Assembly: GCF_004343725.1 (NCBI RefSeq)
Contig: NZ_PTQW01000005.1
Coordinates: 1 to 64,000 of the forward strand
Direction: 5' to 3'
Source: Treponema sp. J25
GTDB lineage: Bacteria; Spirochaetota; Spirochaetia; Treponematales; Breznakiellaceae
Length of the DNA: 64,000 bases
Translations under genes and position numbers: made by a program
The notes under the pieces: model-generated
What the model saw: the letters and a program-made list of their open reading frames with translations, nothing else
What the model was told of the DNA's origin: nothing
The model's database searches: none
Shown: piece after piece, positions 1 through 64,000 of the stretch
Numbering within the stretch: position 1 is the stretch's first letter
How the letters are laid out: every line of letters starts with the position of its first letter

Positions 1-480
1 GTTAGAGAAGAGGGCCTTGTAGCCGCGGTCGTGGTGGTCTGGCATAGGAAAACCATAGCACAGGGATGGTGGGAAGGCAAGGCTGGAAGGGGAATTTGGG
101 TGCAGTGGGGTGGTATGGAGAGGGGCCTAAAAACCTGGCGCTATTGCGGGGTAACCCGGAAAGGGGCCAAAAGACGCCCGCTGTGGCCTGGTGGGAGCAG
201 CCCCCACCCGCAAAAAACTCCCGGCGGGGCTTAGAGGGCGCCAGAACCGGGTAAGATTGGCTAAAGGGGCCCTGAGAAGGGCCCCGCCGGGGGTGAGCCC
301 GGAGTGGGGGGAGCGCCTGATCGCCTGAGCCGGGGGCTCTGGGGTAGTGGGCCGGGCTGGAAGCCCGGCCGGGGAGGGGCTGTGGAAGCGGCGAAGGAAG
401 CAGGCGCGAGGGGGGAGCCGCGGCGGCTGATGTGGCAGTCTGGTGCGGGCTAAGCCGAAGGGGGGGCGGTGCGGTGCTCC
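1..480. other. G-rich stretch with strong hairpins, no convincing gene
   Basis: About 480 bases with a strong G bias on the plus strand. The short ORFs here (for example 31-234) have no family resemblance and a Trp/Gly/Arg-rich composition, so I do not call them. Several compact hairpins are visible: CGGG-GTAA-CCCG near 156-167, GGGGCCCT-GAGA-AGGGCCCC near 266-285 (both with GNRA-type loops), and GGCCGGGC paired with GCCCGGCC near 350-371. This could be a structured RNA or its remnant. I looked for RNase P, tmRNA and SRP signatures and did not find a convincing set. Confidence 0.4.
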
Positions 481-558
481 CCCTTTTCAGGTCTGGTTGT
501 TTCTATTTTTTGCAGGAAAGAGCGAGCGGGCCAGGTGCGGATTCCTGGTCTTAAAAGT

Positions 559-581
559 AAAAAAGCCCCCTTTCGGGAGCT
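559..581 (-). terminator. Rho-independent terminator of the initiator tRNA
   Basis: Read on the minus strand, a 7-bp stem (AGCTCCC with GGGGGCT, one G-T pair) closes a GAAA loop and is followed by a T run. It lies about a dozen bases past the tRNA 3' end. Confidence 0.8.
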
Positions 582-592
582 TTTTGTGTGTT

Positions 593-665
593 TAGCAGGG
601 GCAGGACTCGAACCTGCGACCTCCGGGTTATGAGCCCGACGAGCTGCCAACTGCTCTACCCTGCG
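593..665 (-). tRNA. tRNA-Met(CAT), initiator type
   Basis: A complete cloverleaf on the minus strand with a CAT anticodon. Two features mark it as the initiator rather than an elongator: three G-C pairs at the base of the anticodon loop (GGG-CTCATAA-CCC), and no pairing at position 1:72 (C1 opposite T72). The D, anticodon and T arms closely follow the bacterial fMet pattern. The CCA tail is not encoded; A73 is followed by AAC. It has its own promoter and terminator, so it is a single-gene unit. Confidence 0.95.
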
Positions 666-680
666 TCGTATGCTGAACAA

Positions 681-709
681 AATATAAGAAAATTACTAAA
701 AAGAGTCAA
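681..709 (-). promoter_or_regulatory. Promoter of tRNA-Met
   Basis: On the minus strand TTGACT, a 17-bp spacer and TATATT; the predicted start is a few bases before the tRNA. A near-consensus sigma-70 promoter. Confidence 0.8.
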
Positions 710-807
710 GGGGAGCCAGGGCCCGATCTAAAAGTGTACGAAGCCCCTTTTTTGTTAGGGTAAAGCTTTGGTCCTGCTTCTCTTCTTCATAAAAAATACT
801 TTTCTGA

Positions 808-837
808 TGGACAGGACAAGCCTTTCCATAGTATAAA
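808..837 (+). promoter_or_regulatory. Promoter placed for a leaderless start of the HAD gene
   Basis: TGGACA (808-813), 18-bp spacer, TATAAA (832-837). The hexamer ends 6 nt before the GTG at 844, so transcription is predicted to start at or next to that codon. No Shine-Dalgarno sequence precedes it. Confidence 0.55.
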
Positions 838-843
838 GATACA

Positions 844-1515
844 GTGGAGCATCATACATCTTTACAAGCGGTGGCTTTTGATCTTGATGGTACCCTGTAT
901 CCCAATGGGGCACTGTATGTTCGTCTCATCCCTTTTATTACCCGGCATTTTCGGCTTTTGCAAGCCATGGGGAAAGCCCGGGAAGCGCTGCGGCAACGAG
1001 GGAAGGTGGATCGGTTTTACGAGACCCAGGCCCAGCTGATGGCTTCTTATTTGGAAGAGGAGCCCCAGAAGGTATACGAGAGAACGGAACGTCTGATTTA
1101 TCGGGGATGGGAACCCCTTTTTAAGCACATTCGGCCCTTTCCGTATGTGCGGGAAACCCTGGTGGCGTTTAAAAAAGGGGGCTTGAAATTGGGGTTGTTA
1201 TCCGATTTTCCTCCGGTACAAAAACTGCAGTATTTAGGCCTGTATGATTATTTTGATGTGATTCTCTGTTCCGAGGAGGTAGGAGCCTTGAAACCCGACC
1301 CTTTTCCTTTTCAGATTCTGGCGGAACGATTAGGCTGTTCTCCGCAGCAGATCTTGTATGTGGGGAACAGTGTGGCCTATGATGTACGGGGGGCGCAAAG
1401 GGCAGGGTTCTCTTCGGCCCTCATTGATCGAAGGTGGTGGGGCTTTTCCCGTTCCTGTGGAGCCCAGTTTATCTTTAGGGACTATCGTCAATTGCGTAGT
1501 TATGTGCTAAGGTAG
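844..1515 (+). CDS. HAD-superfamily hydrolase
   Basis: A 223-residue cytosolic HAD phosphatase, probably acting on a small phosphorylated metabolite; the substrate cannot be read from sequence. Motif I is DLDGTLYP near residues 13-20 (the two Asp are nucleophile and acid/base). A helical cap follows, a Lys sits in GALKPDP near residue 150, and the C-terminal motif VGNSVAYDVRGA provides the metal-binding Asp. Length suits the phosphoglycolate phosphatase/pyrimidine 5'-nucleotidase-like groups. The start is GTG at 844, supported by a promoter only 6 nt upstream; a later start would remove motif I. The next gene begins 7 bases after the stop, so the two are probably co-transcribed. Confidence 0.85.
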   Translation: MEHHTSLQAVAFDLDGTLYPNGALYVRLIPFITRHFRLLQAMGKAREALRQRGKVDRFYETQAQLMASYLEEEPQKVYERTERLIYRGWEPLFKHIRPFPYVRETLVAFKKGGLKLGLLSDFPPVQKLQYLGLYDYFDVILCSEEVGALKPDPFPFQILAERLGCSPQQILYVGNSVAYDVRGAQRAGFSSALIDRRWWGFSRSCGAQFIFRDYRQLRSYVLR

Positions 1516-1522
1516 TAGACAA

Positions 1523-4500
1523 ATGTTATTCACCGTAGGAAACCTATTAACCCTGGGAATCGTTCTCATACTTATGGTCCTCTTCCGGCAGCTGGACCGA
1601 AACAACCGCTCCCTTGATAAGGTACGGAAGTACGGGGAACGGCTTAAGGAAGAACTGGCCGCTTTTGTGGCTCAGCGGGAAGCGGCGGTAAAGGATTACG
1701 CGGTAGAACTGGATGTGCAGCAGCGGGCTGCGAAGGAACTGCTGAAGCGCCTCGTGATCACCGAAGAGGAACTCGCGGCGAAGGCCGAGGCGGTGGCCCG
1801 GATTGATGAACGGATCGCCGGTTATGACGCATCCCTGGATGAACTTATCAAGATGACTGCCCGGGTTCAAGAGAATCTGAACCGCATCAAAGAAGAAGCC
1901 TCCTTCACTGAATCGGTGTATAAGCGTATTGGTGATGCCAAGCATCAACTGGATCAGATTCAAAAGGAGTTACAGGATCTGGTGCAACAGTTTGAGCGGG
2001 AAAACATGGCCGCCCTGGAACGGGTGGAAGAAACCATGGTGGCCAGTATCAGGACAACCCTGGCGGATGTGCAGACCACCGCGGAGACGCTGGAACAAAA
2101 GGTGGAAGACCATCGGGAAGCGATCCTTTCCATAGAAAAAAAACGGGCCGAAACGCTGGAACGGGATCAGCAGCGTATCGAATCTATGCTTAGACAGGCC
2201 CTGGAACAGGCAGAACGGGCCGCCGATACCCTGGAAGAGCAGGCCTTTGCGAAACTTAAAGAACAGGCCCTGGAACGGGTACGGAAATTCCAGGCCGCGG
2301 TGGAAGAAAAACTGCTCCAGTACCAGGAAGCCACCAAGACCCGACTGGCTGAGGTCCAGGGGATGATCCGGACCTTTAAGGACGAATGGAAAGAGGATGC
2401 GGCCGACCTGGAAGCAAAACAACGGACTGCCCGGGATGCCTGGAAAAAAGAAATGCAGGATCTTTCCGAGATTGCCCGGCAGCAACAGGAAAGCTGGAAG
2501 CAAAACATGCAACAGCTTTCGGCCCTGGCAAAGCAACAGAAAGAAGAGTGGAAAGAGGAATTGGCCAAGGGGCTCACAGAAGTTCGTGCTATTCACGCTG
2601 AAATAAAACAGGGAACCGAACAGATTAAACGGGAAACGGCCCAACAATTGGCGGGCCTCCGGGAAGAGCTTGCCCAGACCCATCGCCATGCTCTGGATGA
2701 GACAAACCAGCTTGTCAGCGAGTTGCGTAAGGCCGTACATGGTTCAACCCAGGAAAATCGGACGATGGTAGAAAGCCTGCTTGCCGAGTTCCAGCAAAAG
2801 ACCCAGCAAACGATTCAGCAGAACCTTGAACAGGTGGAGGGTCTCCTGGAGGGGCTTCGTAAAAAAACGGAGGGAGCCGTTCAGGAGAATACCCGACAGG
2901 TGGAACAGCTCTTGGCAGAACTCCAGCAAAAAGCGGAGGCCCTTGCCCATCAAAATCTACAGGATATGGACCAACGGCTGCGGGAATACCAGGAAATTTT
3001 CCTTGCCCAGTTTGAAAAACTCCAGGCAAGCAGTGCCGAGGTAGAACGCCTGGAAGGGGAACTGCGGAAATTTATGGCCCAGACGGAAGGTCGGGTATTG
3101 CAAGATTTTGCTCAGTTTGAGCAAAAATCAGAGGCCCGCCGGCAAGAAACCCTTGCGCAGTTTGATGCGGCGGTAACCCAATTCAAAGGCCAGGTAGCAG
3201 AACTTGAACAGGAACTGGCCACCCTTAAGAGTAAGGCCTACGAAAATGTGTCTGAAAAATTGCAGGTCTTTGAGGACGATTTCTTTGCGGACCTGGCCAA
3301 CCGCAGTCGGGCCATCGATAGTCGCCTTGCCGAATGGGAAGAAAAAATTGCGGCCGACCTATTGGCCATGGGAGAAGAAGGGCGAAAAGAGCGGCAAGAA
3401 TTGGAGAACCAGTATACCGAGTACTACAAGAATCGTCTTGCAGAACAATCGAATCGGCTCCAGGAAGAGTTGGAACGCCTTAAACAACAGGCCGCAGCCT
3501 TTGAAGAAGGAATCCGGGAACAGATGGCTCAGGCTGATCAGTCCCTGCTTGCCTTTAAGGAACAGATGGCCCGGGACCTTGCGGAGGCCCGGGAGGCGGC
3601 AGCGGCGACCACCAAGGCCGAAATTGGGCGGCACAACCTTGCCATGACGGAGCTTCTTAAGACCACTCAGCGCGACATAGAGCAGAACCTGAAGAATCTC
3701 GAAAAGGATGTCCAGGAGCGCCTTGCGGCCCTTACCAGCGAGATTGAAAAAGAAGGCACCCAGTTGTCCGAATGGCAACTGCGCTTTAATAAGCAATTGC
3801 GGGACCTGGAGGCCATGGTTGAAGAGGCCCGCAAGCGTTCCCGGGAACTCCTTGCAGAAAGCGACGAGCGGCTTACGTCGGTCCGTTCTACCATTCAAGA
3901 GGCCCAGGAAGAGGCGGAACGGTATCAGAAAGAGCTTTTAGGGCGGACCGAAGAGCAGGTTAAGGGTCTGGGAGCGCTCCTTAAAGAAATGGACCGGCAG
4001 TTCAAGGATTTTGTGGAGCAGACCAAGCTCTTTGGAAAGGCGGAGGAACTGAAGCAAAGCCTGGAACAGCAGCTTGAGGACTTCCGGGTTGAATTGGATA
4101 AGCTGGACCAGCGGAAAGCAGAGGCCGCGGAACTGGAAGCCCAGTTTGTCAAGATTAAACGTCTCGAAGATGAAGTGAATGCCAAAATGACCCGGTTCCT
4201 GTCGGAGCGGCATCGGATCGAACTTATGGAGAGTGACTTTAAACGGCTGATCCAGACTGCCCAGGCGGTGGACGAAAAACTTGCCCAGGTCACCGCTTCT
4301 GATGACACCCTTCAGACTTTACAGGCCCAGCTTCGGCGCTTTGAAGATGCGATCAAAGACACGGAAGAAAAGTACCAGCGCCTGGAGAAGAAAAAACAGA
4401 TCCTGGATCTTACCACCAGTGGGGTCGATCAGACCTTTGAATCCCTTAAGAACCTGGAAGAGCGGGCCAAGGCTATCGGGGGCGAAACAGAACGTCTTGC

Positions 4501-4909
4501 CACAGAGCTGTCGAAGGCCCGGCAGAGCATTGATCAGGTGCTTTCCCAGAAGGATCTCGTGCTTACGGTGGTGGACAAGATGGAGCACCTGGATAGCACC
4601 CTGGAAGAACTGGAAGCCAGGATCGAAAAACTGCAGACCGCCCGGGAATGGCTTGCCCGAACTGAGACGAGGCTGAATGAACTTACCAAGCAGGCCCAGG
4701 ATCAGGTAAAACTCATGGGGACCCTGTTAAAGGGAGAAAGTAAACGGGGAAGTGGGGCCCCTAAAGATACGGGGGCCCCCGCGATCAGTGTCCGAGAGTC
4801 GGTGGTGCGCCTTGCCCAACAGGGGTGGACGGTGGAAGAAATTGCCCGGTCGGTAAAACTTTCCAAGGGCGAGGTAGAACTGATCCTGGAACTGGAAGGA
4901 AATCGGTAG
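1523..4909 (+). CDS. SpiroCoCo-type giant coiled-coil protein
   Basis: A 1128-residue protein that is almost entirely coiled coil. Residues 4-22 form one hydrophobic segment, so it is probably anchored in the inner membrane with the coil in the cytoplasm. From about residue 30 to 1060 it is rich in E, K, Q, A and L with heptad periodicity and several repeated stretches. After a short Gly/Pro-rich linker near 1075-1090, the last 40 residues (VRLAQQGWTVEEIARSVKLS region) look like a helix-turn-helix. I recognise the architecture as the spirochaete-restricted SpiroCoCo family, whose function is not established; a structural or filament-forming role is a guess. It follows the HAD gene by 7 nt and converges on nth. 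Confidence 0.8.
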   Translation: MLFTVGNLLTLGIVLILMVLFRQLDRNNRSLDKVRKYGERLKEELAAFVAQREAAVKDYAVELDVQQRAAKELLKRLVITEEELAAKAEAVARIDERIAGYDASLDELIKMTARVQENLNRIKEEASFTESVYKRIGDAKHQLDQIQKELQDLVQQFERENMAALERVEETMVASIRTTLADVQTTAETLEQKVEDHREAILSIEKKRAETLERDQQRIESMLRQALEQAERAADTLEEQAFAKLKEQALERVRKFQAAVEEKLLQYQEATKTRLAEVQGMIRTFKDEWKEDAADLEAKQRTARDAWKKEMQDLSEIARQQQESWKQNMQQLSALAKQQKEEWKEELAKGLTEVRAIHAEIKQGTEQIKRETAQQLAGLREELAQTHRHALDETNQLVSELRKAVHGSTQENRTMVESLLAEFQQKTQQTIQQNLEQVEGLLEGLRKKTEGAVQENTRQVEQLLAELQQKAEALAHQNLQDMDQRLREYQEIFLAQFEKLQASSAEVERLEGELRKFMAQTEGRVLQDFAQFEQKSEARRQETLAQFDAAVTQFKGQVAELEQELATLKSKAYENVSEKLQVFEDDFFADLANRSRAIDSRLAEWEEKIAADLLAMGEEGRKERQELENQYTEYYKNRLAEQSNRLQEELERLKQQAAAFEEGIREQMAQADQSLLAFKEQMARDLAEAREAAAATTKAEIGRHNLAMTELLKTTQRDIEQNLKNLEKDVQERLAALTSEIEKEGTQLSEWQLRFNKQLRDLEAMVEEARKRSRELLAESDERLTSVRSTIQEAQEEAERYQKELLGRTEEQVKGLGALLKEMDRQFKDFVEQTKLFGKAEELKQSLEQQLEDFRVELDKLDQRKAEAAELEAQFVKIKRLEDEVNAKMTRFLSERHRIELMESDFKRLIQTAQAVDEKLAQVTASDDTLQTLQAQLRRFEDAIKDTEEKYQRLEKKKQILDLTTSGVDQTFESLKNLEERAKAIGGETERLATELSKARQSIDQVLSQKDLVLTVVDKMEHLDSTLEELEARIEKLQTAREWLARTETRLNELTKQAQDQVKLMGTLLKGESKRGSGAPKDTGAPAISVRESVVRLAQQGWTVEEIARSVKLSKGEVELILELEGNR

Positions 4910-4935
4910 CAAAGAAGAGGGCCGGCGTCTCCTCT

Positions 4936-5733
4936 TTATCGGGAACGCCTTACCCCGTGACGCTTACACCAGGGGCTAAGGGGGCAGCTACTACAGCGGG
5001 GGCTCTGGGGGGTGCAGACCCGCTGGCCAAAAAGGACAAGGAGTCGGTTGATCTCTTTCCAATACGTCCGGGGAAGGATGTGGCGGAGTATTTTCTCCGT
5101 TTCGTCGGGGGTTCGAGAAGAAAGGACCCCGAGGCGATTGCAGATTCGATGCACATGGGTATCCACACAGATAGCATCTTGCTCAAAGGCTTCGATGAGC
5201 ACCAAATTCGCGGTTTTGCGACCGACCCCTGGTAAAGCAAGGAGTTCCTCCAGACTAGCAGGTACGAGGCCCCCATGGTGATGTACCAGAATCTGGGCAA
5301 TACGTATGAGTGTCCGGGCCTTGGTGCGGTAGAAACCCGCCGGATAGAGCAGTTTTGCCACTTTTTCGATGGTTGTTGTATCGGCCAGAGGGGGTGGGGG
5401 CGCTTCTGCGCTTTTCTGTGGATCTGGTCCTTCTCTCTTTTTTGGGTTCCCTGCGGCGGTAACCAGAGCGTGCGGTGAAGGGAAAACCTCAAGAAATCGT
5501 CGAGCCACCGTGATGGTTACCTCATCTCGGGTGCGAAGACTGATGAGCGTAGCCACCAGCACCGCCCAGGGATCGGCTTTCTCTTGTTTTCGAAGGGCTG
5601 TTACGGAAGGATCGGTAGGACCGGAGGTTTCCTGCTGTTCTTTCCACATTCGCAGGGCCCTGAATGTCTCGTCCCACGGTAGGGGGGCAAAAGGTTGTTC
5701 GTCCTTTCTTAGTTGATCCATCTCTGTATCCAC
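4936..5733 (-). CDS. nth: Endonuclease III (DNA glycosylase/AP lyase)
   Basis: Base-excision repair enzyme that removes oxidised pyrimidines and cuts at the abasic site. The helix-hairpin-helix LPGVGRKTAN (about residues 167-176) carries the catalytic Lys, VDTHVHR (about 190-196) the catalytic Asp, and the C terminus has the 4Fe-4S pattern C-x6-C-x2-C-x5-C. At 265 residues it is about 50 longer than the E. coli enzyme, through an N-terminal extension and a charged, Pro-rich insert at about residues 95-118. The start is GTG at 5733; ATG at 5721 (residue 5) is an equally plausible alternative. It is the last gene of carD-ispD-ispF-nth, 48 nt after ispF. Confidence 0.92.
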   Translation of the reverse strand: MDTEMDQLRKDEQPFAPLPWDETFRALRMWKEQQETSGPTDPSVTALRKQEKADPWAVLVATLISLRTRDEVTITVARRFLEVFPSPHALVTAAGNPKKREGPDPQKSAEAPPPPLADTTTIEKVAKLLYPAGFYRTKARTLIRIAQILVHHHGGLVPASLEELLALPGVGRKTANLVLIEAFEQDAICVDTHVHRICNRLGVLSSRTPDETEKILRHILPRTYWKEINRLLVLFGQRVCTPQSPRCSSCPLSPWCKRHGVRRSR

Positions 5734-5781
5734 TGCTACAACTCAACCCCTGGCCCTGCGGAGGAAAGCTTACGGGGGACT

Positions 5782-6255
5782 CTATTTTTCTAAAAGACAG
5801 ACTACCAGGGCCTCTACCGCATCGCCTGCTCCGATAGCATCGAGTTTTTCGTTGGTCTTGCCTTTTATAAAAACCGAGTTTACAGGAATACCCAAAACCG
5901 TGGCAAGAGAAGAGCGGATGGAATCCCGGTAGGGAAGAATTTTGGGTTTTTCGCAGGTTACTACCCCATCGATATTGAGAATTCGCCAGCCCTCTTTTTG
6001 TACTTTTCCCCAGGCCGTCTTTAGGAGTTCCATTGAATTAGCATCTTTCCAGCGTTCCTGAGTGGGGGGAAACAATTCTCCAATATCCCCGAGACCTGCT
6101 GCCCCTAACAGGGCGTCGGTAAGCGCATGGGCAAGGACATCCCCGTCGGAGTGGCCTAATTCACCCCGGTCGCTGGGAATTGCTATGCCCCCTACCAGAA
6201 AGGGGCGACCCGGCACAAGCCGGTGTACATCCTTGCCTAGTCCGATCCGTATCAT
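5782..6255 (-). CDS. ispF: 2-C-methyl-D-erythritol 2,4-cyclodiphosphate synthase
   Basis: Fifth step of the MEP isoprenoid pathway: cyclises CDP-methylerythritol 2-phosphate with release of CMP. At 157 residues it has the usual family length. The metal ligands are visible as DVH (residues 9-11) and a His in GHSDGD near residue 34-39; the C-terminal TNEKLDAIG and E-A-L segment are the family signature. Its ATG overlaps the ispD stop by 4 nt, indicating translational coupling, so two consecutive-branch enzymes of one pathway are made together. Confidence 0.96.
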   Translation of the reverse strand: MIRIGLGKDVHRLVPGRPFLVGGIAIPSDRGELGHSDGDVLAHALTDALLGAAGLGDIGELFPPTQERWKDANSMELLKTAWGKVQKEGWRILNIDGVVTCEKPKILPYRDSIRSSLATVLGIPVNSVFIKGKTNEKLDAIGAGDAVEALVVCLLEK

Positions 6256-6986
6256 GGCAGGTCCTCCGGAAAGGTGATCTTACGGTTAAGGGCAGACCCC
6301 GGGACGGTAGCAACGGGTCCCACAAAGGCGCCCCAGACTTCCGCGTCATCGGTAAATTCCCGATGGTGGTGTAGTTCTTCCTCTGCGGCCTGTTCGTGGG
6401 CCCGAAGAATTTCGGGGAACGCAAACCCCTGGGGCGTCTGGGCGGTAACCACCGCAGCCCGTCGCAGGTGCTGGAGAATGTGTCCTTCCTCATCAATTAT
6501 TTTGGGGGTTTCCACCAGGGGCATCACCGGAATAACCGCTGGATGGGTTTCCAGGGCGGTAAGAACCGAACGGACCAGTTCTTCCGGAACCCAGGGACGG
6601 GCCCCATCATGGATGAGCACATGAGATGGGCTATAAGTTTCTAGTAAGGAAAGGGCATGGTGTACCGATTGTCGCCGATTCGAACCGCCGGGAACAAAAA
6701 CTATTTCTGGTCCCTGGGTTTGTGAAAATAATCGAGCGGGAAGGGCTTTCCGCGCCGCCGCCTCTCCATCTTCGGCTCGGGGAGGAACCGTAATGACGAT
6801 GGTTCGTACCTGGGGGAGCGCAGCAAAAACCACCACCGCCGCTCCCAATACGGTAAGGGGCTCCCCCTTCTCATCTACCACGTCGGGACTGAGGACCCGA
6901 TATTCCTTTTTTATCCCCCCCATGCGACGAGAGGCTCCCGCGGCGGTTACCACCACCGCCACCGATTGGACTGGGCTGGTCACCAT
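6252..6986 (-). CDS. ispD: 2-C-methyl-D-erythritol 4-phosphate cytidylyltransferase
   Basis: Transfers CMP from CTP to methylerythritol 4-phosphate in the MEP pathway. The N-terminal nucleotide loop AAGASRRMG (about residues 15-23) and HDGARPW (about residues 125-131) are the family signatures. A short charged insert after the loop (around residues 30-42) makes it 244 residues, slightly longer than E. coli IspD. It lies 5 nt downstream of carD and overlaps ispF by 4 nt. Some spirochaetes fuse IspD with IspF; here they are separate but coupled. Confidence 0.95.
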   Translation of the reverse strand: MVTSPVQSVAVVVTAAGASRRMGGIKKEYRVLSPDVVDEKGEPLTVLGAAVVVFAALPQVRTIVITVPPRAEDGEAAARKALPARLFSQTQGPEIVFVPGGSNRRQSVHHALSLLETYSPSHVLIHDGARPWVPEELVRSVLTALETHPAVIPVMPLVETPKIIDEEGHILQHLRRAAVVTAQTPQGFAFPEILRAHEQAAEEELHHHREFTDDAEVWGAFVGPVATVPGSALNRKITFPEDLP

Positions 6987-6991
6987 GGAGC

Positions 6992-7489
6992 CTACGATTC
7001 AAGCCGTTCGTGGATAAGGCTTTCTACCTCTTCTCGGCTTTTCCCCAGGGAAAAACTGATCTCATCTTCCAGGAGTTTTCGAGCCGATTCGTAGAGCTTG
7101 CGTTCAAGGATGGGGAGTTCTTTTACCTTGCTTCGATGATAGAGGGAACGAACAATGGTTGCAATATCGATGACGCTGCCCTTTTTAAGAAGGTCCAGGT
7201 TCATCTGGTACCGCAGCTTCCAATCCGACGGGATAGGATCAAATTCCTGACTGATAAGTTCAAGAGCCCGAAGGGCCTCTTCCTGGGGGACAATAGGACG
7301 AATCCCCAGATCCTCCGCCTTTGCCACGGGCACCATCACCGTCATATCCGAGACTTCCAGGTAAATCACATAGTAGGGAACCTTTTCCCCCTTGAACAAC
7401 TTTTCCTGGATAGCCACGATCTTGCCAACCCCCTGGCTGGGGTACACAACCTTTTGTTCTACCGAAAAGGTTACTGCCTGCTCACTCAT
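6992..7489 (-). CDS. CarD/CdnL-family RNA polymerase-binding regulator
   Basis: A 165-residue regulator that, from family knowledge, binds the RNA polymerase beta subunit and stabilises the open promoter complex. The N-terminal RNAP-interaction module starts VEQKVVYPSQGVGKI (about residues 10-24), followed by a beta-rich segment ending in MVPVAKAEDLGIR. The C-terminal half is helical and basic, as expected for the DNA-contacting domain. It heads the carD-ispD-ispF-nth unit. A TATACT hexamer ends 7 nt before the ATG and no Shine-Dalgarno is seen, so its message may be leaderless. Confidence 0.92.
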   Translation of the reverse strand: MSEQAVTFSVEQKVVYPSQGVGKIVAIQEKLFKGEKVPYYVIYLEVSDMTVMVPVAKAEDLGIRPIVPQEEALRALELISQEFDPIPSDWKLRYQMNLDLLKKGSVIDIATIVRSLYHRSKVKELPILERKLYESARKLLEDEISFSLGKSREEVESLIHERLES

Positions 7490-7496
7490 TGGTTAC

Positions 7497-7502
7497 AGTA
7501 TA
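7497..7502 (-). promoter_or_regulatory. -10-like hexamer directly before carD
   Basis: TATACT on the minus strand, separated from the carD ATG by only 7 nt. The matching -35 (around 7519-7525) is weak. Confidence 0.45.
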
Positions 7503-7673
7503 TCAGAAAAGGCTTCCTTAGGGAATAGACCTTGGCCGAAAGGACCGCTGGGGCAGTCCTTCTCCGAGGGTAGATTTAGTGATTAGAAAAGGAGGAAATT
7601 CATAGAATTCCCTTTAGGCCCTTCCGTTTCTCGCTGTCTCTCCTTATTATCATTGAGATGATAGTTCTGTTTT

Positions 7674-9452
7674 TTACAATACCTTCCGATTTTTCCCTCG
7701 GGGTTCCCTTTCCAGAGGGATATTCCCTTTCGCAACTCCTGGTAAAGCTTTGGTGGCAGAATACCGAAGGTACTTAAAAGGATGAATATCAAGAGGATTG
7801 GGATACCAGCCTTCAATCTCGTTCATGTCGATGACATTGAGGGCCGGCGGATGGGAAATAGGCAGTACCACCGCCCGCTGCAAAAGGAGTTCCTCTGCCT
7901 GGGCAAGCACCTTCCAGCGCTCCTCCCCTTCCAGGATGAGGGATTTATTCATCAGGTCCTCAAAATCTCCATCGGAAAGGGATGCGTCGTTCAGATTGGA
8001 TTCCCGTTGCCACAGGTGTAAAAAGGTATAGGGATCCGCAAAATCCCCAATCCAGGTAGTGGCTCCTATCACATAGGATTCTTCTTTTAGAGCATCGTAG
8101 TATCGCTGGGAAGGAATTTCCCGGATTCTTACCTGGGCCGTAAGTTCTTTTTCCCAGGCTTCTTTCATTAAGGTGGCAATTCGACGGCTTTCTTGAAAGG
8201 CCGTAATGAGAATGGTAATAGGAGGAAGGGGCTTTTCTTTGCCAAACCCTGCTTCGGTAAGCAGAGCCCGGGCCTTTTCCGGGTTAGTCTCGGAAAGGGC
8301 CGTCACCTTCGGATAGCCGGGGATGGGGAAAATAAGGGTTTCCGCCGGAAGGTAGTAGGGTTTCCGTACCTCTGCCCAGGGAATGGTAAGAGCCAGGGCC
8401 TGGCGCACCCGGTAATCGTTCCAGGGGGCTTCCTTTGATTTTATAAAATAGTAATTAGTAGCAAACAGGGCGTTTACGACAATTCCACTGCGATCCTGGA
8501 GTTTTTCTAAATCCACGTCTCCTGCAATCCAGCGGGCCCTACCGGTATTCCAGAACTGGGCCGCCTCTTGCGCATCGTCGGTAAATCGGATGGTTAGTTT
8601 TTTCAGGGCCACCCGCCTTGCATCCCAGTAGAGTTCGTTTTTGGCAAGGGTAAGCACGGAATTTTCCTGGCTTACGATGTAAAAAGGTCCATTTGAAATA
8701 GGAACCCGCTTTGACCAATCCTTTTCCTGGATCATCCGGGGATGGATGGGACTAAAGGCATGATGACAGAGCATGCTGGGAAGATAGGATGCGGGGTGTT
8801 CCAATTTTAGAACAAGGGTCCGATCGTCCGGTGTTTGAATACCTACCTGGGTCCGGTCGGAAATGGTTCCCAGCCGGTACTGACGGGCGCCCGCTATACA
8901 ATCAAAGAGGGATGCATAGGGCGAATTCCGTTGGGGTTCTATCAAGGAAAGCCAGGCATCTCGGAAGTCCCCGGAACGGACAGGGTCACCGTTCCAGTAT
9001 TTGGCTCCTTCGCGGATAGTAAAGGTCCAGGTTTTCTTATCCTCTGAGACTTCCCAGCGAGCGGCAAGGGCTGGTACGGGTTCCATGGTGAGGGGGTGAT
9101 ACGAGAACAGCCCTTCATACAGGGCCGTGAAGATCTGGGCCTCTTGCGCAGTATAGGATCGGCGGGGATCAAGTTCCAGAGAATTGTTGTTCATCACCAC
9201 CGTAAGTTCTGAAAGATCTGTCGGTGTAGGACGACTTTCTGCGTAGGGTTCCGTTTTTTCTGGTTCTGTCATCTCTGGCCCAGGAAGACTTTCTGCGGGG
9301 GCCGTTTCTTTGTTTTTTTCTGTAATTGTGTCAGAAGAACGATCGATGGTGTCAGTTTTTGTTTCCGGAATTCCCGAACACCCTATGATGATACCGATGA
9401 TGAGGATGGCCCCTGTGGCCCTTATACCATGCCGTCGTTCTATTTTTTTCAT
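7674..9452 (-). CDS. Oligopeptide-type ABC transporter substrate-binding lipoprotein
   Basis: An extracellular solute-binding protein of family 5 (OppA/DppA type), predicted to capture peptides for an ABC importer. The N terminus has a basic region, a hydrophobic stretch and a lipobox ending IIGC, then a low-complexity Thr/Glu/Pro linker of about 60 residues. The mature domain begins near 'LTVVMNNNSLELDPRR' and includes the family pattern 'YWNGDPVRSGDF'. I choose ATG at 9452 because AAAGGA lies 8 nt upstream; the ATG at 9461 has no spacing for a ribosome site. No permease or ATPase genes lie beside it. It follows the upstream unknown gene by 1 nt. Confidence 0.88.
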   Translation of the reverse strand: MKKIERRHGIRATGAILIIGIIIGCSGIPETKTDTIDRSSDTITEKNKETAPAESLPGPEMTEPEKTEPYAESRPTPTDLSELTVVMNNNSLELDPRRSYTAQEAQIFTALYEGLFSYHPLTMEPVPALAARWEVSEDKKTWTFTIREGAKYWNGDPVRSGDFRDAWLSLIEPQRNSPYASLFDCIAGARQYRLGTISDRTQVGIQTPDDRTLVLKLEHPASYLPSMLCHHAFSPIHPRMIQEKDWSKRVPISNGPFYIVSQENSVLTLAKNELYWDARRVALKKLTIRFTDDAQEAAQFWNTGRARWIAGDVDLEKLQDRSGIVVNALFATNYYFIKSKEAPWNDYRVRQALALTIPWAEVRKPYYLPAETLIFPIPGYPKVTALSETNPEKARALLTEAGFGKEKPLPPITILITAFQESRRIATLMKEAWEKELTAQVRIREIPSQRYYDALKEESYVIGATTWIGDFADPYTFLHLWQRESNLNDASLSDGDFEDLMNKSLILEGEERWKVLAQAEELLLQRAVVLPISHPPALNVIDMNEIEGWYPNPLDIHPFKYLRYSATKALPGVAKGNIPLEREPRGKNRKVL

Positions 9453-9453
9453 G

Positions 9454-10869
9454 CTATTCATCCTTTATTCCAAGTTTCTTAAGCTGTTCCATCTCTTCTT
9501 TTTGAGCGATGTATTCATGGCGCTTCTGGTTTGCCTTTACGATGCTGTTTTTTAATGCCGAAAGCTCCGGCTTTATTCCCCGAATTCGATCCCGGTTTTC
9601 TTTGTGGACCGAACGTTTGAAAAACTCATCCAGCGCGTTCAGAGTACGATGGGAACTCTGAAGTTCTTCAATGAGTTTCGTGAGAGTATTTAAGAGGGAT
9701 TCTTCGGTGGCTTCTTCAATTTTTTTTAGCACCGAAGAACCCCGGGTGGAAAGTCCCGTAAGATAGCGGCTCTTCCGTTCAAGCTCAACACAAAATTGAG
9801 TAAAGTTAAGTTGTTCTGTCCGTTTAGTTCCCAACACGGGGTCAAGATACTCCACTTCGTAATAAAGGGGCTCCGCGTCCTTGTTCAGCATCTGTTGGAT
9901 CAATTTTTTAAGTTTATACCAGAACCCCTTCTTTTCACTTTCGAGGATACTACTGTTTTCTTGGATTTTTACTATCACGTCGGTAAAGGTAAAGGAAAGG
10001 GTCCCCAGAATCTTAAAGGCCTCTATTAACAAATTCTTATTCGAAACGGTGGTCTTAGTCGGTTTAGGTTTTTCTTCAGGCACCGCAAGCCCTTTAAGAA
10101 TTTCTTCTTTTAGACGAGGTCCCTCGGCGGCATAATTTTCCCGGAGGATCTCTTCCACCAGTTCGGGATAAAAGGGACGATCCGTAATAGTTTCTGCAAA
10201 TTTTCGCTTTATGGTGTGGAGGGTTTCCTCTTTCTGGGTGAACACGGTGCTTGCGTCAAGGGACATTTGATCCAGAAGACGGATGCGAATATCCAGTTTG
10301 TACGATTCTCGATGGTAGTCCGTAATTTCTTTAAGGATACGGAAAATTTCCCGGGAAGAACGATCCAGGACCTGGAGCGCATCGGCCACAAGACCAATAG
10401 AAAGTTGATCGTTACCACCCCGTACCAGGGCGATGATTTCTGCCAGGGCCCTTGTATTGATATAGGGTGAATTAACGGAAAACTGGGACCAGTTAAAGTA
10501 TTTTACGAGTTGTAAAATCCGTTTAATTCGTTCCAGGGTGAGAAATTCAACGCTGTACTGATAAAAATTGACAAGAAAATCCAATTGGCTGTCATAGGCA
10601 GAAAGGCGAATGCTCATCTCCTCCATCCGCTCACTTTCGGTAAAGGGCCCTTCGGGGGGAATTTCCAGTTCCCCTATCTTTGCATCATGTTTGTAGGGGT
10701 CTTCATGGATAAGCCCTTTTTTAAGGAGCACCTGGTATAGCCCCTGAAACGCGGTGTGGAGGATCTTGAACTCTTCTTTCAGTTTGGGCATTTCCTGACG
10801 ATCAAGCCATTCTTTTCGACGATCCAGGGCATCGGTGAGTTTTTCCTGGAAGGCAAGGGCATCACTCAT
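9454..10869 (-). CDS. Conserved spirochaetal protein of unknown function
   Basis: A 471-residue soluble protein that I cannot assign to a named family. It is mostly helical and highly charged, has no signal peptide or membrane segment, and has coiled-coil-like stretches at the N terminus (residues 5-55) and near the C terminus (about 385-470). A long central helical region contains repeated short hydrophobic motifs. The start codon overlaps the preceding small membrane ORF by 8 nt, and the peptide-binding lipoprotein begins 1 nt after its stop, so the three appear to be one transcription unit. Confidence 0.75.
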   Translation of the reverse strand: MSDALAFQEKLTDALDRRKEWLDRQEMPKLKEEFKILHTAFQGLYQVLLKKGLIHEDPYKHDAKIGELEIPPEGPFTESERMEEMSIRLSAYDSQLDFLVNFYQYSVEFLTLERIKRILQLVKYFNWSQFSVNSPYINTRALAEIIALVRGGNDQLSIGLVADALQVLDRSSREIFRILKEITDYHRESYKLDIRIRLLDQMSLDASTVFTQKEETLHTIKRKFAETITDRPFYPELVEEILRENYAAEGPRLKEEILKGLAVPEEKPKPTKTTVSNKNLLIEAFKILGTLSFTFTDVIVKIQENSSILESEKKGFWYKLKKLIQQMLNKDAEPLYYEVEYLDPVLGTKRTEQLNFTQFCVELERKSRYLTGLSTRGSSVLKKIEEATEESLLNTLTKLIEELQSSHRTLNALDEFFKRSVHKENRDRIRGIKPELSALKNSIVKANQKRHEYIAQKEEMEQLKKLGIKDE

Positions 10870-11005
10870 ATAAAAAAGTATGGCCTATTTTAACGATTAA
10901 AGCAACCAGGGAAGAAAGGAGCCCCAACGCAACAAGTGCTTTAAGAAAGAGGTACTTCCAAGCAAAAATCGTTGCAAGGAGGGCGTTCCCAAGCAAAAAG
11001 CGCAA
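10862..11005 (-). CDS. Possible small membrane protein (47 aa)
   Basis: A 47-residue ORF starting with TTG at 11005. Almost its whole length is hydrophobic with a few Lys residues (FLLGNALLATIFAW, then LVALGLLSSLVALIVKI), suggesting one or two membrane helices. It ends in TGA inside the first codons of the next gene (8-nt overlap), as translationally coupled genes do. Against it: a weak start codon, no clear ribosome site, and the longer frame runs back into the oppositely oriented gene. Tentative. Confidence 0.35.
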   Translation of the reverse strand: MRFLLGNALLATIFAWKYLFLKALVALGLLSSLVALIVKIGHTFLYE

Positions 11006-11023
11006 AACAGTTCTTATGTAGGT

Positions 11024-11830
11024 ATGATGATAAAAATTAGATATTGTGGGTGGTATGGGTTGATAGCCTCGCTCTGGCTTATATTTGCAGCCTGTCCCCT
11101 TGTATCGAATCAGGAGAAAACCCTGGAGATAGCCTTTCCTCTGCTTCCCGCGGCATGGCAGGAAACCCTGGGAAACGCTGCCTGGTGTGTCCAGTGGATG
11201 AACCGCGAAGGGAAACGGGAAAGCCTTAGCTTCCCGGTGGGAACCGCCACCGCAACCATCCCCTGGGATTTTTCCTGGGGAACGCCCCTCTGGGCCTATC
11301 CCTATTGGCCAGATCGCTCTATACCTGCCGGGATGGTGCATCCGGCGGGGGCCATTTTCCCTCTAGAGCTAGAGCTTTCTAGCGGTCGCATCGTACTAAG
11401 CTGGCCTGGTGGGGTAGCGGCCACGTTGTATGAGGCCCTCCTTCGTTATGGTATGGGAGTATCGTATCGACCGGAATGCTTCAATTGGCCCCGCTTTTGC
11501 GAGCTTTTATCTGAGTATCTTTCCGGGGGAGTGATTGGAGACCCCTGGAATGTGGATTGGGAAGCGGTGGCTCAAAAAACAGTCCGCTCTGGTTTTACCT
11601 CCCGCTATCTCAAGGAAGCTCCCTCAGAAAGAAGGGCCCTTTCTCTTCCACCCGATGTTCCGCCAGCCCGGTGGGTTTCTGATTCTCCTTTTGGCTTGTC
11701 CCTTTTTTTAGTTCCCGGCGCTTCCTCTGAAATTTCCTGTTACCCCTGGGTAGACAGGCTTTTGTCTCCCTATGGTATACTAAACTATTCCCAACAAGGA
11801 TTGGTGTATTGTTCTCTTCCGGTATTTTAA
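11024..11830 (+). CDS. Exported protein of unknown function
   Basis: A 268-residue protein with an N-terminal signal sequence (hydrophobic YGLIASLWLIFAAC, about residues 11-24; the Cys at 24 could be a lipobox, LIFAAC, but is not a good one). The mature part is rich in Trp, Pro and Gly with alternating hydrophobic stretches, consistent with a beta-rich periplasmic or surface protein. No family recognised. Divergent from the small membrane ORF, with 18 nt between starts, and the first of three consecutive exported genes (11024-13993). Confidence 0.7.
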   Translation: MMIKIRYCGWYGLIASLWLIFAACPLVSNQEKTLEIAFPLLPAAWQETLGNAAWCVQWMNREGKRESLSFPVGTATATIPWDFSWGTPLWAYPYWPDRSIPAGMVHPAGAIFPLELELSSGRIVLSWPGGVAATLYEALLRYGMGVSYRPECFNWPRFCELLSEYLSGGVIGDPWNVDWEAVAQKTVRSGFTSRYLKEAPSERRALSLPPDVPPARWVSDSPFGLSLFLVPGASSEISCYPWVDRLLSPYGILNYSQQGLVYCSLPVF

Positions 11831-11920
11831 GGAAAGATATTCAAGGCTTTAGTCCCCAAGGTAGGGCTTTGGGGTTTATTGACCGGGGAGATGTGTTGGG
11901 TAGTAGGGGGAGTGGAAAAC

Positions 11921-13285
11921 ATGAAATTCAAAAACCGGCACAGTAAAAACTCTGCTTTATTTCTGGGGCTCGTAGCGGTCCTGGCGGTATGTGTTTCCTG
12001 TAAGAAGGAAATGCCCTCTGAGTCAGGTAGTTCTGGAGTCCTTCCAAACAATCCAAAAAAAGGACCCGCCCTTATTGTTTCCCCCCATGAGCGGCCCTAC
12101 TGGTTTACCTTTTCTTCGATGAAAGATACCCCAGCCCGGGTGCTTTCCCTTGTTTCTTCTCCAGAAGGGTCAGAGGCTCCGCCCCTTGTGCCATGGCCCA
12201 GTGCCGTGCGGATAACCGAAATAGGGGGAGCTCTCTTTGAAGGAACCCCTTCGGCGGGGAGCGCAGCGGAAGGGTTACCAGAGGAAGGAGCCGCCTTGAG
12301 CCACAAGAAAGATGCCCAGGAGGTGCTTTTCTGCCCCCTTAATACCTGGGGGATCATCCTCTTTCAACAGGAAGTTCAGGGAGATCGACTCTGGATTTTT
12401 CCGTTACCGCTTTCTTTTGAGTCTAAAACAGGTCCTTTTACCATAGGGCCCCTGTTTCCCCTTTATGGTCATATGGCCTTTTCGGTGTATCGGGATATTT
12501 TTTTTCAGGAGCTTTCTTCCTCACCACTCCCAAGCACCCTCTGGTATTACGATGAAGTAGGCTCTGAATTTCAACCATTATCCCTGGAAGGGCTGGTGCC
12601 CAACATGCAGGAGTTCCCCTCTTCTTGTGAAATAGAATCGGTTAGCCCGGGGAACGATGGCCGCTGGTATGTCCGGGCCCTTGCTCCTAACGCAAGCAAT
12701 ACTGCCGGGACTCTTTCTCGAGGAACAACGGCTTCCTCTCAGAACAAAGGAGATACAGAGAAAAATCCCCAGGCCAGTCCCATCGGGCGGTTGTATTTTT
12801 CTCTTGAACAACCAGGAAAGGGGCGGGCCCATCCTGTTTCTGTGGGCGTCTATTATGAAAAAACCAGACCCCACAATTCCGATCAGCTTTCCCCCCTCTT
12901 GCGACAGGTGGTACAGGCCTTACCATACCGTCCTAAGGGAATCCTGAGGCTTTTTCGAGAGACCCCGCGGAGTAGCGGGTCTTATTATCTTGCTGTCTCT
13001 GAAACTTCCCTTGACGAAGCCGACACCTATTATTGGGGATACGAAGGTGCTAATAGGGCTATCATCATTGATAGCCAGGGAAGGGGAGCCATGGGGTTGA
13101 TGGGGAAAGAAAAAAATCTCGCCTCTTCTTTTGTGGTAAAAGAAATTACCCTGCCGCCTCTCCCTTCGTCTTTTGTATATACCGGCGTAGGGCTCTTGAA
13201 AAACTGGATTCTTGCTAGTTGGGAAGAGCAGGATGCCTATCTTGTTGGGGCAGCAGGAATACTTCTTTTGTGGTATAATGAATGA
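11921..13285 (+). CDS. Lipoprotein of unknown function
   Basis: A 454-residue predicted lipoprotein. I start it at ATG 11921 rather than further upstream because GGGAG lies 8 nt before it and the resulting N terminus is a proper lipoprotein signal: basic start, hydrophobic LGLVAVLAVCVSC, lipobox Cys followed by KK. A flexible Ser/Gly/Pro linker follows, then a beta-rich domain full of aromatic residues and two low-complexity segments. No known domain recognised. The next gene begins immediately after its stop, so they are likely co-expressed. Confidence 0.72.
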   Translation: MKFKNRHSKNSALFLGLVAVLAVCVSCKKEMPSESGSSGVLPNNPKKGPALIVSPHERPYWFTFSSMKDTPARVLSLVSSPEGSEAPPLVPWPSAVRITEIGGALFEGTPSAGSAAEGLPEEGAALSHKKDAQEVLFCPLNTWGIILFQQEVQGDRLWIFPLPLSFESKTGPFTIGPLFPLYGHMAFSVYRDIFFQELSSSPLPSTLWYYDEVGSEFQPLSLEGLVPNMQEFPSSCEIESVSPGNDGRWYVRALAPNASNTAGTLSRGTTASSQNKGDTEKNPQASPIGRLYFSLEQPGKGRAHPVSVGVYYEKTRPHNSDQLSPLLRQVVQALPYRPKGILRLFRETPRSSGSYYLAVSETSLDEADTYYWGYEGANRAIIIDSQGRGAMGLMGKEKNLASSFVVKEITLPPLPSSFVYTGVGLLKNWILASWEEQDAYLVGAAGILLLWYNE

Positions 13286-13993
13286 ATGATGAGACGAAAA
13301 AACGATAAAGAAAAAACACTGTTGTTCCTCATACTGGGGTTTTTCGTGATGAAAGGGCAGGGCTTCCTCTGGTCTATTCCTCTGGAATGGACCGTGAGTG
13401 GCGCTCTTTTAGCCATTCTAGAAGACAATGGCCTTGCATCGGACCCCATGCCCCTTTGTCCTATGCCGGGAGTACGGATAAGCACCCCTCTTACCCCCTG
13501 GGTTGAGGGCGTTGTATCCTGTGATATCTATGGCACCTATTACGGTTATTCGGATAGTCTCCAGCGTCCTATCCCGGTGGCTATTGAAAATCGATCTGCC
13601 CTGGTGGTGGGAGCCCTGGTGGGAATAGGTCCTCAATTTCGTATTCCCATTGCTTCGCCTCCCTTTGCCCTTCCTGGACCCTGGACACTCTCCTTCTTTG
13701 TAGGCCCCGTGGTGGAAGTGAGAGCCTCTTTCCTTGCCTCCGGTCTTGAAGGTGCCGATGCAGCGGATGCGCAGGAAGAAATTAACCGTATGAGCAGTTA
13801 TTTCTGGTCTTCCGGTCGCTGGCTTTCTTTTTCACTGGGAGGCAGTTTGTTTTTTTTGCCCCTTGGGTCCTATCAACTAGGCCTCTCTCTTACAAGCTGG
13901 CTTCCCTTGTATCGTATCTGGACCGATTATAATCAACCCTTTGTAGAGGGGTGGAAAGTAGCCTTCGGTTTTCTTATTCGAAAAAATCCATAA
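13286..13993 (+). CDS. Exported, possibly outer-membrane, protein of unknown function
   Basis: A 235-residue protein with a basic N terminus and a hydrophobic signal segment (LLFLILGFFVMKGQGF, about residues 12-27). The rest alternates hydrophobic and polar residues in short strands broken by Gly/Pro turns, and the final strand ends KVAFGFLIRKNP. This is reminiscent of a small outer-membrane beta-barrel, but I recognise no family. It directly abuts the lipoprotein stop. A TATAAT sequence inside the last codons of that gene ends 6 nt before the ATG, so it may also have its own leaderless transcript. Confidence 0.65.
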   Translation: MMRRKNDKEKTLLFLILGFFVMKGQGFLWSIPLEWTVSGALLAILEDNGLASDPMPLCPMPGVRISTPLTPWVEGVVSCDIYGTYYGYSDSLQRPIPVAIENRSALVVGALVGIGPQFRIPIASPPFALPGPWTLSFFVGPVVEVRASFLASGLEGADAADAQEEINRMSSYFWSSGRWLSFSLGGSLFFLPLGSYQLGLSLTSWLPLYRIWTDYNQPFVEGWKVAFGFLIRKNP

Positions 13994-14049
13994 CAGCTTA
14001 TCCTTTTTTACCTTAAGATTTTATTTTTTATTTGGTAGTTGTGTGTGGG

Positions 14050-14077
14050 GGGGGAGAGCCTTTCCTAGGCTCCCCCC
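14050..14077. terminator. Terminator-like hairpin between convergent genes
   Basis: GGGGG-A-GAGCCT pairs with AGGCTC-CCCCC around a 5-nt loop (11 pairs with one bulged A). Neither side has a good T run, so it may be a weak two-way terminator or an mRNA-stabilising hairpin. Confidence 0.45.
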
Positions 14078-14124
14078 TTAATGTGCCGCTCCTCAATCGC
14101 CGTAACCAGGAAATAATTGTTCAT

Positions 14125-14355
14125 CTACCGGGCAAGGGCTCGGTCAATTTCGGCCTTGTTAAAGCCCACGATTATCCTGCCATTAATGTCCACCACCGGA
14201 ACACCCATCTGGCCAGATTTGCGAACCATTTCCTCTGCCCGGCGGGGGTCCCGGCCCACATCATAATCGGTGAAGGGGACTCCTTTTTGTTTTAAATAGT
14301 TTTTTACCATTACACAGTAGGGGCAACTCTGGGTAGAATATACTTGTACGGTCAT
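14125..14355 (-). CDS. Glutaredoxin-like thiol oxidoreductase
   Basis: A 76-residue thioredoxin-fold protein that shuttles electrons through a CPYC active site (residues 11-14). The cis-Pro segment GVPVVDINGR and the C-terminal GFNKAEID match small glutaredoxin/NrdH-like proteins. The likely partner (glutathione, thioredoxin reductase or a reductase such as ribonucleotide reductase) cannot be told. I start it at ATG 14355 because GGAGGAG lies just upstream; a frame extension to 14367 would use that ribosome site as coding sequence. It is monocistronic. Confidence 0.88.
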   Translation of the reverse strand: MTVQVYSTQSCPYCVMVKNYLKQKGVPFTDYDVGRDPRRAEEMVRKSGQMGVPVVDINGRIIVGFNKAEIDRALAR

Positions 14356-14390
14356 AGACTCCTCCATTCGATTATTGTTACATATAAAAA

Positions 14391-14417
14391 ATAATATATA
14401 TGAAACGTAAACGTCAA
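14391..14417 (-). promoter_or_regulatory. Promoter of the glutaredoxin gene
   Basis: Minus strand TTGACG (14412-14417) and TATTAT (14391-14396) with a short 15-bp spacer in an AT-rich stretch; other hexamer choices are possible. Confidence 0.5.
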
Positions 14418-14475
14418 GACCTTTGTTATCTAAAGACCTGGGAAATTTTCTGGATAAGGTCTGCCTCTCTATTGT

Positions 14476-15798
14476 TTAGCCCCCCAAAGGAATGCGTACA
14501 AGGTTGATCTGCTGGCCCCGATAACGGTTTAAAAAATCGGTATACGAGGTCTCTGCGGCACTCTCAAAAAGGGCCACCGAAAAGGTTCCCTCGGGGGTAA
14601 AAAACGGAATAAGTACTACCACATGGTAGTATCGACGTAAGGGAGGTTTCCCTGGCTGAACCGTGCTTATGGTTCCCAGATAAGAATAGGTGGGTTCTTC
14701 TACTGCCAGGGTATAGAGAAGCGCCGTAAGCCCTTCTATGGGGAATCCTACGTTTTTAAGATACCCTGGATAAGGACGGTGTTCTCCCGGTAATCCCTGG
14801 GGATGGGCCAAACTTGCCAGGGGATTCTTCTGGACCTCCACGGTTTCGAGGGTAACCCGTTGGTTCTGCTGAAGCACTTCCTGCGCCGCTATTGCCAGGT
14901 TGCGGGTCCAATCAAGGCCAAAAAAGGGATCGAGGATTGTTTCATAGGGTTCGGTAAAGGAAGAACCGCGAGTATAGGGCGGTTTTTTCAATGGTTCTAT
15001 TTCCAATCCTCTTCCCCGACGGGCATATATGAATCTGTCCACCACCCATTTTGCAAAACCAGAACAATTAAGCCCCCAGTTTTCTCCCTGAGGGAGTCCT
15101 GTATGTATAAATACGGGGCGCCCCTCTTCATCAAGGGCCCCATCATCGGCGTAGCGCAGGGAGGGAAGGTCCCTTCGTATCTCTTCTATGAATGTTCGCT
15201 GGGCTTGATAAAGGGCGGGTTCTATAGAAATAAAAGAAGAAAGGTCCGCTGTGCCTGGCTGGTTTAGAATGGTGTGCAGGGGGAGCGTAAAAAAAGAATT
15301 CCACGGGAGTCCCATAGGACGTTCATACCATCGATACGCCCCATATATCACAAAATCTACTACCGTGTTTGACCCCTGAGATGCGGCTCTAAAATCCAGG
15401 TACACCCGAGGATCCGAGCGGGGATAAAAGCGAAAGGCCCGGATTTCCCCTTGTGGCCATGAACGGTATACAATCCATGACCCTTGACTCCATTCCGGAT
15501 AGGTGTTTCCCCGAAGTCGGGAAATAAAAATAAGCAGAAAATTCCCTTCCCGTTTTGAACGAACCTGAACAAGGTTGCCCGAAAGAAGGCGGTATATCTG
15601 GGGTTTTCGAGATACTACCTGGCGGGGGCTTTCCAGAATCCAATCCTGGTACAGGGCCTTCCTCAGAAGACCATCATCGGCAATCTCAGATAGTTCTAGA
15701 TCCTGCGGGAACAGAAACAATGGGAAACAGAGGCCTATGAGAAGGGCGCCCAGTATATGAGATGGCTGTATTCTGGCCGTGATAAACGTAACCTTCAT
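14476..15798 (-). CDS. Exported protein with an NlpC/P60-like Cys motif
   Basis: A 440-residue protein with a signal sequence (hydrophobic ILGALLIGLCFPLFLFP, about residues 15-31). The N-terminal half is beta-rich and unassigned. Around residue 242 the segment GLNCSGFAKWVVD resembles the active-site Cys helix of NlpC/P60 and other papain-like cell-wall hydrolases (usually DCSGF), and a later RYYHVVVLIPF resembles the catalytic His strand. The normal Asp before Cys is Asn here. A role in peptidoglycan or periplasmic peptide cleavage is therefore inferred, not shown. It starts 3 nt after the lacI stop, at the tail of the sucrose locus. Confidence 0.6.
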   Translation of the reverse strand: MKVTFITARIQPSHILGALLIGLCFPLFLFPQDLELSEIADDGLLRKALYQDWILESPRQVVSRKPQIYRLLSGNLVQVRSKREGNFLLIFISRLRGNTYPEWSQGSWIVYRSWPQGEIRAFRFYPRSDPRVYLDFRAASQGSNTVVDFVIYGAYRWYERPMGLPWNSFFTLPLHTILNQPGTADLSSFISIEPALYQAQRTFIEEIRRDLPSLRYADDGALDEEGRPVFIHTGLPQGENWGLNCSGFAKWVVDRFIYARRGRGLEIEPLKKPPYTRGSSFTEPYETILDPFFGLDWTRNLAIAAQEVLQQNQRVTLETVEVQKNPLASLAHPQGLPGEHRPYPGYLKNVGFPIEGLTALLYTLAVEEPTYSYLGTISTVQPGKPPLRRYYHVVVLIPFFTPEGTFSVALFESAAETSYTDFLNRYRGQQINLVRIPLGG

Positions 15799-15801
15799 AT
15801 A

Positions 15802-16908
15802 TCATACATATCGGCGCTGTTTATCCATTCCTGCAGGACTCCTGTTGCCAGGAGGAGGGGGAGCGCTGGAACCGCCCTGGCGCAGAGTTGCGGGCAACAC
15901 GATATCCTGACCGGGTAAGCCCCGGATAAGCTTGACCGCGAGGGAAGCTGCCGCATAGCCCTTGTCATACCCACTCTGATATATAGTAGTGAGGGGTGGT
16001 TCCAATAGACGGGAAAACCGAATTCCATCAAAACCTACCACGGTGATATCCTCCGGTATCCTTAGACCTTTCTTTTTTATCGCCCCATAGGCTCCCAGGG
16101 CAAGGACATCCGCAAAACATACTAGGGCGGTGGGGCCTGGCTGTTCTTCAAGGATTTTTTCTGTCACCCCCGAAGCCGAATCCATGTCGGCGTCCACCAA
16201 ACACAAGCTAATACCTGGATCCTCGGGCTCCAGTCCCCATTCTCTAAGAGCCCGGTATGCCCCCTGAAGCCGGAGATCCAGAATCCGGGACCGACGAGCC
16301 GTAGGTGCATCCACTATGGCCTCGTGAAGGTTTTTAATGCTGAGGATGGTGATTCGCCGATGTCCAAGTTCAAGTATATGACGAAGTAACTGGTAGCCCG
16401 CTTCCTCATCATGTATCCCTACCTGGACTGAACCGGAAAGGCCTGCGCCGTCAATGATCACAAAAGGGAGATTTCGCTTACGAATAATAGATAGCACTTC
16501 GTGATCGGGCCCAATTCCAATGGTCATAATGGCATCGACTAAGGCAGTTCGGACTGTATGGGTTAATAGGCCCTTAACAGGGGGCAGAATCGTGAGGGAG
16601 AGATCTTCTCCATGACAGACAGCGCCAATGCCTTCGAGGAGTTCTACAATGTATGGGTTTTTAAAGGCTTCCTGAATAGGGTCGGGTAATAAAAGCCCAA
16701 TGGAACCGACCTGTTTGGTGGCAAGGGTTCGGGCGAGCGGATCAGGGACGTACTCGAGTTCTTCCGCCACCTGGAGCACCCTCTGGCGGGTTGCGTCGGT
16801 AATCTTCCAGGGACTATTGAAGGCAAAGGAAACGGTCGCCTTGGATACCCCCGCCCGTTCAGCGATATCTTTGATGGTAACCCGTTGTTTGTGTTTTTTT
16901 TCGGTCAT
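15802..16908 (-). CDS. LacI-family repressor of the sucrose locus
   Basis: A 368-residue regulator. The N-terminal helix-turn-helix VTIKDIAERAGVSKATVSFAF (within residues 10-31) and hinge region LEYVPDPLAR are typical LacI; residues 65-345 form a periplasmic-binding-like sugar sensor. It lies 9 nt after the amylosucrase gene in the same orientation, so the operon encodes its own regulator last. The likely operators are the two AACCGGTT palindromes at 22116-22147 over the operon promoter; the effector is probably sucrose or a derived sugar (inference). It is a paralogue of the LacI protein at 41908, sharing a GSSAPPPP tail. Confidence 0.9.
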   Translation of the reverse strand: MTEKKHKQRVTIKDIAERAGVSKATVSFAFNSPWKITDATRQRVLQVAEELEYVPDPLARTLATKQVGSIGLLLPDPIQEAFKNPYIVELLEGIGAVCHGEDLSLTILPPVKGLLTHTVRTALVDAIMTIGIGPDHEVLSIIRKRNLPFVIIDGAGLSGSVQVGIHDEEAGYQLLRHILELGHRRITILSIKNLHEAIVDAPTARRSRILDLRLQGAYRALREWGLEPEDPGISLCLVDADMDSASGVTEKILEEQPGPTALVCFADVLALGAYGAIKKKGLRIPEDITVVGFDGIRFSRLLEPPLTTIYQSGYDKGYAAASLAVKLIRGLPGQDIVLPATLRQGGSSAPPPPGNRSPAGMDKQRRYV

Positions 16909-16917
16909 AGAACTATC

Positions 16918-18855
16918 TTAGCAATTCAAAGACTTAGTCGAAAGTATCCATAATAGTTCACAGGCCCTGAGATCAAGAGCTTCCTGGGCCATAACAAGAT
17001 TCCCTGTTAAAAGATCAACCCCGTTACACCCTGCCAGGATCTGCTGTATCTTATCTGCCGGAATTTGTACGAGGAATTCTGAAAAATTCCCCATAACCGT
17101 AAGAAGGTTCCCCCGGTCCTGTTTGTGAAAAATCAATACCGAGGGATGCCCCGAATCGGCCACCGTTAAAGATGGGACTGAAAAAATCCTATGTTCTTTG
17201 CGAATCCGAGCCATATTCTGCAAGGCGGTAAACACCCTTCCTTCCACAGTGGCCAGGTTATGACGCCTTTCATAGGCCTGTTGAGACCAGAGGGGACGAT
17301 GTACCCACCGGCTGTCCCGGCTTTCCCGGGGGTTCTCTACATATTCATAGCGATTCAAGGTTGCCCATTCATCGCCCAGATATATGAGGGGGATACCTCC
17401 GGCAGAAAAAACTATGCCATAGAGCAGTAAGAGACGGCGGATGGCCCGATCAAGGTCTGCACCGCTCCCTTCCTCAAGGGCCTGTTCAATGCCGGCGAGG
17501 GATGCGGCGGTCCCGCAGATACGGCGGTCCCCCGTTATGGGATTATACTGAAAGCTTACCCCCCTACTGAAACTGCCGGGAAATTCGCCCATGTAAAAGG
17601 CATTCAAAAAATTCCGGTGATCCCTTCCTTTAATGCCGAGTTCTGCCGCATCTTCATCTGCGAAGGTCCAGCCGATGTCATCATGGCAGCGCACGTAGTT
17701 CACCCAACTGCAGCCCACCGGCAAGTGATGTCGTTTCCTCAAGGAGTGGGCCAAAAGGCGCACTTCCTTAGTCGCCGCGGCTTCCCAAAGTTCCGCCATT
17801 AATAAGGGATTGTAGGAAAGCTGGCATTCCCGCAGGTCTATGTATTGTTCGATATCATCGGGATGCACAATAGCCTCCGATTTAAAAAGAAGGGAAGGGC
17901 AGACCAGCCGGGCCGCACACTGAAAGGCCCGGATAAGGATGTGGGCTTCTTCCAGGTTTTCACAGGAAGTCCCGGCCTTTTTCCAGATAAAAGCTACCGC
18001 ATCCAGTCGAAGAATAGCGATTCCTGCGTTGGCAAGGAAAAGCATTTCCTGTACCATGGCATTAAAAACCGCAGGATTGGTGTAATTCAGGTCCCACTGG
18101 TAGGAATGAAAGGTGGTCCATACCCATTTTTTCATTGCTTCGCAATAGGTAAAGGATCCTCGGCGTACCTCGGGGAAAATATCTCGAAGGTAAGGCTGGT
18201 ACCGCTGGGTTTCTCCGTAATCAGAAAAAGTCCAGTAGTAGTCTTGATACTCCCGGTCGCCCTTCTTTGCCCGCTGGGCCCATTCATGTTCGTCCGAAGT
18301 ATGGTTGAACACAAAATCTGCCACCAGGGCTATCCCTTCATCTGAAAGCTTTTGAGCAAGATTCTTAAGGTCCTCCAGGGTCCCCAATTTGGGATCCACT
18401 TCTCTATAGCTTGAAACCGCATACCCCCCGTCATTTTCTTCTGCGGGGCATTTAAAGAAGGGCATGAGGTGCAAATAGGTAATGCCAAGCTCTTTTAAAT
18501 AGGGAATCCGGGACTCCATGCCTTGCAGGGTTCCCGCAAAACGATCCACGTAGGCCACGGCCCCTACCATCTGGTTTGATAAAAACCATCCCGATTCGGG
18601 TGGGTACTTCCTATCTCGTTCCTTAAGGTACTCGGGACGTTCCAGATATGCCTGAAAAAGGTTGGCAATGATAGTTTCGAGTTGAAAGGCAAAGTCTGGT
18701 CGATGTCCATAGAGGCGCCACAGGAGCTCTGCAAAACGCTGGAATTCCTGTTCGAGACGGTCGGCAAATTCGTTCCATCCGGGGGACTGTGAAAGCCCCC
18801 GTCGATCTAAATGATCAAGACACTGGGTATACAAATGATGCCACATAAGTTCCAT
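16918..18855 (-). CDS. Amylosucrase (GH13)
   Basis: A 645-residue cytosolic enzyme (no signal peptide) that transfers glucose from sucrose onto a growing alpha-1,4-glucan and releases fructose. It aligns by eye along its full length with Neisseria amylosucrase: an all-helical N-terminal domain (1-90), a (beta/alpha)8 barrel with the nucleophile Asp in ILRLDAVAFIW, acid/base Glu in FKSEAIVHPD and the third Asp in VRCHDDIGWTFADEDAA, and a C-terminal beta domain. The insertion GTSCENLEEAH, typical of amylosucrases, is retained. Close relatives may be sucrose hydrolases; sequence reading alone cannot fully separate them. It begins 1 nt after the permease stop. Confidence 0.88.
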   Translation of the reverse strand: MELMWHHLYTQCLDHLDRRGLSQSPGWNEFADRLEQEFQRFAELLWRLYGHRPDFAFQLETIIANLFQAYLERPEYLKERDRKYPPESGWFLSNQMVGAVAYVDRFAGTLQGMESRIPYLKELGITYLHLMPFFKCPAEENDGGYAVSSYREVDPKLGTLEDLKNLAQKLSDEGIALVADFVFNHTSDEHEWAQRAKKGDREYQDYYWTFSDYGETQRYQPYLRDIFPEVRRGSFTYCEAMKKWVWTTFHSYQWDLNYTNPAVFNAMVQEMLFLANAGIAILRLDAVAFIWKKAGTSCENLEEAHILIRAFQCAARLVCPSLLFKSEAIVHPDDIEQYIDLRECQLSYNPLLMAELWEAAATKEVRLLAHSLRKRHHLPVGCSWVNYVRCHDDIGWTFADEDAAELGIKGRDHRNFLNAFYMGEFPGSFSRGVSFQYNPITGDRRICGTAASLAGIEQALEEGSGADLDRAIRRLLLLYGIVFSAGGIPLIYLGDEWATLNRYEYVENPRESRDSRWVHRPLWSQQAYERRHNLATVEGRVFTALQNMARIRKEHRIFSVPSLTVADSGHPSVLIFHKQDRGNLLTVMGNFSEFLVQIPADKIQQILAGCNGVDLLTGNLVMAQEALDLRACELLWILSTKSLNC

Positions 18856-18856
18856 C

Positions 18857-19714
18857 TTATTTTATCGACCCTGCAATCATGCCTTTTACAATGTATTTTT
18901 GCGCAAAAAGGAAAAATACAATAACCGGAACCATGGCCAGCAGAATAGCGGTCAGAATAAGATCCCACTGTTTTACGAAGGCCCCCGCAAAATTAGAAAC
19001 CGCAATGGGAATGGTCATGATTCTATTCCCCTTGCCAAGTACCAGAAGGGGTAAGAGGTAATCGTTCCAGATCCAGATGCCGTTGAGCACCATGACGGTT
19101 GCCTGGATGGGGGTAAGGATAGGGAAAATAATCTCGTAGAAAATCTGGGCCCTGTGGCAGCCATCAATGGTCGCCGCTTCTTCGAGTTCGAGGGGTATGG
19201 TTTTTATGAAACCGTGGAACATGAATATCGAAAGGGAACACCCAAAGCCCAGATAACTTAAGACGATTCCCTGGTAGGTCCGGAGGAGGGGGATGCCAGT
19301 GATCTGGGTCACGCTTCTGAACCAGGAAAGCAGGGGAAACATAACAATCTGAAAGGGGATCACCATGGATGCCACAAACAGAAAGAAAATCGTATTGGAT
19401 GTTTTGTTTTTCGTGCGAACCAGGGCCCATCCTGCCTGGGCAGATAAAATATTCAAGAGGATGAGCGAAAGGGCGGTAATGATGGCGCTTGATAACAGAG
19501 AAGAAGGGTACCGAACCGATTCGCTGGTCCAGATTTTGATGACATTATCGATCAGGTTTCCCCAACGTTGGGGCCAGTCGAGGGGTACGTTGGTTACTTC
19601 AAAGGCGGTTTTAGCGGAGTTGATAAGCACCAGGTAAAAGGGAAACACAAAGAGCACAAACAGAAAAGCCGTGATGAGTTCGGCAATGAGGAGGGGAAAT
19701 TTCTTGCCTTTCAT
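18857..19714 (-). CDS. Sugar ABC transporter permease, MalG type
   Basis: A 285-residue inner-membrane permease with six predicted helices. The EAA loop, which contacts the ATPase, is seen as ELEEAATIDGCHRAQIFYEIIFPIL (near residues 175-200; key residues E, A, A, D, G, P). The C terminus ending YIVKGMIAGSIK is typical of MalG-like members of the CUT1 group. Its ATG overlaps the partner permease stop by 4 nt. Predicted to import sucrose with the partner permease and binding lipoprotein; no ATPase gene is in the operon. Confidence 0.92.
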   Translation of the reverse strand: MKGKKFPLLIAELITAFLFVLFVFPFYLVLINSAKTAFEVTNVPLDWPQRWGNLIDNVIKIWTSESVRYPSSLLSSAIITALSLILLNILSAQAGWALVRTKNKTSNTIFFLFVASMVIPFQIVMFPLLSWFRSVTQITGIPLLRTYQGIVLSYLGFGCSLSIFMFHGFIKTIPLELEEAATIDGCHRAQIFYEIIFPILTPIQATVMVLNGIWIWNDYLLPLLVLGKGNRIMTIPIAVSNFAGAFVKQWDLILTAILLAMVPVIVFFLFAQKYIVKGMIAGSIK

Positions 19715-20631
19715 AGTTCAATTTCCTTTCTTTTGTTTACATATACCTGGATAATCGAAATGATAGCCAGGACGATAAAAAACACCACCGCCCGGGCCTG
19801 TCCTTCCGCAAGCTTGTTCGATATGAAGGCAGTGTTGTAGATGTTCAGCGCTAAAAGTTCTGTTCCCAGAATAGGCTTTCCCAGGAGCATGGTAGAAGGT
19901 CCCCCGCTGGTTAAGGAAACATTCACGTCGAATTGTTTAAAGGAATTTACCAGGGTCAAAAAGAGGGTTACCGTAAATGCCTGGGCCGCCATGGGAAGGG
20001 TAATTGCCTTTAGGCGCATCCACGCATTGGCCCCATCGATTTTTGCTGCTTCGTGGAGTTCTACCGGCACGTTTTCAATAGCTGCGATGTAAATCATCAT
20101 GATGTACCCCGCGTATTGCCAGGTCCCCACAATCACCATGGCGACCAGGGCTGAAGTGTTCTTGCTGAGCATGAGATTGTCCGGTTCTGCAAGGAAGGCG
20201 AGGGCGGGCATAAATTTCCCCAGGGAAGGGATGGCGTTATTAAAAATAAACTGCCAGATGTAGCCCAGAATAAGACCCCCAATTAAGTTGGGGATGAAAA
20301 AAGCCACACGATACAGGTGTTTGAAACGGAGTTCACTGGTCACCAGCAGGGCAAGCGAAAAGGCCACCACATTGATGACCACCATGTTCATAAGTGTATA
20401 GGCGAGGGTAATCCCAAACGAATACAGAAAGGAGGGATCGGTAAAACTCTGCACAAAATTAGCCAGGCCTACCCATCGCAGGCCTCCATCAGCCTTTGCC
20501 GAAGAAGACCAGTTGGTAAAGGCATAAAAGGATCCCAAGAAAAAGGGAATCACCATTACCATAAGAAAGGCAAAGAGAACAGGAATAAGAAATAACCAGA
20601 ATACCAGGGCGTTTTCGGTATGTTTCTTCAT
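19711..20631 (-). CDS. Sugar ABC transporter permease, MalF type
   Basis: A 306-residue inner-membrane permease, partner of the MalG-type protein. I start it at ATG 20631 because GAGG lies 7 nt upstream and the next residues give a normal N terminus (MKKHTENALVFW followed by the first helix). The EAA loop is visible as ELHEAAKIDGANAWMRLKAITLP (key E, A, A, D, G). The downstream permease overlaps by 4 nt. A 9-bp stem-loop at 20706-20729 separates it from the binding-protein gene. Confidence 0.92.
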   Translation of the reverse strand: MKKHTENALVFWLFLIPVLFAFLMVMVIPFFLGSFYAFTNWSSSAKADGGLRWVGLANFVQSFTDPSFLYSFGITLAYTLMNMVVINVVAFSLALLVTSELRFKHLYRVAFFIPNLIGGLILGYIWQFIFNNAIPSLGKFMPALAFLAEPDNLMLSKNTSALVAMVIVGTWQYAGYIMMIYIAAIENVPVELHEAAKIDGANAWMRLKAITLPMAAQAFTVTLFLTLVNSFKQFDVNVSLTSGGPSTMLLGKPILGTELLALNIYNTAFISNKLAEGQARAVVFFIVLAIISIIQVYVNKRKEIEL

Positions 20632-20705
20632 GGGTATACCTCGTAGGTTAAAAAGCCCCTTGCATCGGAGACGCAAGGGACCAGGACGCTTACTGCTTCA
20701 GGGCC

Positions 20706-20729
20706 CAGGGACAACGATCCTTGTCCCTG
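20706..20729 (-). other. Intercistronic stem-loop after the binding-protein gene
   Basis: CAGGGACAA and TTGTCCCTG form a perfect 9-bp stem around a 6-nt loop, with no T run after it on the minus strand. Such hairpins often protect the upstream message, giving more binding protein than permease; that role is inferred. Confidence 0.55.
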
Positions 20730-20836
20730 AAGGGTGATACTGTGTTACGGCCTAACCGGGGAAAAAGAAGGTAAAACCGGAGCTGGAAACCCCTTGTGTT
20801 GATTAACCTGCTCTCCCCCGTCCTGGGTTTATTATT

Positions 20837-22090
20837 TTATTTTTTTGCGTTATCTTTGAAGGCCTTTGCCATAAGGTCGATAAACTGGGCCTTCGTAATC
20901 TGTCCTGCCGCAAATTGATTATATATGGGAGCAAGCACCTTGTCCCGGAAATCCCCGGAGAAATAATACTGATTCCAGGAATACACCTTGCCAGCGGCGG
21001 ACCATTCCTGGACAGACCTGGAAAGTTGTCCTTCGGGCTGGAGATCGATTCCCGAGAAGGCGGGAATCATCAGGGCTTCCTTTACCATGTAGTTGTGCCC
21101 TTCGGGGGTGGTAACAAGGTCGTTCAGGAATTTCTTAGCCAGTTCGACGTTCTTCGAGTCCTTATAGATGGCGTAGAAAGAAGGGGCAGCCACAAAAATA
21201 CCATCGGTAACTTTTTCCATAGAACCATGGGGCGCAAAGGCCATCTTAAAGGTGGCGTTGGCCGCCTTCATGTTTGGATCTACCCAGTTGCCCTGATGGA
21301 GGAAAGCGGCTTTGCCGGTAGCAAAGGCTCCTACCTGGGCATCGTAGTTTCCTGTTAAAAGGATGGTTTTGTCGGCGTATTTAAAGAGCAACTCTACCCA
21401 ATCGGCATATTCCTTAAGCCGTTGCATGTCCACGTTGCCTGCTAAAAGGTCGTTTACTACGGAAAGATCCCCATAGGGCAGTCCATTAGAAAGGAGACTG
21501 TTAAAGTTATGATGGGCCGTTACCCATCCCATTTCGATGGATGCCGCCATAGAAACCACCGAGGTAATTCCTAACTCCTTTTTCATGGAGTCCAGTTTCG
21601 CAAAGGCCTTACGATAGCCTTCCAGATTTACCAGGGTTTTAGGATCGATACCGGCTTTGGCGAGCATGTCCGCATTATAGGCCATGCCCCAGCCTTCTAC
21701 TGCTACGGGGAACCCATAAACTTTCCCGTTGTATTTAAAGGCCACCGAGGTCTTAGAAACCCAGGGTTCGTTGGAAAGATCCAGGATGGCGTTTTCCCAT
21801 TCTTTGTAGGATTCTAGACCATCGAAAGCAAAAATATCGGGCATGTCTCCTGCGGCGTAATCGGCCTTAAGTTGCGGCCCCATGCCGCCGGAGGTCCCTC
21901 CGATGGATTTGATGGTCACTTGAACCCCATTTTTTTCTCCCCATACCTTCGCATAGGCCTTTAATTGGGTATCGATTTCTGGTTTATTCTGCATGAGGGT
22001 GAGCTTCTTGGGCTCCGACGCGGGTTTCCCGCAGGACATAAGAGCGGCTACTACCAGAAGGGTAGCCCCTACCAACATGATTCGTTTCAT
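20837..22090 (-). CDS. Sugar ABC transporter substrate-binding lipoprotein
   Basis: A 417-residue family 1 solute-binding protein, first gene of the sucrose operon. The signal sequence ends with the lipobox LMSC-G (Cys at about residue 20), so the mature protein is tethered to a membrane and captures sugar in the periplasm. Family features include the N-terminal KKLTLMQNKPE strand and the ADMPDIFAFDG-type segment near residue 85. An AGGAGG ribosome site precedes the ATG. Placement beside two CUT1 permeases and amylosucrase suggests sucrose as ligand. Confidence 0.93.
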   Translation of the reverse strand: MKRIMLVGATLLVVAALMSCGKPASEPKKLTLMQNKPEIDTQLKAYAKVWGEKNGVQVTIKSIGGTSGGMGPQLKADYAAGDMPDIFAFDGLESYKEWENAILDLSNEPWVSKTSVAFKYNGKVYGFPVAVEGWGMAYNADMLAKAGIDPKTLVNLEGYRKAFAKLDSMKKELGITSVVSMAASIEMGWVTAHHNFNSLLSNGLPYGDLSVVNDLLAGNVDMQRLKEYADWVELLFKYADKTILLTGNYDAQVGAFATGKAAFLHQGNWVDPNMKAANATFKMAFAPHGSMEKVTDGIFVAAPSFYAIYKDSKNVELAKKFLNDLVTTPEGHNYMVKEALMIPAFSGIDLQPEGQLSRSVQEWSAAGKVYSWNQYYFSGDFRDKVLAPIYNQFAAGQITKAQFIDLMAKAFKDNAKK

Positions 22091-22115
22091 GGTTTTTCCT
22101 CCTAAAACCTCTTAC

Positions 22116-22147
22116 GTTTAACCGGTTTATTTAACCGGTTAAATAAA
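22116..22147. promoter_or_regulatory. Two LacI-type operators upstream of the sucrose operon
   Basis: AACCGGTT occurs twice, centred 13 bp apart (22120-22127 and 22133-22140). The second is the core of a perfect 22-bp palindrome (22126-22147) containing TTAACCGGTTAA with AT-rich arms. A central CG inside a palindrome is typical for LacI-family operators. The pair covers the predicted transcription start of the binding-protein gene, so repression by steric block is expected. Confidence 0.75.
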
Positions 22148-22174
22148 GGGTAGCACACTTTTTTATTTTGTCAA
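22147..22174 (-). promoter_or_regulatory. Promoter of the sucrose operon
   Basis: On the minus strand TTGACA (22169-22174), 16-bp spacer, TACCCT (22147-22152). The predicted start falls near 22140, inside the operator pair; the leader then carries the AGGAGG of the binding-protein gene. Confidence 0.7.
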
Positions 22175-22347
22175 GGAAAAAATGCTCTATTTTTTGTGCT
22201 TTTTTATCGAAAAGATATATATCCCATAACGGCAGTAGTTCATCTCGGCTTTGCTTCTTTCCTTTCTTGAAAAAAAGTGGTCACCCCTTTGTTAACCACC
22301 TTCTTCTATATAAAGAAAGGAACCGCAAGTATTTGCACGAGGCGGTC

Positions 22348-23496
22348 ATGGATCGAGTGGTATATGTGGATGAAAAGAAAGAGGCTATCCAAGAACTTTC
22401 TTTTGCGCTGCAGGATACCTACGAAGTAATTCCTTGCCTAAATCCACGAGAAACGGTTTCGCTCATCAAAAAATACAATCCCAAAGCGGTGCTGTTAGAA
22501 ATAGCTCTTCGAGGATATAGCGGATTCCAGGTTCTCGAGGATCTTCAGAAACTTCCCCATCCCTTGCCGGCAATGGTGATCTCGGAACACATCGATCCCC
22601 TATTTGTAGTTCGGGCCCTTAAAACAGGAGCCCAGGATTACCTTTCACGACCATACACTATCAGCATGCTTACCCATCGACTGAAGCGGCTCATTGCATC
22701 GTCTGCCCCTAAAAACCTCGAGAAAGGCGAAGGCTATGTAAAACGACCTTTATCTATTCATAAAGGCTCTTTTTTTATTGGGACATCTCCCTTTATTCAA
22801 CAGGTTCGTGAGTTAGTGCGTTTTTATGCTGATAGTCACTATCCGGTGCTCATTCAAGGGGAAAGCGGAACCGGTAAGGACCTGGTAGCCCGGATGCTCC
22901 ATTTTTCTTCATATCGAGCCCACGGCCCCTACGAAGTTCGAAATGTAGGTGCCATACCTCTTTCTCTTCTGGAAAGTGAGTTATTCGGTTGTGAGGTCGG
23001 AGCCTTTACCGATGCCCGCCAGCGGAAGGGGTGTTTTGAACTGGCTCACAATGGAACCCTTTTCCTTGACGAAATCGGTAATGCCAGCGATAGCTTGCAG
23101 GCAGCGCTGTTAAGGGTGATAGAAGATGGAGAGGTGCGCCGTCTTGGAAGTACCACGAGCATCTTTGTGAATACCCGGATTATCTGCGCTACGAACAAAG
23201 ACCTGGGAGAATTAGTAAAAAAAGGAAAGTTCCGAGATGACCTCCGCTATCGCATCGCTCATCTTGTTATTTCGCTTCCCCCTCTCCGCAAACGAAAAGA
23301 GGATATTCCTCTGTTGGTAGAATATTTTTTAAGAAATTCAGCCTTCCCCGATGCAAGTATTTCGAGTAAGGCCCTTTCTTTCCTTCAAGATTACCATTGG
23401 CCAGGGAATGTGCGGCAACTTCGGGCTTGTCTGGAACGGGCCCTCCTTCTCTGTCAGGGGACCCATATAGAGGTGGGACATATCAGCTTTGAGTAA
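22348..23496 (+). CDS. Degenerate NtrC-like protein: receiver plus AAA+ domain, no DNA-binding domain
   Basis: A 382-residue protein related to sigma-54 activators. The receiver domain (residues 1-115) has its phosphorylatable Asp replaced by Glu (E51, in LLEIALRG) and the conserved Lys replaced by Arg (LSRPY). The AAA+ domain (about 140-380) keeps Walker A GESGTGKD (171-178) and Walker B TLFLDEIG (237-244), but the sigma-54 contact loop reads GAFTDA (218-223) instead of GAFTGA. It ends right after the AAA+ lid with no Fis-type helix-turn-helix. I start at ATG 22348 because GAGG lies 6 nt upstream and the receiver begins there. It may act without phosphorylation or DNA binding; activity on sigma-54 is uncertain. 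Confidence 0.82.
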   Translation: MDRVVYVDEKKEAIQELSFALQDTYEVIPCLNPRETVSLIKKYNPKAVLLEIALRGYSGFQVLEDLQKLPHPLPAMVISEHIDPLFVVRALKTGAQDYLSRPYTISMLTHRLKRLIASSAPKNLEKGEGYVKRPLSIHKGSFFIGTSPFIQQVRELVRFYADSHYPVLIQGESGTGKDLVARMLHFSSYRAHGPYEVRNVGAIPLSLLESELFGCEVGAFTDARQRKGCFELAHNGTLFLDEIGNASDSLQAALLRVIEDGEVRRLGSTTSIFVNTRIICATNKDLGELVKKGKFRDDLRYRIAHLVISLPPLRKRKEDIPLLVEYFLRNSAFPDASISSKALSFLQDYHWPGNVRQLRACLERALLLCQGTHIEVGHISFE

Positions 23497-23519
23497 AAGG
23501 TAGTATCCTGGAGCTTTTT

Positions 23520-23689
23520 TTTTCGGGCTGGTGGGATTTCCCTCCGGGCATCCGGTTCCTCCGGCTGCCCTGCGGGCCGCGGGAGCCTCCTGGCGGCTCC
23601 CGTCCTGGGAGCCTTACCTCGCATCCGCTCGGCGGAGGCTCCCGATCAAATCCCCCCAGCCTTCTAACCTTTTCGGGCTGGTGGGATTT
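23520..23689. repeat. Direct repeat of the tRNA-Pro 3' end around a GC-rich segment
   Basis: A 20-bp sequence beginning TTTTCGGGCTGG is present at 23520-23539 and again at 23670-23689. The second copy is the 3' end of tRNA-Pro plus one flanking base. The 130 bp between them are GC-rich with nested inverted repeats (GGGAGCC / GGCTCCC several times). It could be the scar of an integration or a partial tRNA duplication. Confidence 0.6.
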
Positions 23690-23745
23690 GAACCCACGGC
23701 CTCTTGGTCCCGAACCAAGCGCGCTAGCCCCTGCGCTACAACCCG
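23673..23745 (-). tRNA. tRNA-Pro(CGG)
   Basis: Complete cloverleaf on the minus strand: acceptor CGGGTTG with CAGCCCG, anticodon loop TTCGGGA (anticodon CGG), T loop TTCAAAT. CCA is not encoded. It lies 50 nt downstream of tRNA-Asp. Confidence 0.95.
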
Positions 23746-23756
23746 ATACTGGATAG

Positions 23757-23790
23757 AAAAATGGGCTGCTTCGATAGTCCGAAACAGCCC
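23757..23790 (-). terminator. Hairpin with T run between tRNA-Asp and tRNA-Pro
   Basis: On the minus strand a 6-bp stem GGGCTG/CAGCCC followed by ATTTTT. It could terminate or attenuate tRNA-Asp transcripts before tRNA-Pro, or serve as a processing site. Confidence 0.5.
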
Positions 23791-23795
23791 TTTCA

Positions 23796-23869
23796 CGGGA
23801 GCGACGGGGCTTGAACCCGCGATCTCCGGCTTGACAGGCCAGCGCGATAACCAGCTTCGCTACGCCCCC
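23796..23869 (-). tRNA. tRNA-Asp(GTC)
   Basis: Complete cloverleaf on the minus strand: acceptor GGGGGCG with CGCTCCC, anticodon loop CTGTCAA (anticodon GTC), discriminator G73 as expected for Asp. CCA is not encoded. Confidence 0.95.
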
Positions 23870-23881
23870 GTAACGGGCATG

Positions 23882-23910
23882 ACTATAGCGAACTATATAA
23901 AACTTGTCAA
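23882..23910 (-). promoter_or_regulatory. Promoter of tRNA-Asp (and probably tRNA-Pro)
   Basis: Minus strand TTGACA (23905-23910), 17-bp spacer, TATAGT (23882-23887), with the start expected about 7 nt before the tRNA. Near-consensus. Confidence 0.8.
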
Positions 23911-24208
23911 GGCCCTGCACTGGGGTATCTTTTTTCTTCCCCGAAGGAAACGAAAAATAAAAACTAAAATCTGGCAAGAAAATTTCTCTCTAAGTTCTTA
24001 TGATTTTTAGCCGCCAGGGAAAAGAAATCAAAATTGAGGAAAAGTCAAATAAAAAAGTTGTCCCCTATCGTCCTAATTATTACTTTTTTAGTATAGTATT
24101 TGTGGTGGGGGCCCTGAAACCTGGGAATAGAGAAAGGGAAATAATTTTTTTCCTTCTTCAACAAAGGGGGATGTGGTGCTTAGCTTAGAGAAATGAAAGG
24201 AAGCAACT
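23911..24208. other. AT-rich intergenic region
   Basis: About 300 bases between the tRNA promoter and the sugar dehydrogenase gene. A TATAGT at 24092-24097 could be a -10 for the plus-strand gene but I see no good -35. A 62-codon ORF at 24000-24188 has no ribosome site or family resemblance. Nothing else seen. Confidence 0.4.
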
Positions 24209-25381
24209 ATGAAAGATATAGATGGTAAGAAATTAGTCATTTGGATGTTATTTTTCGGTATAATGCTTCAATCGGCATTCTCCTTTGAAAACACCCCTAT
24301 AGCCGAAATATCTTCCCGGCTAGAACGATTCCGGGTTATACGAATCGCTTCTGGCCTGGAATATCCCTGGGGGCTAGCCTTTCTTCCCGATGGTTCTCTT
24401 CTTGTTACTGAACGGGTTGGCAGAATGTGGATCCTGAGGGAAGGGAGAACGAGACAATTAGTGGTTGGATTACCGTCGATGGTGACCTCCGGACAGGGGG
24501 GGCTCCTCGATGTAGCTCTGGATCCGGCATTCAGCACAAATCGATGGGTCTATTTTTCATATGCCGCCCCTGGTCCCCGGGGAACCTCTGGAACAGCGGT
24601 GGCCCGGGCTCGCTTAGAGGGAAATCAATTGTGGGACCTTCAAGTTCTGTATGACATGAAACAAAAGACTTCTTCGGGTCTTCATTTTGGATCTCGAATC
24701 GTTTTTGGAAGGGACGGAATGCTGTATATCTCTACCGGAGAGCGGGGAGAACGTAATCGGGCTCAGGACCTTTCGGATACGGCAGGGAAGGTATTGCGAA
24801 TTCACCCTGATGGGAGGATCCCCCAGGATAACCCCTGGGTAAGCCAAAGGAACAGAGGAATAACAGGCGTTGGGGTTGTGGCTCCGGAAATCTATACCTA
24901 TGGGAATAGGAATATTCAGGGGATGGCGGTGCATCCTGATACGGGAAAAATCTGGGTTCATGAACATGGCCCGAGGGGAGGAGATGAGATTAATGTTCTC
25001 ATACCGGGAGCAAACTATGGGTGGCCCATTATTACCTATGGGAGGGAATATTCAGGAAACACCCCTATTGGAGAGGGAACTCATAAAGAGGGTATGGAAC
25101 AGCCCCTTCTGCAGTGGACCCCTTCTATCGCTCCCTCAGGGATGACCTTTTATACCGGCGATAGATTTAGCAAATGGAAAGGAAACCTCTTTGTAGGAGC
25201 CCTGGTGGGACAACACCTCCGTCGCCTTGTACTGAATGGCGAACAGGTAGTTGAGGAGGAAATCCTCTTATATCAACAAATTGGACGTATTCGGGATGTG
25301 CGGACAGGACCAGACGGATTGTTGTATATATTAACGGATGAGAGAAATGGGGGAGTTTTCCGTTTGGAACCTGTTTATTAG
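24209..25381 (+). CDS. Exported PQQ-type aldose sugar dehydrogenase
   Basis: A 390-residue six-bladed beta-propeller of the glucose/sorbosone dehydrogenase family, predicted to oxidise sugars in the periplasm with PQQ. The signal sequence is LVIWMLFFGIMLQSAFSF (about residues 9-26). Family signatures are LEYPWGLAFLPDGSLLVTER near residues 49-68, GGLLDVALDP, DTAGKVLRIHPDG, YGNRNIQGMAVHP and EHGPRGGDEINVL. A GGAAG ribosome site precedes the ATG. No PQQ synthesis genes are in the window, so cofactor supply is unknown; some family members have uncertain substrates. Confidence 0.87.
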   Translation: MKDIDGKKLVIWMLFFGIMLQSAFSFENTPIAEISSRLERFRVIRIASGLEYPWGLAFLPDGSLLVTERVGRMWILREGRTRQLVVGLPSMVTSGQGGLLDVALDPAFSTNRWVYFSYAAPGPRGTSGTAVARARLEGNQLWDLQVLYDMKQKTSSGLHFGSRIVFGRDGMLYISTGERGERNRAQDLSDTAGKVLRIHPDGRIPQDNPWVSQRNRGITGVGVVAPEIYTYGNRNIQGMAVHPDTGKIWVHEHGPRGGDEINVLIPGANYGWPIITYGREYSGNTPIGEGTHKEGMEQPLLQWTPSIAPSGMTFYTGDRFSKWKGNLFVGALVGQHLRRLVLNGEQVVEEEILLYQQIGRIRDVRTGPDGLLYILTDERNGGVFRLEPVY

Positions 25382-25548
25382 AGCCTGCGAAGATCCGTTT
25401 CTGCCTTAACAAACAATAAGCTAGTACCCCCTGGTTTTCCCCTCACAATCCATTGACGAGAAAAAACGGGCATGGTATGGTTTTGAATTGTCCACGCCCT
25501 CATACCGGTGTATGGCATCGAGCTTAAAAGAGAGAGGTACACTATCCT

Positions 25549-27084
25549 ATGGCAAAGAAGGAAAAAGGGAAGGATCCGCAGAAAACCGAAGGCTGGCAGG
25601 AACTGGTTAATCGGTTTCGACAACATCCTGTTTTATTTACGGGAACGATTCTTATCCTTGTATTAACGGTGGTGGCATTTATTTTTGTGCCCGCCCTGGT
25701 TCCGGATGATAAGGGTATTCAGACAGGAAGAATTGCCTTTGGTTCCTATGATGGGACACCGATTGAGTTTATTCCCGGTAATTATTTTGCTCAGCAACGG
25801 GATTACTATATCGAACGGGTACGGCAATCAGGGGCCACCAATTCTCAATTTATGGCCTTCCAGGTATGGCGGGCCGCCTTCGAAAACACGGTCATTCGTA
25901 CCGCTGCCTTAAAAGAAATGGCCGCGGCGGGCTTTGTTACCCCGGAAAGCATGGTAGATGAACGGATAATGGAACTGCCTCAATTTCAGGAAAACGGGCG
26001 CTTTTCCGCTATAAAATACAAACAGGTTTCGGAAACGGATCGACTTTCTTTGCGGAAAGAGCTTACCGATGAGATTGCCATGAACTATTATATGGGAGAC
26101 CTATTGGGCCTTCGCATACCTTCTAAAGAGAAAGAGTTTATCAAATCGATGGCAGCGCCGGAGCGAAGCTTTGTGCTTGTGTCATTGCCGCTTTCTTCCT
26201 ATCCTGATAATGAAGTAGAAAAATTTGTAGAGACCCATGCCGATCTTTTTACGGTGTACCACTTTTCTAAAATCACCATTACCAGCAGCGAAAAGGATGC
26301 TAAAAAAATTCAGTCCGATGTCCAGAAAGGAACTATTTCCTTTGAGGATGCCGCGAAAACCCATTCGAAGGACGAATATGCCGATAAAAACGGTGATATG
26401 GGAATAAAGTATGCCTATGAACTAAAAACAGAAATTCCTGATGAGGCAAATCGTACCAAAGTCTTCGGGTTGAAAAAGGGAGAAATCAGCGAGGTTGTCA
26501 AAGTTCCCACAGGGTGGGCTTTCTTTCGCTGTGAAGCAGATCCGGTACCTTCTTCGGGAAAGGATGCGACCGTTCTGGCCAAGGCCCGCAGTTATATCCT
26601 TTCTTTTGAGCGGGGGCGCATGGAAGACTATCTTATGAATGAGCTTAAAACTCTCGCTACTCGGATAAAAAATGAAAGCCTCGATGCGGCCCTTTCAGCG
26701 TATAAATTGGAAAAAAAGACCTTTGGACCAGTCCCGCTGAACTATGGGGATGTGGAACTGTTCCGTCCGGTGAGTTCCTTTGCTAATGCTATTTCTGAAC
26801 TTCAGGGGGTAGCAACGAATGAGCAATTCTGGAAATATGCTTTTTCGACTCCCCTCCAGAACCCGTCGGACCCCTTTGTACTGGGAGATTCGGTGGTTCT
26901 CCTGTATCCTACTGAAGAATCCCGTCCTGAAGAATCATCCCTGGCGGTGATTGATTTTTATTACAATTATGTGGCTGGTCAGTATTCGGAACAGACGGTA
27001 CGTAACTACTTTTTAGCAAGTAAAAAACTAAAGGACAATTTTTACGAAGTATTTGTAAAACAATTCCTCAGCCAGTCTCAGTAG
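25549..27084 (+). CDS. Membrane-anchored parvulin-type peptidyl-prolyl isomerase (SurA/PpiD-like)
   Basis: A 511-residue folding factor predicted to face the periplasm. One transmembrane helix at about residues 29-49 follows a Lys-rich cytoplasmic N terminus (PpiD-like topology). A SurA-type N-terminal chaperone region follows, then a parvulin domain around residues 225-345, recognisable by VYHFSKITI, FEDAAKTHSKDEYADKNGDMG and FGLKKGEISEVVKVPTGWAF. The C-terminal 150 residues are unassigned. No clear Shine-Dalgarno at a usable distance; TACACT ends 5 nt before the ATG. The next gene starts 1-4 nt after its stop. Confidence 0.85.
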   Translation: MAKKEKGKDPQKTEGWQELVNRFRQHPVLFTGTILILVLTVVAFIFVPALVPDDKGIQTGRIAFGSYDGTPIEFIPGNYFAQQRDYYIERVRQSGATNSQFMAFQVWRAAFENTVIRTAALKEMAAAGFVTPESMVDERIMELPQFQENGRFSAIKYKQVSETDRLSLRKELTDEIAMNYYMGDLLGLRIPSKEKEFIKSMAAPERSFVLVSLPLSSYPDNEVEKFVETHADLFTVYHFSKITITSSEKDAKKIQSDVQKGTISFEDAAKTHSKDEYADKNGDMGIKYAYELKTEIPDEANRTKVFGLKKGEISEVVKVPTGWAFFRCEADPVPSSGKDATVLAKARSYILSFERGRMEDYLMNELKTLATRIKNESLDAALSAYKLEKKTFGPVPLNYGDVELFRPVSSFANAISELQGVATNEQFWKYAFSTPLQNPSDPFVLGDSVVLLYPTEESRPEESSLAVIDFYYNYVAGQYSEQTVRNYFLASKKLKDNFYEVFVKQFLSQSQ

Positions 27085-27085
27085 G

Positions 27086-28789
27086 GTGATGGAACAGGAA
27101 GCTCCCCGGCTTAGCGCAACGAGCCGGGGATACACCATCTATTACAAAGAACGGTATCTTCTTTCTCCGCGGGATGCCGAGGGGGGCTGTGAACGGGTGG
27201 TAGAGGCTCTCCCGTTAAAAGAAGATACCCTGTACGTGGTGGCTTCTCCGCTCTTTGGGTATGGGCTTCCCCGTCTCGTTGCCCGACTCCCGAGAGGTGC
27301 TGCCCTGCTCTGTGTTGAGCTCGACCCTCTCCTGTATCAGGTAAGCGTTACCGAGTTCTGTGAGTTCTGTAAGGAAGTCTCTTCTCTGCCTTACCTTTGT
27401 ACTCCTTCTCCAGAAAAAGTGATCAATTTTGTCCGGACTACCTGGGGGCCCCGGCGATTCCGGCGCGTAGAACTACTGCGAATTACCGCTGGCTGGCAGA
27501 TCCACCCCGCAGGATACCAGGAAATAGTAAGGCTCCTTGAAGAAAGTATTGCCCTGGATTGGTTTAACGCTATGACCCTTACCAGGCTGGGACGACGTTA
27601 TGCCCGGAATTTTATTCACAACCTGGCGTTGCTTCCGCAAAGCTATGATGCCCGATCCCTTTCGTGGGGAAACGTGCCGGTTCTTCTCTGTGGGGCTGGC
27701 CCGAGTTTGGACGAAACCCTCTCCTCATTAGTGCATGTTTTACCTTCGGTAAAAGAGAAAAAACAACGGCCCTTTAAGATACTCTGTGTGGATACCGCCC
27801 TGAGGACCCTTCTTTTGTATGGGATTATTCCGGATCTTGTGGTGGTGCAGGAAGCCCAGTGGTGGAATCTCCGGGATTTTGTAGGCATACAAGAAAAGGA
27901 TGTTGCCCTTCTCCTTGATCTCTGTAGCCTTCCCGCCGTTCCTCGGCTTTCTGTGTTTAAAACGGCGCCTTTTTATTTATTTTATACGCCCTGGACATCC
28001 CTGCGTTTTTTTTCTCGTCTTAGCAATCGAAATCTGCTTCCTCTGCAGGTCCCTCCCATGGGTTCGGTGGGACTTACCATGCTTGCCCTGGCTCGCCAGA
28101 TAAGCACTGGACCCCTGTTCGTAGCAGGTCTTGATTTTTCGTATACCCTAGAACAGTTCCATTGTAAAGGAGCCCCGGGGTTTCTGGAGTCACACTATCG
28201 TCTTACCCGTTTTTTTTCTCCTATTCAGGGGGAAAAAAGCTTTCGAGAAAAAAGTCGTTCCCTAGCTCATCCTTTTTTGGCCCTCAGAACCGACCCGGCC
28301 CTCTTGCAGTACCAGCAACTCTGTGTGCGCCACTTTTCCCATCATCCTGCCATATTTGATCTGAGGCCCTGGGGTCTTGATCTGGGATTCCCCAGGCGAA
28401 CCATCGCTGAATTGGTGGCGCTTCTGTCTGAAGAAATGGCAGATTCTGGAGAGAATCCAGAAGGGGTGCCGCAAATCTCTGGTTCTTCTTCTACTTCCCC
28501 CTGGGCTCGAAAAGAGGTAGAATTGTTTTTACAGGATGAGAAAAAAACTCTAGAGCGGATCGTGGGGCTTCTTCAGGGTACAGAAGATACTGCCCCGGCA
28601 GAACTGGAACAGCTCCTGTCTGACCTGGATTATTTGTGGGCCCATTTCCCGGAGTGGGCAGGGCGGGAGGGAAGCATCCCCCCCACCCAAGACATTTCCT
28701 TTTTAAAACGGGTTCGGGCGGAACTAGACTTTTTTATCAAAACCGTCGAACTCGCTTTGGAAGAGATTTGTATACATGGTCTCTTTTAA
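27086..28789 (+). CDS. MptE-like protein (DUF115 / motility-associated glycosyltransferase family)
   Basis: A 567-residue cytosolic protein. The central region (about residues 185-350) begins VPVLLCGAGPSLDETL, the glycine-rich nucleotide-binding start of the 6-hydroxymethylpterin pyrophosphokinase MptE-like fold, and continues with CVDTALRTLLLYGIIPDLVVVQEA. Relatives in flagellated bacteria include motility-associated factors linked to flagellin glycosylation; that role is an inference. Start is GTG at 27086 or ATG at 27089, directly adjacent. Its stop and that of pepF share the palindrome TTAA at 28786-28789. Confidence 0.82.
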   Translation: MMEQEAPRLSATSRGYTIYYKERYLLSPRDAEGGCERVVEALPLKEDTLYVVASPLFGYGLPRLVARLPRGAALLCVELDPLLYQVSVTEFCEFCKEVSSLPYLCTPSPEKVINFVRTTWGPRRFRRVELLRITAGWQIHPAGYQEIVRLLEESIALDWFNAMTLTRLGRRYARNFIHNLALLPQSYDARSLSWGNVPVLLCGAGPSLDETLSSLVHVLPSVKEKKQRPFKILCVDTALRTLLLYGIIPDLVVVQEAQWWNLRDFVGIQEKDVALLLDLCSLPAVPRLSVFKTAPFYLFYTPWTSLRFFSRLSNRNLLPLQVPPMGSVGLTMLALARQISTGPLFVAGLDFSYTLEQFHCKGAPGFLESHYRLTRFFSPIQGEKSFREKSRSLAHPFLALRTDPALLQYQQLCVRHFSHHPAIFDLRPWGLDLGFPRRTIAELVALLSEEMADSGENPEGVPQISGSSSTSPWARKEVELFLQDEKKTLERIVGLLQGTEDTAPAELEQLLSDLDYLWAHFPEWAGREGSIPPTQDISFLKRVRAELDFFIKTVELALEEICIHGLF

Positions 28790-30585
28790 CCAAGGAGTTG
28801 TTCCAGTCTTTCCACGAGCTGCGCAAAGGTCTGGCACGCCTGGGCAATCGGTTCCGGGCTCCCCATATCTACCCCTGCGACCTGGAGTGCCTCGATCGGA
28901 TAGCGGGACCCACCGGATTTCAGGAAGGTAAAGTAATCTGCCCGTTCTTTCTCGCCTCCTGAGAGCACCCGTTCTGCCAGTGCCAGGGACGCGGAGATCC
29001 CCGTTGCATACTTGTACACGTAAAAGGCCCGATAAAAATGGGGAATCCGCAGCCCTTCCATGTCGCTTTCTGGTTCAAACACCATGGCTGGTCCAAAGTA
29101 TTTTTCCAGTAAGGTTCGATATTCGCTGCGGAGCCTATCCACCGTAAGGGGTTCCCCCGCTTCTTCTAAGCTATGGATCCGCTGCTCATATTCGGCAAAC
29201 ATGGTCTGGCGGTACAGGGTGGCAAGGATGTCATCGATCCGTTTGTTGATAAGATAGGTTTTCATCTCCTTTGTTTCAGCCTCTTGTTCCAGATACCGGA
29301 ACAGAAGTTCCTCATTAAACGTGCTGGCCACCTCTGCTTCAAAAATAGTATACCCATAGTGCATAAAGGGATTATTCCGGGACGAATACCAGGAGTGCAT
29401 CGAATGGCCCCCTTCGTGGGCGAGGGTAAAGACATCTCGGATCACGTCTTCTTTGTAGTTCATAAGGATGTATGGCAAGCCCGTATAACTTCCCGCAGAA
29501 AAGGCCCCTGAGCGTTTCCCTTTGTTTTCGTAGCGATCTGCCCAACGCCCCAGAAGGCCTGAACGAAGGGTGTGCACGTATTCTTCTCCCAGGGGAGCAA
29601 GGGCCTTACTGATGATATCAACCGCCTCTTCCCACGGAGTAGTTCGCTTTACGCTTTGAACAAGCGGCACGTATACATCATAGTGTCGCAGCTCTGGCAC
29701 CCCTAACACCCGCTTTCGGAGTTCGTAATAGCGATGGAGGGGGCCTAAGTTACGATTTACCGTGGCCACGAGATTATCGTAGACCGCTTCATCTACCCGG
29801 TCAGGAAAGAGGGCCATTGCCCGGGCACTGGGAAACCCCCGAAGGCGGGCTTTAATAACATCTTGCTTAACAGACCCAGCGTACAGCGTGGCCAGGGTGT
29901 TCTTGTGTTGTTCAAATTGTTGATAAAAGGCTTTGTATGCCCGGCGCCGGAGATCCCGGTCGGGTTTTTCCATAAAACTGGACCAGGTCGATTGAGAAAG
30001 GGGACGGGGACCTTCGGGGGTATCAATGCTTCCAAAGTCTATATCCACATTGGTAAGCACCGAGAAGGCCTCCTGGCAGGTTCCTTCTGATTCGGACATC
30101 ATGGCGATAAGTCGTTCTTCCCGGTCGCTGAGAATGTGGGGTTTCCAGCGAAGTATCTTTTTTAGGTAGATACGGTATTCTTCAAGACGAGGATGCTCCA
30201 GAAACTGGGCCATTCTTTCATCGGGGATAGCCTGAATTTCAGGGATAGCCCATGCACAGGCCGTATTTATGCGGGCATGGATAATGGTAAAACGGCCCGT
30301 CATAGCTCGGGCGGCGGCGGCCCCTTCGTCTTCGGTTTGCCGAAGTTCACAATAGTAGGCGAGTCGTTCTTCTAGAATGCCCAGATCCCGGTAAAAATCG
30401 AGCCAGTCTGCAAGTTTTTCCGCGGATGCTCCGAGGGTGCCTCGGAAATTTCCGATCAGTTTTTCTTTTTCTTCGTAAAGATCCAGGTCTTTATACCAGG
30501 CTTCATCGCTGGGATACAAACTCGAGAGATCCCAGGTATATTCGGTAGGTACTTCTGAACGGTTTGGAATGGTGGTTGTTTTCAT
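28786..30585 (-). CDS. pepF: Oligoendopeptidase F (M3B metallopeptidase)
   Basis: A 599-residue cytosolic zinc peptidase that degrades short peptides. The zinc motif HEGGH lies in FTLAHEGGHSMHSWYS, followed by the third ligand Glu in TIFEAEVASTFNE. The overall length and N-terminal helical domain match PepF. I begin at ATG 30585 (MKTTTIPNRSEVP); the longer frame adds a hydrophobic stretch not seen in PepF proteins. There is no Shine-Dalgarno; GATACT lies 9 nt before the ATG. It converges on the MptE-like gene with 4-nt overlap. Confidence 0.93.
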   Translation of the reverse strand: MKTTTIPNRSEVPTEYTWDLSSLYPSDEAWYKDLDLYEEKEKLIGNFRGTLGASAEKLADWLDFYRDLGILEERLAYYCELRQTEDEGAAAARAMTGRFTIIHARINTACAWAIPEIQAIPDERMAQFLEHPRLEEYRIYLKKILRWKPHILSDREERLIAMMSESEGTCQEAFSVLTNVDIDFGSIDTPEGPRPLSQSTWSSFMEKPDRDLRRRAYKAFYQQFEQHKNTLATLYAGSVKQDVIKARLRGFPSARAMALFPDRVDEAVYDNLVATVNRNLGPLHRYYELRKRVLGVPELRHYDVYVPLVQSVKRTTPWEEAVDIISKALAPLGEEYVHTLRSGLLGRWADRYENKGKRSGAFSAGSYTGLPYILMNYKEDVIRDVFTLAHEGGHSMHSWYSSRNNPFMHYGYTIFEAEVASTFNEELLFRYLEQEAETKEMKTYLINKRIDDILATLYRQTMFAEYEQRIHSLEEAGEPLTVDRLRSEYRTLLEKYFGPAMVFEPESDMEGLRIPHFYRAFYVYKYATGISASLALAERVLSGGEKERADYFTFLKSGGSRYPIEALQVAGVDMGSPEPIAQACQTFAQLVERLEQLLG

Positions 30586-30796
30586 AGAAATAACAGTATC
30601 ATTTCTTAAGAAAAAAAGGAATAGGCATGTCAAAGATGAAATTCCCTTTGAATTTCTTGGTTTTGAAACGAAGGAAAAGAGCCTTTTCTACAGAAAAACT
30701 CCTATTTTGCCGATAAGTTGATTGATTTATTCTGTTTTCGCTATATAATTGGAACTACAGTACGATTGCCATGCAACAAAAGGATGTTCTAGTGAT

Positions 30797-31831
30797 ATGA
30801 ACATGATACAAAAGTTACCAAAAGTAGAGATCCATATCCACGCGGAAGCCACAGTACAGTTTGCTACGTACTATGAGCTGAACAAAAAATACAAAATTAA
30901 CAAAAACTATAAGGATGAACAAAGCTTCCGGCAGTTGTTACAGATTTCGAGTCTTGAAGACATGATTCGGAATTTCTTTTTTCTACAGTCCTTCTTTCGG
31001 GCCCCAGAGGATTTTTCACTCCTTGCAAAGGATGTGGTAGCCTATGCCCGGCGAAACAATATTTGGTACATGGAGACCTATCTTTCTCCTTCGATGGTTA
31101 TCCGTCAGGGCTTTGTGGATTTCCATGATTTTGTAGATCCTATTGTGGAAGTATTTTCGGAGGAATTTAAGCGGGGTGGTATTGATATCCGCATCATTAT
31201 TGACGTTTCCCGGACCTTTGGGTATGAAAATGCGGCCCAGAATTTACGGCTTCTTAAGACATATCTTTCCAAAAAAAGTACCGATCGCATTATTGGGATA
31301 GGCCTTGGAGGGCAAGAAATCGACCATCCTTGTAAGGAATATGAGCGGGTTTTCAAAGAGGCTGGGGAAGCAGGATTCCACCGAGTAGTCCATGCGGGAG
31401 AAGAAGTGGGGCCCGAATCTATCTGGGAGGCTATAAATTATTGTCATGCGGAACGGATTGGGCATGGTACCAGCGCTATTTACGACAAGAAACTGCTTCA
31501 GTATCTCAAAGAACACCAACTTCCCCTGGAAATCTGTCCCACCAGCAATATTGTGACCAGAAAATTTGTATCGGCCTATGAAGATCATCCCATTTATTCG
31601 TTTTATCCGATGGGCCTTATGGTAACCTTGAACACGGATGATCCAAATCTTTTTGATGTGGAACTGAACGACGAATATCGTCGTTTCCTCTCCTATAATG
31701 GAGTTCAACTCAGCGACGGTATGAAGATACTTAAAAATACGGTACTTTCTTCGTTTGCTCCCCAGGAGACGAAAGAAAGACTCCTTAAGGAAATTGAAAT
31801 GTGTGTGGTTCCTAAAGGAGAAGTAAGGTAA
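30797..31831 (+). CDS. Adenosine deaminase-family protein with altered substrate motif
   Basis: A 344-residue TIM-barrel metal-dependent deaminase. Catalytic features are present: H13 and H15 in EIHIHAE, Glu in HAGEEVGPES, HG in RIGHGTS, and the Asp pair in LNTDDPNLF. The usual H-x-H-L-D/E-G motif reads HIHAEA, so two residues lining the substrate pocket differ from adenosine deaminase; the substrate could be adenosine, adenine or another aminopurine. I start at ATG 30797 (MNMIQKLPKVEIH), close to the family N terminus; a TTG 48 nt upstream falls in the -10 TATAAT (30744-30749). Confidence 0.82.
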   Translation: MNMIQKLPKVEIHIHAEATVQFATYYELNKKYKINKNYKDEQSFRQLLQISSLEDMIRNFFFLQSFFRAPEDFSLLAKDVVAYARRNNIWYMETYLSPSMVIRQGFVDFHDFVDPIVEVFSEEFKRGGIDIRIIIDVSRTFGYENAAQNLRLLKTYLSKKSTDRIIGIGLGGQEIDHPCKEYERVFKEAGEAGFHRVVHAGEEVGPESIWEAINYCHAERIGHGTSAIYDKKLLQYLKEHQLPLEICPTSNIVTRKFVSAYEDHPIYSFYPMGLMVTLNTDDPNLFDVELNDEYRRFLSYNGVQLSDGMKILKNTVLSSFAPQETKERLLKEIEMCVVPKGEVR

Positions 31832-31931
31832 AAAGCAACGGCCTTTTTCAAAAGAAGGCGTGGCGCTTTCTATCTAGTGATGAGAATGGGATAGCGCTGT
31901 GGGGGAAATCCTGCCTGGTCGGGGATAGCCC

Positions 31932-31961
31932 TTGTATTTTTTGACTTCCCTGTTTTATTAT
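31932..31961 (+). promoter_or_regulatory. Promoter placed for a leaderless start of the MFS-HEAT gene
   Basis: TTGTAT (31932-31937), 18-bp spacer, TATTAT (31956-31961), ending 7 nt before ATG 31969, with no Shine-Dalgarno. Confidence 0.5.
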
Positions 31962-31968
31962 CAAACCA

Positions 31969-34242
31969 ATGCAATTTCATTTAAGTCCGTACCAATTAAA
32001 AAAAGCCCGGTCGTTATATAATATTTTTAATACCCTGAACGGGCTTGCCTTTACGCTCCTGAGCGGTAATATCATCACCCTGTATGCCCTACGGCTGGGC
32101 GTCTCTGCCACGGTGATCGGCGTATTAAATGCCCTGGTGTTTTCGTCGTTTTTCTTTATGCCCGTCGGAAAATACCTGGTGCGACGTCATCCTATCGTAC
32201 AGGTTTTTGCTACGGCCTGGCTTTTTCGGTATGTGGGCATGATTCCCATCCTTTTTATTCCCCTTGCGGTACAGGGGGCACGTCTTGATATCGCCCTTGT
32301 TTTGTTGTTGCTCTCTGTTTCCCTGTTTCATATTACCCGCGGGGTCGGAATGATTGGCAATAACCCGGTCCTTAATGAACTTGCGGCGGGCCCTGATCGG
32401 GGGGCCTATATGACCACCATTCAAATCATTGGGAGTGGGGTTTCCCTGGTAACCAATCTGCTTCTGGCCCTATTATTGGGGAGAAATCCCCCTCTTTTGA
32501 TGTATACGTTAATACTCGGGTTTGGAATTGGGGCAGGAATTTTTAGTAGCTTTATGCTGTATCGTATTCCTGAACCGGCGCGAGAAAATCCGGCGGGGGA
32601 GCAGGATTTTTTTTCTACTGTCCAACATGCCTTTGCTCGAGCACCGTTCCGACGGTTCATGGTGATTTTCCTGACCCTTAGTTTTGTTTCGTCGGTAGCC
32701 CGTTCGTTCCTTGTGGTGTATGGAAGGCAGGTATACCACCAGGGTGATGGGATGATCGCCTTTTATTCTGTCTTTGGGGGGATAGGGGCGCTGATGGTAG
32801 GCCTGCTTACCCGTCTTTTAGTGGATCGAATCGGTGCAAAACCCCTATATGTATCTTTTACCTTTACTGCTCTTTTAGGCCTTGCCCTGGTACTTTTATC
32901 ACCAGCGATGAATCTTCTTTCATCAGAAGAAGCCTATCCTTTTTCTCAGAACGTAATAGTGGTGTTGCTCTGTACGATCTTTTTTATTGTGAACTTTGCC
33001 TTTGCAGGGACCGAAGGAGTGGCTCAACCGTACTTTTTTGGGTTAGTTCGCCCTACAGATATTCTGGACCTGGGTATTCTGTACTATATTGTCTATGGTC
33101 TTGCGGGTGCCTTTGGTTCCTTTGTTGCGGGGGTATTTCTTGATATGGTTGGTCAGTGGGGAATTTCTCCCCTCTGGGCTTTCCGGATGCTCTATGGATT
33201 TTTGAGTCTCCTTACCATACTGGTTTTATACTGGCAGAGAAAATTAATCCGATTGGGAGCCTTGCCACTGCGGGGAGCGTTAGCGGTAATCTTTTCATTT
33301 AAAGATCTCCGGGCCCTTACTCTTCTGGATAAGCTTGAAAAGACTACCCAACCTGAAGAAGAACAGGCCCTGCTCGAAGCCCTCCACGAAAATCCGTCGC
33401 CGGTGGCCCTTTCAGATTTGCTTACCCGTTTGCGTTCCCCCCGGCTTATGGTTCGCCTCGAAGCCCTTCGGGCAATCGATGCTCTGGAAGACCTTTCACC
33501 AGAAGCCCGGGACGCCCTTATGGAAGATGTGGTGCACAATCCCTTTACCACCGCCTATGCTTCAGCCCGGATTCTCGGCAACCATGGGGTCCGAGAAGCC
33601 ATTCCGCTCTTGCGACAGGCCGTGTTTTCGGAAGACTACATGCTGGCGGGAGAAGCCCTACTAGCCCTGGCGCGCCTTCGGGACGAAGAATCCCGTTCTC
33701 TTATAGAAAAGGTGGTCAGCTCTTCTCATAATCCCCGACTCCAGATTATGGGCGCCCTGGCCCTGGAAATTCTTGGTTCGATGGAGTCCCTGGGGGTGCT
33801 CCTCGATGTGATCCGCTATGAACATCCTGCTCCGTATGTACGGGATGAGATTACCCTTGCTATGGCAGGAATTCTGGGGGTAGGAAAAGAGTTTTATGCG
33901 GTGCTGGTGCAATATCTTTCTGACCCTTTATTGCTTTCTCCGCTGGTGATGGATATGTTAGAGGAAGCGATCAATACTTGTCTTAAAGGAAAGAGGAAAC
34001 AGACCAGAGAAAAAATGATCCCCATTTTTCAGGACCTGCGTATCGCTATGGAACAGTATCTAGGTGAAAGAAAGGGGGTTCCCCTTTCCTGCTGGATTCA
34101 GAAGCATCTGGGGAATTTAAAAAATCCCGGGGGGTTCCTTTTTGCTGAAATAGTGTTGGAAGATGAACTTGCCCCCTATGAACGCTTACGCCTCTTAGTG
34201 GGAACCTGGATTGCAAAACACCTGGAACATCTTTCCTGGTGA
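31969..34242 (+). CDS. MFS transporter fused to a C-terminal HEAT-repeat domain
   Basis: A 757-residue protein. Residues 1-425 contain about 12 hydrophobic helices in the major facilitator pattern, opening with SLYNIFNTLNGLAFTLLSGN and a central cytoplasmic loop. From about residue 440 to 690 the sequence becomes soluble and helical with HEAT-like repeats (for example 'RLMVRLEALRAID', 'EAIPLLRQAVFSEDYMLAGEALLAL', 'LQIMGALALEILG'). The substrate is unknown; the HEAT part could bind a regulator or partner on the cytoplasmic side. The downstream SH3-type lipoprotein frame overlaps its stop by 4 nt if its longer form is used. Confidence 0.8.
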   Translation: MQFHLSPYQLKKARSLYNIFNTLNGLAFTLLSGNIITLYALRLGVSATVIGVLNALVFSSFFFMPVGKYLVRRHPIVQVFATAWLFRYVGMIPILFIPLAVQGARLDIALVLLLLSVSLFHITRGVGMIGNNPVLNELAAGPDRGAYMTTIQIIGSGVSLVTNLLLALLLGRNPPLLMYTLILGFGIGAGIFSSFMLYRIPEPARENPAGEQDFFSTVQHAFARAPFRRFMVIFLTLSFVSSVARSFLVVYGRQVYHQGDGMIAFYSVFGGIGALMVGLLTRLLVDRIGAKPLYVSFTFTALLGLALVLLSPAMNLLSSEEAYPFSQNVIVVLLCTIFFIVNFAFAGTEGVAQPYFFGLVRPTDILDLGILYYIVYGLAGAFGSFVAGVFLDMVGQWGISPLWAFRMLYGFLSLLTILVLYWQRKLIRLGALPLRGALAVIFSFKDLRALTLLDKLEKTTQPEEEQALLEALHENPSPVALSDLLTRLRSPRLMVRLEALRAIDALEDLSPEARDALMEDVVHNPFTTAYASARILGNHGVREAIPLLRQAVFSEDYMLAGEALLALARLRDEESRSLIEKVVSSSHNPRLQIMGALALEILGSMESLGVLLDVIRYEHPAPYVRDEITLAMAGILGVGKEFYAVLVQYLSDPLLLSPLVMDMLEEAINTCLKGKRKQTREKMIPIFQDLRIAMEQYLGERKGVPLSCWIQKHLGNLKNPGGFLFAEIVLEDELAPYERLRLLVGTWIAKHLEHLSW

Positions 34243-34304
34243 AAGGCGATGGGGAGAGGGCGGACGATCTAGCAATTTTTTATTATTTTTCGTATGGTAC
34301 GTAT

Positions 34305-35804
34305 ATGTACGCTGGTAGTCAAAGGGATAAAAAAAGAAGCCTTCTCTATATGATTGTACTGGGTTTTTTGCTCAGTCTTCCCCTCTCCTGTACTCGTCCG
34401 ATGGGATGGGGGGTTGTTCTCTGGACCATTGATGCTCATTCTATCCCCGCAGGAACGGTGGTACCGGTCTATATTCGTTCTAACATCGATAAGGTTTGGG
34501 TAATTGGGATACCAAAGGAGTTGTTGAGCAAGTCTCCCGCCGGGGAGACCCAGGATAAAATAGAAGTGCCCCTCTGGCAGATTAACTTTTTTAAACAGAA
34601 ATCCAAGGCCCAGCAGTGGGCGGCGTCCTTTGCTCCCTTTGCTTCCCTGTATGGCGAGACCCTGCAGGATGGGCTTCCCATACGGGATAGCCCCGATAAT
34701 AATGGCCGGCGGGTGTATCGGCTCCGGGAGGGGCAGATCGTAAAGATTCTGGCCAGTGTGAAAGGAAGCCCGGTTATGGGCGCCGATGGGCCACTCCCCG
34801 GTGAATGGCTTCAAGTGTTGACCGATGATGGCGTGAGCGGTTACTGCTTTTCCTATCGCTTGCGAATATTTGAAAAACAGGTTGCAGTTTCTGAGAAGTC
34901 CCAGGCAGAAAAGACGCAAAAGGGTTCCACCACAGATGAAGAATTAGAGCTTGTTCTTGGTAGTAGATGGGTACCCCTCTGGTATCGTTCGATGTATGAA
35001 AAGCAGATGGTGGACCTTAATCGGGTATCAGAAAAGTGGGGGTTCTTTCCATCCCTTGAGGGAGGCATAGTACATATCCGTATGCCCGATTTTGAAAAGA
35101 GCTATCGATTTACCTCTATCGAAAGAAAGGATGAACACACCTGGTATTTTGCCGGCACACCGATTCAGATGCGTCTTGCAGAAAAGGATCAACTGGATGT
35201 GGAGATTCAAGAATCAGGGAAGGAACGGCGCTTTTTTCAGTATACCCTTCTTCCTGTAGCAGTGGAAGATTGGATTCGTCAGGAAGAGGAACGACGGCTT
35301 GCCCTGTATGATCAACTCCGGAACGAAGGATCCCTCTGGAGAAGTCCTACTTATGGCACCCTTTCTTTTTTGCCCGAAGGGAATTTTCAATGGGAAGACT
35401 ATGAAGTGCTTTTCCCTCAAATAATTCCGTTTCGGGGACCTGCCCGGGGAAAGGTAATTACTGGTCTCTACATTCCCGAAGAACTCCTTTCTCTCTATGA
35501 AGGGGCTTTCCAATTGATTTTGTCTTCACCGCAGGCAGGGACTGCATCAGAAAATTCCCCCCAGTCTTCTTCGTCGGGTCAGGGGAAAGAACTGGGCCTT
35601 ACCTTTTTGTACACCCTTCAGAACAGCGAGCTTATCCTGGAGTATGTTCCCTCCAGCGCTGTGGATGGGGTACAGGTGCTGCGTCGGGCCCCTGCGCCCC
35701 TTATTCTTCGCTTCCAGAAGGGAGAGACCTCTGGTGGAATCGAGCCCCCCCCTTTCTTTTTAGGGAGCGGCCGCTGGCTTATTCCAGAGAACCGCCGGAG
35801 CTAG
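34305..35804 (+). CDS. SH3-type lipoprotein of unknown function
   Basis: A 499-residue predicted lipoprotein. The signal is a basic QRDKKR followed by LLYMIVLGFLLSLPLSC with the lipobox Cys. Residues of about 125-190 resemble a bacterial SH3 domain (GLPIRDSP... GEWLQVLTDDGVSGYC), a fold that often binds cell-wall peptides. The rest is beta-rich and unassigned. I choose ATG 34305 since it gives a normal signal peptide and TATGGT ends 6 nt before it; a GTG at 34239 would overlap the MFS gene by 4 nt but adds 22 residues before the signal. Confidence 0.7.
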   Translation: MYAGSQRDKKRSLLYMIVLGFLLSLPLSCTRPMGWGVVLWTIDAHSIPAGTVVPVYIRSNIDKVWVIGIPKELLSKSPAGETQDKIEVPLWQINFFKQKSKAQQWAASFAPFASLYGETLQDGLPIRDSPDNNGRRVYRLREGQIVKILASVKGSPVMGADGPLPGEWLQVLTDDGVSGYCFSYRLRIFEKQVAVSEKSQAEKTQKGSTTDEELELVLGSRWVPLWYRSMYEKQMVDLNRVSEKWGFFPSLEGGIVHIRMPDFEKSYRFTSIERKDEHTWYFAGTPIQMRLAEKDQLDVEIQESGKERRFFQYTLLPVAVEDWIRQEEERRLALYDQLRNEGSLWRSPTYGTLSFLPEGNFQWEDYEVLFPQIIPFRGPARGKVITGLYIPEELLSLYEGAFQLILSSPQAGTASENSPQSSSSGQGKELGLTFLYTLQNSELILEYVPSSAVDGVQVLRRAPAPLILRFQKGETSGGIEPPPFFLGSGRWLIPENRRS

Positions 35805-35813
35805 GGGATACCG

Positions 35814-37772
35814 ATGGCCTTTGTCCAGTGTACCAAAGTCTCCCTTGCCTATGGGGATAGGGATATCCTGAAGGACGTAAGCCTTTTCCTTGGTCCCGGT
35901 TCTCGTTCAGCCCTGACAGGGGCTAATGGCTCTGGGAAATCGACCTTAATGAAGGTTGTGGCGGGCCTGATTCAGCCTGACCGGGGTGAACGCTCCGTGG
36001 ATCGGGATAGTCGCATTGCCTACCTTCCCCAATCGGGTATTGTTCACCGGGGTAAAACCCTCCGGGAAGAGGTAGAACAGGCCTTTGGGTTTATCCAGCT
36101 TCTCATCCAGCAGATGGAGCAGGTGGGCGAGAGGCTTGCCCAGAGCCGAGAGGAGGATGAGCGGACCCGTGCTTTGTTAGATGAATACCACCGGCTTCAG
36201 GAAAAAATAGCCCGGTCAGGATACTACGAACGGGAACAGTTTATTGGCCGAGTGCTGGAGGGACTCGGTTTTGAACGCTCCGATTGGGATCGTCCTGTCG
36301 AAGTATTTTCTGGGGGCTGGCAGATGCGGATAGCCCTCGCAAAGGTGCTTTTGGAACGGCCCGATATTCTGCTTCTCGACGAGCCTACCAACTACCTGGA
36401 CGTAGAAGCCCGTACCTGGCTCGAAGGGTGGCTTAGAGAATTCCCGGGGGCCTACCTGATAGTTTCCCACGATCGGTATTTTCTCGATGTGACGGTGAAT
36501 GAAGTGTATGAGTTGTTTCAGGGCACCCTGCGCCGGTATGTGGGTAATTACAGTACCTATGAAAAAATTCGACAGGGTGAACTGGAGGCGCTCCTGGCCC
36601 AGTACGAAGCCCAGCAGGAAGAAATCGCCCGAACCGAAGAGTTTATCCGCCGCTTTCGCTACAATGCGGCCCGGGCCTCGCTTGTGCAGGATCGGATCAA
36701 ACGGCTTGAAAAAATGGATCGAATCGAGATCCCCGAGTCCCTCAAGCGCATACATATCGAACTGCCGCCGCCGCCCCATTGCGGCCGCAGGGTCTTAGTT
36801 CTGGAAGGCCTCGGCAAAAGCTACGGGAACCACCGGGTGTTCCGGAACCTGGATCTCCTTGTGGAGGCGGGAGAAAAACTGTTAGTGGTCGGCCGCAATG
36901 GGGCGGGGAAAACGACCCTTCTGCGGATCATCGCCGGTCTTGATACGGACTACGAGGGAACCCTTACTCTGGGTACGGATGTACAGATTGGCTATTTTTC
37001 CCAGGATGTGGCGGAAACCATGACCGGTTCTCAGTCGGTGCTGGAAACCCTGGAGGCGGAGGCTCCCCTGCACCTTATTCCCAAACTGCGGGACCTTTTG
37101 GGGGCCTTCCTTTTCCGGGGAGACGATGTGTACAAGACCGTTTCGGTTCTGTCGGGAGGGGAGAAGAGCCGCCTTGCCCTGCTCAGGCTGCTGCTCCATC
37201 CGGTGAACCTCCTGATTCTGGACGAACCGACGAATCACCTGGACCTTCATTCCAAGGATGTCCTCCTGGAGGCCCTGCAAAAATATCCGGGGACGGTGAT
37301 CTTCGTGTCCCATGACCGGGCTTTCATGGAGGCCCTTTCGACAAAAACCCTGGAGCTTTCTGGAGGACAGGGGCGCCTTTTTTATGGGAATTACGCCTAT
37401 TACCTTGAGCGGATTGAACAAGAATCGGCCCTTCCTCAGGAGACAGCCCGGATTCCTCCACCGAAAGAGCAGAGCCTTTCGGCGGCGGCCCGTTATCGGG
37501 AAGAAGAAAAGAAGCGACAGGCCCAAATCCGGCGTCTTGAACGACAGGAAGCAGAACTTATGGGCCGCATCGAACAACTGGAAGCGGAAAAGCAGAGTAT
37601 CGAAGCTGCCCTCGCGGATCTCGCTACCTATCTGCAGGGGCAGCGAGTTAAGGAATTACAGGGAGCCCTTACAGAGGTATCCCGTTTAATAGAAGCGGCA
37701 AACGCAGAATGGGAGCGTTGTGCCCTGGAATTGGGGGCCCTCCGTTCTGAGCTACGAAAGGAGCACACATGA
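35814..37772 (+). CDS. ABC-F family ATPase (ribosome-associated type)
   Basis: A 652-residue soluble protein with two ATP-binding cassettes and no membrane segments. Domain 1 has Walker A GANGSGKST (about residue 38), signature FSGGWQMR and Walker B LLLLDEPTNYLD. Domain 2 has Walker A GRNGAGKTT (about 360), signature LSGGEKSR and Walker B LLILDEPTNHLD. The charged linker between them and the C-terminal coiled coil (about 560-650) are typical of Uup-like ABC-F proteins, which act on ribosomes or branched DNA. The specific subgroup is uncertain. galE overlaps its stop by 4 nt. Confidence 0.93.
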   Translation: MAFVQCTKVSLAYGDRDILKDVSLFLGPGSRSALTGANGSGKSTLMKVVAGLIQPDRGERSVDRDSRIAYLPQSGIVHRGKTLREEVEQAFGFIQLLIQQMEQVGERLAQSREEDERTRALLDEYHRLQEKIARSGYYEREQFIGRVLEGLGFERSDWDRPVEVFSGGWQMRIALAKVLLERPDILLLDEPTNYLDVEARTWLEGWLREFPGAYLIVSHDRYFLDVTVNEVYELFQGTLRRYVGNYSTYEKIRQGELEALLAQYEAQQEEIARTEEFIRRFRYNAARASLVQDRIKRLEKMDRIEIPESLKRIHIELPPPPHCGRRVLVLEGLGKSYGNHRVFRNLDLLVEAGEKLLVVGRNGAGKTTLLRIIAGLDTDYEGTLTLGTDVQIGYFSQDVAETMTGSQSVLETLEAEAPLHLIPKLRDLLGAFLFRGDDVYKTVSVLSGGEKSRLALLRLLLHPVNLLILDEPTNHLDLHSKDVLLEALQKYPGTVIFVSHDRAFMEALSTKTLELSGGQGRLFYGNYAYYLERIEQESALPQETARIPPPKEQSLSAAARYREEEKKRQAQIRRLERQEAELMGRIEQLEAEKQSIEAALADLATYLQGQRVKELQGALTEVSRLIEAANAEWERCALELGALRSELRKEHT

Positions 37773-38743
37773 AAATACTTGTCATTGGAGGCGCAGGCTA
37801 TATCGGTAGCCATGTGGCCCGGGAATTTCTGGATCAGGGCCATGAGGTAGTAGTGTTTGACAATCTTTCTTCGGGGACGGAGGAAAATCTATTCCCCGAA
37901 GAACGGTTTATCCGGGGAGACATCATGGATTACCCCTTCCTGGAAAAAGTGATGTCTGAGGGATTCGATGCACTGGTGCATCTTGCGGCCTTTAAGGCGG
38001 CAGGGGAATCGATGATCAAACCAGAAAAATATTCGCTTAACAACATCAATGGAACCATTCATATTTTGAATGCCGCCTGTGCCACGGGGATACGGTATAT
38101 TGTTTTTTCTTCTTCCGCCGCCACCTATGGTGAGCCCCGGTATCTCCCCATCGACGAGGAACATCCAACTAACCCAGAAAACTACTACGGGTTTACCAAA
38201 CTTGAAATAGAACGGTTCCTTTCGTGGTATGATAAGCTTAAGGGGATAAAATATGCGGCCCTTCGTTACTTTAATGCCGCGGGCTACGATATCCAGGGCC
38301 GTATTCGGGGCCTTGAGCGAAATCCGGCCAATCTTTTACCTGTGGTGATGGAAACCGCCTGCGGTATTCGACCGGAAGTGCAGGTTTTCGGGAATGATTA
38401 CGATACCATTGATGGCACGGGGGTGCGGGATTATATTCATGTAAACGACCTGGCGGTGGGACACGTGTCTGCCCTGGAATACATCATGAAGCACAATACG
38501 AGCCTTACCGTGAATCTGGGGAGCGAAACGGGGCTTTCGGTTCTGCAAATTATCGAGGCCGCCCGACGTATTACGGGCCGTCCTATTCCGGCTCGAATTG
38601 TAGGAAGGCGTCCTGGCGATCCGGCAAAGCTCACCGCCTCGGCAAAGAAGGCCCGGGAACTCTTAGGCTGGCAGGCGAAGTACTCTGACGTAGATACCCT
38701 GGTGCAAACCAGTTGGGAGGTGTATCGCCCCCATGCGCGGTAA
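37769..38743 (+). CDS. galE: UDP-glucose 4-epimerase
   Basis: A 324-residue short-chain dehydrogenase-type epimerase interconverting UDP-glucose and UDP-galactose. The NAD-binding loop GGAGYIGSH is at residues 7-15, the catalytic YxxxK is in NYYGFTKLE near residue 140, and the catalytic Ser in SSSAATYGE. The C-terminal GRRPGDPAKLTASAKKA is the usual sugar-nucleotide binding end. A GGAG ribosome site lies before the ATG, inside the end of the ABC-F gene. The predicted UDP-glucose supplier is encoded at 43007-44596. Confidence 0.94.
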   Translation: MKILVIGGAGYIGSHVAREFLDQGHEVVVFDNLSSGTEENLFPEERFIRGDIMDYPFLEKVMSEGFDALVHLAAFKAAGESMIKPEKYSLNNINGTIHILNAACATGIRYIVFSSSAATYGEPRYLPIDEEHPTNPENYYGFTKLEIERFLSWYDKLKGIKYAALRYFNAAGYDIQGRIRGLERNPANLLPVVMETACGIRPEVQVFGNDYDTIDGTGVRDYIHVNDLAVGHVSALEYIMKHNTSLTVNLGSETGLSVLQIIEAARRITGRPIPARIVGRRPGDPAKLTASAKKARELLGWQAKYSDVDTLVQTSWEVYRPHAR

Positions 38744-38774
38744 AGCCGCTCATCATATATTGTAAGGAAGCCCT

Positions 38775-40001
38775 ATGGATACAAGGATAGAACAGTACAT
38801 TGCAGGAAGTCGTGATCTCGTGGTGGAACTCCAGCGGGAGCTTACCCGTCGGCCCGCCCTTTCACCTGAATCAGGAGGGGGAGGAGAACTTGATAAGGTT
38901 ACCTATCTTGAAGGCTGGCTCCGAGCCCATGGTATTACCCAGTTAGAGCGCCATGATGCCCCCGATAGTCGGGTTCCCTCCGGGATTCGTCCCAACCTGG
39001 TGGCCACCATTCCCGGGAAACGGGACGACAAGCGTCTGTGGATCATGAGCCACACCGATGTGGTTCCCCCGGGAGAACGGGCCCTCTGGAACAGCGACCC
39101 CTGGACGGTGGTAGATGCAGGGGATCGGCTTATTGGGCGGGGAGTAGAGGATAATCAACAGGGCCTCGTATCTTCGGTCCTGGCCGCCCTTTCGTTGGTC
39201 CAGCAGGATATCGTTCCGCCCCATACGGTGAAGCTCCTCTTCGTGGCCGACGAAGAAATGGGCAGTGAATATGGAATTCAGTGGCTCCTTAAAAATCGGT
39301 CCCTTTTTAAGTCCGACGATATGGTGCTTATCCCCGATGGGGGAGATCCCCGGGGCGAAACGATCGAAGTGGCGGAGAAGAATCTCCTCTGGCTCGAAAT
39401 AAGAACCACCGGGAAGCAATGCCACGGCTCCCGACCTGACCAGGGGGCCAACGCCCATCTTGCGGCCTGTGAACTGGCGGTCCGCCTCCATGATGAGCTT
39501 CCCCTGCGGTTTCCCCAGCGGGATCCCCTCTTTGAGCCGGACCGTTCTACCTTTGAGCCCACTAAGCATGAGGGCAATGTGCCCAACGTGAATACGATCC
39601 CCGGGGAAGATGTGTTTTGTATGGACATGCGGATTTTACCCTGCTATCCGGTCCAGGAGGTTCTCGCGGAAGTGGACCGTATCATGGGCGAGGTTGCCCA
39701 GAAGCGGGGCGTGCGAATGGAATACCGCATCCTGCAGCGGGTAGAATCGAAGGCCACAAGTCCCGAGGCGCCGTTGGTGCACCTGCTTTCTCAGGCGGTA
39801 CAAAAGGTATACGGCGTGACCACCCGGCCCATTGGGATCGGCGGAGGCACGGTGGGGGCCTTTTTGCGCAACGAGAATATCGATGCGGTAGTGTGGGGCC
39901 GCCTTGAAGAAAGCGCCCACCAACCGAATGAGTATGTCCTCATAGCGAATATTCTAGGAGATGCCACCGTCATGGCTACCCTGATGATGCAGGAGCGGTG
40001 A
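38775..40001 (+). CDS. M20-family metallopeptidase
   Basis: A 408-residue cytosolic zinc hydrolase related to ArgE/DapE and dipeptidases. The zinc/catalytic segments are SHTDVVPPG (about residues 92-100), GRGVEDNQQG (Asp ligand, about 122-131) and DEEMGSE (catalytic Glu and Glu ligand, about 160-166), with the dimerisation-domain motif GKQCHGSRPDQGANA. The substrate may be a dipeptide, an N-acyl amino acid or succinyl-diaminopimelate; I cannot tell. It lies 31 nt after galE and probably belongs to the same run of plus-strand genes. Confidence 0.88.
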   Translation: MDTRIEQYIAGSRDLVVELQRELTRRPALSPESGGGGELDKVTYLEGWLRAHGITQLERHDAPDSRVPSGIRPNLVATIPGKRDDKRLWIMSHTDVVPPGERALWNSDPWTVVDAGDRLIGRGVEDNQQGLVSSVLAALSLVQQDIVPPHTVKLLFVADEEMGSEYGIQWLLKNRSLFKSDDMVLIPDGGDPRGETIEVAEKNLLWLEIRTTGKQCHGSRPDQGANAHLAACELAVRLHDELPLRFPQRDPLFEPDRSTFEPTKHEGNVPNVNTIPGEDVFCMDMRILPCYPVQEVLAEVDRIMGEVAQKRGVRMEYRILQRVESKATSPEAPLVHLLSQAVQKVYGVTTRPIGIGGGTVGAFLRNENIDAVVWGRLEESAHQPNEYVLIANILGDATVMATLMMQER

Positions 40002-40053
40002 TTTTTTGGCTCCCTAGCAATCGAAGTAAGAGTCCCCCTTGTGTGGTAGATCG

Positions 40054-41118
40054 ATGCGTATTCTTTCCCGACCTGAACAGTTACCCCCTTCTCTTGCCGC
40101 TTCTTTAACGCCCGCAGAGGTGGCGTATATTCAGGAACTTGAACAGGGAAGGGGGCTCCCCTTTGGGGTAACTCCCTTTTATGCGTCCCTTGCCGGCAGC
40201 GATAGCGCTGATCCGCTTCGTCGTCAGTGTATCCCTGACCCCCGCGAAAATATCCGACTTCCCTGGGAACTGTCGGATCCCCTCGGCAGCGAGCTCTATA
40301 GTCCTTTGCCCCGCCTGGTTCATCAATATCGAGATCGGGTGCTCCTGCTTGCTAACGGTACCTGCGCGGGGTATTGTCGCCATTGTTTCAGGCGGGATTG
40401 GACTGCCGGTGCCCTGGGTTTTATTCGGCCTGCGGAGCTTGCTCCCATTCAGGAGTACCTGGGTTGCCACAGAGAAGTAGAAGAGGTCCTTGTTTCCGGT
40501 GGGGATCCCCTTATGGGGGATACCGCTAAACTTGCCTGGCTTTTTACGGAACTACGAAAAGCCTCACCGGGAATTTTTATTCGCCTCGCAAGCCGTATAC
40601 CCGTAACCTGGCCCGATCGAATCGATAAGGACCTCATTGATCTTTTAAGAAACCATCGTCCTCTTCGAGTGGTGGTGCACATAAATCATCCCCGGGAATT
40701 GGCAAAACCGGTGGTCCAGGGCCTGGAATGTCTTGTGGCAGGAGGAATCCCCGTGCATAGTCAAACGGTACTCCTTAAGGGAATCAACGACGATGTGGAA
40801 ACCCTGAGGATACTTTTTCGGGGGCTACTTTCGGTGGGGATAACCCCGTACTACCTTTTTCAGGGGGACCTTGCGCCGGGGACGAGTCATTTCCGGTGTA
40901 ATTTGGAGCGGGCCATAGGGCTCTATGAAGAGCTTGCGGTTCGGCTTTCCAGTCTTGCCCTGCCCGCGCTGGCGGTGGATCTTCCCGGGGGGGGAGGAAA
41001 AATCAGGCTTCGGAGAGAAAGTATTCGGGGAACGGTGCAGGAGGAAGGGGACTTTGCCTATTACCTTCTTTCTGATGCTCAGGAAAAGCTCTGGAAGTAT
41101 CCTGTGGAAAGGGACTGA
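40054..41118 (+). CDS. KamA-family radical SAM aminomutase
   Basis: A 354-residue radical SAM protein. The 4Fe-4S motif C-x3-C-x2-C is CAGYCRHC near residues 104-111, and the PLP-binding Lys is in the C-terminal VDLPGGGGKIRL. Length is shorter than true lysine 2,3-aminomutase (about 415) and near EpmB-type proteins that modify a lysine for elongation factor P. No EF-P or EpmA gene is in the window, so free lysine 2,3-aminomutase or EF-P modification both remain possible. Start ATG 40054 is preferred to an upstream TTG at 40039. Confidence 0.83.
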   Translation: MRILSRPEQLPPSLAASLTPAEVAYIQELEQGRGLPFGVTPFYASLAGSDSADPLRRQCIPDPRENIRLPWELSDPLGSELYSPLPRLVHQYRDRVLLLANGTCAGYCRHCFRRDWTAGALGFIRPAELAPIQEYLGCHREVEEVLVSGGDPLMGDTAKLAWLFTELRKASPGIFIRLASRIPVTWPDRIDKDLIDLLRNHRPLRVVVHINHPRELAKPVVQGLECLVAGGIPVHSQTVLLKGINDDVETLRILFRGLLSVGITPYYLFQGDLAPGTSHFRCNLERAIGLYEELAVRLSSLALPALAVDLPGGGGKIRLRRESIRGTVQEEGDFAYYLLSDAQEKLWKYPVERD

Positions 41119-41236
41119 AAATCGACTCTGTTTAGGGGCGACGCCCCCTCGGACAGATGAACTGAGAGACTTGTCGATGGTGGGGGTTTTTAAGTAAACC
41201 ATCGGGGGGATTTTATCCCTAAAAAACTAAGATAGG

Positions 41237-41266
41237 TTGGAAAAAATCACAGAGGAGCAGTAGAAT
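41237..41266 (+). promoter_or_regulatory. Promoter placed for a leaderless start of the Fur-family gene
   Basis: TTGGAA (41237-41242), 18-bp spacer, TAGAAT (41261-41266), ending 7 nt before ATG 41274. AGAGGAG at 41251-41257 looks like a ribosome site but is 16 nt away and lies within the promoter spacer. Confidence 0.5.
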
Positions 41267-41273
41267 ATACGGT

Positions 41274-41684
41274 ATGGAAGGTAAGAAAGAGCCTAAAAAG
41301 TATAAACATTCCCGGCAACGGGAGCGAATCCTGGAAGTTCTCCGTTCTACAAAGTCCCATCCGACAGCGGCATGGGTGTATAATGAACTCAAGCCAACGA
41401 TGCCCCGTTTAAGTCTTGGCACGGTATATCGGAATCTCCGGATTCTGGGAGAGCAGGGAGAAATTTTGATTCTCCAGAATGGGAGCGGTCCCGATCGTTT
41501 TGATGGGGATACGAAGCCCCATTACCACTATATTTGCCTTCGCTGTGGGCGCGTTGAAGATGTGCCCTTACCGGTTAATGCGGAGCTTGATGCACAAGCG
41601 GCGTCGGTTCTGAACCGACCTGTCCTCGGTCATCGGCTTGATTTTTTAGGTTTTTGTGCAGACTGTATGGGTCAAAAAGACTAG
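41274..41684 (+). CDS. Fur-family metalloregulator (PerR-like)
   Basis: A 136-residue repressor with an N-terminal winged helix (RQRERILEVL ... RLSLGTVYRNLRIL, residues 14-65) and a C-terminal metal/dimer domain. Two Cys pairs, CLRC and CADC, form the structural zinc site, and the KPHYHYIC segment supplies metal-sensing His residues. The subtype (iron Fur, peroxide PerR or zinc Zur) cannot be decided from this alone; the short length and the residue pattern lean to PerR. No target gene lies next to it. Confidence 0.88.
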   Translation: MEGKKEPKKYKHSRQRERILEVLRSTKSHPTAAWVYNELKPTMPRLSLGTVYRNLRILGEQGEILILQNGSGPDRFDGDTKPHYHYICLRCGRVEDVPLPVNAELDAQAASVLNRPVLGHRLDFLGFCADCMGQKD

Positions 41685-41711
41685 ACAGAGGGGTCCCTCA
41701 TTTGCTATAGT
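41682..41711 (+). promoter_or_regulatory. Promoter of tRNA-Cys
   Basis: TAGACA (41682-41687), 18-bp spacer, TATAGT (41706-41711), with the start expected a few bases before the tRNA; the -35 overlaps the stop of the Fur-family gene. Confidence 0.6.
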
Positions 41712-41724
41712 AGTTTCCGTCATT

Positions 41725-41796
41725 GGCGCCGTACCCAAGCGGTAAGGGAGAGGTCTGCAAAACCTTTATGCGACAGTTCGATTCTGTCCGGCGCCT
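41725..41796 (+). tRNA. tRNA-Cys(GCA)
   Basis: Complete cloverleaf: acceptor GGCGCCG with CGGCGCC, anticodon loop CTGCAAA (anticodon GCA), discriminator T73 as expected for Cys. CCA is not encoded. Confidence 0.95.
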
Positions 41797-41817
41797 GGCA
41801 TACGCCTCCTATAGAGT

Positions 41818-41858
41818 GGCCCCGGACTTCCGTACCTCCTAAGTTCGGGGCCTTTTTT
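41818..41858 (+). terminator. Rho-independent terminator of tRNA-Cys
   Basis: A 12-bp stem (GGCCCCGGACTT with AAGTTCGGGGCC, one G-T pair) and an 11-nt loop followed by six T. Confidence 0.9.
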
Positions 41859-41871
41859 ATGTGCCCCACCT

Positions 41872-41899
41872 TTGTTAGTGAGAGAATTTTTGCTATAAT
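41872..41899 (+). promoter_or_regulatory. Promoter-like sequence directly before the second LacI gene
   Basis: A consensus TATAAT (41894-41899) ends 8 nt before ATG 41908; a possible -35 TTGTTA (41872-41877) lies 16 bp upstream. No Shine-Dalgarno. Confidence 0.55.
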
Positions 41900-41907
41900 A
41901 CAGCGAT

Positions 41908-42951
41908 ATGAAACCGACGATTTCCCGAATAGCAGAACTCGCGGGGGTTTCGAAAACCGCCGTTTCCTTTGCGTTTAATGATCCTTCTAAAATAGCCCGC
42001 TCCACCTACGAGCGGATCATGGAAATTGCCGAACGGGAAGGGTATGTACCTGATCCGGTGGCCCGTTCTATGACCCAGAAGCGGGTAGGGGCCATCGGGG
42101 TTTTGCTCCCCCAGGCTATTCAAGATACCTTTCGGAATCCCTATGTTTCGGAAGTGTTGCGGGGTATTGGTTCGGTCTGCCACCAGGAAGATCTGTTTTT
42201 AACGATTCTGCCCCCCGTAAAGGGCTTTCTTTCCCATGCTATTCGTACGGCCGTGGTGGATGGGTTTATTGCCTTAGGGGTGGAAGCTTCTCCCGAATTG
42301 GCCGCTACTATTCGGCAACGCCATGTTCCCTTTGTGACCATTGATGGGGATGCAGAATCGGGAATCCCTAACGTGGGAATCGATGATGTGATGGCCGCGG
42401 AAAGCATCATGAACTATGTGCTTTCTCTGGGGCATCGGGATATTATCATTCTAGCGCTAAAGTCTGACGGACCGGGAACGCGGGAAGAATATTCTTCCCG
42501 TACGGTCGATCGTCGTTCCGCTGGCTTTGAACGGGCCCTTCAATCCTATGGGCTGAGTCTCCAGAGCCCTGAAGTACGGGTGTATCCCGTGGATGTTACC
42601 ATGGAAGCGGCAGAAGAATTGTTGATTCCTATCCTTCGTTCAAAACCCCCTACGGCCATTGTGAGTATGAGCGACTCCGCTGCCTTTGGGGCTTACCTGG
42701 CCTGTCGAAAGGTGGGGCTTTCCATCCCTCGGGATATCACCATTACGGGTATGGATGATATTCCCTTTGCCTCTCTGATGGATCCACCCCTTACGACGGT
42801 CCGGCAGCCGGGCATGCGAAAAGGGGCCTATGCGGTGCGGACCGTACTCGATCTTATTCAGGGGCGGGTGGTGGCCTCCGCTATCTTGCCTACCGAACTG
42901 GTAATTCGGGGCTCCAGCGCTCCTCCACCCCCGTATCCTCGGGATGTGTAA
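41908..42951 (+). CDS. LacI-family regulator, paralogue of the sucrose repressor
   Basis: A 347-residue regulator with N-terminal helix-turn-helix (PTISRIAELAGVSKTAVSF within residues 3-21), hinge EGYVPDPVAR, and a sugar-sensor domain. It shares with the sucrose-locus LacI the segment LTILPPVKG, the LDPPLTT-type motif and the tail GSSAPPPP, so the two arose by duplication. It is a single gene between the tRNA-Cys terminator and a convergent sugar-nucleotide gene, with no obvious sugar operon to control nearby. Its recognition helix (SKTAVSFAF) is nearly that of the sucrose regulator (SKATVSFAF), so the operators may be similar. Confidence 0.9.
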   Translation: MKPTISRIAELAGVSKTAVSFAFNDPSKIARSTYERIMEIAEREGYVPDPVARSMTQKRVGAIGVLLPQAIQDTFRNPYVSEVLRGIGSVCHQEDLFLTILPPVKGFLSHAIRTAVVDGFIALGVEASPELAATIRQRHVPFVTIDGDAESGIPNVGIDDVMAAESIMNYVLSLGHRDIIILALKSDGPGTREEYSSRTVDRRSAGFERALQSYGLSLQSPEVRVYPVDVTMEAAEELLIPILRSKPPTAIVSMSDSAAFGAYLACRKVGLSIPRDITITGMDDIPFASLMDPPLTTVRQPGMRKGAYAVRTVLDLIQGRVVASAILPTELVIRGSSAPPPPYPRDV

Positions 42952-43006
42952 AGTTACTCTCCCCAAGGAAATGGATTGGGGGTGTTGTGGTGATGCCCCT
43001 GGTAGG

Positions 43007-44596
43007 TCAGGCATTTTTTACAAGGGTCTGCTGGAGGGCCTGTTCGAGCTCTTGGACGGAATAGGGTTCCCAGAAGGGGATACTATTTTTTAAGAAGAAC
43101 CCGTATTCGGTGCGTAAAAGCTGTTGTAATCCCTGTTGGAGGAGCCGAGCGGTATGGCGGAGGTTGTCAGGGATTCCCTCTGTTTTCATAAGATGGGCAC
43201 TCACGGGACTTGCCAGGAGGGTTTCCATGAACATTTTTGCTGCAAGGAAACGTTCTTCCTTCTTTACTTGAATGATAAGGGGATGTTCCAGAAGACCTAA
43301 TACTTCCCAGGTGCTCTGTTCAATCTGGGCGTAGCGACCGGCCTCTTTATCCTGATCGCTTACATGGAGGGGCAATTGGTCTGCAATCGAAGAAAGCCGG
43401 GGAAGGAGGTAGTCCAATTTAAAGAGTCCGATTGCGCAGTTAAAGAGGACCGGCTTCCCTTGCTGTTCCTGGAGAGTAAGTTCTTCCCGGGAAATTCCCT
43501 GCCCAATGTCGAGGACCGAAAGACGGCCTGTGGTCGTCTCTACCAGGACCCCTCCTTTCACATCGATAGGGGTTTTCAGGGAAAACTCAAAGGCCCCGGT
43601 GGCGTCGGAAAGGGCAAAATAGGCAAGTTCTACTGGATCGATGGTATACCCTGAATTATCTACATTCCCTAAGTATACATACCGAATCCCCTGATCATAG
43701 AGGGCCTGATACACCGGTGCAAGAACTCGGAAATTTTCTCCATGTCCCCCTGGCAAGGCAAGCCCTTCATGGGGTCTCCCATAGGCCCGATCAAAAATTC
43801 GGCGAGGAAGTCCTTCGCTGCTATGGGTTATGGCGGCTAAAAGCCCCTGGCACGCCCCAAGGGAACAGGTGGGATCGGTGCCGGTTCGTTGGATAAGCTC
43901 CGTAAGAAGGGGATCAGCCCGATATTCCTTGTAGGTTTCCTCCAGTTTTGTGGTGGTGCTGTGGCTTGTCATCTGAAAAAAAGGGAGAAGAGGTCGTTCC
44001 TTATCGCCAGTAAGGATACGATATTCCAAGGCATGTATAAGAAGGGACCGCATTTTGAGAAGAATAAACGAAGGCCCCGCACTCCCATCGGCTTGCAGGA
44101 AGGCAGGAGTAATACCTTTTGGACTATCTTTAATTATCGGCCCGTAGGAATCAAAATACGATTGAAAGTGGTCGTACAAAAGGGGAGCCAGTTCTCGATT
44201 TTTTTTGCTGTCCCCATAGGTAGTGGCGGATCCCCCATTGAGGACCCCATAGGCTGTAAAGGGGTACAGGTAAATACCGAGAAGACGGAGTTGCTGCTTA
44301 CTCATGGTAAGGAGATTCCCTTGTCGCGTGCCCCACCGTTCCACAGGGCCGGCTAGGCCGTGGCGGGTAAGGAGTTCTTCTACCTTAGACAGGGGAATGG
44401 AATAAAAAGAACGGTGAAAGTCCGTAATTTGACTATTGTCTGGGTTGGGAAGCCGGTGTTTTTCTGAGTCGGAAGAAGAACTATCCCCCTTGTTGTGTTC
44501 AAGAATACTCAGTAACTGAAGGGTTCGCTCAATATCGGCCCCTTTTTTTTCTAGATCCGCACGAAGGGCCGGATGAAGGTCCTGTAGCTGTTGCAT
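43007..44596 (-). CDS. UDP-sugar pyrophosphorylase of the eukaryotic-like UDPGP family
   Basis: A 529-residue cytosolic nucleotidyltransferase that probably makes UDP-glucose or UDP-N-acetylhexosamine from UTP. The nucleotide loop is LNGGSATTYGDSKKN (about residues 118-132), and the segments LPGGHGENFRVL and LGNVDNSGYTIDP are the substrate-binding stretches of the UGP/UAP-type fold, not of bacterial GalU. The exact sugar is uncertain. It stands in a run of minus-strand genes 18 nt before the end of the histidine-kinase gene, so it is probably co-transcribed with phoU-phoB-phoR. Confidence 0.8.
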   Translation of the reverse strand: MQQLQDLHPALRADLEKKGADIERTLQLLSILEHNKGDSSSSDSEKHRLPNPDNSQITDFHRSFYSIPLSKVEELLTRHGLAGPVERWGTRQGNLLTMSKQQLRLLGIYLYPFTAYGVLNGGSATTYGDSKKNRELAPLLYDHFQSYFDSYGPIIKDSPKGITPAFLQADGSAGPSFILLKMRSLLIHALEYRILTGDKERPLLPFFQMTSHSTTTKLEETYKEYRADPLLTELIQRTGTDPTCSLGACQGLLAAITHSSEGLPRRIFDRAYGRPHEGLALPGGHGENFRVLAPVYQALYDQGIRYVYLGNVDNSGYTIDPVELAYFALSDATGAFEFSLKTPIDVKGGVLVETTTGRLSVLDIGQGISREELTLQEQQGKPVLFNCAIGLFKLDYLLPRLSSIADQLPLHVSDQDKEAGRYAQIEQSTWEVLGLLEHPLIIQVKKEERFLAAKMFMETLLASPVSAHLMKTEGIPDNLRHTARLLQQGLQQLLRTEYGFFLKNSIPFWEPYSVQELEQALQQTLVKNA

Positions 44597-44614
44597 AGAC
44601 CTTCAATCTATACC

Positions 44615-46390
44615 TTATTCCAAAACCTGGTCAAGCTTTTTGGGTATGTGGATAGTAAAGGTCGATCCAACCCCTTCTACACTGTGTACCGAGACGGTGC
44701 CCCCATGGAGTTGCACCACGTGCTTTACGATGGAAAGGCCCAAACCGGTGCCCCCCGCTTCGCGGCTTCGGCTTTTATCGACCCGGTAAAAGCGTTCGAA
44801 AATGCGATCCAGATCCCGGGCGGGAATCCCATTCCCTTCGTCCCTAAAGAGGATCTGAATTTCCGCTGGGAGGTCCCGGACCTCAATAGTGGTCCGGGTA
44901 TCAGAAGGAGAATATTTGAGGGCATTGTCTAAAAGATTGGCCAGGGCCTGTTCAAAGAGAGAAGGGTTGAGCTTAAGGGTGATATCTGGGGGACAGAACA
45001 GGGTAACCTCTATGTTCTTTTCCTTAGCAAGCGGCTCAAAGAGTTCGACTATCTCTTCGAGCATCATCTTAAGGTTGGTATCTTCTGTTTCCAAAATGCG
45101 TCCTTCTTGCTGTTCTATTCGGGCAAGGGAAAGGAGATCTTCGATAATATGCTCCATCCGTATAGTATGACGGGCAATGATGTCCAGGTAGCGACGGCGC
45201 AACTGAGGGTCTTCCCCTGCCCCATCCTGGAGGGTTTCTACAAAACCCTTGATAGAGGTGATGGGGGTACGGAGTTCATGAGAGACGTTGGCCACGAAGT
45301 CCTTACGGATCTGTTCCAGCCGGGAAAGATGGGTGATATCGTGGAGCACCAGGATATACCGCTGTGAATTTAACAGGGGCGCCCCGTAGACCTGGAACTT
45401 CTTTTGGTTTCGATCCCAGGAAGACACGGTTCCCTCAAAGGATGTGTTGTGCTGGAGCATCTGATCCACGAAGGTTTTCAGTTCTGAAAGAGGAAAAAGT
45501 TCCAAAAGAGGGGAACCGACAAAATCGGCAGGGACCTCCGTTTTTCCTACCATGAGGAAGGCCGCTCGATTTGCCTGATATACCCGAAGGTGTTGGTCCA
45601 GTACAATAACGCCTTCCCTCATACAGGTAAAGATGGTTTCTATCTCCTCTCGACGGCGAGTGCTTTCCTGGATCCGTTTTTCGATCTCCTCTGCCATCGT
45701 ATTCAGAGTATAGGCCAGGGTTTGGAGTTCCTCCGGACCTTCAAGGTATATCGGAGATAGGGAAGCCCCCTTGCTAAAGTCCCGGGCTAGATCCGTTAAC
45801 TTCTTAATGGGCCCTTCGATGCTGCGGGAAAGGTACCAGGCAAGGAGAAAGGAGATACCACCAATCAGCAGCATGAGAAGAAAAAATCGAAGGTAAAAGC
45901 GCCGGATTTCCTGGTTCAGGAGATGGAGGGGCAGGGCGGCCCGGACAATGACGAGTTCCCCCGTATCCAGCTGTTTCCTCTGGGCATAGTACACCATCTC
46001 CTCCTGGATCGAGACAGAATAGCGGACCGCCCGTCCTTCTCCTTTGGTAAGGGCGGAGATTACCTCGGGACGGCGACTGTGATCGTCCAGGGTGGCGGGA
46101 TCGGCCCTGGAGTCGGCTAAGACCGTGCCGTCCTTTGTAATAAGGGTGATACGGAAGGATCTTGTTTCTCCCAGATTTTGAACATATTCAAAGACCGATG
46201 ATTTTTCTATCGAAGGGAGCGACAGGAGGGTGTCTATCAGACTTACCAGATCTTGAAGCTCTTTGATGGTAGCCTCATAGGTTTGCATACGAAAGGTAAA
46301 CACCCCCAGGGGGATAAAAAATCCCATAAAAACAACGATGATGATACAGTACGACGTAAGGAGCTTTTTAAAGATACTTTTATATTTCAT
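44615..46390 (-). CDS. phoR: PhoR-type sensor histidine kinase
   Basis: A 591-residue membrane kinase. Helix 1 at about residues 12-34, an extracytoplasmic sensor domain (36-165), helix 2 at about 167-188, a HAMP linker (190-245), a PAS domain (about 250-355), the HisKA dimer with H371 in NVSHELRTP, and a C-terminal ATPase with N-box, DEGNGIP and GTGLGLSIV. The PAS plus HisKA layout next to phoB and phoU suggests phosphate sensing. The large extracytoplasmic domain is bigger than in E. coli PhoR and resembles Gram-positive PhoR/WalK. It overlaps phoB by 11 nt. Confidence 0.9.
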   Translation of the reverse strand: MKYKSIFKKLLTSYCIIIVVFMGFFIPLGVFTFRMQTYEATIKELQDLVSLIDTLLSLPSIEKSSVFEYVQNLGETRSFRITLITKDGTVLADSRADPATLDDHSRRPEVISALTKGEGRAVRYSVSIQEEMVYYAQRKQLDTGELVIVRAALPLHLLNQEIRRFYLRFFLLMLLIGGISFLLAWYLSRSIEGPIKKLTDLARDFSKGASLSPIYLEGPEELQTLAYTLNTMAEEIEKRIQESTRRREEIETIFTCMREGVIVLDQHLRVYQANRAAFLMVGKTEVPADFVGSPLLELFPLSELKTFVDQMLQHNTSFEGTVSSWDRNQKKFQVYGAPLLNSQRYILVLHDITHLSRLEQIRKDFVANVSHELRTPITSIKGFVETLQDGAGEDPQLRRRYLDIIARHTIRMEHIIEDLLSLARIEQQEGRILETEDTNLKMMLEEIVELFEPLAKEKNIEVTLFCPPDITLKLNPSLFEQALANLLDNALKYSPSDTRTTIEVRDLPAEIQILFRDEGNGIPARDLDRIFERFYRVDKSRSREAGGTGLGLSIVKHVVQLHGGTVSVHSVEGVGSTFTIHIPKKLDQVLE

Positions 46391-47090
46391 CTTTACAATC
46401 CTGGAAACGATACCCTACTCCTCGAACCGTTTCAATCAGGTCCCCCAGGGGGCCGAGCTTTTTGCGGAGTCCCAGGATTTGTACGTCTACCGAACGTTCG
46501 GTTACGGGGTAATCTTTTCCTTTAACGGCGTTGATTATCTGGTTTCGGGAAAAGACCCAGCCGGGATTGCGGGCAAGGAATTCCAGAATGGCAAATTCGG
46601 TGGCGGAAATGTCGATGGGAACATTGTCAATCGTAACCATGTGGCGCCCTGGATCAATAACAAGGTTTTTCCGTTTAATAATCTCTTCTTTTAGTGGGCC
46701 GAGGCCCTGTTTCATATGGGTTCGTCGAAGAAGGGCCCGAATCCGGGCGATGAGCACCCGGGGGCTGAAGGGTTTGGCGATGTAATCGTCGGCCCCAAGT
46801 TCAAGGCCGGTGATAATATCCATGTCCTCGCTTTTGGCGGTCGCCATGATCACCGGGATCTGTTTAAATCGATGATCCTGGCGGATCGTTCTCAGCACAT
46901 CCGTTCCGTCCATCCCCGGAAGCATGATGTCCAGGATAATCACATCCGGATTTGTTACTTCGAGGATCTCAAGGGCCCGTTCGCCGTTATCGGCGGTTAC
47001 AACCGTGTACCCTTCTTTCCCGAGATTATATGCTAGAAGCTCCTGTATATCCGCATCATCTTCTACCACAAGAATCGTAGCCTTCGCCAC
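46380..47090 (-). CDS. phoB: PhoB-type response regulator
   Basis: A 236-residue OmpR/PhoB regulator: receiver domain with acidic pair ED-D (residues 10-12), phosphorylation site D54 in IILDIMLPGMDG and Lys in IAKPF, then a winged-helix DNA-binding domain with FSRNQIINAVKGKDYPVTERSVDVQI. It lies 13 nt after phoU and overlaps phoR. Its binding site is probably the direct repeats at 47861-47888 upstream of phoU (autoregulation). Confidence 0.92.
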   Translation of the reverse strand: MAKATILVVEDDADIQELLAYNLGKEGYTVVTADNGERALEILEVTNPDVIILDIMLPGMDGTDVLRTIRQDHRFKQIPVIMATAKSEDMDIITGLELGADDYIAKPFSPRVLIARIRALLRRTHMKQGLGPLKEEIIKRKNLVIDPGRHMVTIDNVPIDISATEFAILEFLARNPGWVFSRNQIINAVKGKDYPVTERSVDVQILGLRKKLGPLGDLIETVRGVGYRFQDCKDEI

Positions 47091-47103
47091 CGGTTCCTCC
47101 TGG

Positions 47104-47763
47104 TTAATCGTTCAGTTCTACCCTGTCCCCGGTCCCACAGTAGACAATAATTTCACAGATATTGGTGACATGGTCTCCCAGCCGTTCCAGGTAGCCTGAG
47201 GTCTGGATAAGCCGATTCCCCGAAGAGATTTTTTCAGGATGCTTCTGGATGATTTCTATCACATTAGCCACCAGTTCTTTATGGAGCTGGTCTATTTCAT
47301 CATCCTTTTGGGCAATGTTTTTTGCTTTTTCCATATCCATTGCAATGAAAGCTTCGATAGCCGCTTCTACCATGGTACTCCCGATGTGGGCCATGGTAAA
47401 AAGCTGTTCCGTGGCCGCTAAGGAGCTTTGTTTCTCCAGTTTTAACACCGTTTTTGCTAAATGGACCGCATAGTCTCCTATGCGCTCTAATTCATTGGCA
47501 ATTTTGATGCAACTTAAGAGCCACCGCATATCCTGGGCTACCGGTTGCTGGGTGGCAATAACCCGGGCACAGGTTTCTTCAATTTCGATCTGGAGTTTGT
47601 TTACCTCCGGGTCGTCATCCTTTACTTCCTGGGCAAGGGGGAGATCCATCTCCTTTAATGCCTGGGCGGCTTTTAAAAGATCGTCCTTTACTTTCACTCC
47701 CATGTGAAGCAGTTGATCCTGGATCTGTCGCTTTGCCTCTTCCAGGTGAATTCTTCCCGTCAT
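47104..47763 (-). CDS. phoU: Phosphate signalling protein PhoU
   Basis: A 219-residue all-helical protein with two PhoU repeats, the second beginning around residue 120. The metal-binding helix patterns E-x3-D-x2-D are seen as ELERIGDYAVHLA and YLERLGDHVTNICE. PhoU dampens PhoR signalling through contacts with PhoR and the Pst transporter. It is the first gene of phoU-phoB-phoR; pstSCAB is not in this window. Confidence 0.94.
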   Translation of the reverse strand: MTGRIHLEEAKRQIQDQLLHMGVKVKDDLLKAAQALKEMDLPLAQEVKDDDPEVNKLQIEIEETCARVIATQQPVAQDMRWLLSCIKIANELERIGDYAVHLAKTVLKLEKQSSLAATEQLFTMAHIGSTMVEAAIEAFIAMDMEKAKNIAQKDDEIDQLHKELVANVIEIIQKHPEKISSGNRLIQTSGYLERLGDHVTNICEIIVYCGTGDRVELND

Positions 47764-47847
47764 ATGTCCGTCCTTTGTTTGATATGTTCCGTGGCACTCT
47801 TAATCATAGTGAGTATAGCCCCTTTTCTTTTTCCTGAACATAGTCTT

Positions 47848-47888
47848 ACTATATAAGCGAATTGTTAGTAAATTGTTAAGAATTGATA
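47848..47888 (-). promoter_or_regulatory. Pho-box-like promoter of phoU-phoB-phoR
   Basis: Three direct repeats, ATTGTTA (47861-47867), ATTGTTA (47872-47878) and ATTGATA (47882-47888), 11 and 10 bp apart. On the minus strand they read TAACAAT, close to Pho boxes of known PhoB/PhoP regulators (TTAACA type). TATAGT at 47848-47853 is the -10. The repeats take the place of the -35 element, as in activator-dependent Pho promoters. The leader to phoU is about 75 nt. Confidence 0.65.
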
Positions 47889-48071
47889 AATTAATGAAAA
47901 GGTGCAGAAAAGTAGGCGTACCGCCGGTGGGATGGTGTCCTGAATCTCTCCCCCGAGGGATGCAAGAAGCCCGAAAGTAAGATGCGGTATTCGTGGCGGG
48001 TTTCCCGCGATAGTGTATGCTAATACCACAAAAAGCTCAAGCAATCTGACCATATACCCCCTATCTTAGGT

Positions 48072-49727
48072 ATGCATGTATTCTCCTACATACCCTATGG
48101 AATGGAAGGTTTCATTTTAAAGATTGAGGCGGACCTGCGGCGCGGAATCCCGGGTATCGAAATTTCTGGCCTGGCGGATAATGCCATCCGGGAAGCCCGG
48201 GAACGAATCCGGGTGGCCTTCCGAAATTCGGGGTTCCCCTTTCCGCAGGAACGGATTGTGGTGAATCTTGCCCCCGCGGGGGTGAAAAAAGAAGGGGCAG
48301 CCTTAGATCTGCCCATTGCGCTCGCTATCATGGCCGCCGCAGGCCTTGTCCCTCCTCTCGAGGACCTTATGGTCCTCGGTGAATTGGAGCTCTCGGGGAA
48401 GGTTCGTCCGGTGCGGGCCGTCATGGCGGCAGTCCTGGCGGGTATGAAGACGGGGCTTGGTGGGTTTCTGGTCCCCGCAGAAAACCTGGAAGAGGCTGCC
48501 CTTGCCCGGCCCCGCTGGTATGCGGGGGCGGCGACCCTCGAGGACGCGGTGCATTGTGCCCGGCAGTGGGGAACAGAGCGATGTTTTTCTTTGCCTGGGA
48601 AACTTCCTGCGCCGGTGCCGTCGTATGGTTCTGCCGCGGGGAAGTCCTCTCCGGCGGGGCCGGGCTGTGGTTCAGGAGGGGGAAACGCCCTTCCGGGAGA
48701 TCGGTCTTTGCGGCAATCTTCCCTGGGATGGGGGGATTTTTCCGACGTCCGGGGACAGGGCCGCTATAAACGGGCCCTTGAAATCGCCGCTGCAGGGGGC
48801 CATCATCTAGTAGTCTACGGACCTCCCGGTTGTGGAAAGACCATGCTGGCCTTTCGCCTTCCTTCTATTATGGCTCCCCTTTTGCCGGAAGAAGCGATAG
48901 AGGTCTTTCAGCTATATAACCTTTCAGGCCAGGAGCGACAGCGGCTGGTGAAAGAGGGAGTCGTAAGTCTGGACCCTCCCTTTCGTAGTCCCCATCATTC
49001 GGCCAGTATGGAAGGCATCCTCGGGGGCGGACGAACGGTTCGACCGGGGGAGATAAGCCTTTCCCATTACGGGGTGCTTTTCCTGGACGAGGCGCCCGAG
49101 TTTGCCCGGCCTGTTCTTAAGGCCCTCCGGGAACCCCTGGAAGAGGGGGTCATTACCATCGCCCGTTCTGAGTCCAGTGTACAGCTTCCGGCCCAGTTCC
49201 AGCTTCTCCTGGCGGCCAATCCCTGTCCCTGCGGAAAGCTCGGAATAGAAGATCCTGCGGTGGGTTCCCTCTGTTTCTGTTCTGAATCGGAGATTCAGCG
49301 CCATTGGCAGCGATTGGGGAGCGCCCTCCTGGATCGTATTGAACTGAGGGTGGCGGTTCGTCCCCCTTCTTGCGTGAACTCTTTGGAAGAAGAAGAAAGT
49401 GCGGTTATTCAACAACGGGTTATGGTGGCTGTACAACGGCAAAGGGAACGGTTTAACCGTCTTGGGCTTCCCTGTCGGCGGAACAGTCGAATACCCGCGG
49501 GGGCCCTTTCAAAAGTGATGGGTCTTTCTCTCCCCCTTCAGGAACAGCTCGAGAACCAGGCGCGGGACTATCATCTGTCAGGGCGGGGATTCCATGGGGT
49601 GCTTCGCCTTGCCCGCACCATAGCGGACCTCGCGGATCGATCGGAGATCCGGGCTGAAGATGTGGAAGAAGCCCTCTCCTATCGGTTAACCGGTGAGGAT
49701 CCCCTGGATGGTTTTGGCGAAGAATAA
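48072..49727 (+). CDS. comM: ComM/YifB-family AAA+ ATPase
   Basis: A 551-residue Mg-chelatase-like ATPase; relatives act as helicases that promote branch migration during recombination of imported DNA. The N-terminal Lon-protease-like domain has IEADLRRGIPGIEISGLADNAIREARERIR (key G-L-x-D and R-E-R), followed by a Gly/Ser/Pro-rich segment at residues 175-220 unlike relatives. The ATPase core has Walker A GPPGCGKT (near residue 252), Walker B LFLDEAPEF and a Cys cluster NPCPCGK...C-x-C. Start ATG 48072 gives the normal family N terminus. It is divergent from phoU and converges on the PHP gene. Confidence 0.92.
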   Translation: MHVFSYIPYGMEGFILKIEADLRRGIPGIEISGLADNAIREARERIRVAFRNSGFPFPQERIVVNLAPAGVKKEGAALDLPIALAIMAAAGLVPPLEDLMVLGELELSGKVRPVRAVMAAVLAGMKTGLGGFLVPAENLEEAALARPRWYAGAATLEDAVHCARQWGTERCFSLPGKLPAPVPSYGSAAGKSSPAGPGCGSGGGNALPGDRSLRQSSLGWGDFSDVRGQGRYKRALEIAAAGGHHLVVYGPPGCGKTMLAFRLPSIMAPLLPEEAIEVFQLYNLSGQERQRLVKEGVVSLDPPFRSPHHSASMEGILGGGRTVRPGEISLSHYGVLFLDEAPEFARPVLKALREPLEEGVITIARSESSVQLPAQFQLLLAANPCPCGKLGIEDPAVGSLCFCSESEIQRHWQRLGSALLDRIELRVAVRPPSCVNSLEEEESAVIQQRVMVAVQRQRERFNRLGLPCRRNSRIPAGALSKVMGLSLPLQEQLENQARDYHLSGRGFHGVLRLARTIADLADRSEIRAEDVEEALSYRLTGEDPLDGFGEE

Positions 49728-49753
49728 TGGCCCTTCGCTGGCATGGTTCTTCT

Positions 49754-50596
49754 TTAGGAATTCTTGGCGGGGCTGGGAAGAAAGGGGGCTGCCCAGTGAT
49801 CGTCGATAATTCGGTTCCCCGCGGTTCTTCCCAATTGCCGTTCTGGCCGGGAACTGCCGTGATAATCGCTGCCGGCGGTAATCAGAAAACCCAGGTTTTT
49901 CCCGAGCTTCTCAAGGCGTTCGCACTCTGCGACCCGGGCGGTGGGATGCCAGGCCTCAATGCCCCGGATCCCCTGGCTTTTGAGTTCTTCTAAGACCCCC
50001 GGTAATTTTCCCCAGGATACATAGAGTGAGAGGGGGTGAGCCAGGATGGGAATACCCCCTGACTCGGTGATGCATCGTACGGCATGGGAAAGTTTCAGGG
50101 CCCCCTTGGGGACATAGAGAACCCGTCCCTTAGCAAGATAGCGGAGAAAGGCCTGTTCTTTCGTTTTCACGATGCGTCGTTCTACTAAAAATCGAGCAAA
50201 GTGGGGACGCCCCACAGGCCCCGGTATTCCCTGGCGTATGTCTTCGTACGAGGCGGGGATGCCCATTTCTTGCATCTTCTGGACTATACGCTCGTTCCGT
50301 TGGTGACGTTCCTCTTCTAGATACCGGAGGGCTTCCTCGAGGGAAGGAGCAATGCGGTACAAACCGATTCCTAAGAGGTGAAACTCCCCCGGCTCCCAGG
50401 GAATCTCGATTTCTACCCCGGGAATGAAGACTATTCCTTCTTGTTGTGCCACCGCTGATGCGGCAGCACACCCGGCTATCGTATCATGATCGGTCAGGGC
50501 TATCGCCGAAAGGCCCTCTTTTTTCGCTGCTCGTATCAGGTCCTCTGGCGAAAGGCTGCCATCGGAGGCGCTTGAATGGGTATGTAAATCTATCAT
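49754..50596 (-). CDS. PHP-domain phosphoesterase (YciV/RNase AM type)
   Basis: A 280-residue metal-dependent hydrolase. The PHP metal motifs are DLHTHSSASDG (residues 3-13), LTDHDT (about 34-39), GVEIEI, a His in GRPHFARFL, and AGSDYHG near the C terminus. This layout matches the 3',5'-nucleoside bisphosphate phosphatase/5'-3' RNase family (YciV, trpH-like). Activity on pAp or short RNA is inferred. Monocistronic, convergent with comM. Confidence 0.88.
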   Translation of the reverse strand: MIDLHTHSSASDGSLSPEDLIRAAKKEGLSAIALTDHDTIAGCAAASAVAQQEGIVFIPGVEIEIPWEPGEFHLLGIGLYRIAPSLEEALRYLEEERHQRNERIVQKMQEMGIPASYEDIRQGIPGPVGRPHFARFLVERRIVKTKEQAFLRYLAKGRVLYVPKGALKLSHAVRCITESGGIPILAHPLSLYVSWGKLPGVLEELKSQGIRGIEAWHPTARVAECERLEKLGKNLGFLITAGSDYHGSSRPERQLGRTAGNRIIDDHWAAPFLPSPAKNS

Positions 50597-50787
50597 CTTG
50601 AATAGAACTACATCATATCATACAATAGAATGCATAACCAGTTCCTGAAAAACCCTGTTTATCCCTATGGTTTCCCGGCGGAGTGCCGAAAATATAATGG
50701 AATATATCGAAGCGCAGAGCGCCGTTCCGGGACAAACAATGCAGGGTGCCTATAAAAGCCGGCGGCCGGACAGGAGGGAGGAAGTGC

Positions 50788-51825
50788 ATGCCTAAGCCGT
50801 TACAGTATCGAGCAGGATCTGTAATCTATTTCCAGGGAGATGTGGCGGATAAGATCTACATTCTCCAGTCCGGCAAGATTAGTCTAAACTATCAGGATAT
50901 TGAAACAGGGCAGGACATCCACGATTCGGTCCAGGCGGGAGAATTTTTTGGCGTAAAATCGGCCTTGGGGCGGTATCCCCGAGAAGAAACCGCTCTTGTA
51001 CTGCAGGATGCCACGGTGATCGCCTTTACGGTGAGTGAGTTTGAACAGTTTGCCATCTCCAATAGCCGGATTATTTTAAAGATGCTCAAGGTCTTTTCGA
51101 ACCAACTGCGAAGGATCCATAAACAGGTTTCTAACTTGATGCAGAATGAAGAACAACAGAATCCTGAGCAAGGGCTCTTTCGGATAGGTGAATATTACCT
51201 CAAAAATCGCCAATATGCGCAGGCCAAGTATGTGTTTGGTCGGTACCTTACCTACTATCCAGCGGGGAAACTAGCCATGCAGGCCGCCAAAAATTTAGAG
51301 ATCGCGGAGAGTTCCCTTGCTCGCTATGGAGAAGGAAAGGGCCCTGCCCCTATCCCTGAGTCAGAAAGTCGAGCCGCGGGAGGGGGCGCTGGAACGGGAT
51401 CCGCCGCTCCTGCTGCTGCGGGCGGTTCCGGCTCTGCCCTGAGCGGTGTGGCCAAGGCCTATTACGATGCGGTAAGTCTTTTGACCCAGGAAAAAATTCC
51501 CCAGGCCTTCAGTATGTTCAAAAAAATTGTGGAAATGAACCAGGAACCGGAGTATGTGGCAAAAAGTATTTATGAGTTGGGGCGGTGCTTGTACCTGATG
51601 GGGAAATATGATGAATGTATTAAGCATTTTACTGCCATGATTTCTACCTATCCCCGACATCCTGAACTGAGCAATGCCCTCTATTTTATGGGACAAAGTT
51701 ATGAGAAAAAGGGAGACAAAGATCGGGCTTCAACGTTTTATAAAAAGATCCTTGCCATGGTTCCCGATGAAGACGATGCGGCCCATATCAAAGCAAAAAA
51801 AGCCCTAAAGTTGTTGGAGGCCTAG
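50788..51825 (+). CDS. Cyclic-nucleotide-binding domain protein with TPR repeats
   Basis: A 345-residue cytosolic protein. Residues 1-115 form a Crp-like cyclic-nucleotide-binding domain (GSVIYFQGDVADKIYILQSGKI and the phosphate cassette region GEFFGVKSALGRYPREETA). After about residue 125 come helical TPR-type repeats (FRIGEYYLKNRQYAQAKYVFGRYL, a Gly/Ala-rich linker, then SIYELGRCLYLMGKYDECIKHF). There is no HTH. Start ATG 50788 follows a GGAGG ribosome site. The next gene, a full Crp-type regulator, begins 1 nt later, so the two probably sense the same ligand or interact. Confidence 0.85.
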   Translation: MPKPLQYRAGSVIYFQGDVADKIYILQSGKISLNYQDIETGQDIHDSVQAGEFFGVKSALGRYPREETALVLQDATVIAFTVSEFEQFAISNSRIILKMLKVFSNQLRRIHKQVSNLMQNEEQQNPEQGLFRIGEYYLKNRQYAQAKYVFGRYLTYYPAGKLAMQAAKNLEIAESSLARYGEGKGPAPIPESESRAAGGGAGTGSAAPAAAGGSGSALSGVAKAYYDAVSLLTQEKIPQAFSMFKKIVEMNQEPEYVAKSIYELGRCLYLMGKYDECIKHFTAMISTYPRHPELSNALYFMGQSYEKKGDKDRASTFYKKILAMVPDEDDAAHIKAKKALKLLEA

Positions 51826-51826
51826 T

Positions 51827-52462
51827 ATGGAACTGGATGCCTTTAGTCGGTTTGCCCGGACCTATCAGAAAGGGGAGATCATTTTTTCAGAATATGAGCC
51901 GGGAGATACCTTTTACCTTATCCAATCCGGACGGGTCCAACTGGTAAAGATCATAGGAAATATCGAGAAGATCCTGGATATCCTTCAGCCCTCTGAAATG
52001 TTTGGGGAAATGGCTATTCTCGAGGATTCTCCCCGTTCTGCCACGGCGATTGCCCTGGATCCGGTAAAGGTTCTGGAGTTTAACCGGGCGAATTTTGAAG
52101 TGTTAATGATGGGGAACCCCCAGATTGCTCTTAAGCTCCTTAAGCTTTTTACAAAACGCATCTACGATCAAAAACGTCGCTTTATGATTCTAACGTTGGA
52201 AGATCCTCAAGCGAAAGTGGCCGACGTCTTTCTTATGCTGGATGAGACCCAACCTAATATTGATAAAACGACGGATCAACGGGAATTTAAAACCACCGTG
52301 GAAGACATTGCCCACTGGGCGGGAATGAATGCGGATCAAACCCGGGATATCCTGAACCATTTTGTGAACCAACGACGGGTGGAGATATTCCCTGACCGAA
52401 TTGTGGTAAAAAATATCAACGACTTCCAGCGTTTTGTGAATTCCCGGCGAAAAAAGACCTAG
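51827..52462 (+). CDS. Crp/Fnr-family regulator
   Basis: A 211-residue protein with an N-terminal cyclic-nucleotide-binding domain (GEIIFSEYEPGDTFYLIQSGRVQLV; cassette FGEMAILEDSPRSATA with the R-S pair that binds cAMP in Crp), a dimer helix, and a C-terminal winged helix (VEDIAHWAGMNADQTRDILNHF). The RSAT residues suggest a cyclic-nucleotide ligand. It starts 1 nt after the TPR protein, indicating one operon. Paired genes of this kind are found in treponemes. Confidence 0.88.
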   Translation: MELDAFSRFARTYQKGEIIFSEYEPGDTFYLIQSGRVQLVKIIGNIEKILDILQPSEMFGEMAILEDSPRSATAIALDPVKVLEFNRANFEVLMMGNPQIALKLLKLFTKRIYDQKRRFMILTLEDPQAKVADVFLMLDETQPNIDKTTDQREFKTTVEDIAHWAGMNADQTRDILNHFVNQRRVEIFPDRIVVKNINDFQRFVNSRRKKT

Positions 52463-52513
52463 CCGGTAGAACTTGCCCTTTCTAGTGTCAGTTTTACTAC
52501 GGGGATGCTTGTC

Positions 52514-52541
52514 TTGACCTTTTAGGTGAATTTTGTATAAT
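52514..52541 (+). promoter_or_regulatory. Promoter of tRNA-Thr
   Basis: TTGACC (52514-52519), 16-bp spacer, TATAAT (52536-52541). Strong; start expected just before the tRNA. Confidence 0.8.
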
Positions 52542-52551
52542 GGCACCGAAC

Positions 52552-52624
52552 GCCAAGATGGCTCAGTCGGTAGAGCAACGCACTCGTAATGCGTAGGTCC
52601 CGGGTTCGATTCCCGGTCTTGGCT
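52552..52624 (+). tRNA. tRNA-Thr(CGT)
   Basis: Complete cloverleaf: acceptor GCCAAGA with TCTTGGC, anticodon loop CTCGTAA (anticodon CGT), T loop TTCGATT. CCA is not encoded. Confidence 0.95.
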
Positions 52625-52821
52625 GTATTCGCAATGAGGACCAATTCCCTTGGTTTGCCCAAAAGAGAAAAAAGTGTCCCCTTCTTTATCTATAAGTACG
52701 TACCCAGCAAAAGTCTTTCTTTTTTCCCTTCCGTTTAGTATACTTTGCTTCAGATTTCAATGTTCTAGATAATAAGGGTACTCCTTGTAAAAGGATGCAA
52801 TTGAGAGAAGGAGTTTTCTAA

Positions 52822-54612
52822 ATGGAAAGAAATACCCGCATTATATGTACCATGGGGCCGGCGGTTCGGAATGTGGAAATCCTTCGTCGTCTCATTCAAC
52901 GGGGAATGAATGTGGCCCGTTTTAATTTTTCCCATGGGGATCATGAGTACCACAAGGAAGGTTTTGCCCTGGTCCGGGAAGCCTCCCGTCTTGAAGGGGT
53001 CCCGGTGGCTCTCCTTCTGGATACCAAGGGGCCAGAGATCCGGACCGGTCTTGTGCCAGAGGGAGGGCAGATTGAACTTGCAGCGGGGTCACGGGTTACC
53101 CTCATGGCAGAGGAGGATGCCCAAACGCTTTTGGGTCAAAGGCCTGTGTATTGTTCCTCCTCTTTTATCACTGTTTCGTATCAGCAACTTGCAGATGATG
53201 TGAAGCTGGGCGCCAAAATCCTTATTGCCGATGGTCTAATCTCATTGGAAGTGGAGTCCATTGAAGATCGAAAGATGCTGTGCCGGGTACTCCATGGGGG
53301 AACCATGGGCAGTAAAAAGAATGTGAATGTGGTGGGGGTAAAGACGCGACTTCCTGCGATGACCGAAAAGGACGAACAGGATATTGCCTTTGGTGTCCAG
53401 GAGGGCGTGGATTTCATTGCCGCATCCTTTATTCGGCGGGCCCAGGATGTGACGACAATCCAGAAATACCTGGCCAGTTTGGGGGCCGATATTCCGGTAA
53501 TTGCTAAGATAGAAGACGAAGAGGGACTTGAAAACATCGAAGAAATCATCCGGGTTTCCTATGGTATCATGATTGCCCGGGGAGACCTCGGCGTCCAAAT
53601 CCCGGTGGAACGACTCCCCCTGGAACAGAAGCGAATTATTCGACTCTGTAACCAGGCAGGAAAGCCCGTAATCACCGCTACCCAGATGCTGGAGTCGATG
53701 ATCCATAATCCTCGGCCTACCCGGGCAGAAACAACCGATGTGGCCAATGCGATCCTTGATGGGACCGATTGTATTATGCTCTCAGGAGAAACGGCCAATG
53801 GAGCCTACCCCGATGTGGCGGTGGAAGTGATGGCCCGTATTGCCCAGATGGTGGAACAGTCCCGGGAATACCAGGAGCGTCTTGAATGGCAACGGCATAG
53901 TTTTGCTGCCTCTGATGACATTGCTCTGGCGGTTGCCCAGGCAGCCAGTTCTCTGGCCGATAGCATTAATGCCCGGGCTATTCTGGTTCCCACCTTGCGG
54001 GGGAATACGGCCCGGCTAGTAAGCCACTATCGACCGGGACGGAAAATTCTTGCGGCTACTCCTGATAGGCGAATCCAGCGGCGACTTCTTGTTCATTGGG
54101 GGGTGGTACCCCTCCTGGTTCATGTGGAAGAAGACTCGGAACTCATGATTCAACAGGCCATGAAGGCCGCTATCGAGGGGGGCTTTGTCACCAACTCCGA
54201 CCGGGTGGTGGTGGTAGCGGGCACGCCTCTGAATTCTCCCCTTATGACCAACACTATCCGGGTACAGGTGGTGGGCAACATTCTTGCCCGGGGCCTAAAC
54301 GGTTTTGGGGGGCGCTGTACCGGAAGAATCTTTAAGGCCAGAACCCTGGAAGAGGCTTCTATGACCCTCCGAAAGGGAGGGGGAGAAATCCTCTTAACCC
54401 ATACCCTTGATGAATCTTTCATTCCGATTATTCGGGTGGTAAGCGGTATCATCCTGGAAGGAGTATCAGAACTTTCCTGGGACATAATTAAGATGGTGAA
54501 TCCTGATATCGTATATATTTCCCAGGTTGCCGATGCCTTAAACCGAATTGAAGATCGACTTGTGGTAACCCTCGACGGAGAAGAAAAACTTATTTATGAA
54601 GGAACCCTGTAA
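52822..54612 (+). CDS. pyk: Pyruvate kinase with C-terminal extra domain
   Basis: A 596-residue glycolytic enzyme converting PEP and ADP to pyruvate and ATP. The barrel domain has TKGPEIRTG, the catalytic Lys in VIAKIEDEEG (about residue 225), MIARGDLGVQ and GKPVITATQMLESM. About 120 residues extend past the usual end near residue 475; they resemble the PEP-utilising mobile domain seen in the Geobacillus-type enzyme, but with GEILLTHTLDESFIPIIRVVSGI and no catalytic His. A GAAGGAG ribosome site lies 9 nt before the ATG, and TATACT around 52740 is a likely -10. Confidence 0.95.
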   Translation: MERNTRIICTMGPAVRNVEILRRLIQRGMNVARFNFSHGDHEYHKEGFALVREASRLEGVPVALLLDTKGPEIRTGLVPEGGQIELAAGSRVTLMAEEDAQTLLGQRPVYCSSSFITVSYQQLADDVKLGAKILIADGLISLEVESIEDRKMLCRVLHGGTMGSKKNVNVVGVKTRLPAMTEKDEQDIAFGVQEGVDFIAASFIRRAQDVTTIQKYLASLGADIPVIAKIEDEEGLENIEEIIRVSYGIMIARGDLGVQIPVERLPLEQKRIIRLCNQAGKPVITATQMLESMIHNPRPTRAETTDVANAILDGTDCIMLSGETANGAYPDVAVEVMARIAQMVEQSREYQERLEWQRHSFAASDDIALAVAQAASSLADSINARAILVPTLRGNTARLVSHYRPGRKILAATPDRRIQRRLLVHWGVVPLLVHVEEDSELMIQQAMKAAIEGGFVTNSDRVVVVAGTPLNSPLMTNTIRVQVVGNILARGLNGFGGRCTGRIFKARTLEEASMTLRKGGGEILLTHTLDESFIPIIRVVSGIILEGVSELSWDIIKMVNPDIVYISQVADALNRIEDRLVVTLDGEEKLIYEGTL

Positions 54613-54845
54613 ATCCAGAGGATGGTGAAAGCGGACTCTACCGATGAATGGTCTTTGCTGAAATGGAAGGACTAGAAAGGGTATCGGGGGCTGTTCCTCG
54701 ACCCGGCGAGAAAGACTTCTTTTCATACGGAGATCTTTTAAGTACCCTATCTGTTCACGCCCTTTGTTTTTAAAGAGCTCTCTTGATTTGGATTGGGCTA
54801 ATAGGCTATGCTCAATCGGCTATTTTTTAGAGGCGGGGGAATCCC

Positions 54846-55379
54846 ATGGAAGAATCCTTTAACCTTGATACGGCGATACGGAAGGTACCGGACTTTCCCA
54901 AAAAGGGTATCTTATTTTATGATATTACCAGTATTCTTGCCGAACCCCGGGCATTTCAGTATTGTCTTGATGCAATGGAACGGCTGTATAAGAATACCGC
55001 TATCGATGCGGTGGCTGCTATTGAATCCCGGGGCTTTGTCTTTGCCGCTCCCTTTGCGGATCGTCTAAAAATCCCCCTTATCCTGATTCGCAAAAAGGGG
55101 AAACTCCCGGGAAAAACTATTTCTAAAAAGTATCAGCTTGAATATGGAGAGGCCGAGTTGGAGGTGCACCCTGATGATGTGCCTGCGGGTAAGCGGGTCC
55201 TTGTGGTAGATGATCTCATTGCTACGGGGGGTACCCTGCGGGCCGCCACGGATCTCATTATTGCCGCGGGTGGTCAGGTGGCGGGTATCTTTGGGGTCGT
55301 GGGGCTTCCCTTTTTAAATTATCGGGCCCTCTTGGGAGATATTCCTATCACTACCCTTATCGAATATCACGGTGAGTAG
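54846..55379 (+). CDS. apt: Adenine phosphoribosyltransferase
   Basis: A 177-residue salvage enzyme making AMP from adenine and PRPP. The PRPP-binding loop is VLVVDDLIATGGT (about residues 118-130), and the family motif AIESRGFVFAAPFA is at about 58-71. Length is typical. A purine-rich GGGGGA lies upstream of the ATG. Possible promoter TTGATT near 54784 with TATGCT downstream. It stands between pyk and the tRNA-Gln/Glu pair and is probably transcribed alone. Confidence 0.95.
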   Translation: MEESFNLDTAIRKVPDFPKKGILFYDITSILAEPRAFQYCLDAMERLYKNTAIDAVAAIESRGFVFAAPFADRLKIPLILIRKKGKLPGKTISKKYQLEYGEAELEVHPDDVPAGKRVLVVDDLIATGGTLRAATDLIIAAGGQVAGIFGVVGLPFLNYRALLGDIPITTLIEYHGE

Positions 55380-55433
55380 GGGGGCAGGGTATGCTCATGG
55401 GTATTAACCCCGCGATAGGGAGCAAGCCTCCTA

Positions 55434-55462
55434 TTGACAAAAAAAATGAAACGTGGTAGGTT
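55434..55462 (+). promoter_or_regulatory. Promoter of tRNA-Gln
   Basis: TTGACA (55434-55439), 17-bp spacer, TAGGTT (55457-55462). The distance to the tRNA (about 67 nt) means the transcript has a 5' leader to be removed. Confidence 0.65.
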
Positions 55463-55529
55463 CGTGCTGTTGTATGAGCCGTTGGGGTGCACGAACAAAC
55501 ACCTCGCGAAGGTTCTGAACTTCTGTTAT

Positions 55530-55600
55530 TCCCCGGTTGTGTAAGGGTAGCACGGCAGACTCTGGATCTGCTTGTGGGGGTTCGAATCCTCCCTGGGGAA
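55530..55600 (+). tRNA. tRNA-Gln(CTG)
   Basis: Complete cloverleaf: acceptor TCCCCGG with CTGGGGA (T1-A72 as usual for Gln), anticodon loop CTCTGGA (anticodon CTG). Short 4-nt variable loop. CCA is not encoded. Confidence 0.93.
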
Positions 55601-55602
55601 AG

Positions 55603-55625
55603 GGCCCTGAAAAAGGGCTTTTTTT
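55603..55625 (+). terminator. Terminator-like hairpin between tRNA-Gln and tRNA-Glu
   Basis: GCCCT pairs with AGGGC (plus a G-T pair), 5-nt A-rich loop, then seven T. tRNA-Glu begins only 5 nt later, so some read-through or a second promoter is needed. Confidence 0.6.
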
Positions 55626-55629
55626 ATAG

Positions 55630-55701
55630 GGCCCCTTCGTCTATCGGTTAGGACAAAAGATTCTCAATCTTTAAAGAGGGGTTCAACTCCCCTAGGGGCT
55701 A
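55630..55701 (+). tRNA. tRNA-Glu(CTC)
   Basis: Complete cloverleaf close to bacterial tRNA-Glu: GGCCCCT with AGGGGCT (first pair is G-T), anticodon loop TTCTCAA (anticodon CTC). CCA is not encoded. Confidence 0.93.
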
Positions 55702-55703
55702 GC

Positions 55704-55727
55704 GGGGGTCGTGAGGACCCCCTTTTT
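55704..55727 (+). terminator. Rho-independent terminator of tRNA-Glu
   Basis: GGGGGTC pairs with GACCCCC around GTGAG, followed by five T. Confidence 0.85.
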
Positions 55728-55859
55728 ATGTATTCTTGACCCCAATCTTCTGTTCACCCCCAGTGTATAACGTGTAGGATGTTTCCCAAGGGGCCCTTAT
55801 CCAGCCTGTAACTCCTTCCCGATGGGTTGGATTGTGCTTTTCTCTTTCTGGCTTCTCCA

Positions 55860-55889
55860 TTGACCGTTTCCTATTCTTCCATTTATAGT
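55860..55889 (+). promoter_or_regulatory. Promoter placed for a leaderless start of the DUF5312-like gene
   Basis: TTGACC (55860-55865), 18-bp spacer, TATAGT (55884-55889), ending exactly 6 nt before ATG 55896. No Shine-Dalgarno. The clearest example of this arrangement in the window. Confidence 0.65.
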
Positions 55890-55895
55890 CGTAGT

Positions 55896-57599
55896 ATGGC
55901 AGAGAGTGAGACCTTTAGGAGATTGGCCGCGGAACTATCCCTGGAAGAACGGCGGGAACTTCTGGCCCGTCTTAATTCCTATGCGGTCCTTTCTAAAGAA
56001 GTGCTCTTCCATGAAGAAGATGTGCCTCCGACGGTGGATAGCTCCCAGCAATATCGCCAGGCTCCGTGGTATTATAAGCTCTTTCTCTTTTTGCTTTCCC
56101 TTATCTCGGGGAAGAAACCCGCAGAATTGTTTGAAGAACGGCTTATTGCAAAACTAGGGGCTTCGGTTGAAACCCATGCCCCTGGGGTGTTTGATTATCG
56201 ACAAAACCTGCTCTTATCAGGTTTTCGAGAGGAACTGGAGTCTCTTAAAGAAGGGGCCCGTTTTTTTTATGAGGCCCTGGATGTAGGACTGAACAGTGAT
56301 AAGGGGGCCTTTTTTGCATTTCTTGCTTCGCTCGAAATGGACTTTGTCCATCGCAGGCTCACGGTGGAAACCGATCCTGAAACCATTTCCCAGGCCAATA
56401 GCTCTTATTCAACCGGTGATGTCCGTCAATTTGCGCAACGCACAATGGAAGAGATTTTCCAGACCATCCAGGAAGATGAGCGGCGTCGTATGTATCGGGA
56501 TGCCCGTTCGCTCCATTGTTTAAAGGAGCTTTCATCGTTTTTGTACGATCGCTTTCTTTCTGCCTTTACCTACGATGGGGCCTACAAGGCACCGGTGGCT
56601 CCTGCCTATGTGGTGCTGGACCAGATGAAGGTCCTTAACGATATTCTGTATTCTCTTCAGGACCCGCCGACCATGCCCCTCCTGGAAACCCTTTTTGTGT
56701 TTCAATTCCAGGAACATTCAAAGGAAGATTCGAGTGATCTTTCCGCTGAAATTCGTACCCTGTTAAATCGGGCTGAAGAAGCCCTGGGGCGGATCCGTCA
56801 GTTTAATAAGCGGATTCCCCTGACAGCCATTATTCGCTGTGTTTCCCGGGACCTGGGGTATCTCCCGCGACCTATTACGGGTGGAGAAGATTGGTTTGTG
56901 GTGTATCGGGACTACTGGAAACATCAGTTAGAAGAAAAATTCACTCTTTTTGTGCAAAATCGCCGTCGGGCAGATCTCATAGAGAATTTTAAAGAATACT
57001 TTAAGGGAATGATCATCAAGCCCCTGTTATATGTGAGTTCTGAAACTAATCCCGAAGGGATACCCCTCAAAAACACCTTTGCCCTTTCCTTCTTGCAAGC
57101 CTTCTCTCAATACATATTCCTTCCTACCCTTAATCGGGTATTAAAACCCATTCTTATTGATGGGGAGTTCTATAAAAAGGAAAATCGAGCCGAATTTACC
57201 GAGGCCTATAATGAACTGTTAAAGTTGGGAGACACCATTGCTTCTTTTGAACAGAACCTGTCTCCTACCGGCGATTTAGGAAAGCGCTATGATATGGCAA
57301 AATCGGAAATCACGAGTCTCCCCCTTAAACGAAAGAAAATTCAATCCATAGTGCAGGAAGCCTCCGATGAAGTGGCTTCTATTGTGGGCCGGGCATCAAA
57401 GGCCTTTCGTTCCATGGTGGCGGTACTGGGGGGAATTTTACATGGAGAGGCCCAGGGGAAGTATGATTCCCTGGCTAATTTGAATGCCCTTTCGGGCCGG
57501 TCAGGCTCATATCTGAATCAACTAAAGGATGCCTACTATCGTTTTGAAAAGGCCCTGCAGATCCTCACAGAAATACAGGAAATCGAAGCGGGACGATAG
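55896..57599 (+). CDS. DUF5312-like spirochaetal protein of unknown function
   Basis: A 567-residue soluble, mostly helical protein. I think it belongs to the spirochaete-restricted DUF5312 family from its general layout, but cannot confirm. It opens with an acidic helix (LAAELSLEERRELLARL), has a hydrophobic KLFLFLLSLISGKK near residues 65-78 that could be a membrane-associated helix, and ends with coiled-coil-like helices. I start at ATG 55896: the promoter positions transcription there, and the longer frame runs through the promoter. Monocistronic or followed by pgeF. Confidence 0.72.
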   Translation: MAESETFRRLAAELSLEERRELLARLNSYAVLSKEVLFHEEDVPPTVDSSQQYRQAPWYYKLFLFLLSLISGKKPAELFEERLIAKLGASVETHAPGVFDYRQNLLLSGFREELESLKEGARFFYEALDVGLNSDKGAFFAFLASLEMDFVHRRLTVETDPETISQANSSYSTGDVRQFAQRTMEEIFQTIQEDERRRMYRDARSLHCLKELSSFLYDRFLSAFTYDGAYKAPVAPAYVVLDQMKVLNDILYSLQDPPTMPLLETLFVFQFQEHSKEDSSDLSAEIRTLLNRAEEALGRIRQFNKRIPLTAIIRCVSRDLGYLPRPITGGEDWFVVYRDYWKHQLEEKFTLFVQNRRRADLIENFKEYFKGMIIKPLLYVSSETNPEGIPLKNTFALSFLQAFSQYIFLPTLNRVLKPILIDGEFYKKENRAEFTEAYNELLKLGDTIASFEQNLSPTGDLGKRYDMAKSEITSLPLKRKKIQSIVQEASDEVASIVGRASKAFRSMVAVLGGILHGEAQGKYDSLANLNALSGRSGSYLNQLKDAYYRFEKALQILTEIQEIEAGR

Positions 57600-57619
57600 G
57601 GCCCCCTATAGCGTTCTAC

Positions 57620-57649
57620 TTGCCTGAGTGAGGTACATCACGGTAAAAC
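57620..57649 (+). promoter_or_regulatory. Weak promoter placed for a leaderless start of pgeF
   Basis: TTGCCT (57620-57625), 18-bp spacer, TAAAAC (57644-57649), ending 6 nt before ATG 57656. Both hexamers match consensus at 4 of 6 positions. Confidence 0.35.
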
Positions 57650-57655
57650 AAAAGT

Positions 57656-58432
57656 ATGGAAGTATACCCTTTTTCGTTGAGCCTGGATGGGGCTCCCTAT
57701 TTTCGTTTTCCCTTTATATATCGGGGAACGGTGTTGCCCCATGGGGGCTGTGTGCTTTCTTCCCGACGATGGGGGGACATGCGGTATAACCCCACAGAGG
57801 AAAGTGAACCGCGGCGGATTTTCTTTTCTCATCTGGGCATCGATGCTTCCCGGGTTGCAGGCTGTGTGCAGACCCATTCAAAGGTGGTCTGGCCAGTTGA
57901 TTTCCCTCGATGGAATCGATATAACGAAGGAGATGGTCTTTTGACTCAACAACCTGAGGTGTGGCTTTCGGTCACCGTGGCGGATTGCCTCCCCCTGTAT
58001 CTTACCGATGTGGAAGGCCGCTGGCGGATTCTGCTTCACTCGGGATGGAAGGGGACGGGTATTGTCCGTCATGCCCTGGAATTGCTTGCCCAGATGGGCG
58101 GTGTGCCTCCGTCCCGGGTGGTGGCGGTGCTGGGTCCCTGTATTCGCTCCTGCTGCTACGAGGTAGATAGAGAGCGGGCCCTGCAGTTTCATAAAGATTT
58201 TGGCTTTCTCCCCGGTCCCTATCCTCTTGGACCGGTGGTGCGGCAGGAAGGGGAGGATGGGCCCTACCGGCTGGATCTTCAGGCGGCTAATGCGGCCTTG
58301 CTCGCCATGATGGGGGTAGAGCATATTGCCTATTGTACCGATTGTACGATGATGAATGAGCATCTTGGCTCCTATCGACGAGAGGGGCCTAATTCTTACA
58401 CAAGAATGGTGGCCCTCCTGGGATCCTTCTGA
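57656..58432 (+). CDS. pgeF: Laccase-domain purine nucleoside phosphorylase/peptidoglycan editing factor
   Basis: A 258-residue YfiH/PgeF-family protein. The metal-site residues are His in VQTHSKVV (about residues 77-84), Cys in VADCLPLYL and His in LHSGWKGTG. Relatives are described as editing mis-incorporated amino acids in peptidoglycan precursors and as purine nucleoside phosphorylases. No Shine-Dalgarno is seen. argS follows 47 nt later in the same direction. Confidence 0.88.
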   Translation: MEVYPFSLSLDGAPYFRFPFIYRGTVLPHGGCVLSSRRWGDMRYNPTEESEPRRIFFSHLGIDASRVAGCVQTHSKVVWPVDFPRWNRYNEGDGLLTQQPEVWLSVTVADCLPLYLTDVEGRWRILLHSGWKGTGIVRHALELLAQMGGVPPSRVVAVLGPCIRSCCYEVDRERALQFHKDFGFLPGPYPLGPVVRQEGEDGPYRLDLQAANAALLAMMGVEHIAYCTDCTMMNEHLGSYRREGPNSYTRMVALLGSF

Positions 58433-58479
58433 ACTACAGGGGAAACCCTGCGGGAGGGTGCCACAGAAAAGGATATTCC

Positions 58480-60237
58480 ATGCACCAACTGAAGTCTTTC
58501 TTTAAACAGCGATGCGCCCGGGCCCTGGCGGCCATGGATGGATCTGCCGAAAAAGGAGCCCTGGACGAGGCTTCTATTGTGGTAGAAATACCACCCCGGC
58601 CTGATATGGGAGACCTGGCATTCCCCATGTTTAGCTATGCAAAGCTCCTTAAGAAGGCACCGCCCCTTATTGCCGCCGAAGTGGCCCGCTCCCTGGCAGA
58701 GGATGTCGAATGTGCTCGCCGGGGAAAAGCGGTAGCGGTGGGTCCCTATGTCAACGTGTACCTTAACCGATCCTCCGTGGCACAAGAACTGCTTTCTACC
58801 CTTTTGAAGGAAGAGCCCCGGGGAAGGGAACTCTCGTTCCTTGCGGGGAAGCGTATCATGGTGGAATTTTCCAGTCCCAATACGAACAAACCCCTTCATC
58901 TGGGGCATCTGCGAAATGATGTACTGGGGGAAAGTATTTCCCGGATCCTTGCCGCCTGCGGTGCTACGGTCCGGAAGGTCTGCATCATTAATGACCGGGG
59001 AATACACATCTGTAAGTCCATGCTGGCGTATAAGGAACAGGGCAATGGCTCTACCCCTGAAAGTGTGGGCGTAAAGAGTGATCGCTTTGTTGGGGACTGG
59101 TATGTTCGTTTCCATACGATGAGCCAGGAAGACCCGACTGCGGAAGAACGGGCCCAACAGTTGCTTCGTCAGTGGGAAGCGGGGGATCCCGAGACGATTG
59201 CCCTGTGGAAACAGATGAATCAGTGGGCGGTAGAAGGAATTAAAGCGACCTACCAACGAACCGGGGTCTCCTTTGATCACTACTATTTTGAGAGTGAAAC
59301 CTATTTAAAAGGAAAAGAGGAGGTGCTTAAAGGCCTTGAGCGGGGTATTTTTTACCGCGAAGCCGATGGTTCCGTCTGGATCGACCTAACCGCCGAAGGA
59401 CTCGATAAGAAGGTGCTGCTGCGAAAGGATGGAACTTCTCTCTATATCACCCAGGATATTGGGACTGCCATTTTCCGGCACCGGGACTGGCCCTTTGACC
59501 AGCTTATCTACGTAGTGGGTTCGGAGCAACAGTACCACTTTAAGGTCCTCTTTAAAGTACTGGAAAAGCTCGGTTTTGAATGGGCCCGCAATCTGTACCA
59601 TCTTTCCTATGGAATGGTGAATCTTCCCGAAGGAAAAATGAAAAGCCGGGAAGGAACCGTGGTTGATGCGGATGATCTCATCGATAATTTAAAGGAAATG
59701 GCCATAGAGGAAATCCGGGAAAAGGATCGGGAAGCCATTGTTGGTTCGGTGGAAGATGTGGCGGAGCGGATTGCCATTGGGGCCCTGCATTACTATCTCT
59801 TGCAGGTGTCTCCTACCAAGGATATGCTCTTTAATCCCAAGGAATCCCTTTCCTTTAACGGGAACACGGGGCCCTATCTGCAGTACATGGGGGCCCGTAT
59901 CTCTTCCATGCTCCGGAAAAAGGAAGGTTCCGCCGCAAGCCGGGGGATGGTTCGGCCAGAGCTCCTTACCGGTGATCCGGAATGGGAGCTTTTAAAAACC
60001 CTGGCCCAGTTTCCCGAGGCTCTGGAAACGGCGGCCCGCTCGCTGGATCCCTCGCTTATTGCCAGCTACTTATATGAGGTTTCTAAAACCTTTAGTCGTT
60101 TTTATCACGATTGCCCGATTTTGAATGCGGAAGAACCGGATCTTGCGGCCACAAGACTTTCCCTGTCAGAGGCGGTGCTCCGGGTGTTACGGACCGCCAT
60201 GGATCTGGTCTGTATTCCTTTCCTTGAGGTGATGTAG
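58480..60237 (+). CDS. argS: Arginyl-tRNA synthetase
   Basis: A 585-residue class I synthetase charging tRNA-Arg. The N-terminal Add1 domain recognises the tRNA; the HIGH-type motif is HLGHLRND (near residue 139), preceded by VEFSSPNTNKP, and the KMSKS-type loop reads KMKSREGTV. The C-terminal helical anticodon-binding domain ends with a typical LRTAMDLVCIPFLEVM. AAAAGGA precedes the ATG. Length is family-typical. Confidence 0.96.
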   Translation: MHQLKSFFKQRCARALAAMDGSAEKGALDEASIVVEIPPRPDMGDLAFPMFSYAKLLKKAPPLIAAEVARSLAEDVECARRGKAVAVGPYVNVYLNRSSVAQELLSTLLKEEPRGRELSFLAGKRIMVEFSSPNTNKPLHLGHLRNDVLGESISRILAACGATVRKVCIINDRGIHICKSMLAYKEQGNGSTPESVGVKSDRFVGDWYVRFHTMSQEDPTAEERAQQLLRQWEAGDPETIALWKQMNQWAVEGIKATYQRTGVSFDHYYFESETYLKGKEEVLKGLERGIFYREADGSVWIDLTAEGLDKKVLLRKDGTSLYITQDIGTAIFRHRDWPFDQLIYVVGSEQQYHFKVLFKVLEKLGFEWARNLYHLSYGMVNLPEGKMKSREGTVVDADDLIDNLKEMAIEEIREKDREAIVGSVEDVAERIAIGALHYYLLQVSPTKDMLFNPKESLSFNGNTGPYLQYMGARISSMLRKKEGSAASRGMVRPELLTGDPEWELLKTLAQFPEALETAARSLDPSLIASYLYEVSKTFSRFYHDCPILNAEEPDLAATRLSLSEAVLRVLRTAMDLVCIPFLEVM

Positions 60238-60425
60238 GAAAGCTCCTTCTCCCTGGAAAGGGGAGATTACATTCATCCTCGCAAGGACTTGTTGGAATAG
60301 GGGAAAAACATCACAGACTTACCGGCCTTTTTAGCGGGCAAACCAGGTTCCTGGTATTTTACCATACAAGGAATTCCGGGGACGCTGGTAATTTAGCAGC
60401 CATGGTTATCCCTGGGGCACCCCTA

Positions 60426-60455
60426 TTGACGAGGCGGTGGTAGGCGTTGTATAAG
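60426..60455 (+). promoter_or_regulatory. Promoter of the rplU-prp-rpmA operon
   Basis: TTGACG (60426-60431), 18-bp spacer, TATAAG (60450-60455). The leader of about 35 nt holds GAGGG before the rplU ATG. The preceding 190 bases (60238-60425) show nothing recognisable. Confidence 0.7.
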
Positions 60456-60496
60456 AATGAGACTACATTTTTAACGAAAATCGAGGGCGATAGTTC

Positions 60497-60808
60497 ATGT
60501 ACGCACTGGTGGAATTCAAAGGTAAACAGTATAAGGCAGAAAAGGACTCCCTGATTCAGGTTGATAAGATTGATGCCGAGGTGGGGTCAACCCTTACCAT
60601 CGACTCGGTGCTCCTCCTTTCAGGGGATAAGGTGGTGGTGGGGACTCCCTATGTGCAGGGTGCCCGGGTTCAGGCGGTGGTGGAAAACCATGTTCGGGGC
60701 GATAAGATCATTGTGTTTAAGTACAAGCCTAAGAAGGATTATCGCCGAACAAAGGGGCATCGACAGGAATATTCGGTGCTTCGTATAAAGGACATCGTTG
60801 GGGCCTGA
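60497..60808 (+). CDS. rplU: 50S ribosomal protein L21
   Basis: A 103-residue ribosomal protein of standard length, with the N-terminal MYALVEFKGKQYKAEK and the basic C-terminal KYKPKKDYRRTKGHRQ that binds 23S rRNA. First gene of rplU-prp-rpmA. Confidence 0.97.
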   Translation: MYALVEFKGKQYKAEKDSLIQVDKIDAEVGSTLTIDSVLLLSGDKVVVGTPYVQGARVQAVVENHVRGDKIIVFKYKPKKDYRRTKGHRQEYSVLRIKDIVGA

Positions 60809-60814
60809 TAATTC

Positions 60815-61156
60815 ATGGTTTCCGTCACGGTTGTCCTGGATGAGAAGGGGCTTCTCCGACATTGTCAGGTCTGGGGTCATGCCGGTGCGGGACAACTGGG
60901 GCATGATGTGGTATGTGCGGCCCTTTCGGTTCTGTCCCGTACGGCCCTTCGGATGTTAGCGGAAAGGGCTGATGTATCCGTGCAGGGAGATGCCCCTGTA
61001 CGAGGGAATCTGTGGTTTTCAGTAAGCCTACGGGAAGAGGGGGCTCGGCCTTTCCTGGAGGCTCTTACCACATTCTTGCTGGAAGGTTTTAGGTCCGTTT
61101 CGCAGGAGTATCCAGCCTACTGTACATTACATATCCAAACAGAGGGGAGGTTATAA
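60815..61156 (+). CDS. prp: Ribosomal-processing cysteine protease Prp
   Basis: A 113-residue protein of the Prp (DUF464, YsxB) family, 6 nt after rplU and 1 nt before rpmA. The catalytic pair is conserved: His in WGHAGAG (about residue 21) and Cys in [10 protein letters not shown] (about residue 33). In Firmicutes Prp removes an N-terminal extension from L27. Here the neighbouring L27 has no such extension, so the role of this protein is open. Confidence 0.9.
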
Positions 61157-61157
61157 G

Positions 61158-61418
61158 ATGGCGCGCAAGCGTGGTGGTAGCGGTGCAAAAAATGGTCGGG
61201 ATTCGAATCCAAAATATTTAGGAGTAAAAGCTTCGAGCGGTACCTTTGTACGGGCCGGTTCTATCATTGTCCGTCAACGGGGGACCCATATTCACCCCGG
61301 AACCAACGTAGGTTGTGGTTCTGATTATACCCTTTTTGCCCTGGTGGATGGGCGTGTGGCCTTCGGGGAGCGAAAGGGCCGGCGGGTTGCCAGCGTAGTA
61401 CCGGTAGAACAGGCCTGA
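61158..61418 (+). CDS. rpmA: 50S ribosomal protein L27
   Basis: An 86-residue ribosomal protein near the peptidyl-transferase centre. It begins [19 protein letters not shown], the mature-type N terminus without the short hydrophobic extension that Prp cleaves. The start is firm: AGGGGAGG lies just upstream, and no other in-frame start is near. Last gene of the operon; a strong terminator follows at 61499-61540. Confidence 0.97.
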
Positions 61419-61498
61419 AAAACCTTCCGGTAGCCCCGGAAAAGAGGCAATCTGGACTGGTAAAAAGGCGGATCGAATCACGAATAAAAGAGTTCCAG

Positions 61499-61540
61499 GG
61501 GCTGTAAAAGACCGGTGGGGTGTTTTACAGCCCTTCTTTA
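61499..61540 (+). terminator. Rho-independent terminator of rplU-prp-rpmA
   Basis: A perfect 11-bp stem (GGGCTGTAAAA with TTTTACAGCCC), 13-nt loop, then TTCTTTATTT. It separates the operon from obg. Confidence 0.85.
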
Positions 61541-61547
61541 TTTGTAA

Positions 61548-63800
<2,253 letters not shown>

Positions 63801-63814
<14 letters not shown>

Positions 63815-64000
63815 AATCGAAGGGAGTGTCCTGTTGCTTCTGCTGATTGTTTCTCTCGTTATTGGGGGCGTAGTCGTTGTTGTTCTTTCGAGCACTACCG
63901 ATCCGATGGAAAAAATAATAGGAGAGGAACAGGTTCTCAACGTTCTTTTCATCCTGGAAAAAGAAGCGGTAGAACAGGTGTTGTCTGCCTATGTATTGAT
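63801..64000 (+). CDS. N-terminal part of an LCP-like membrane protein (cut by window end)
   Basis: Sixty-six codons are visible before the window ends. ATG 63801 follows GGGAGGG and overlaps the nadD-yqeK stop by 14 nt. The product has a short basic N terminus, one membrane helix (VLLLLLIVSLVIGGVVVVVL, about residues 9-29), then the start of an extracytoplasmic domain (VLNVLFILEKEAVEQVLSAYVL). Position after obg-nadD-yqeK and topology fit a LytR-CpsA-Psr cell-wall attachment protein, but the domain motifs lie outside the window. Confidence 0.5.

Follow-up and report, generated by a model that had tools for sequence, protein, structure and literature searches.

Transporters that carry HEAT repeats in the same polypeptide chain have been described for nucleotide transporters, in the form of the NTT-HEAT and NTT-HEAT-cNBD proteins, in which the HEAT part is located C-terminally (Major et al. 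2017, PMC5381601). According to the accessible part of that paper these fusions are widespread in bacteria, have returned once to the unfused state and contain a HEAT domain whose role was given as unknown; NTTs were reported there as not found in Spirochaetes. The spirochaetal protein studied here resembles the NTT-HEAT proteins, as far as they are described in the part available, in having a HEAT domain C-terminal to a membrane transporter within one chain. It differs from them in its transporter part, as none of 23 aligned family members matches the NTT profile (TLC, PF03219) at E<=0.1. We therefore regard it as a parallel design on another MFS-type branch, outside NTT-HEAT. A PF03219 search of its own genome likewise gave no match, but control genomes were equally empty. 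MFS_1 (PF07690) is matched by all 23 members and MFS_2 (PF13347) by four of them; the standard families behind these two profiles have no HEAT domain, and a match to them does not indicate a substrate. A preliminary description of the locus had not recognised the combination as a named family. This stands in so far as no Pfam or NCBIfam model spans the whole of MFS plus HEAT, and it needs correction in so far as NTT-type transporters fused to HEAT were already described in 2017 (PMC5381601, accessible part). Among the titles and abstract openings of the open-access literature we recognised no paper on this type of MFS-HEAT fusion, NTT-HEAT being the nearest. The MFS-HEAT architecture is real, conserved and little noticed; it is new as a variant of a design that has precedent.

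The gene lies at 31969-34242 on the plus strand of the window (the whole stretch of DNA that was analysed, 64,000 nucleotides) and forms one uninterrupted frame with an ATG start, 757 codons for amino acids and no internal stop. It can be divided into four parts:

31969..33237, plus strand: MFS permease domain, residues 1-423, with 12 predicted TM helices (MFS_1 match, hydropathy, charge bias)
33238..33342, plus strand: junction from TM12 to HEAT, residues 424-458 (53% mean identity, the highest of the four parts)
33343..33903, plus strand: HEAT-repeat solenoid, residues 459-645 (HEAT_2 at E 1.2e-13, helical pairs in the AlphaFold2 model, alphaRep matches)
33904..34242, plus strand: C-terminal helices, residues 646-757 plus stop codon (least conserved part, 19%; AlphaFold2 helices at 653-755)

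Residues 22-349 match MFS_1 with E 3.4e-13 and 49.7 bits, above the curated cut-off of 33.4, and the family as a whole behaves likewise, with 23 of 23 members matching at E<=0.1. Four stretches of the C-terminal part match HEAT_2 (51.6 bits, cut-off 27.7), and HEAT_PBS is also found (E 1.7e-4); a cyclic-nucleotide domain has no Pfam match in the 757-aa protein. The claim that an MFS transporter is followed by HEAT-type repeats in one protein is thus borne out by two profile matches above cut-off in a single frame. As the preliminary description itself had pointed out, a frameshift might have joined two originally separate genes. Such an artefact is ruled out, since the frame is open, orthologues recur in 48 of 392 genomes and nearly all listed orthologues are without internal stops. 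Some relatives have even longer open frames of 1180-1441 aa which look like larger fusions; according to the translations read for three of them (L045, L050, L053), the additional length is open frame that precedes the true start.

The C-terminal part has both the profile match and the solenoid of helical pairs that are expected of a HEAT protein. AlphaFold2, for which three sequences (the window protein, L001 from Gracilinema caldarium, and L002) were used as input, places paired helices throughout residues 444-755, with block pLDDT values of 79-91 over residues 511-700, and the top PDB matches of the model in Foldseek are alphaRep/HEAT proteins (best E 9.2e-4). Hence the solenoid, for which a structure prediction had been proposed as the check, is present. 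A profile built from the 23 members matched alphaRep among the PDB sequences at E values down to 9.5e-25; together with the occurrence of both Pfam families (E<=0.1) in 23 of 23 aligned members (alignment A3), this makes the solenoid more than a chance similarity. The alphaRep and HEAT proteins resemble MFS-HEAT in profile and fold over the C-terminal part; unlike MFS-HEAT they are soluble, mostly designed proteins with no transporter. In the same three-sequence model the MFS part is of low confidence (block pLDDT 29-69), and therefore a contact between HEAT and MFS can not be read from it. No MFS entry among the PDB sequences was significantly matched by the 23-member profile, the nearest being SLC45A4 with E 0.15.

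When averaged over 40 orthologues, hydropathy is consistent with a set of 12 TM helices, the last of which ends near residue 423; the helix limits were placed by eye on the profile. The protein therefore contains a whole 12-TM MFS transporter; the number of helices given in the preliminary description was right, the word "half" used there was not. The loops on the side of the N-terminus contain on average 19.8 Lys plus Arg and those on the opposite side 3.3, with the same direction in 41 of 41 sequences. By the positive-inside rule the part following TM12 is consequently predicted to be cytoplasmic, including the HEAT domain and the C-terminus, in agreement with what had been predicted earlier for the HEAT part. 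Twelve helices with both ends in the cytoplasm, the usual MFS arrangement, are thus indicated by hydropathy (limits by eye) and by the Lys plus Arg bias.

Sequence comparison places the window protein in clade A of an old and larger family of fused MFS-HEAT transporters in spirochaetes. A profile search found full-length or nearly full-length clade A orthologues in the 48 genomes mentioned above, and beside these one genome (G203) with the MFS part only. Mean identity to the window protein over 40 orthologues is 41% for the MFS part, 53% for the junction, 44% for HEAT and 19% for the last 112 residues; by this measure the HEAT part is conserved as much as the MFS part, and the junction (424-458) more so. 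These 40-sequence statistics and the clustering of neighbouring genes are based on the fetched loci, which are fewer than all 48, and L072 (MFS only) and L073 (clade C) were left out of the hydropathy, charge and identity values. Near-invariant positions within HEAT are S490, P491, R496, T528 and D556. In the MFS part polar residues within the membrane are retained, and a motif-A-like sequence in loop 8-9, D286-R287-x-G289-x-K291-P292, is largely retained across the clades. W84 and R87 in predicted TM3 and R124 in predicted TM4 are invariant in clade A (24/24) and clade C (10/10); in clade B the first two occur in none of nine proteins, and R124 in none of the eight residues listed for these nine. 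The buried R87 and R124 may be a weak hint at an anionic substrate of clades A and C.

Many Spirochaetia have no clade A protein in the search of the 392 genomes (e.g. the listed g15 genomes), so that MFS-HEAT is dispensable across the class. It is kept, however, in G056 in spite of genome reduction: the only match in this genome of 1,139,633 bp is the clade A protein L060, which has both MFS_1 and HEAT_2. In plasmid records tblastn gave no match with the window protein, and none of five records covers 80% of the clade B paralogue.

This clade B paralogue is encoded in the window's own genome (L094 4706-7057, minus strand, G000:C54; 784 aa) and contains MFS_1 and HEAT_2; its MFS motif A looks canonical. 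Profile-profile comparison aligns clade A with clade B over 630 columns and with clade C over 672 columns, each with probability 100 and each through MFS, junction and HEAT. Fused forms were found in 48 genomes for clade A, at least 14 for B and at least 22 for C, and at least 71 of the 392 genomes have one or more; these counts are lower bounds, as paralogues are under-counted when at most two candidates per genome are scored. The cut-offs chosen for the lists of A, B and C were about 1e-200, 1e-130 and 1e-160. The tally of 71 also counts members broken up by a stop codon, a change of frame or the end of a contig (G379, G245, G261). Excluded from the clade lists are the MFS-only proteins of G203 and G313, the likewise MFS-only clade C match of G130, a second divergent match in G313, a contig-end fragment in G376 and divergent members from outside the class (G011, G025, G051, G104, G144, G147, G163). 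More divergent MFS plus HEAT proteins exist outside the class too (e.g. L135, L138).

A quick maximum-likelihood tree, calculated from the MFS part of 52 rows with SH-aLRT as the only support measure, separates A, B and C and places MFS-only members within A (L072), B (L132) and C (L136, L113). The SH-aLRT values at the relevant forks are 90-98, some of the nestings lying at 90-93. In the same-strand ORFs downstream of L072, L132 and L136 no HEAT half was seen when the ORF ends were inspected by eye. As MFS-only members are nested inside fused clades, the fusion appears to be old and HEAT to have been lost repeatedly; one old fusion followed by several losses of HEAT would be the simplest reading of the tree.

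Two clade B genes are interrupted, one by a stop (L142 5998-8333, G379) and one over two frames (L134 5914-8240, G245), which could be due to decay, split genes or assembly error. Furthermore, eight loci encode stand-alone proteins, about 190-260 aa long, whose match to the clade B profile is confined to its last approximately 180 positions:

L123 5956-6528; L124 6089-6859; L125 4689-5261; L126 5887-6531: stand-alone proteins resembling the end of clade B
L127 and L128 5962-6534; L129 5956-6525; L130 5986-6549: further stand-alone proteins of this kind

The end of clade B therefore looks like a separate domain. All eight loci also contain a DUF4954/DUF6819-like gene (by Pfam for two of them).

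For the function of the fusion we consider a transporter modulated by its HEAT arm as the leading reading, with a probability of about 0.5. The MFS part would move its substrate by ordinary alternating access, and the HEAT solenoid would sit under the cytoplasmic mouth, anchored by the conserved junction. A cytosolic partner would bind to the solenoid and thereby bias the cycle of opening and closing, so that transport would be switched or localised and not always on. That HEAT regulates transport or recruits a partner is plausible. As HEAT was lost and MFS kept in several lineages, the HEAT domain would act as a modulator outside the transport core, a role which we infer from this pattern of loss and from its conservation. 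More tentatively, the spirochaetes may have inherited a distinct class of permeases whose MFS part is gated or positioned by a cytosolic HEAT arm via a soluble partner; the fusion would then predate the split of the three clades, have an origin separate from that of NTT-HEAT and have been kept even in a reduced genome, presumably that of the syphilis agent.

Proteins in which a transporter fold serves as a receptor are represented by Snf3/Rgt2 of yeast and UhpC of bacteria. By analogy, the MFS part of MFS-HEAT might transport nothing, or do so incidentally, and serve in the membrane as a sensor or an anchor, with HEAT offered as a scaffold to cytosolic proteins. The conservation of HEAT and junction, at least as good as that of MFS, would suit such a function, and so would the lack of a conserved metabolic operon in 43 loci. 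However, lineages that dropped HEAT and kept MFS are hard to bring in line with HEAT as the output, and MFS-HEAT retains the motif-A-like sequence and its intramembrane polar residues, as working transporters do. We therefore think that a receptor or anchor is rather unlikely. Similarly doubtful is an ordinary MFS transporter with an inert HEAT tail that serves folding or stability alone. The loss of HEAT in some members and the poor conservation of the last 112 residues (19%) speak for a tail of this kind; the near-invariant positions in a HEAT part of 44% identity, the 53% of the junction and the preservation of HEAT in three anciently separated clades speak against it.

Because of the same overall design and domain order, the protein might also be seen as a divergent member of the NTT-HEAT family, and the only transporters among the best 50 Foldseek rows are indeed AtNTT1 structures (ranks 18 and 44; E 0.02 and 0.062). 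We give these matches no weight, as they rest on the low-confidence model of the MFS part. When PDB sequences were searched with the family profile, AtNTT1 did not come up at E<=1. With TLC matched by none and MFS_1 by all of the 23 members (E<=0.1), and with the report, in the accessible part of PMC5381601, that no NTT was found in Spirochaetes, membership in this family is very improbable.

How spirochaetes, including the poorly culturable ones, take up their nutrients is only partly explained. The modulated transporter favoured here, with its presumed built-in docking arm, would offer a concrete target, namely the partner of the HEAT arm and the cargo of the permease, and the repeated loss of the arm with retention of the permease is a natural experiment which provides versions with and without HEAT. 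Many spirochaetes share the MFS-HEAT design, and the agent of syphilis is probably one of them. Judged from gene order, L060 of G056 is probably TPANIC_0840 of Treponema pallidum, and TPANIC_0840 is a probable orthologue of the clade A proteins. In the open-access literature one paper was found for this locus tag (PMC8525777). Its accessible part calls the protein simply "MFS transporter" without mention of HEAT and reports higher transcription in culture than in rabbit.

The gene neighbourhood of MFS-HEAT in the window is composed as follows:

28786..30633, minus strand: PepF-like M3 oligopeptidase (Peptidase_M3, 5.5e-79), a recurrent neighbour of MFS-HEAT
30749..31831, plus strand: adenosine deaminase-like protein, upstream (A_deaminase, 6.5e-68)
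34239..35804, plus strand: SH3_3 lipoprotein, directly downstream (SH3_3, E 3e-8; SH3 at ORF residues 144-206)
35814..37772, plus strand: ABC-F-like ATPase, downstream (ABC_tran, ABC_tran_Xtn)

That the next gene encodes an SH3-type lipoprotein had been recognised correctly, as the SH3_3 match and a lipobox agree. Although its ORF opens at 34239, the start is likely the ATG at 34305, with the lipobox Cys at ORF residue 51 (alignment A1, lipobox), and the two genes therefore probably do not overlap. The AlphaFold2 model of the lipoprotein has a mean pLDDT of 41.7, and no Pfam match at E<=1 relates it to pallilysin. By profile search the SH3 lipoprotein occurs in 165 of the 392 genomes, including 45 of the 48 with clade A. 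The idea that both genes form a functional pair spanning the envelope and connecting the two faces of the inner membrane is hardly credible: they are adjacent on the same strand in five of 45 genomes with both (G000, G194, G304, G309, G365), as well as in two loci from named MAGs, L001 and L002, but lie apart in 40 of 45, and 120 of the 165 lipoprotein genomes are without clade A. The co-occurrence check across spirochaetes proposed in the preliminary description thus gave no conserved linkage; the lipoprotein is a common spirochaete gene which in one group happens to stand beside MFS-HEAT.

Among 43 loci neither a fixed operon partner nor a conserved metabolic operon was found, and the neighbours vary between families. 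A MATE transporter gene is next to MFS-HEAT in eight loci, PepF is near it in seven and the SH3 lipoprotein is next to it in six, the last number not including G304, whose lipoprotein was masked by an antisense ORF. None of the three recurs widely enough for a substrate to be named from it. In all eight MATE loci the two genes share a strand, the MATE gene lying upstream in L044, L046, L047, L049, L051, L052 and L057 and downstream in L041. PepF is found in the window and in L056, L059, L063, L064, L035 and L002, mostly upstream and in opposite direction; in L059 the two genes are tail-to-tail. In G277 a lipoprotein with a match to the pallilysin beta-barrel (L068 6616-7965, E 1.8e-8) is located directly upstream of MFS-HEAT. 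Further upstream of the region, the window encodes an MptE-like protein at 27086-28789 (Pfam, 1.5e-18) and, at 1523-4909, an ORF of 1128 aa with only a weak DUF6115 match (3e-6), within a stretch of strong AT skew (0.306).
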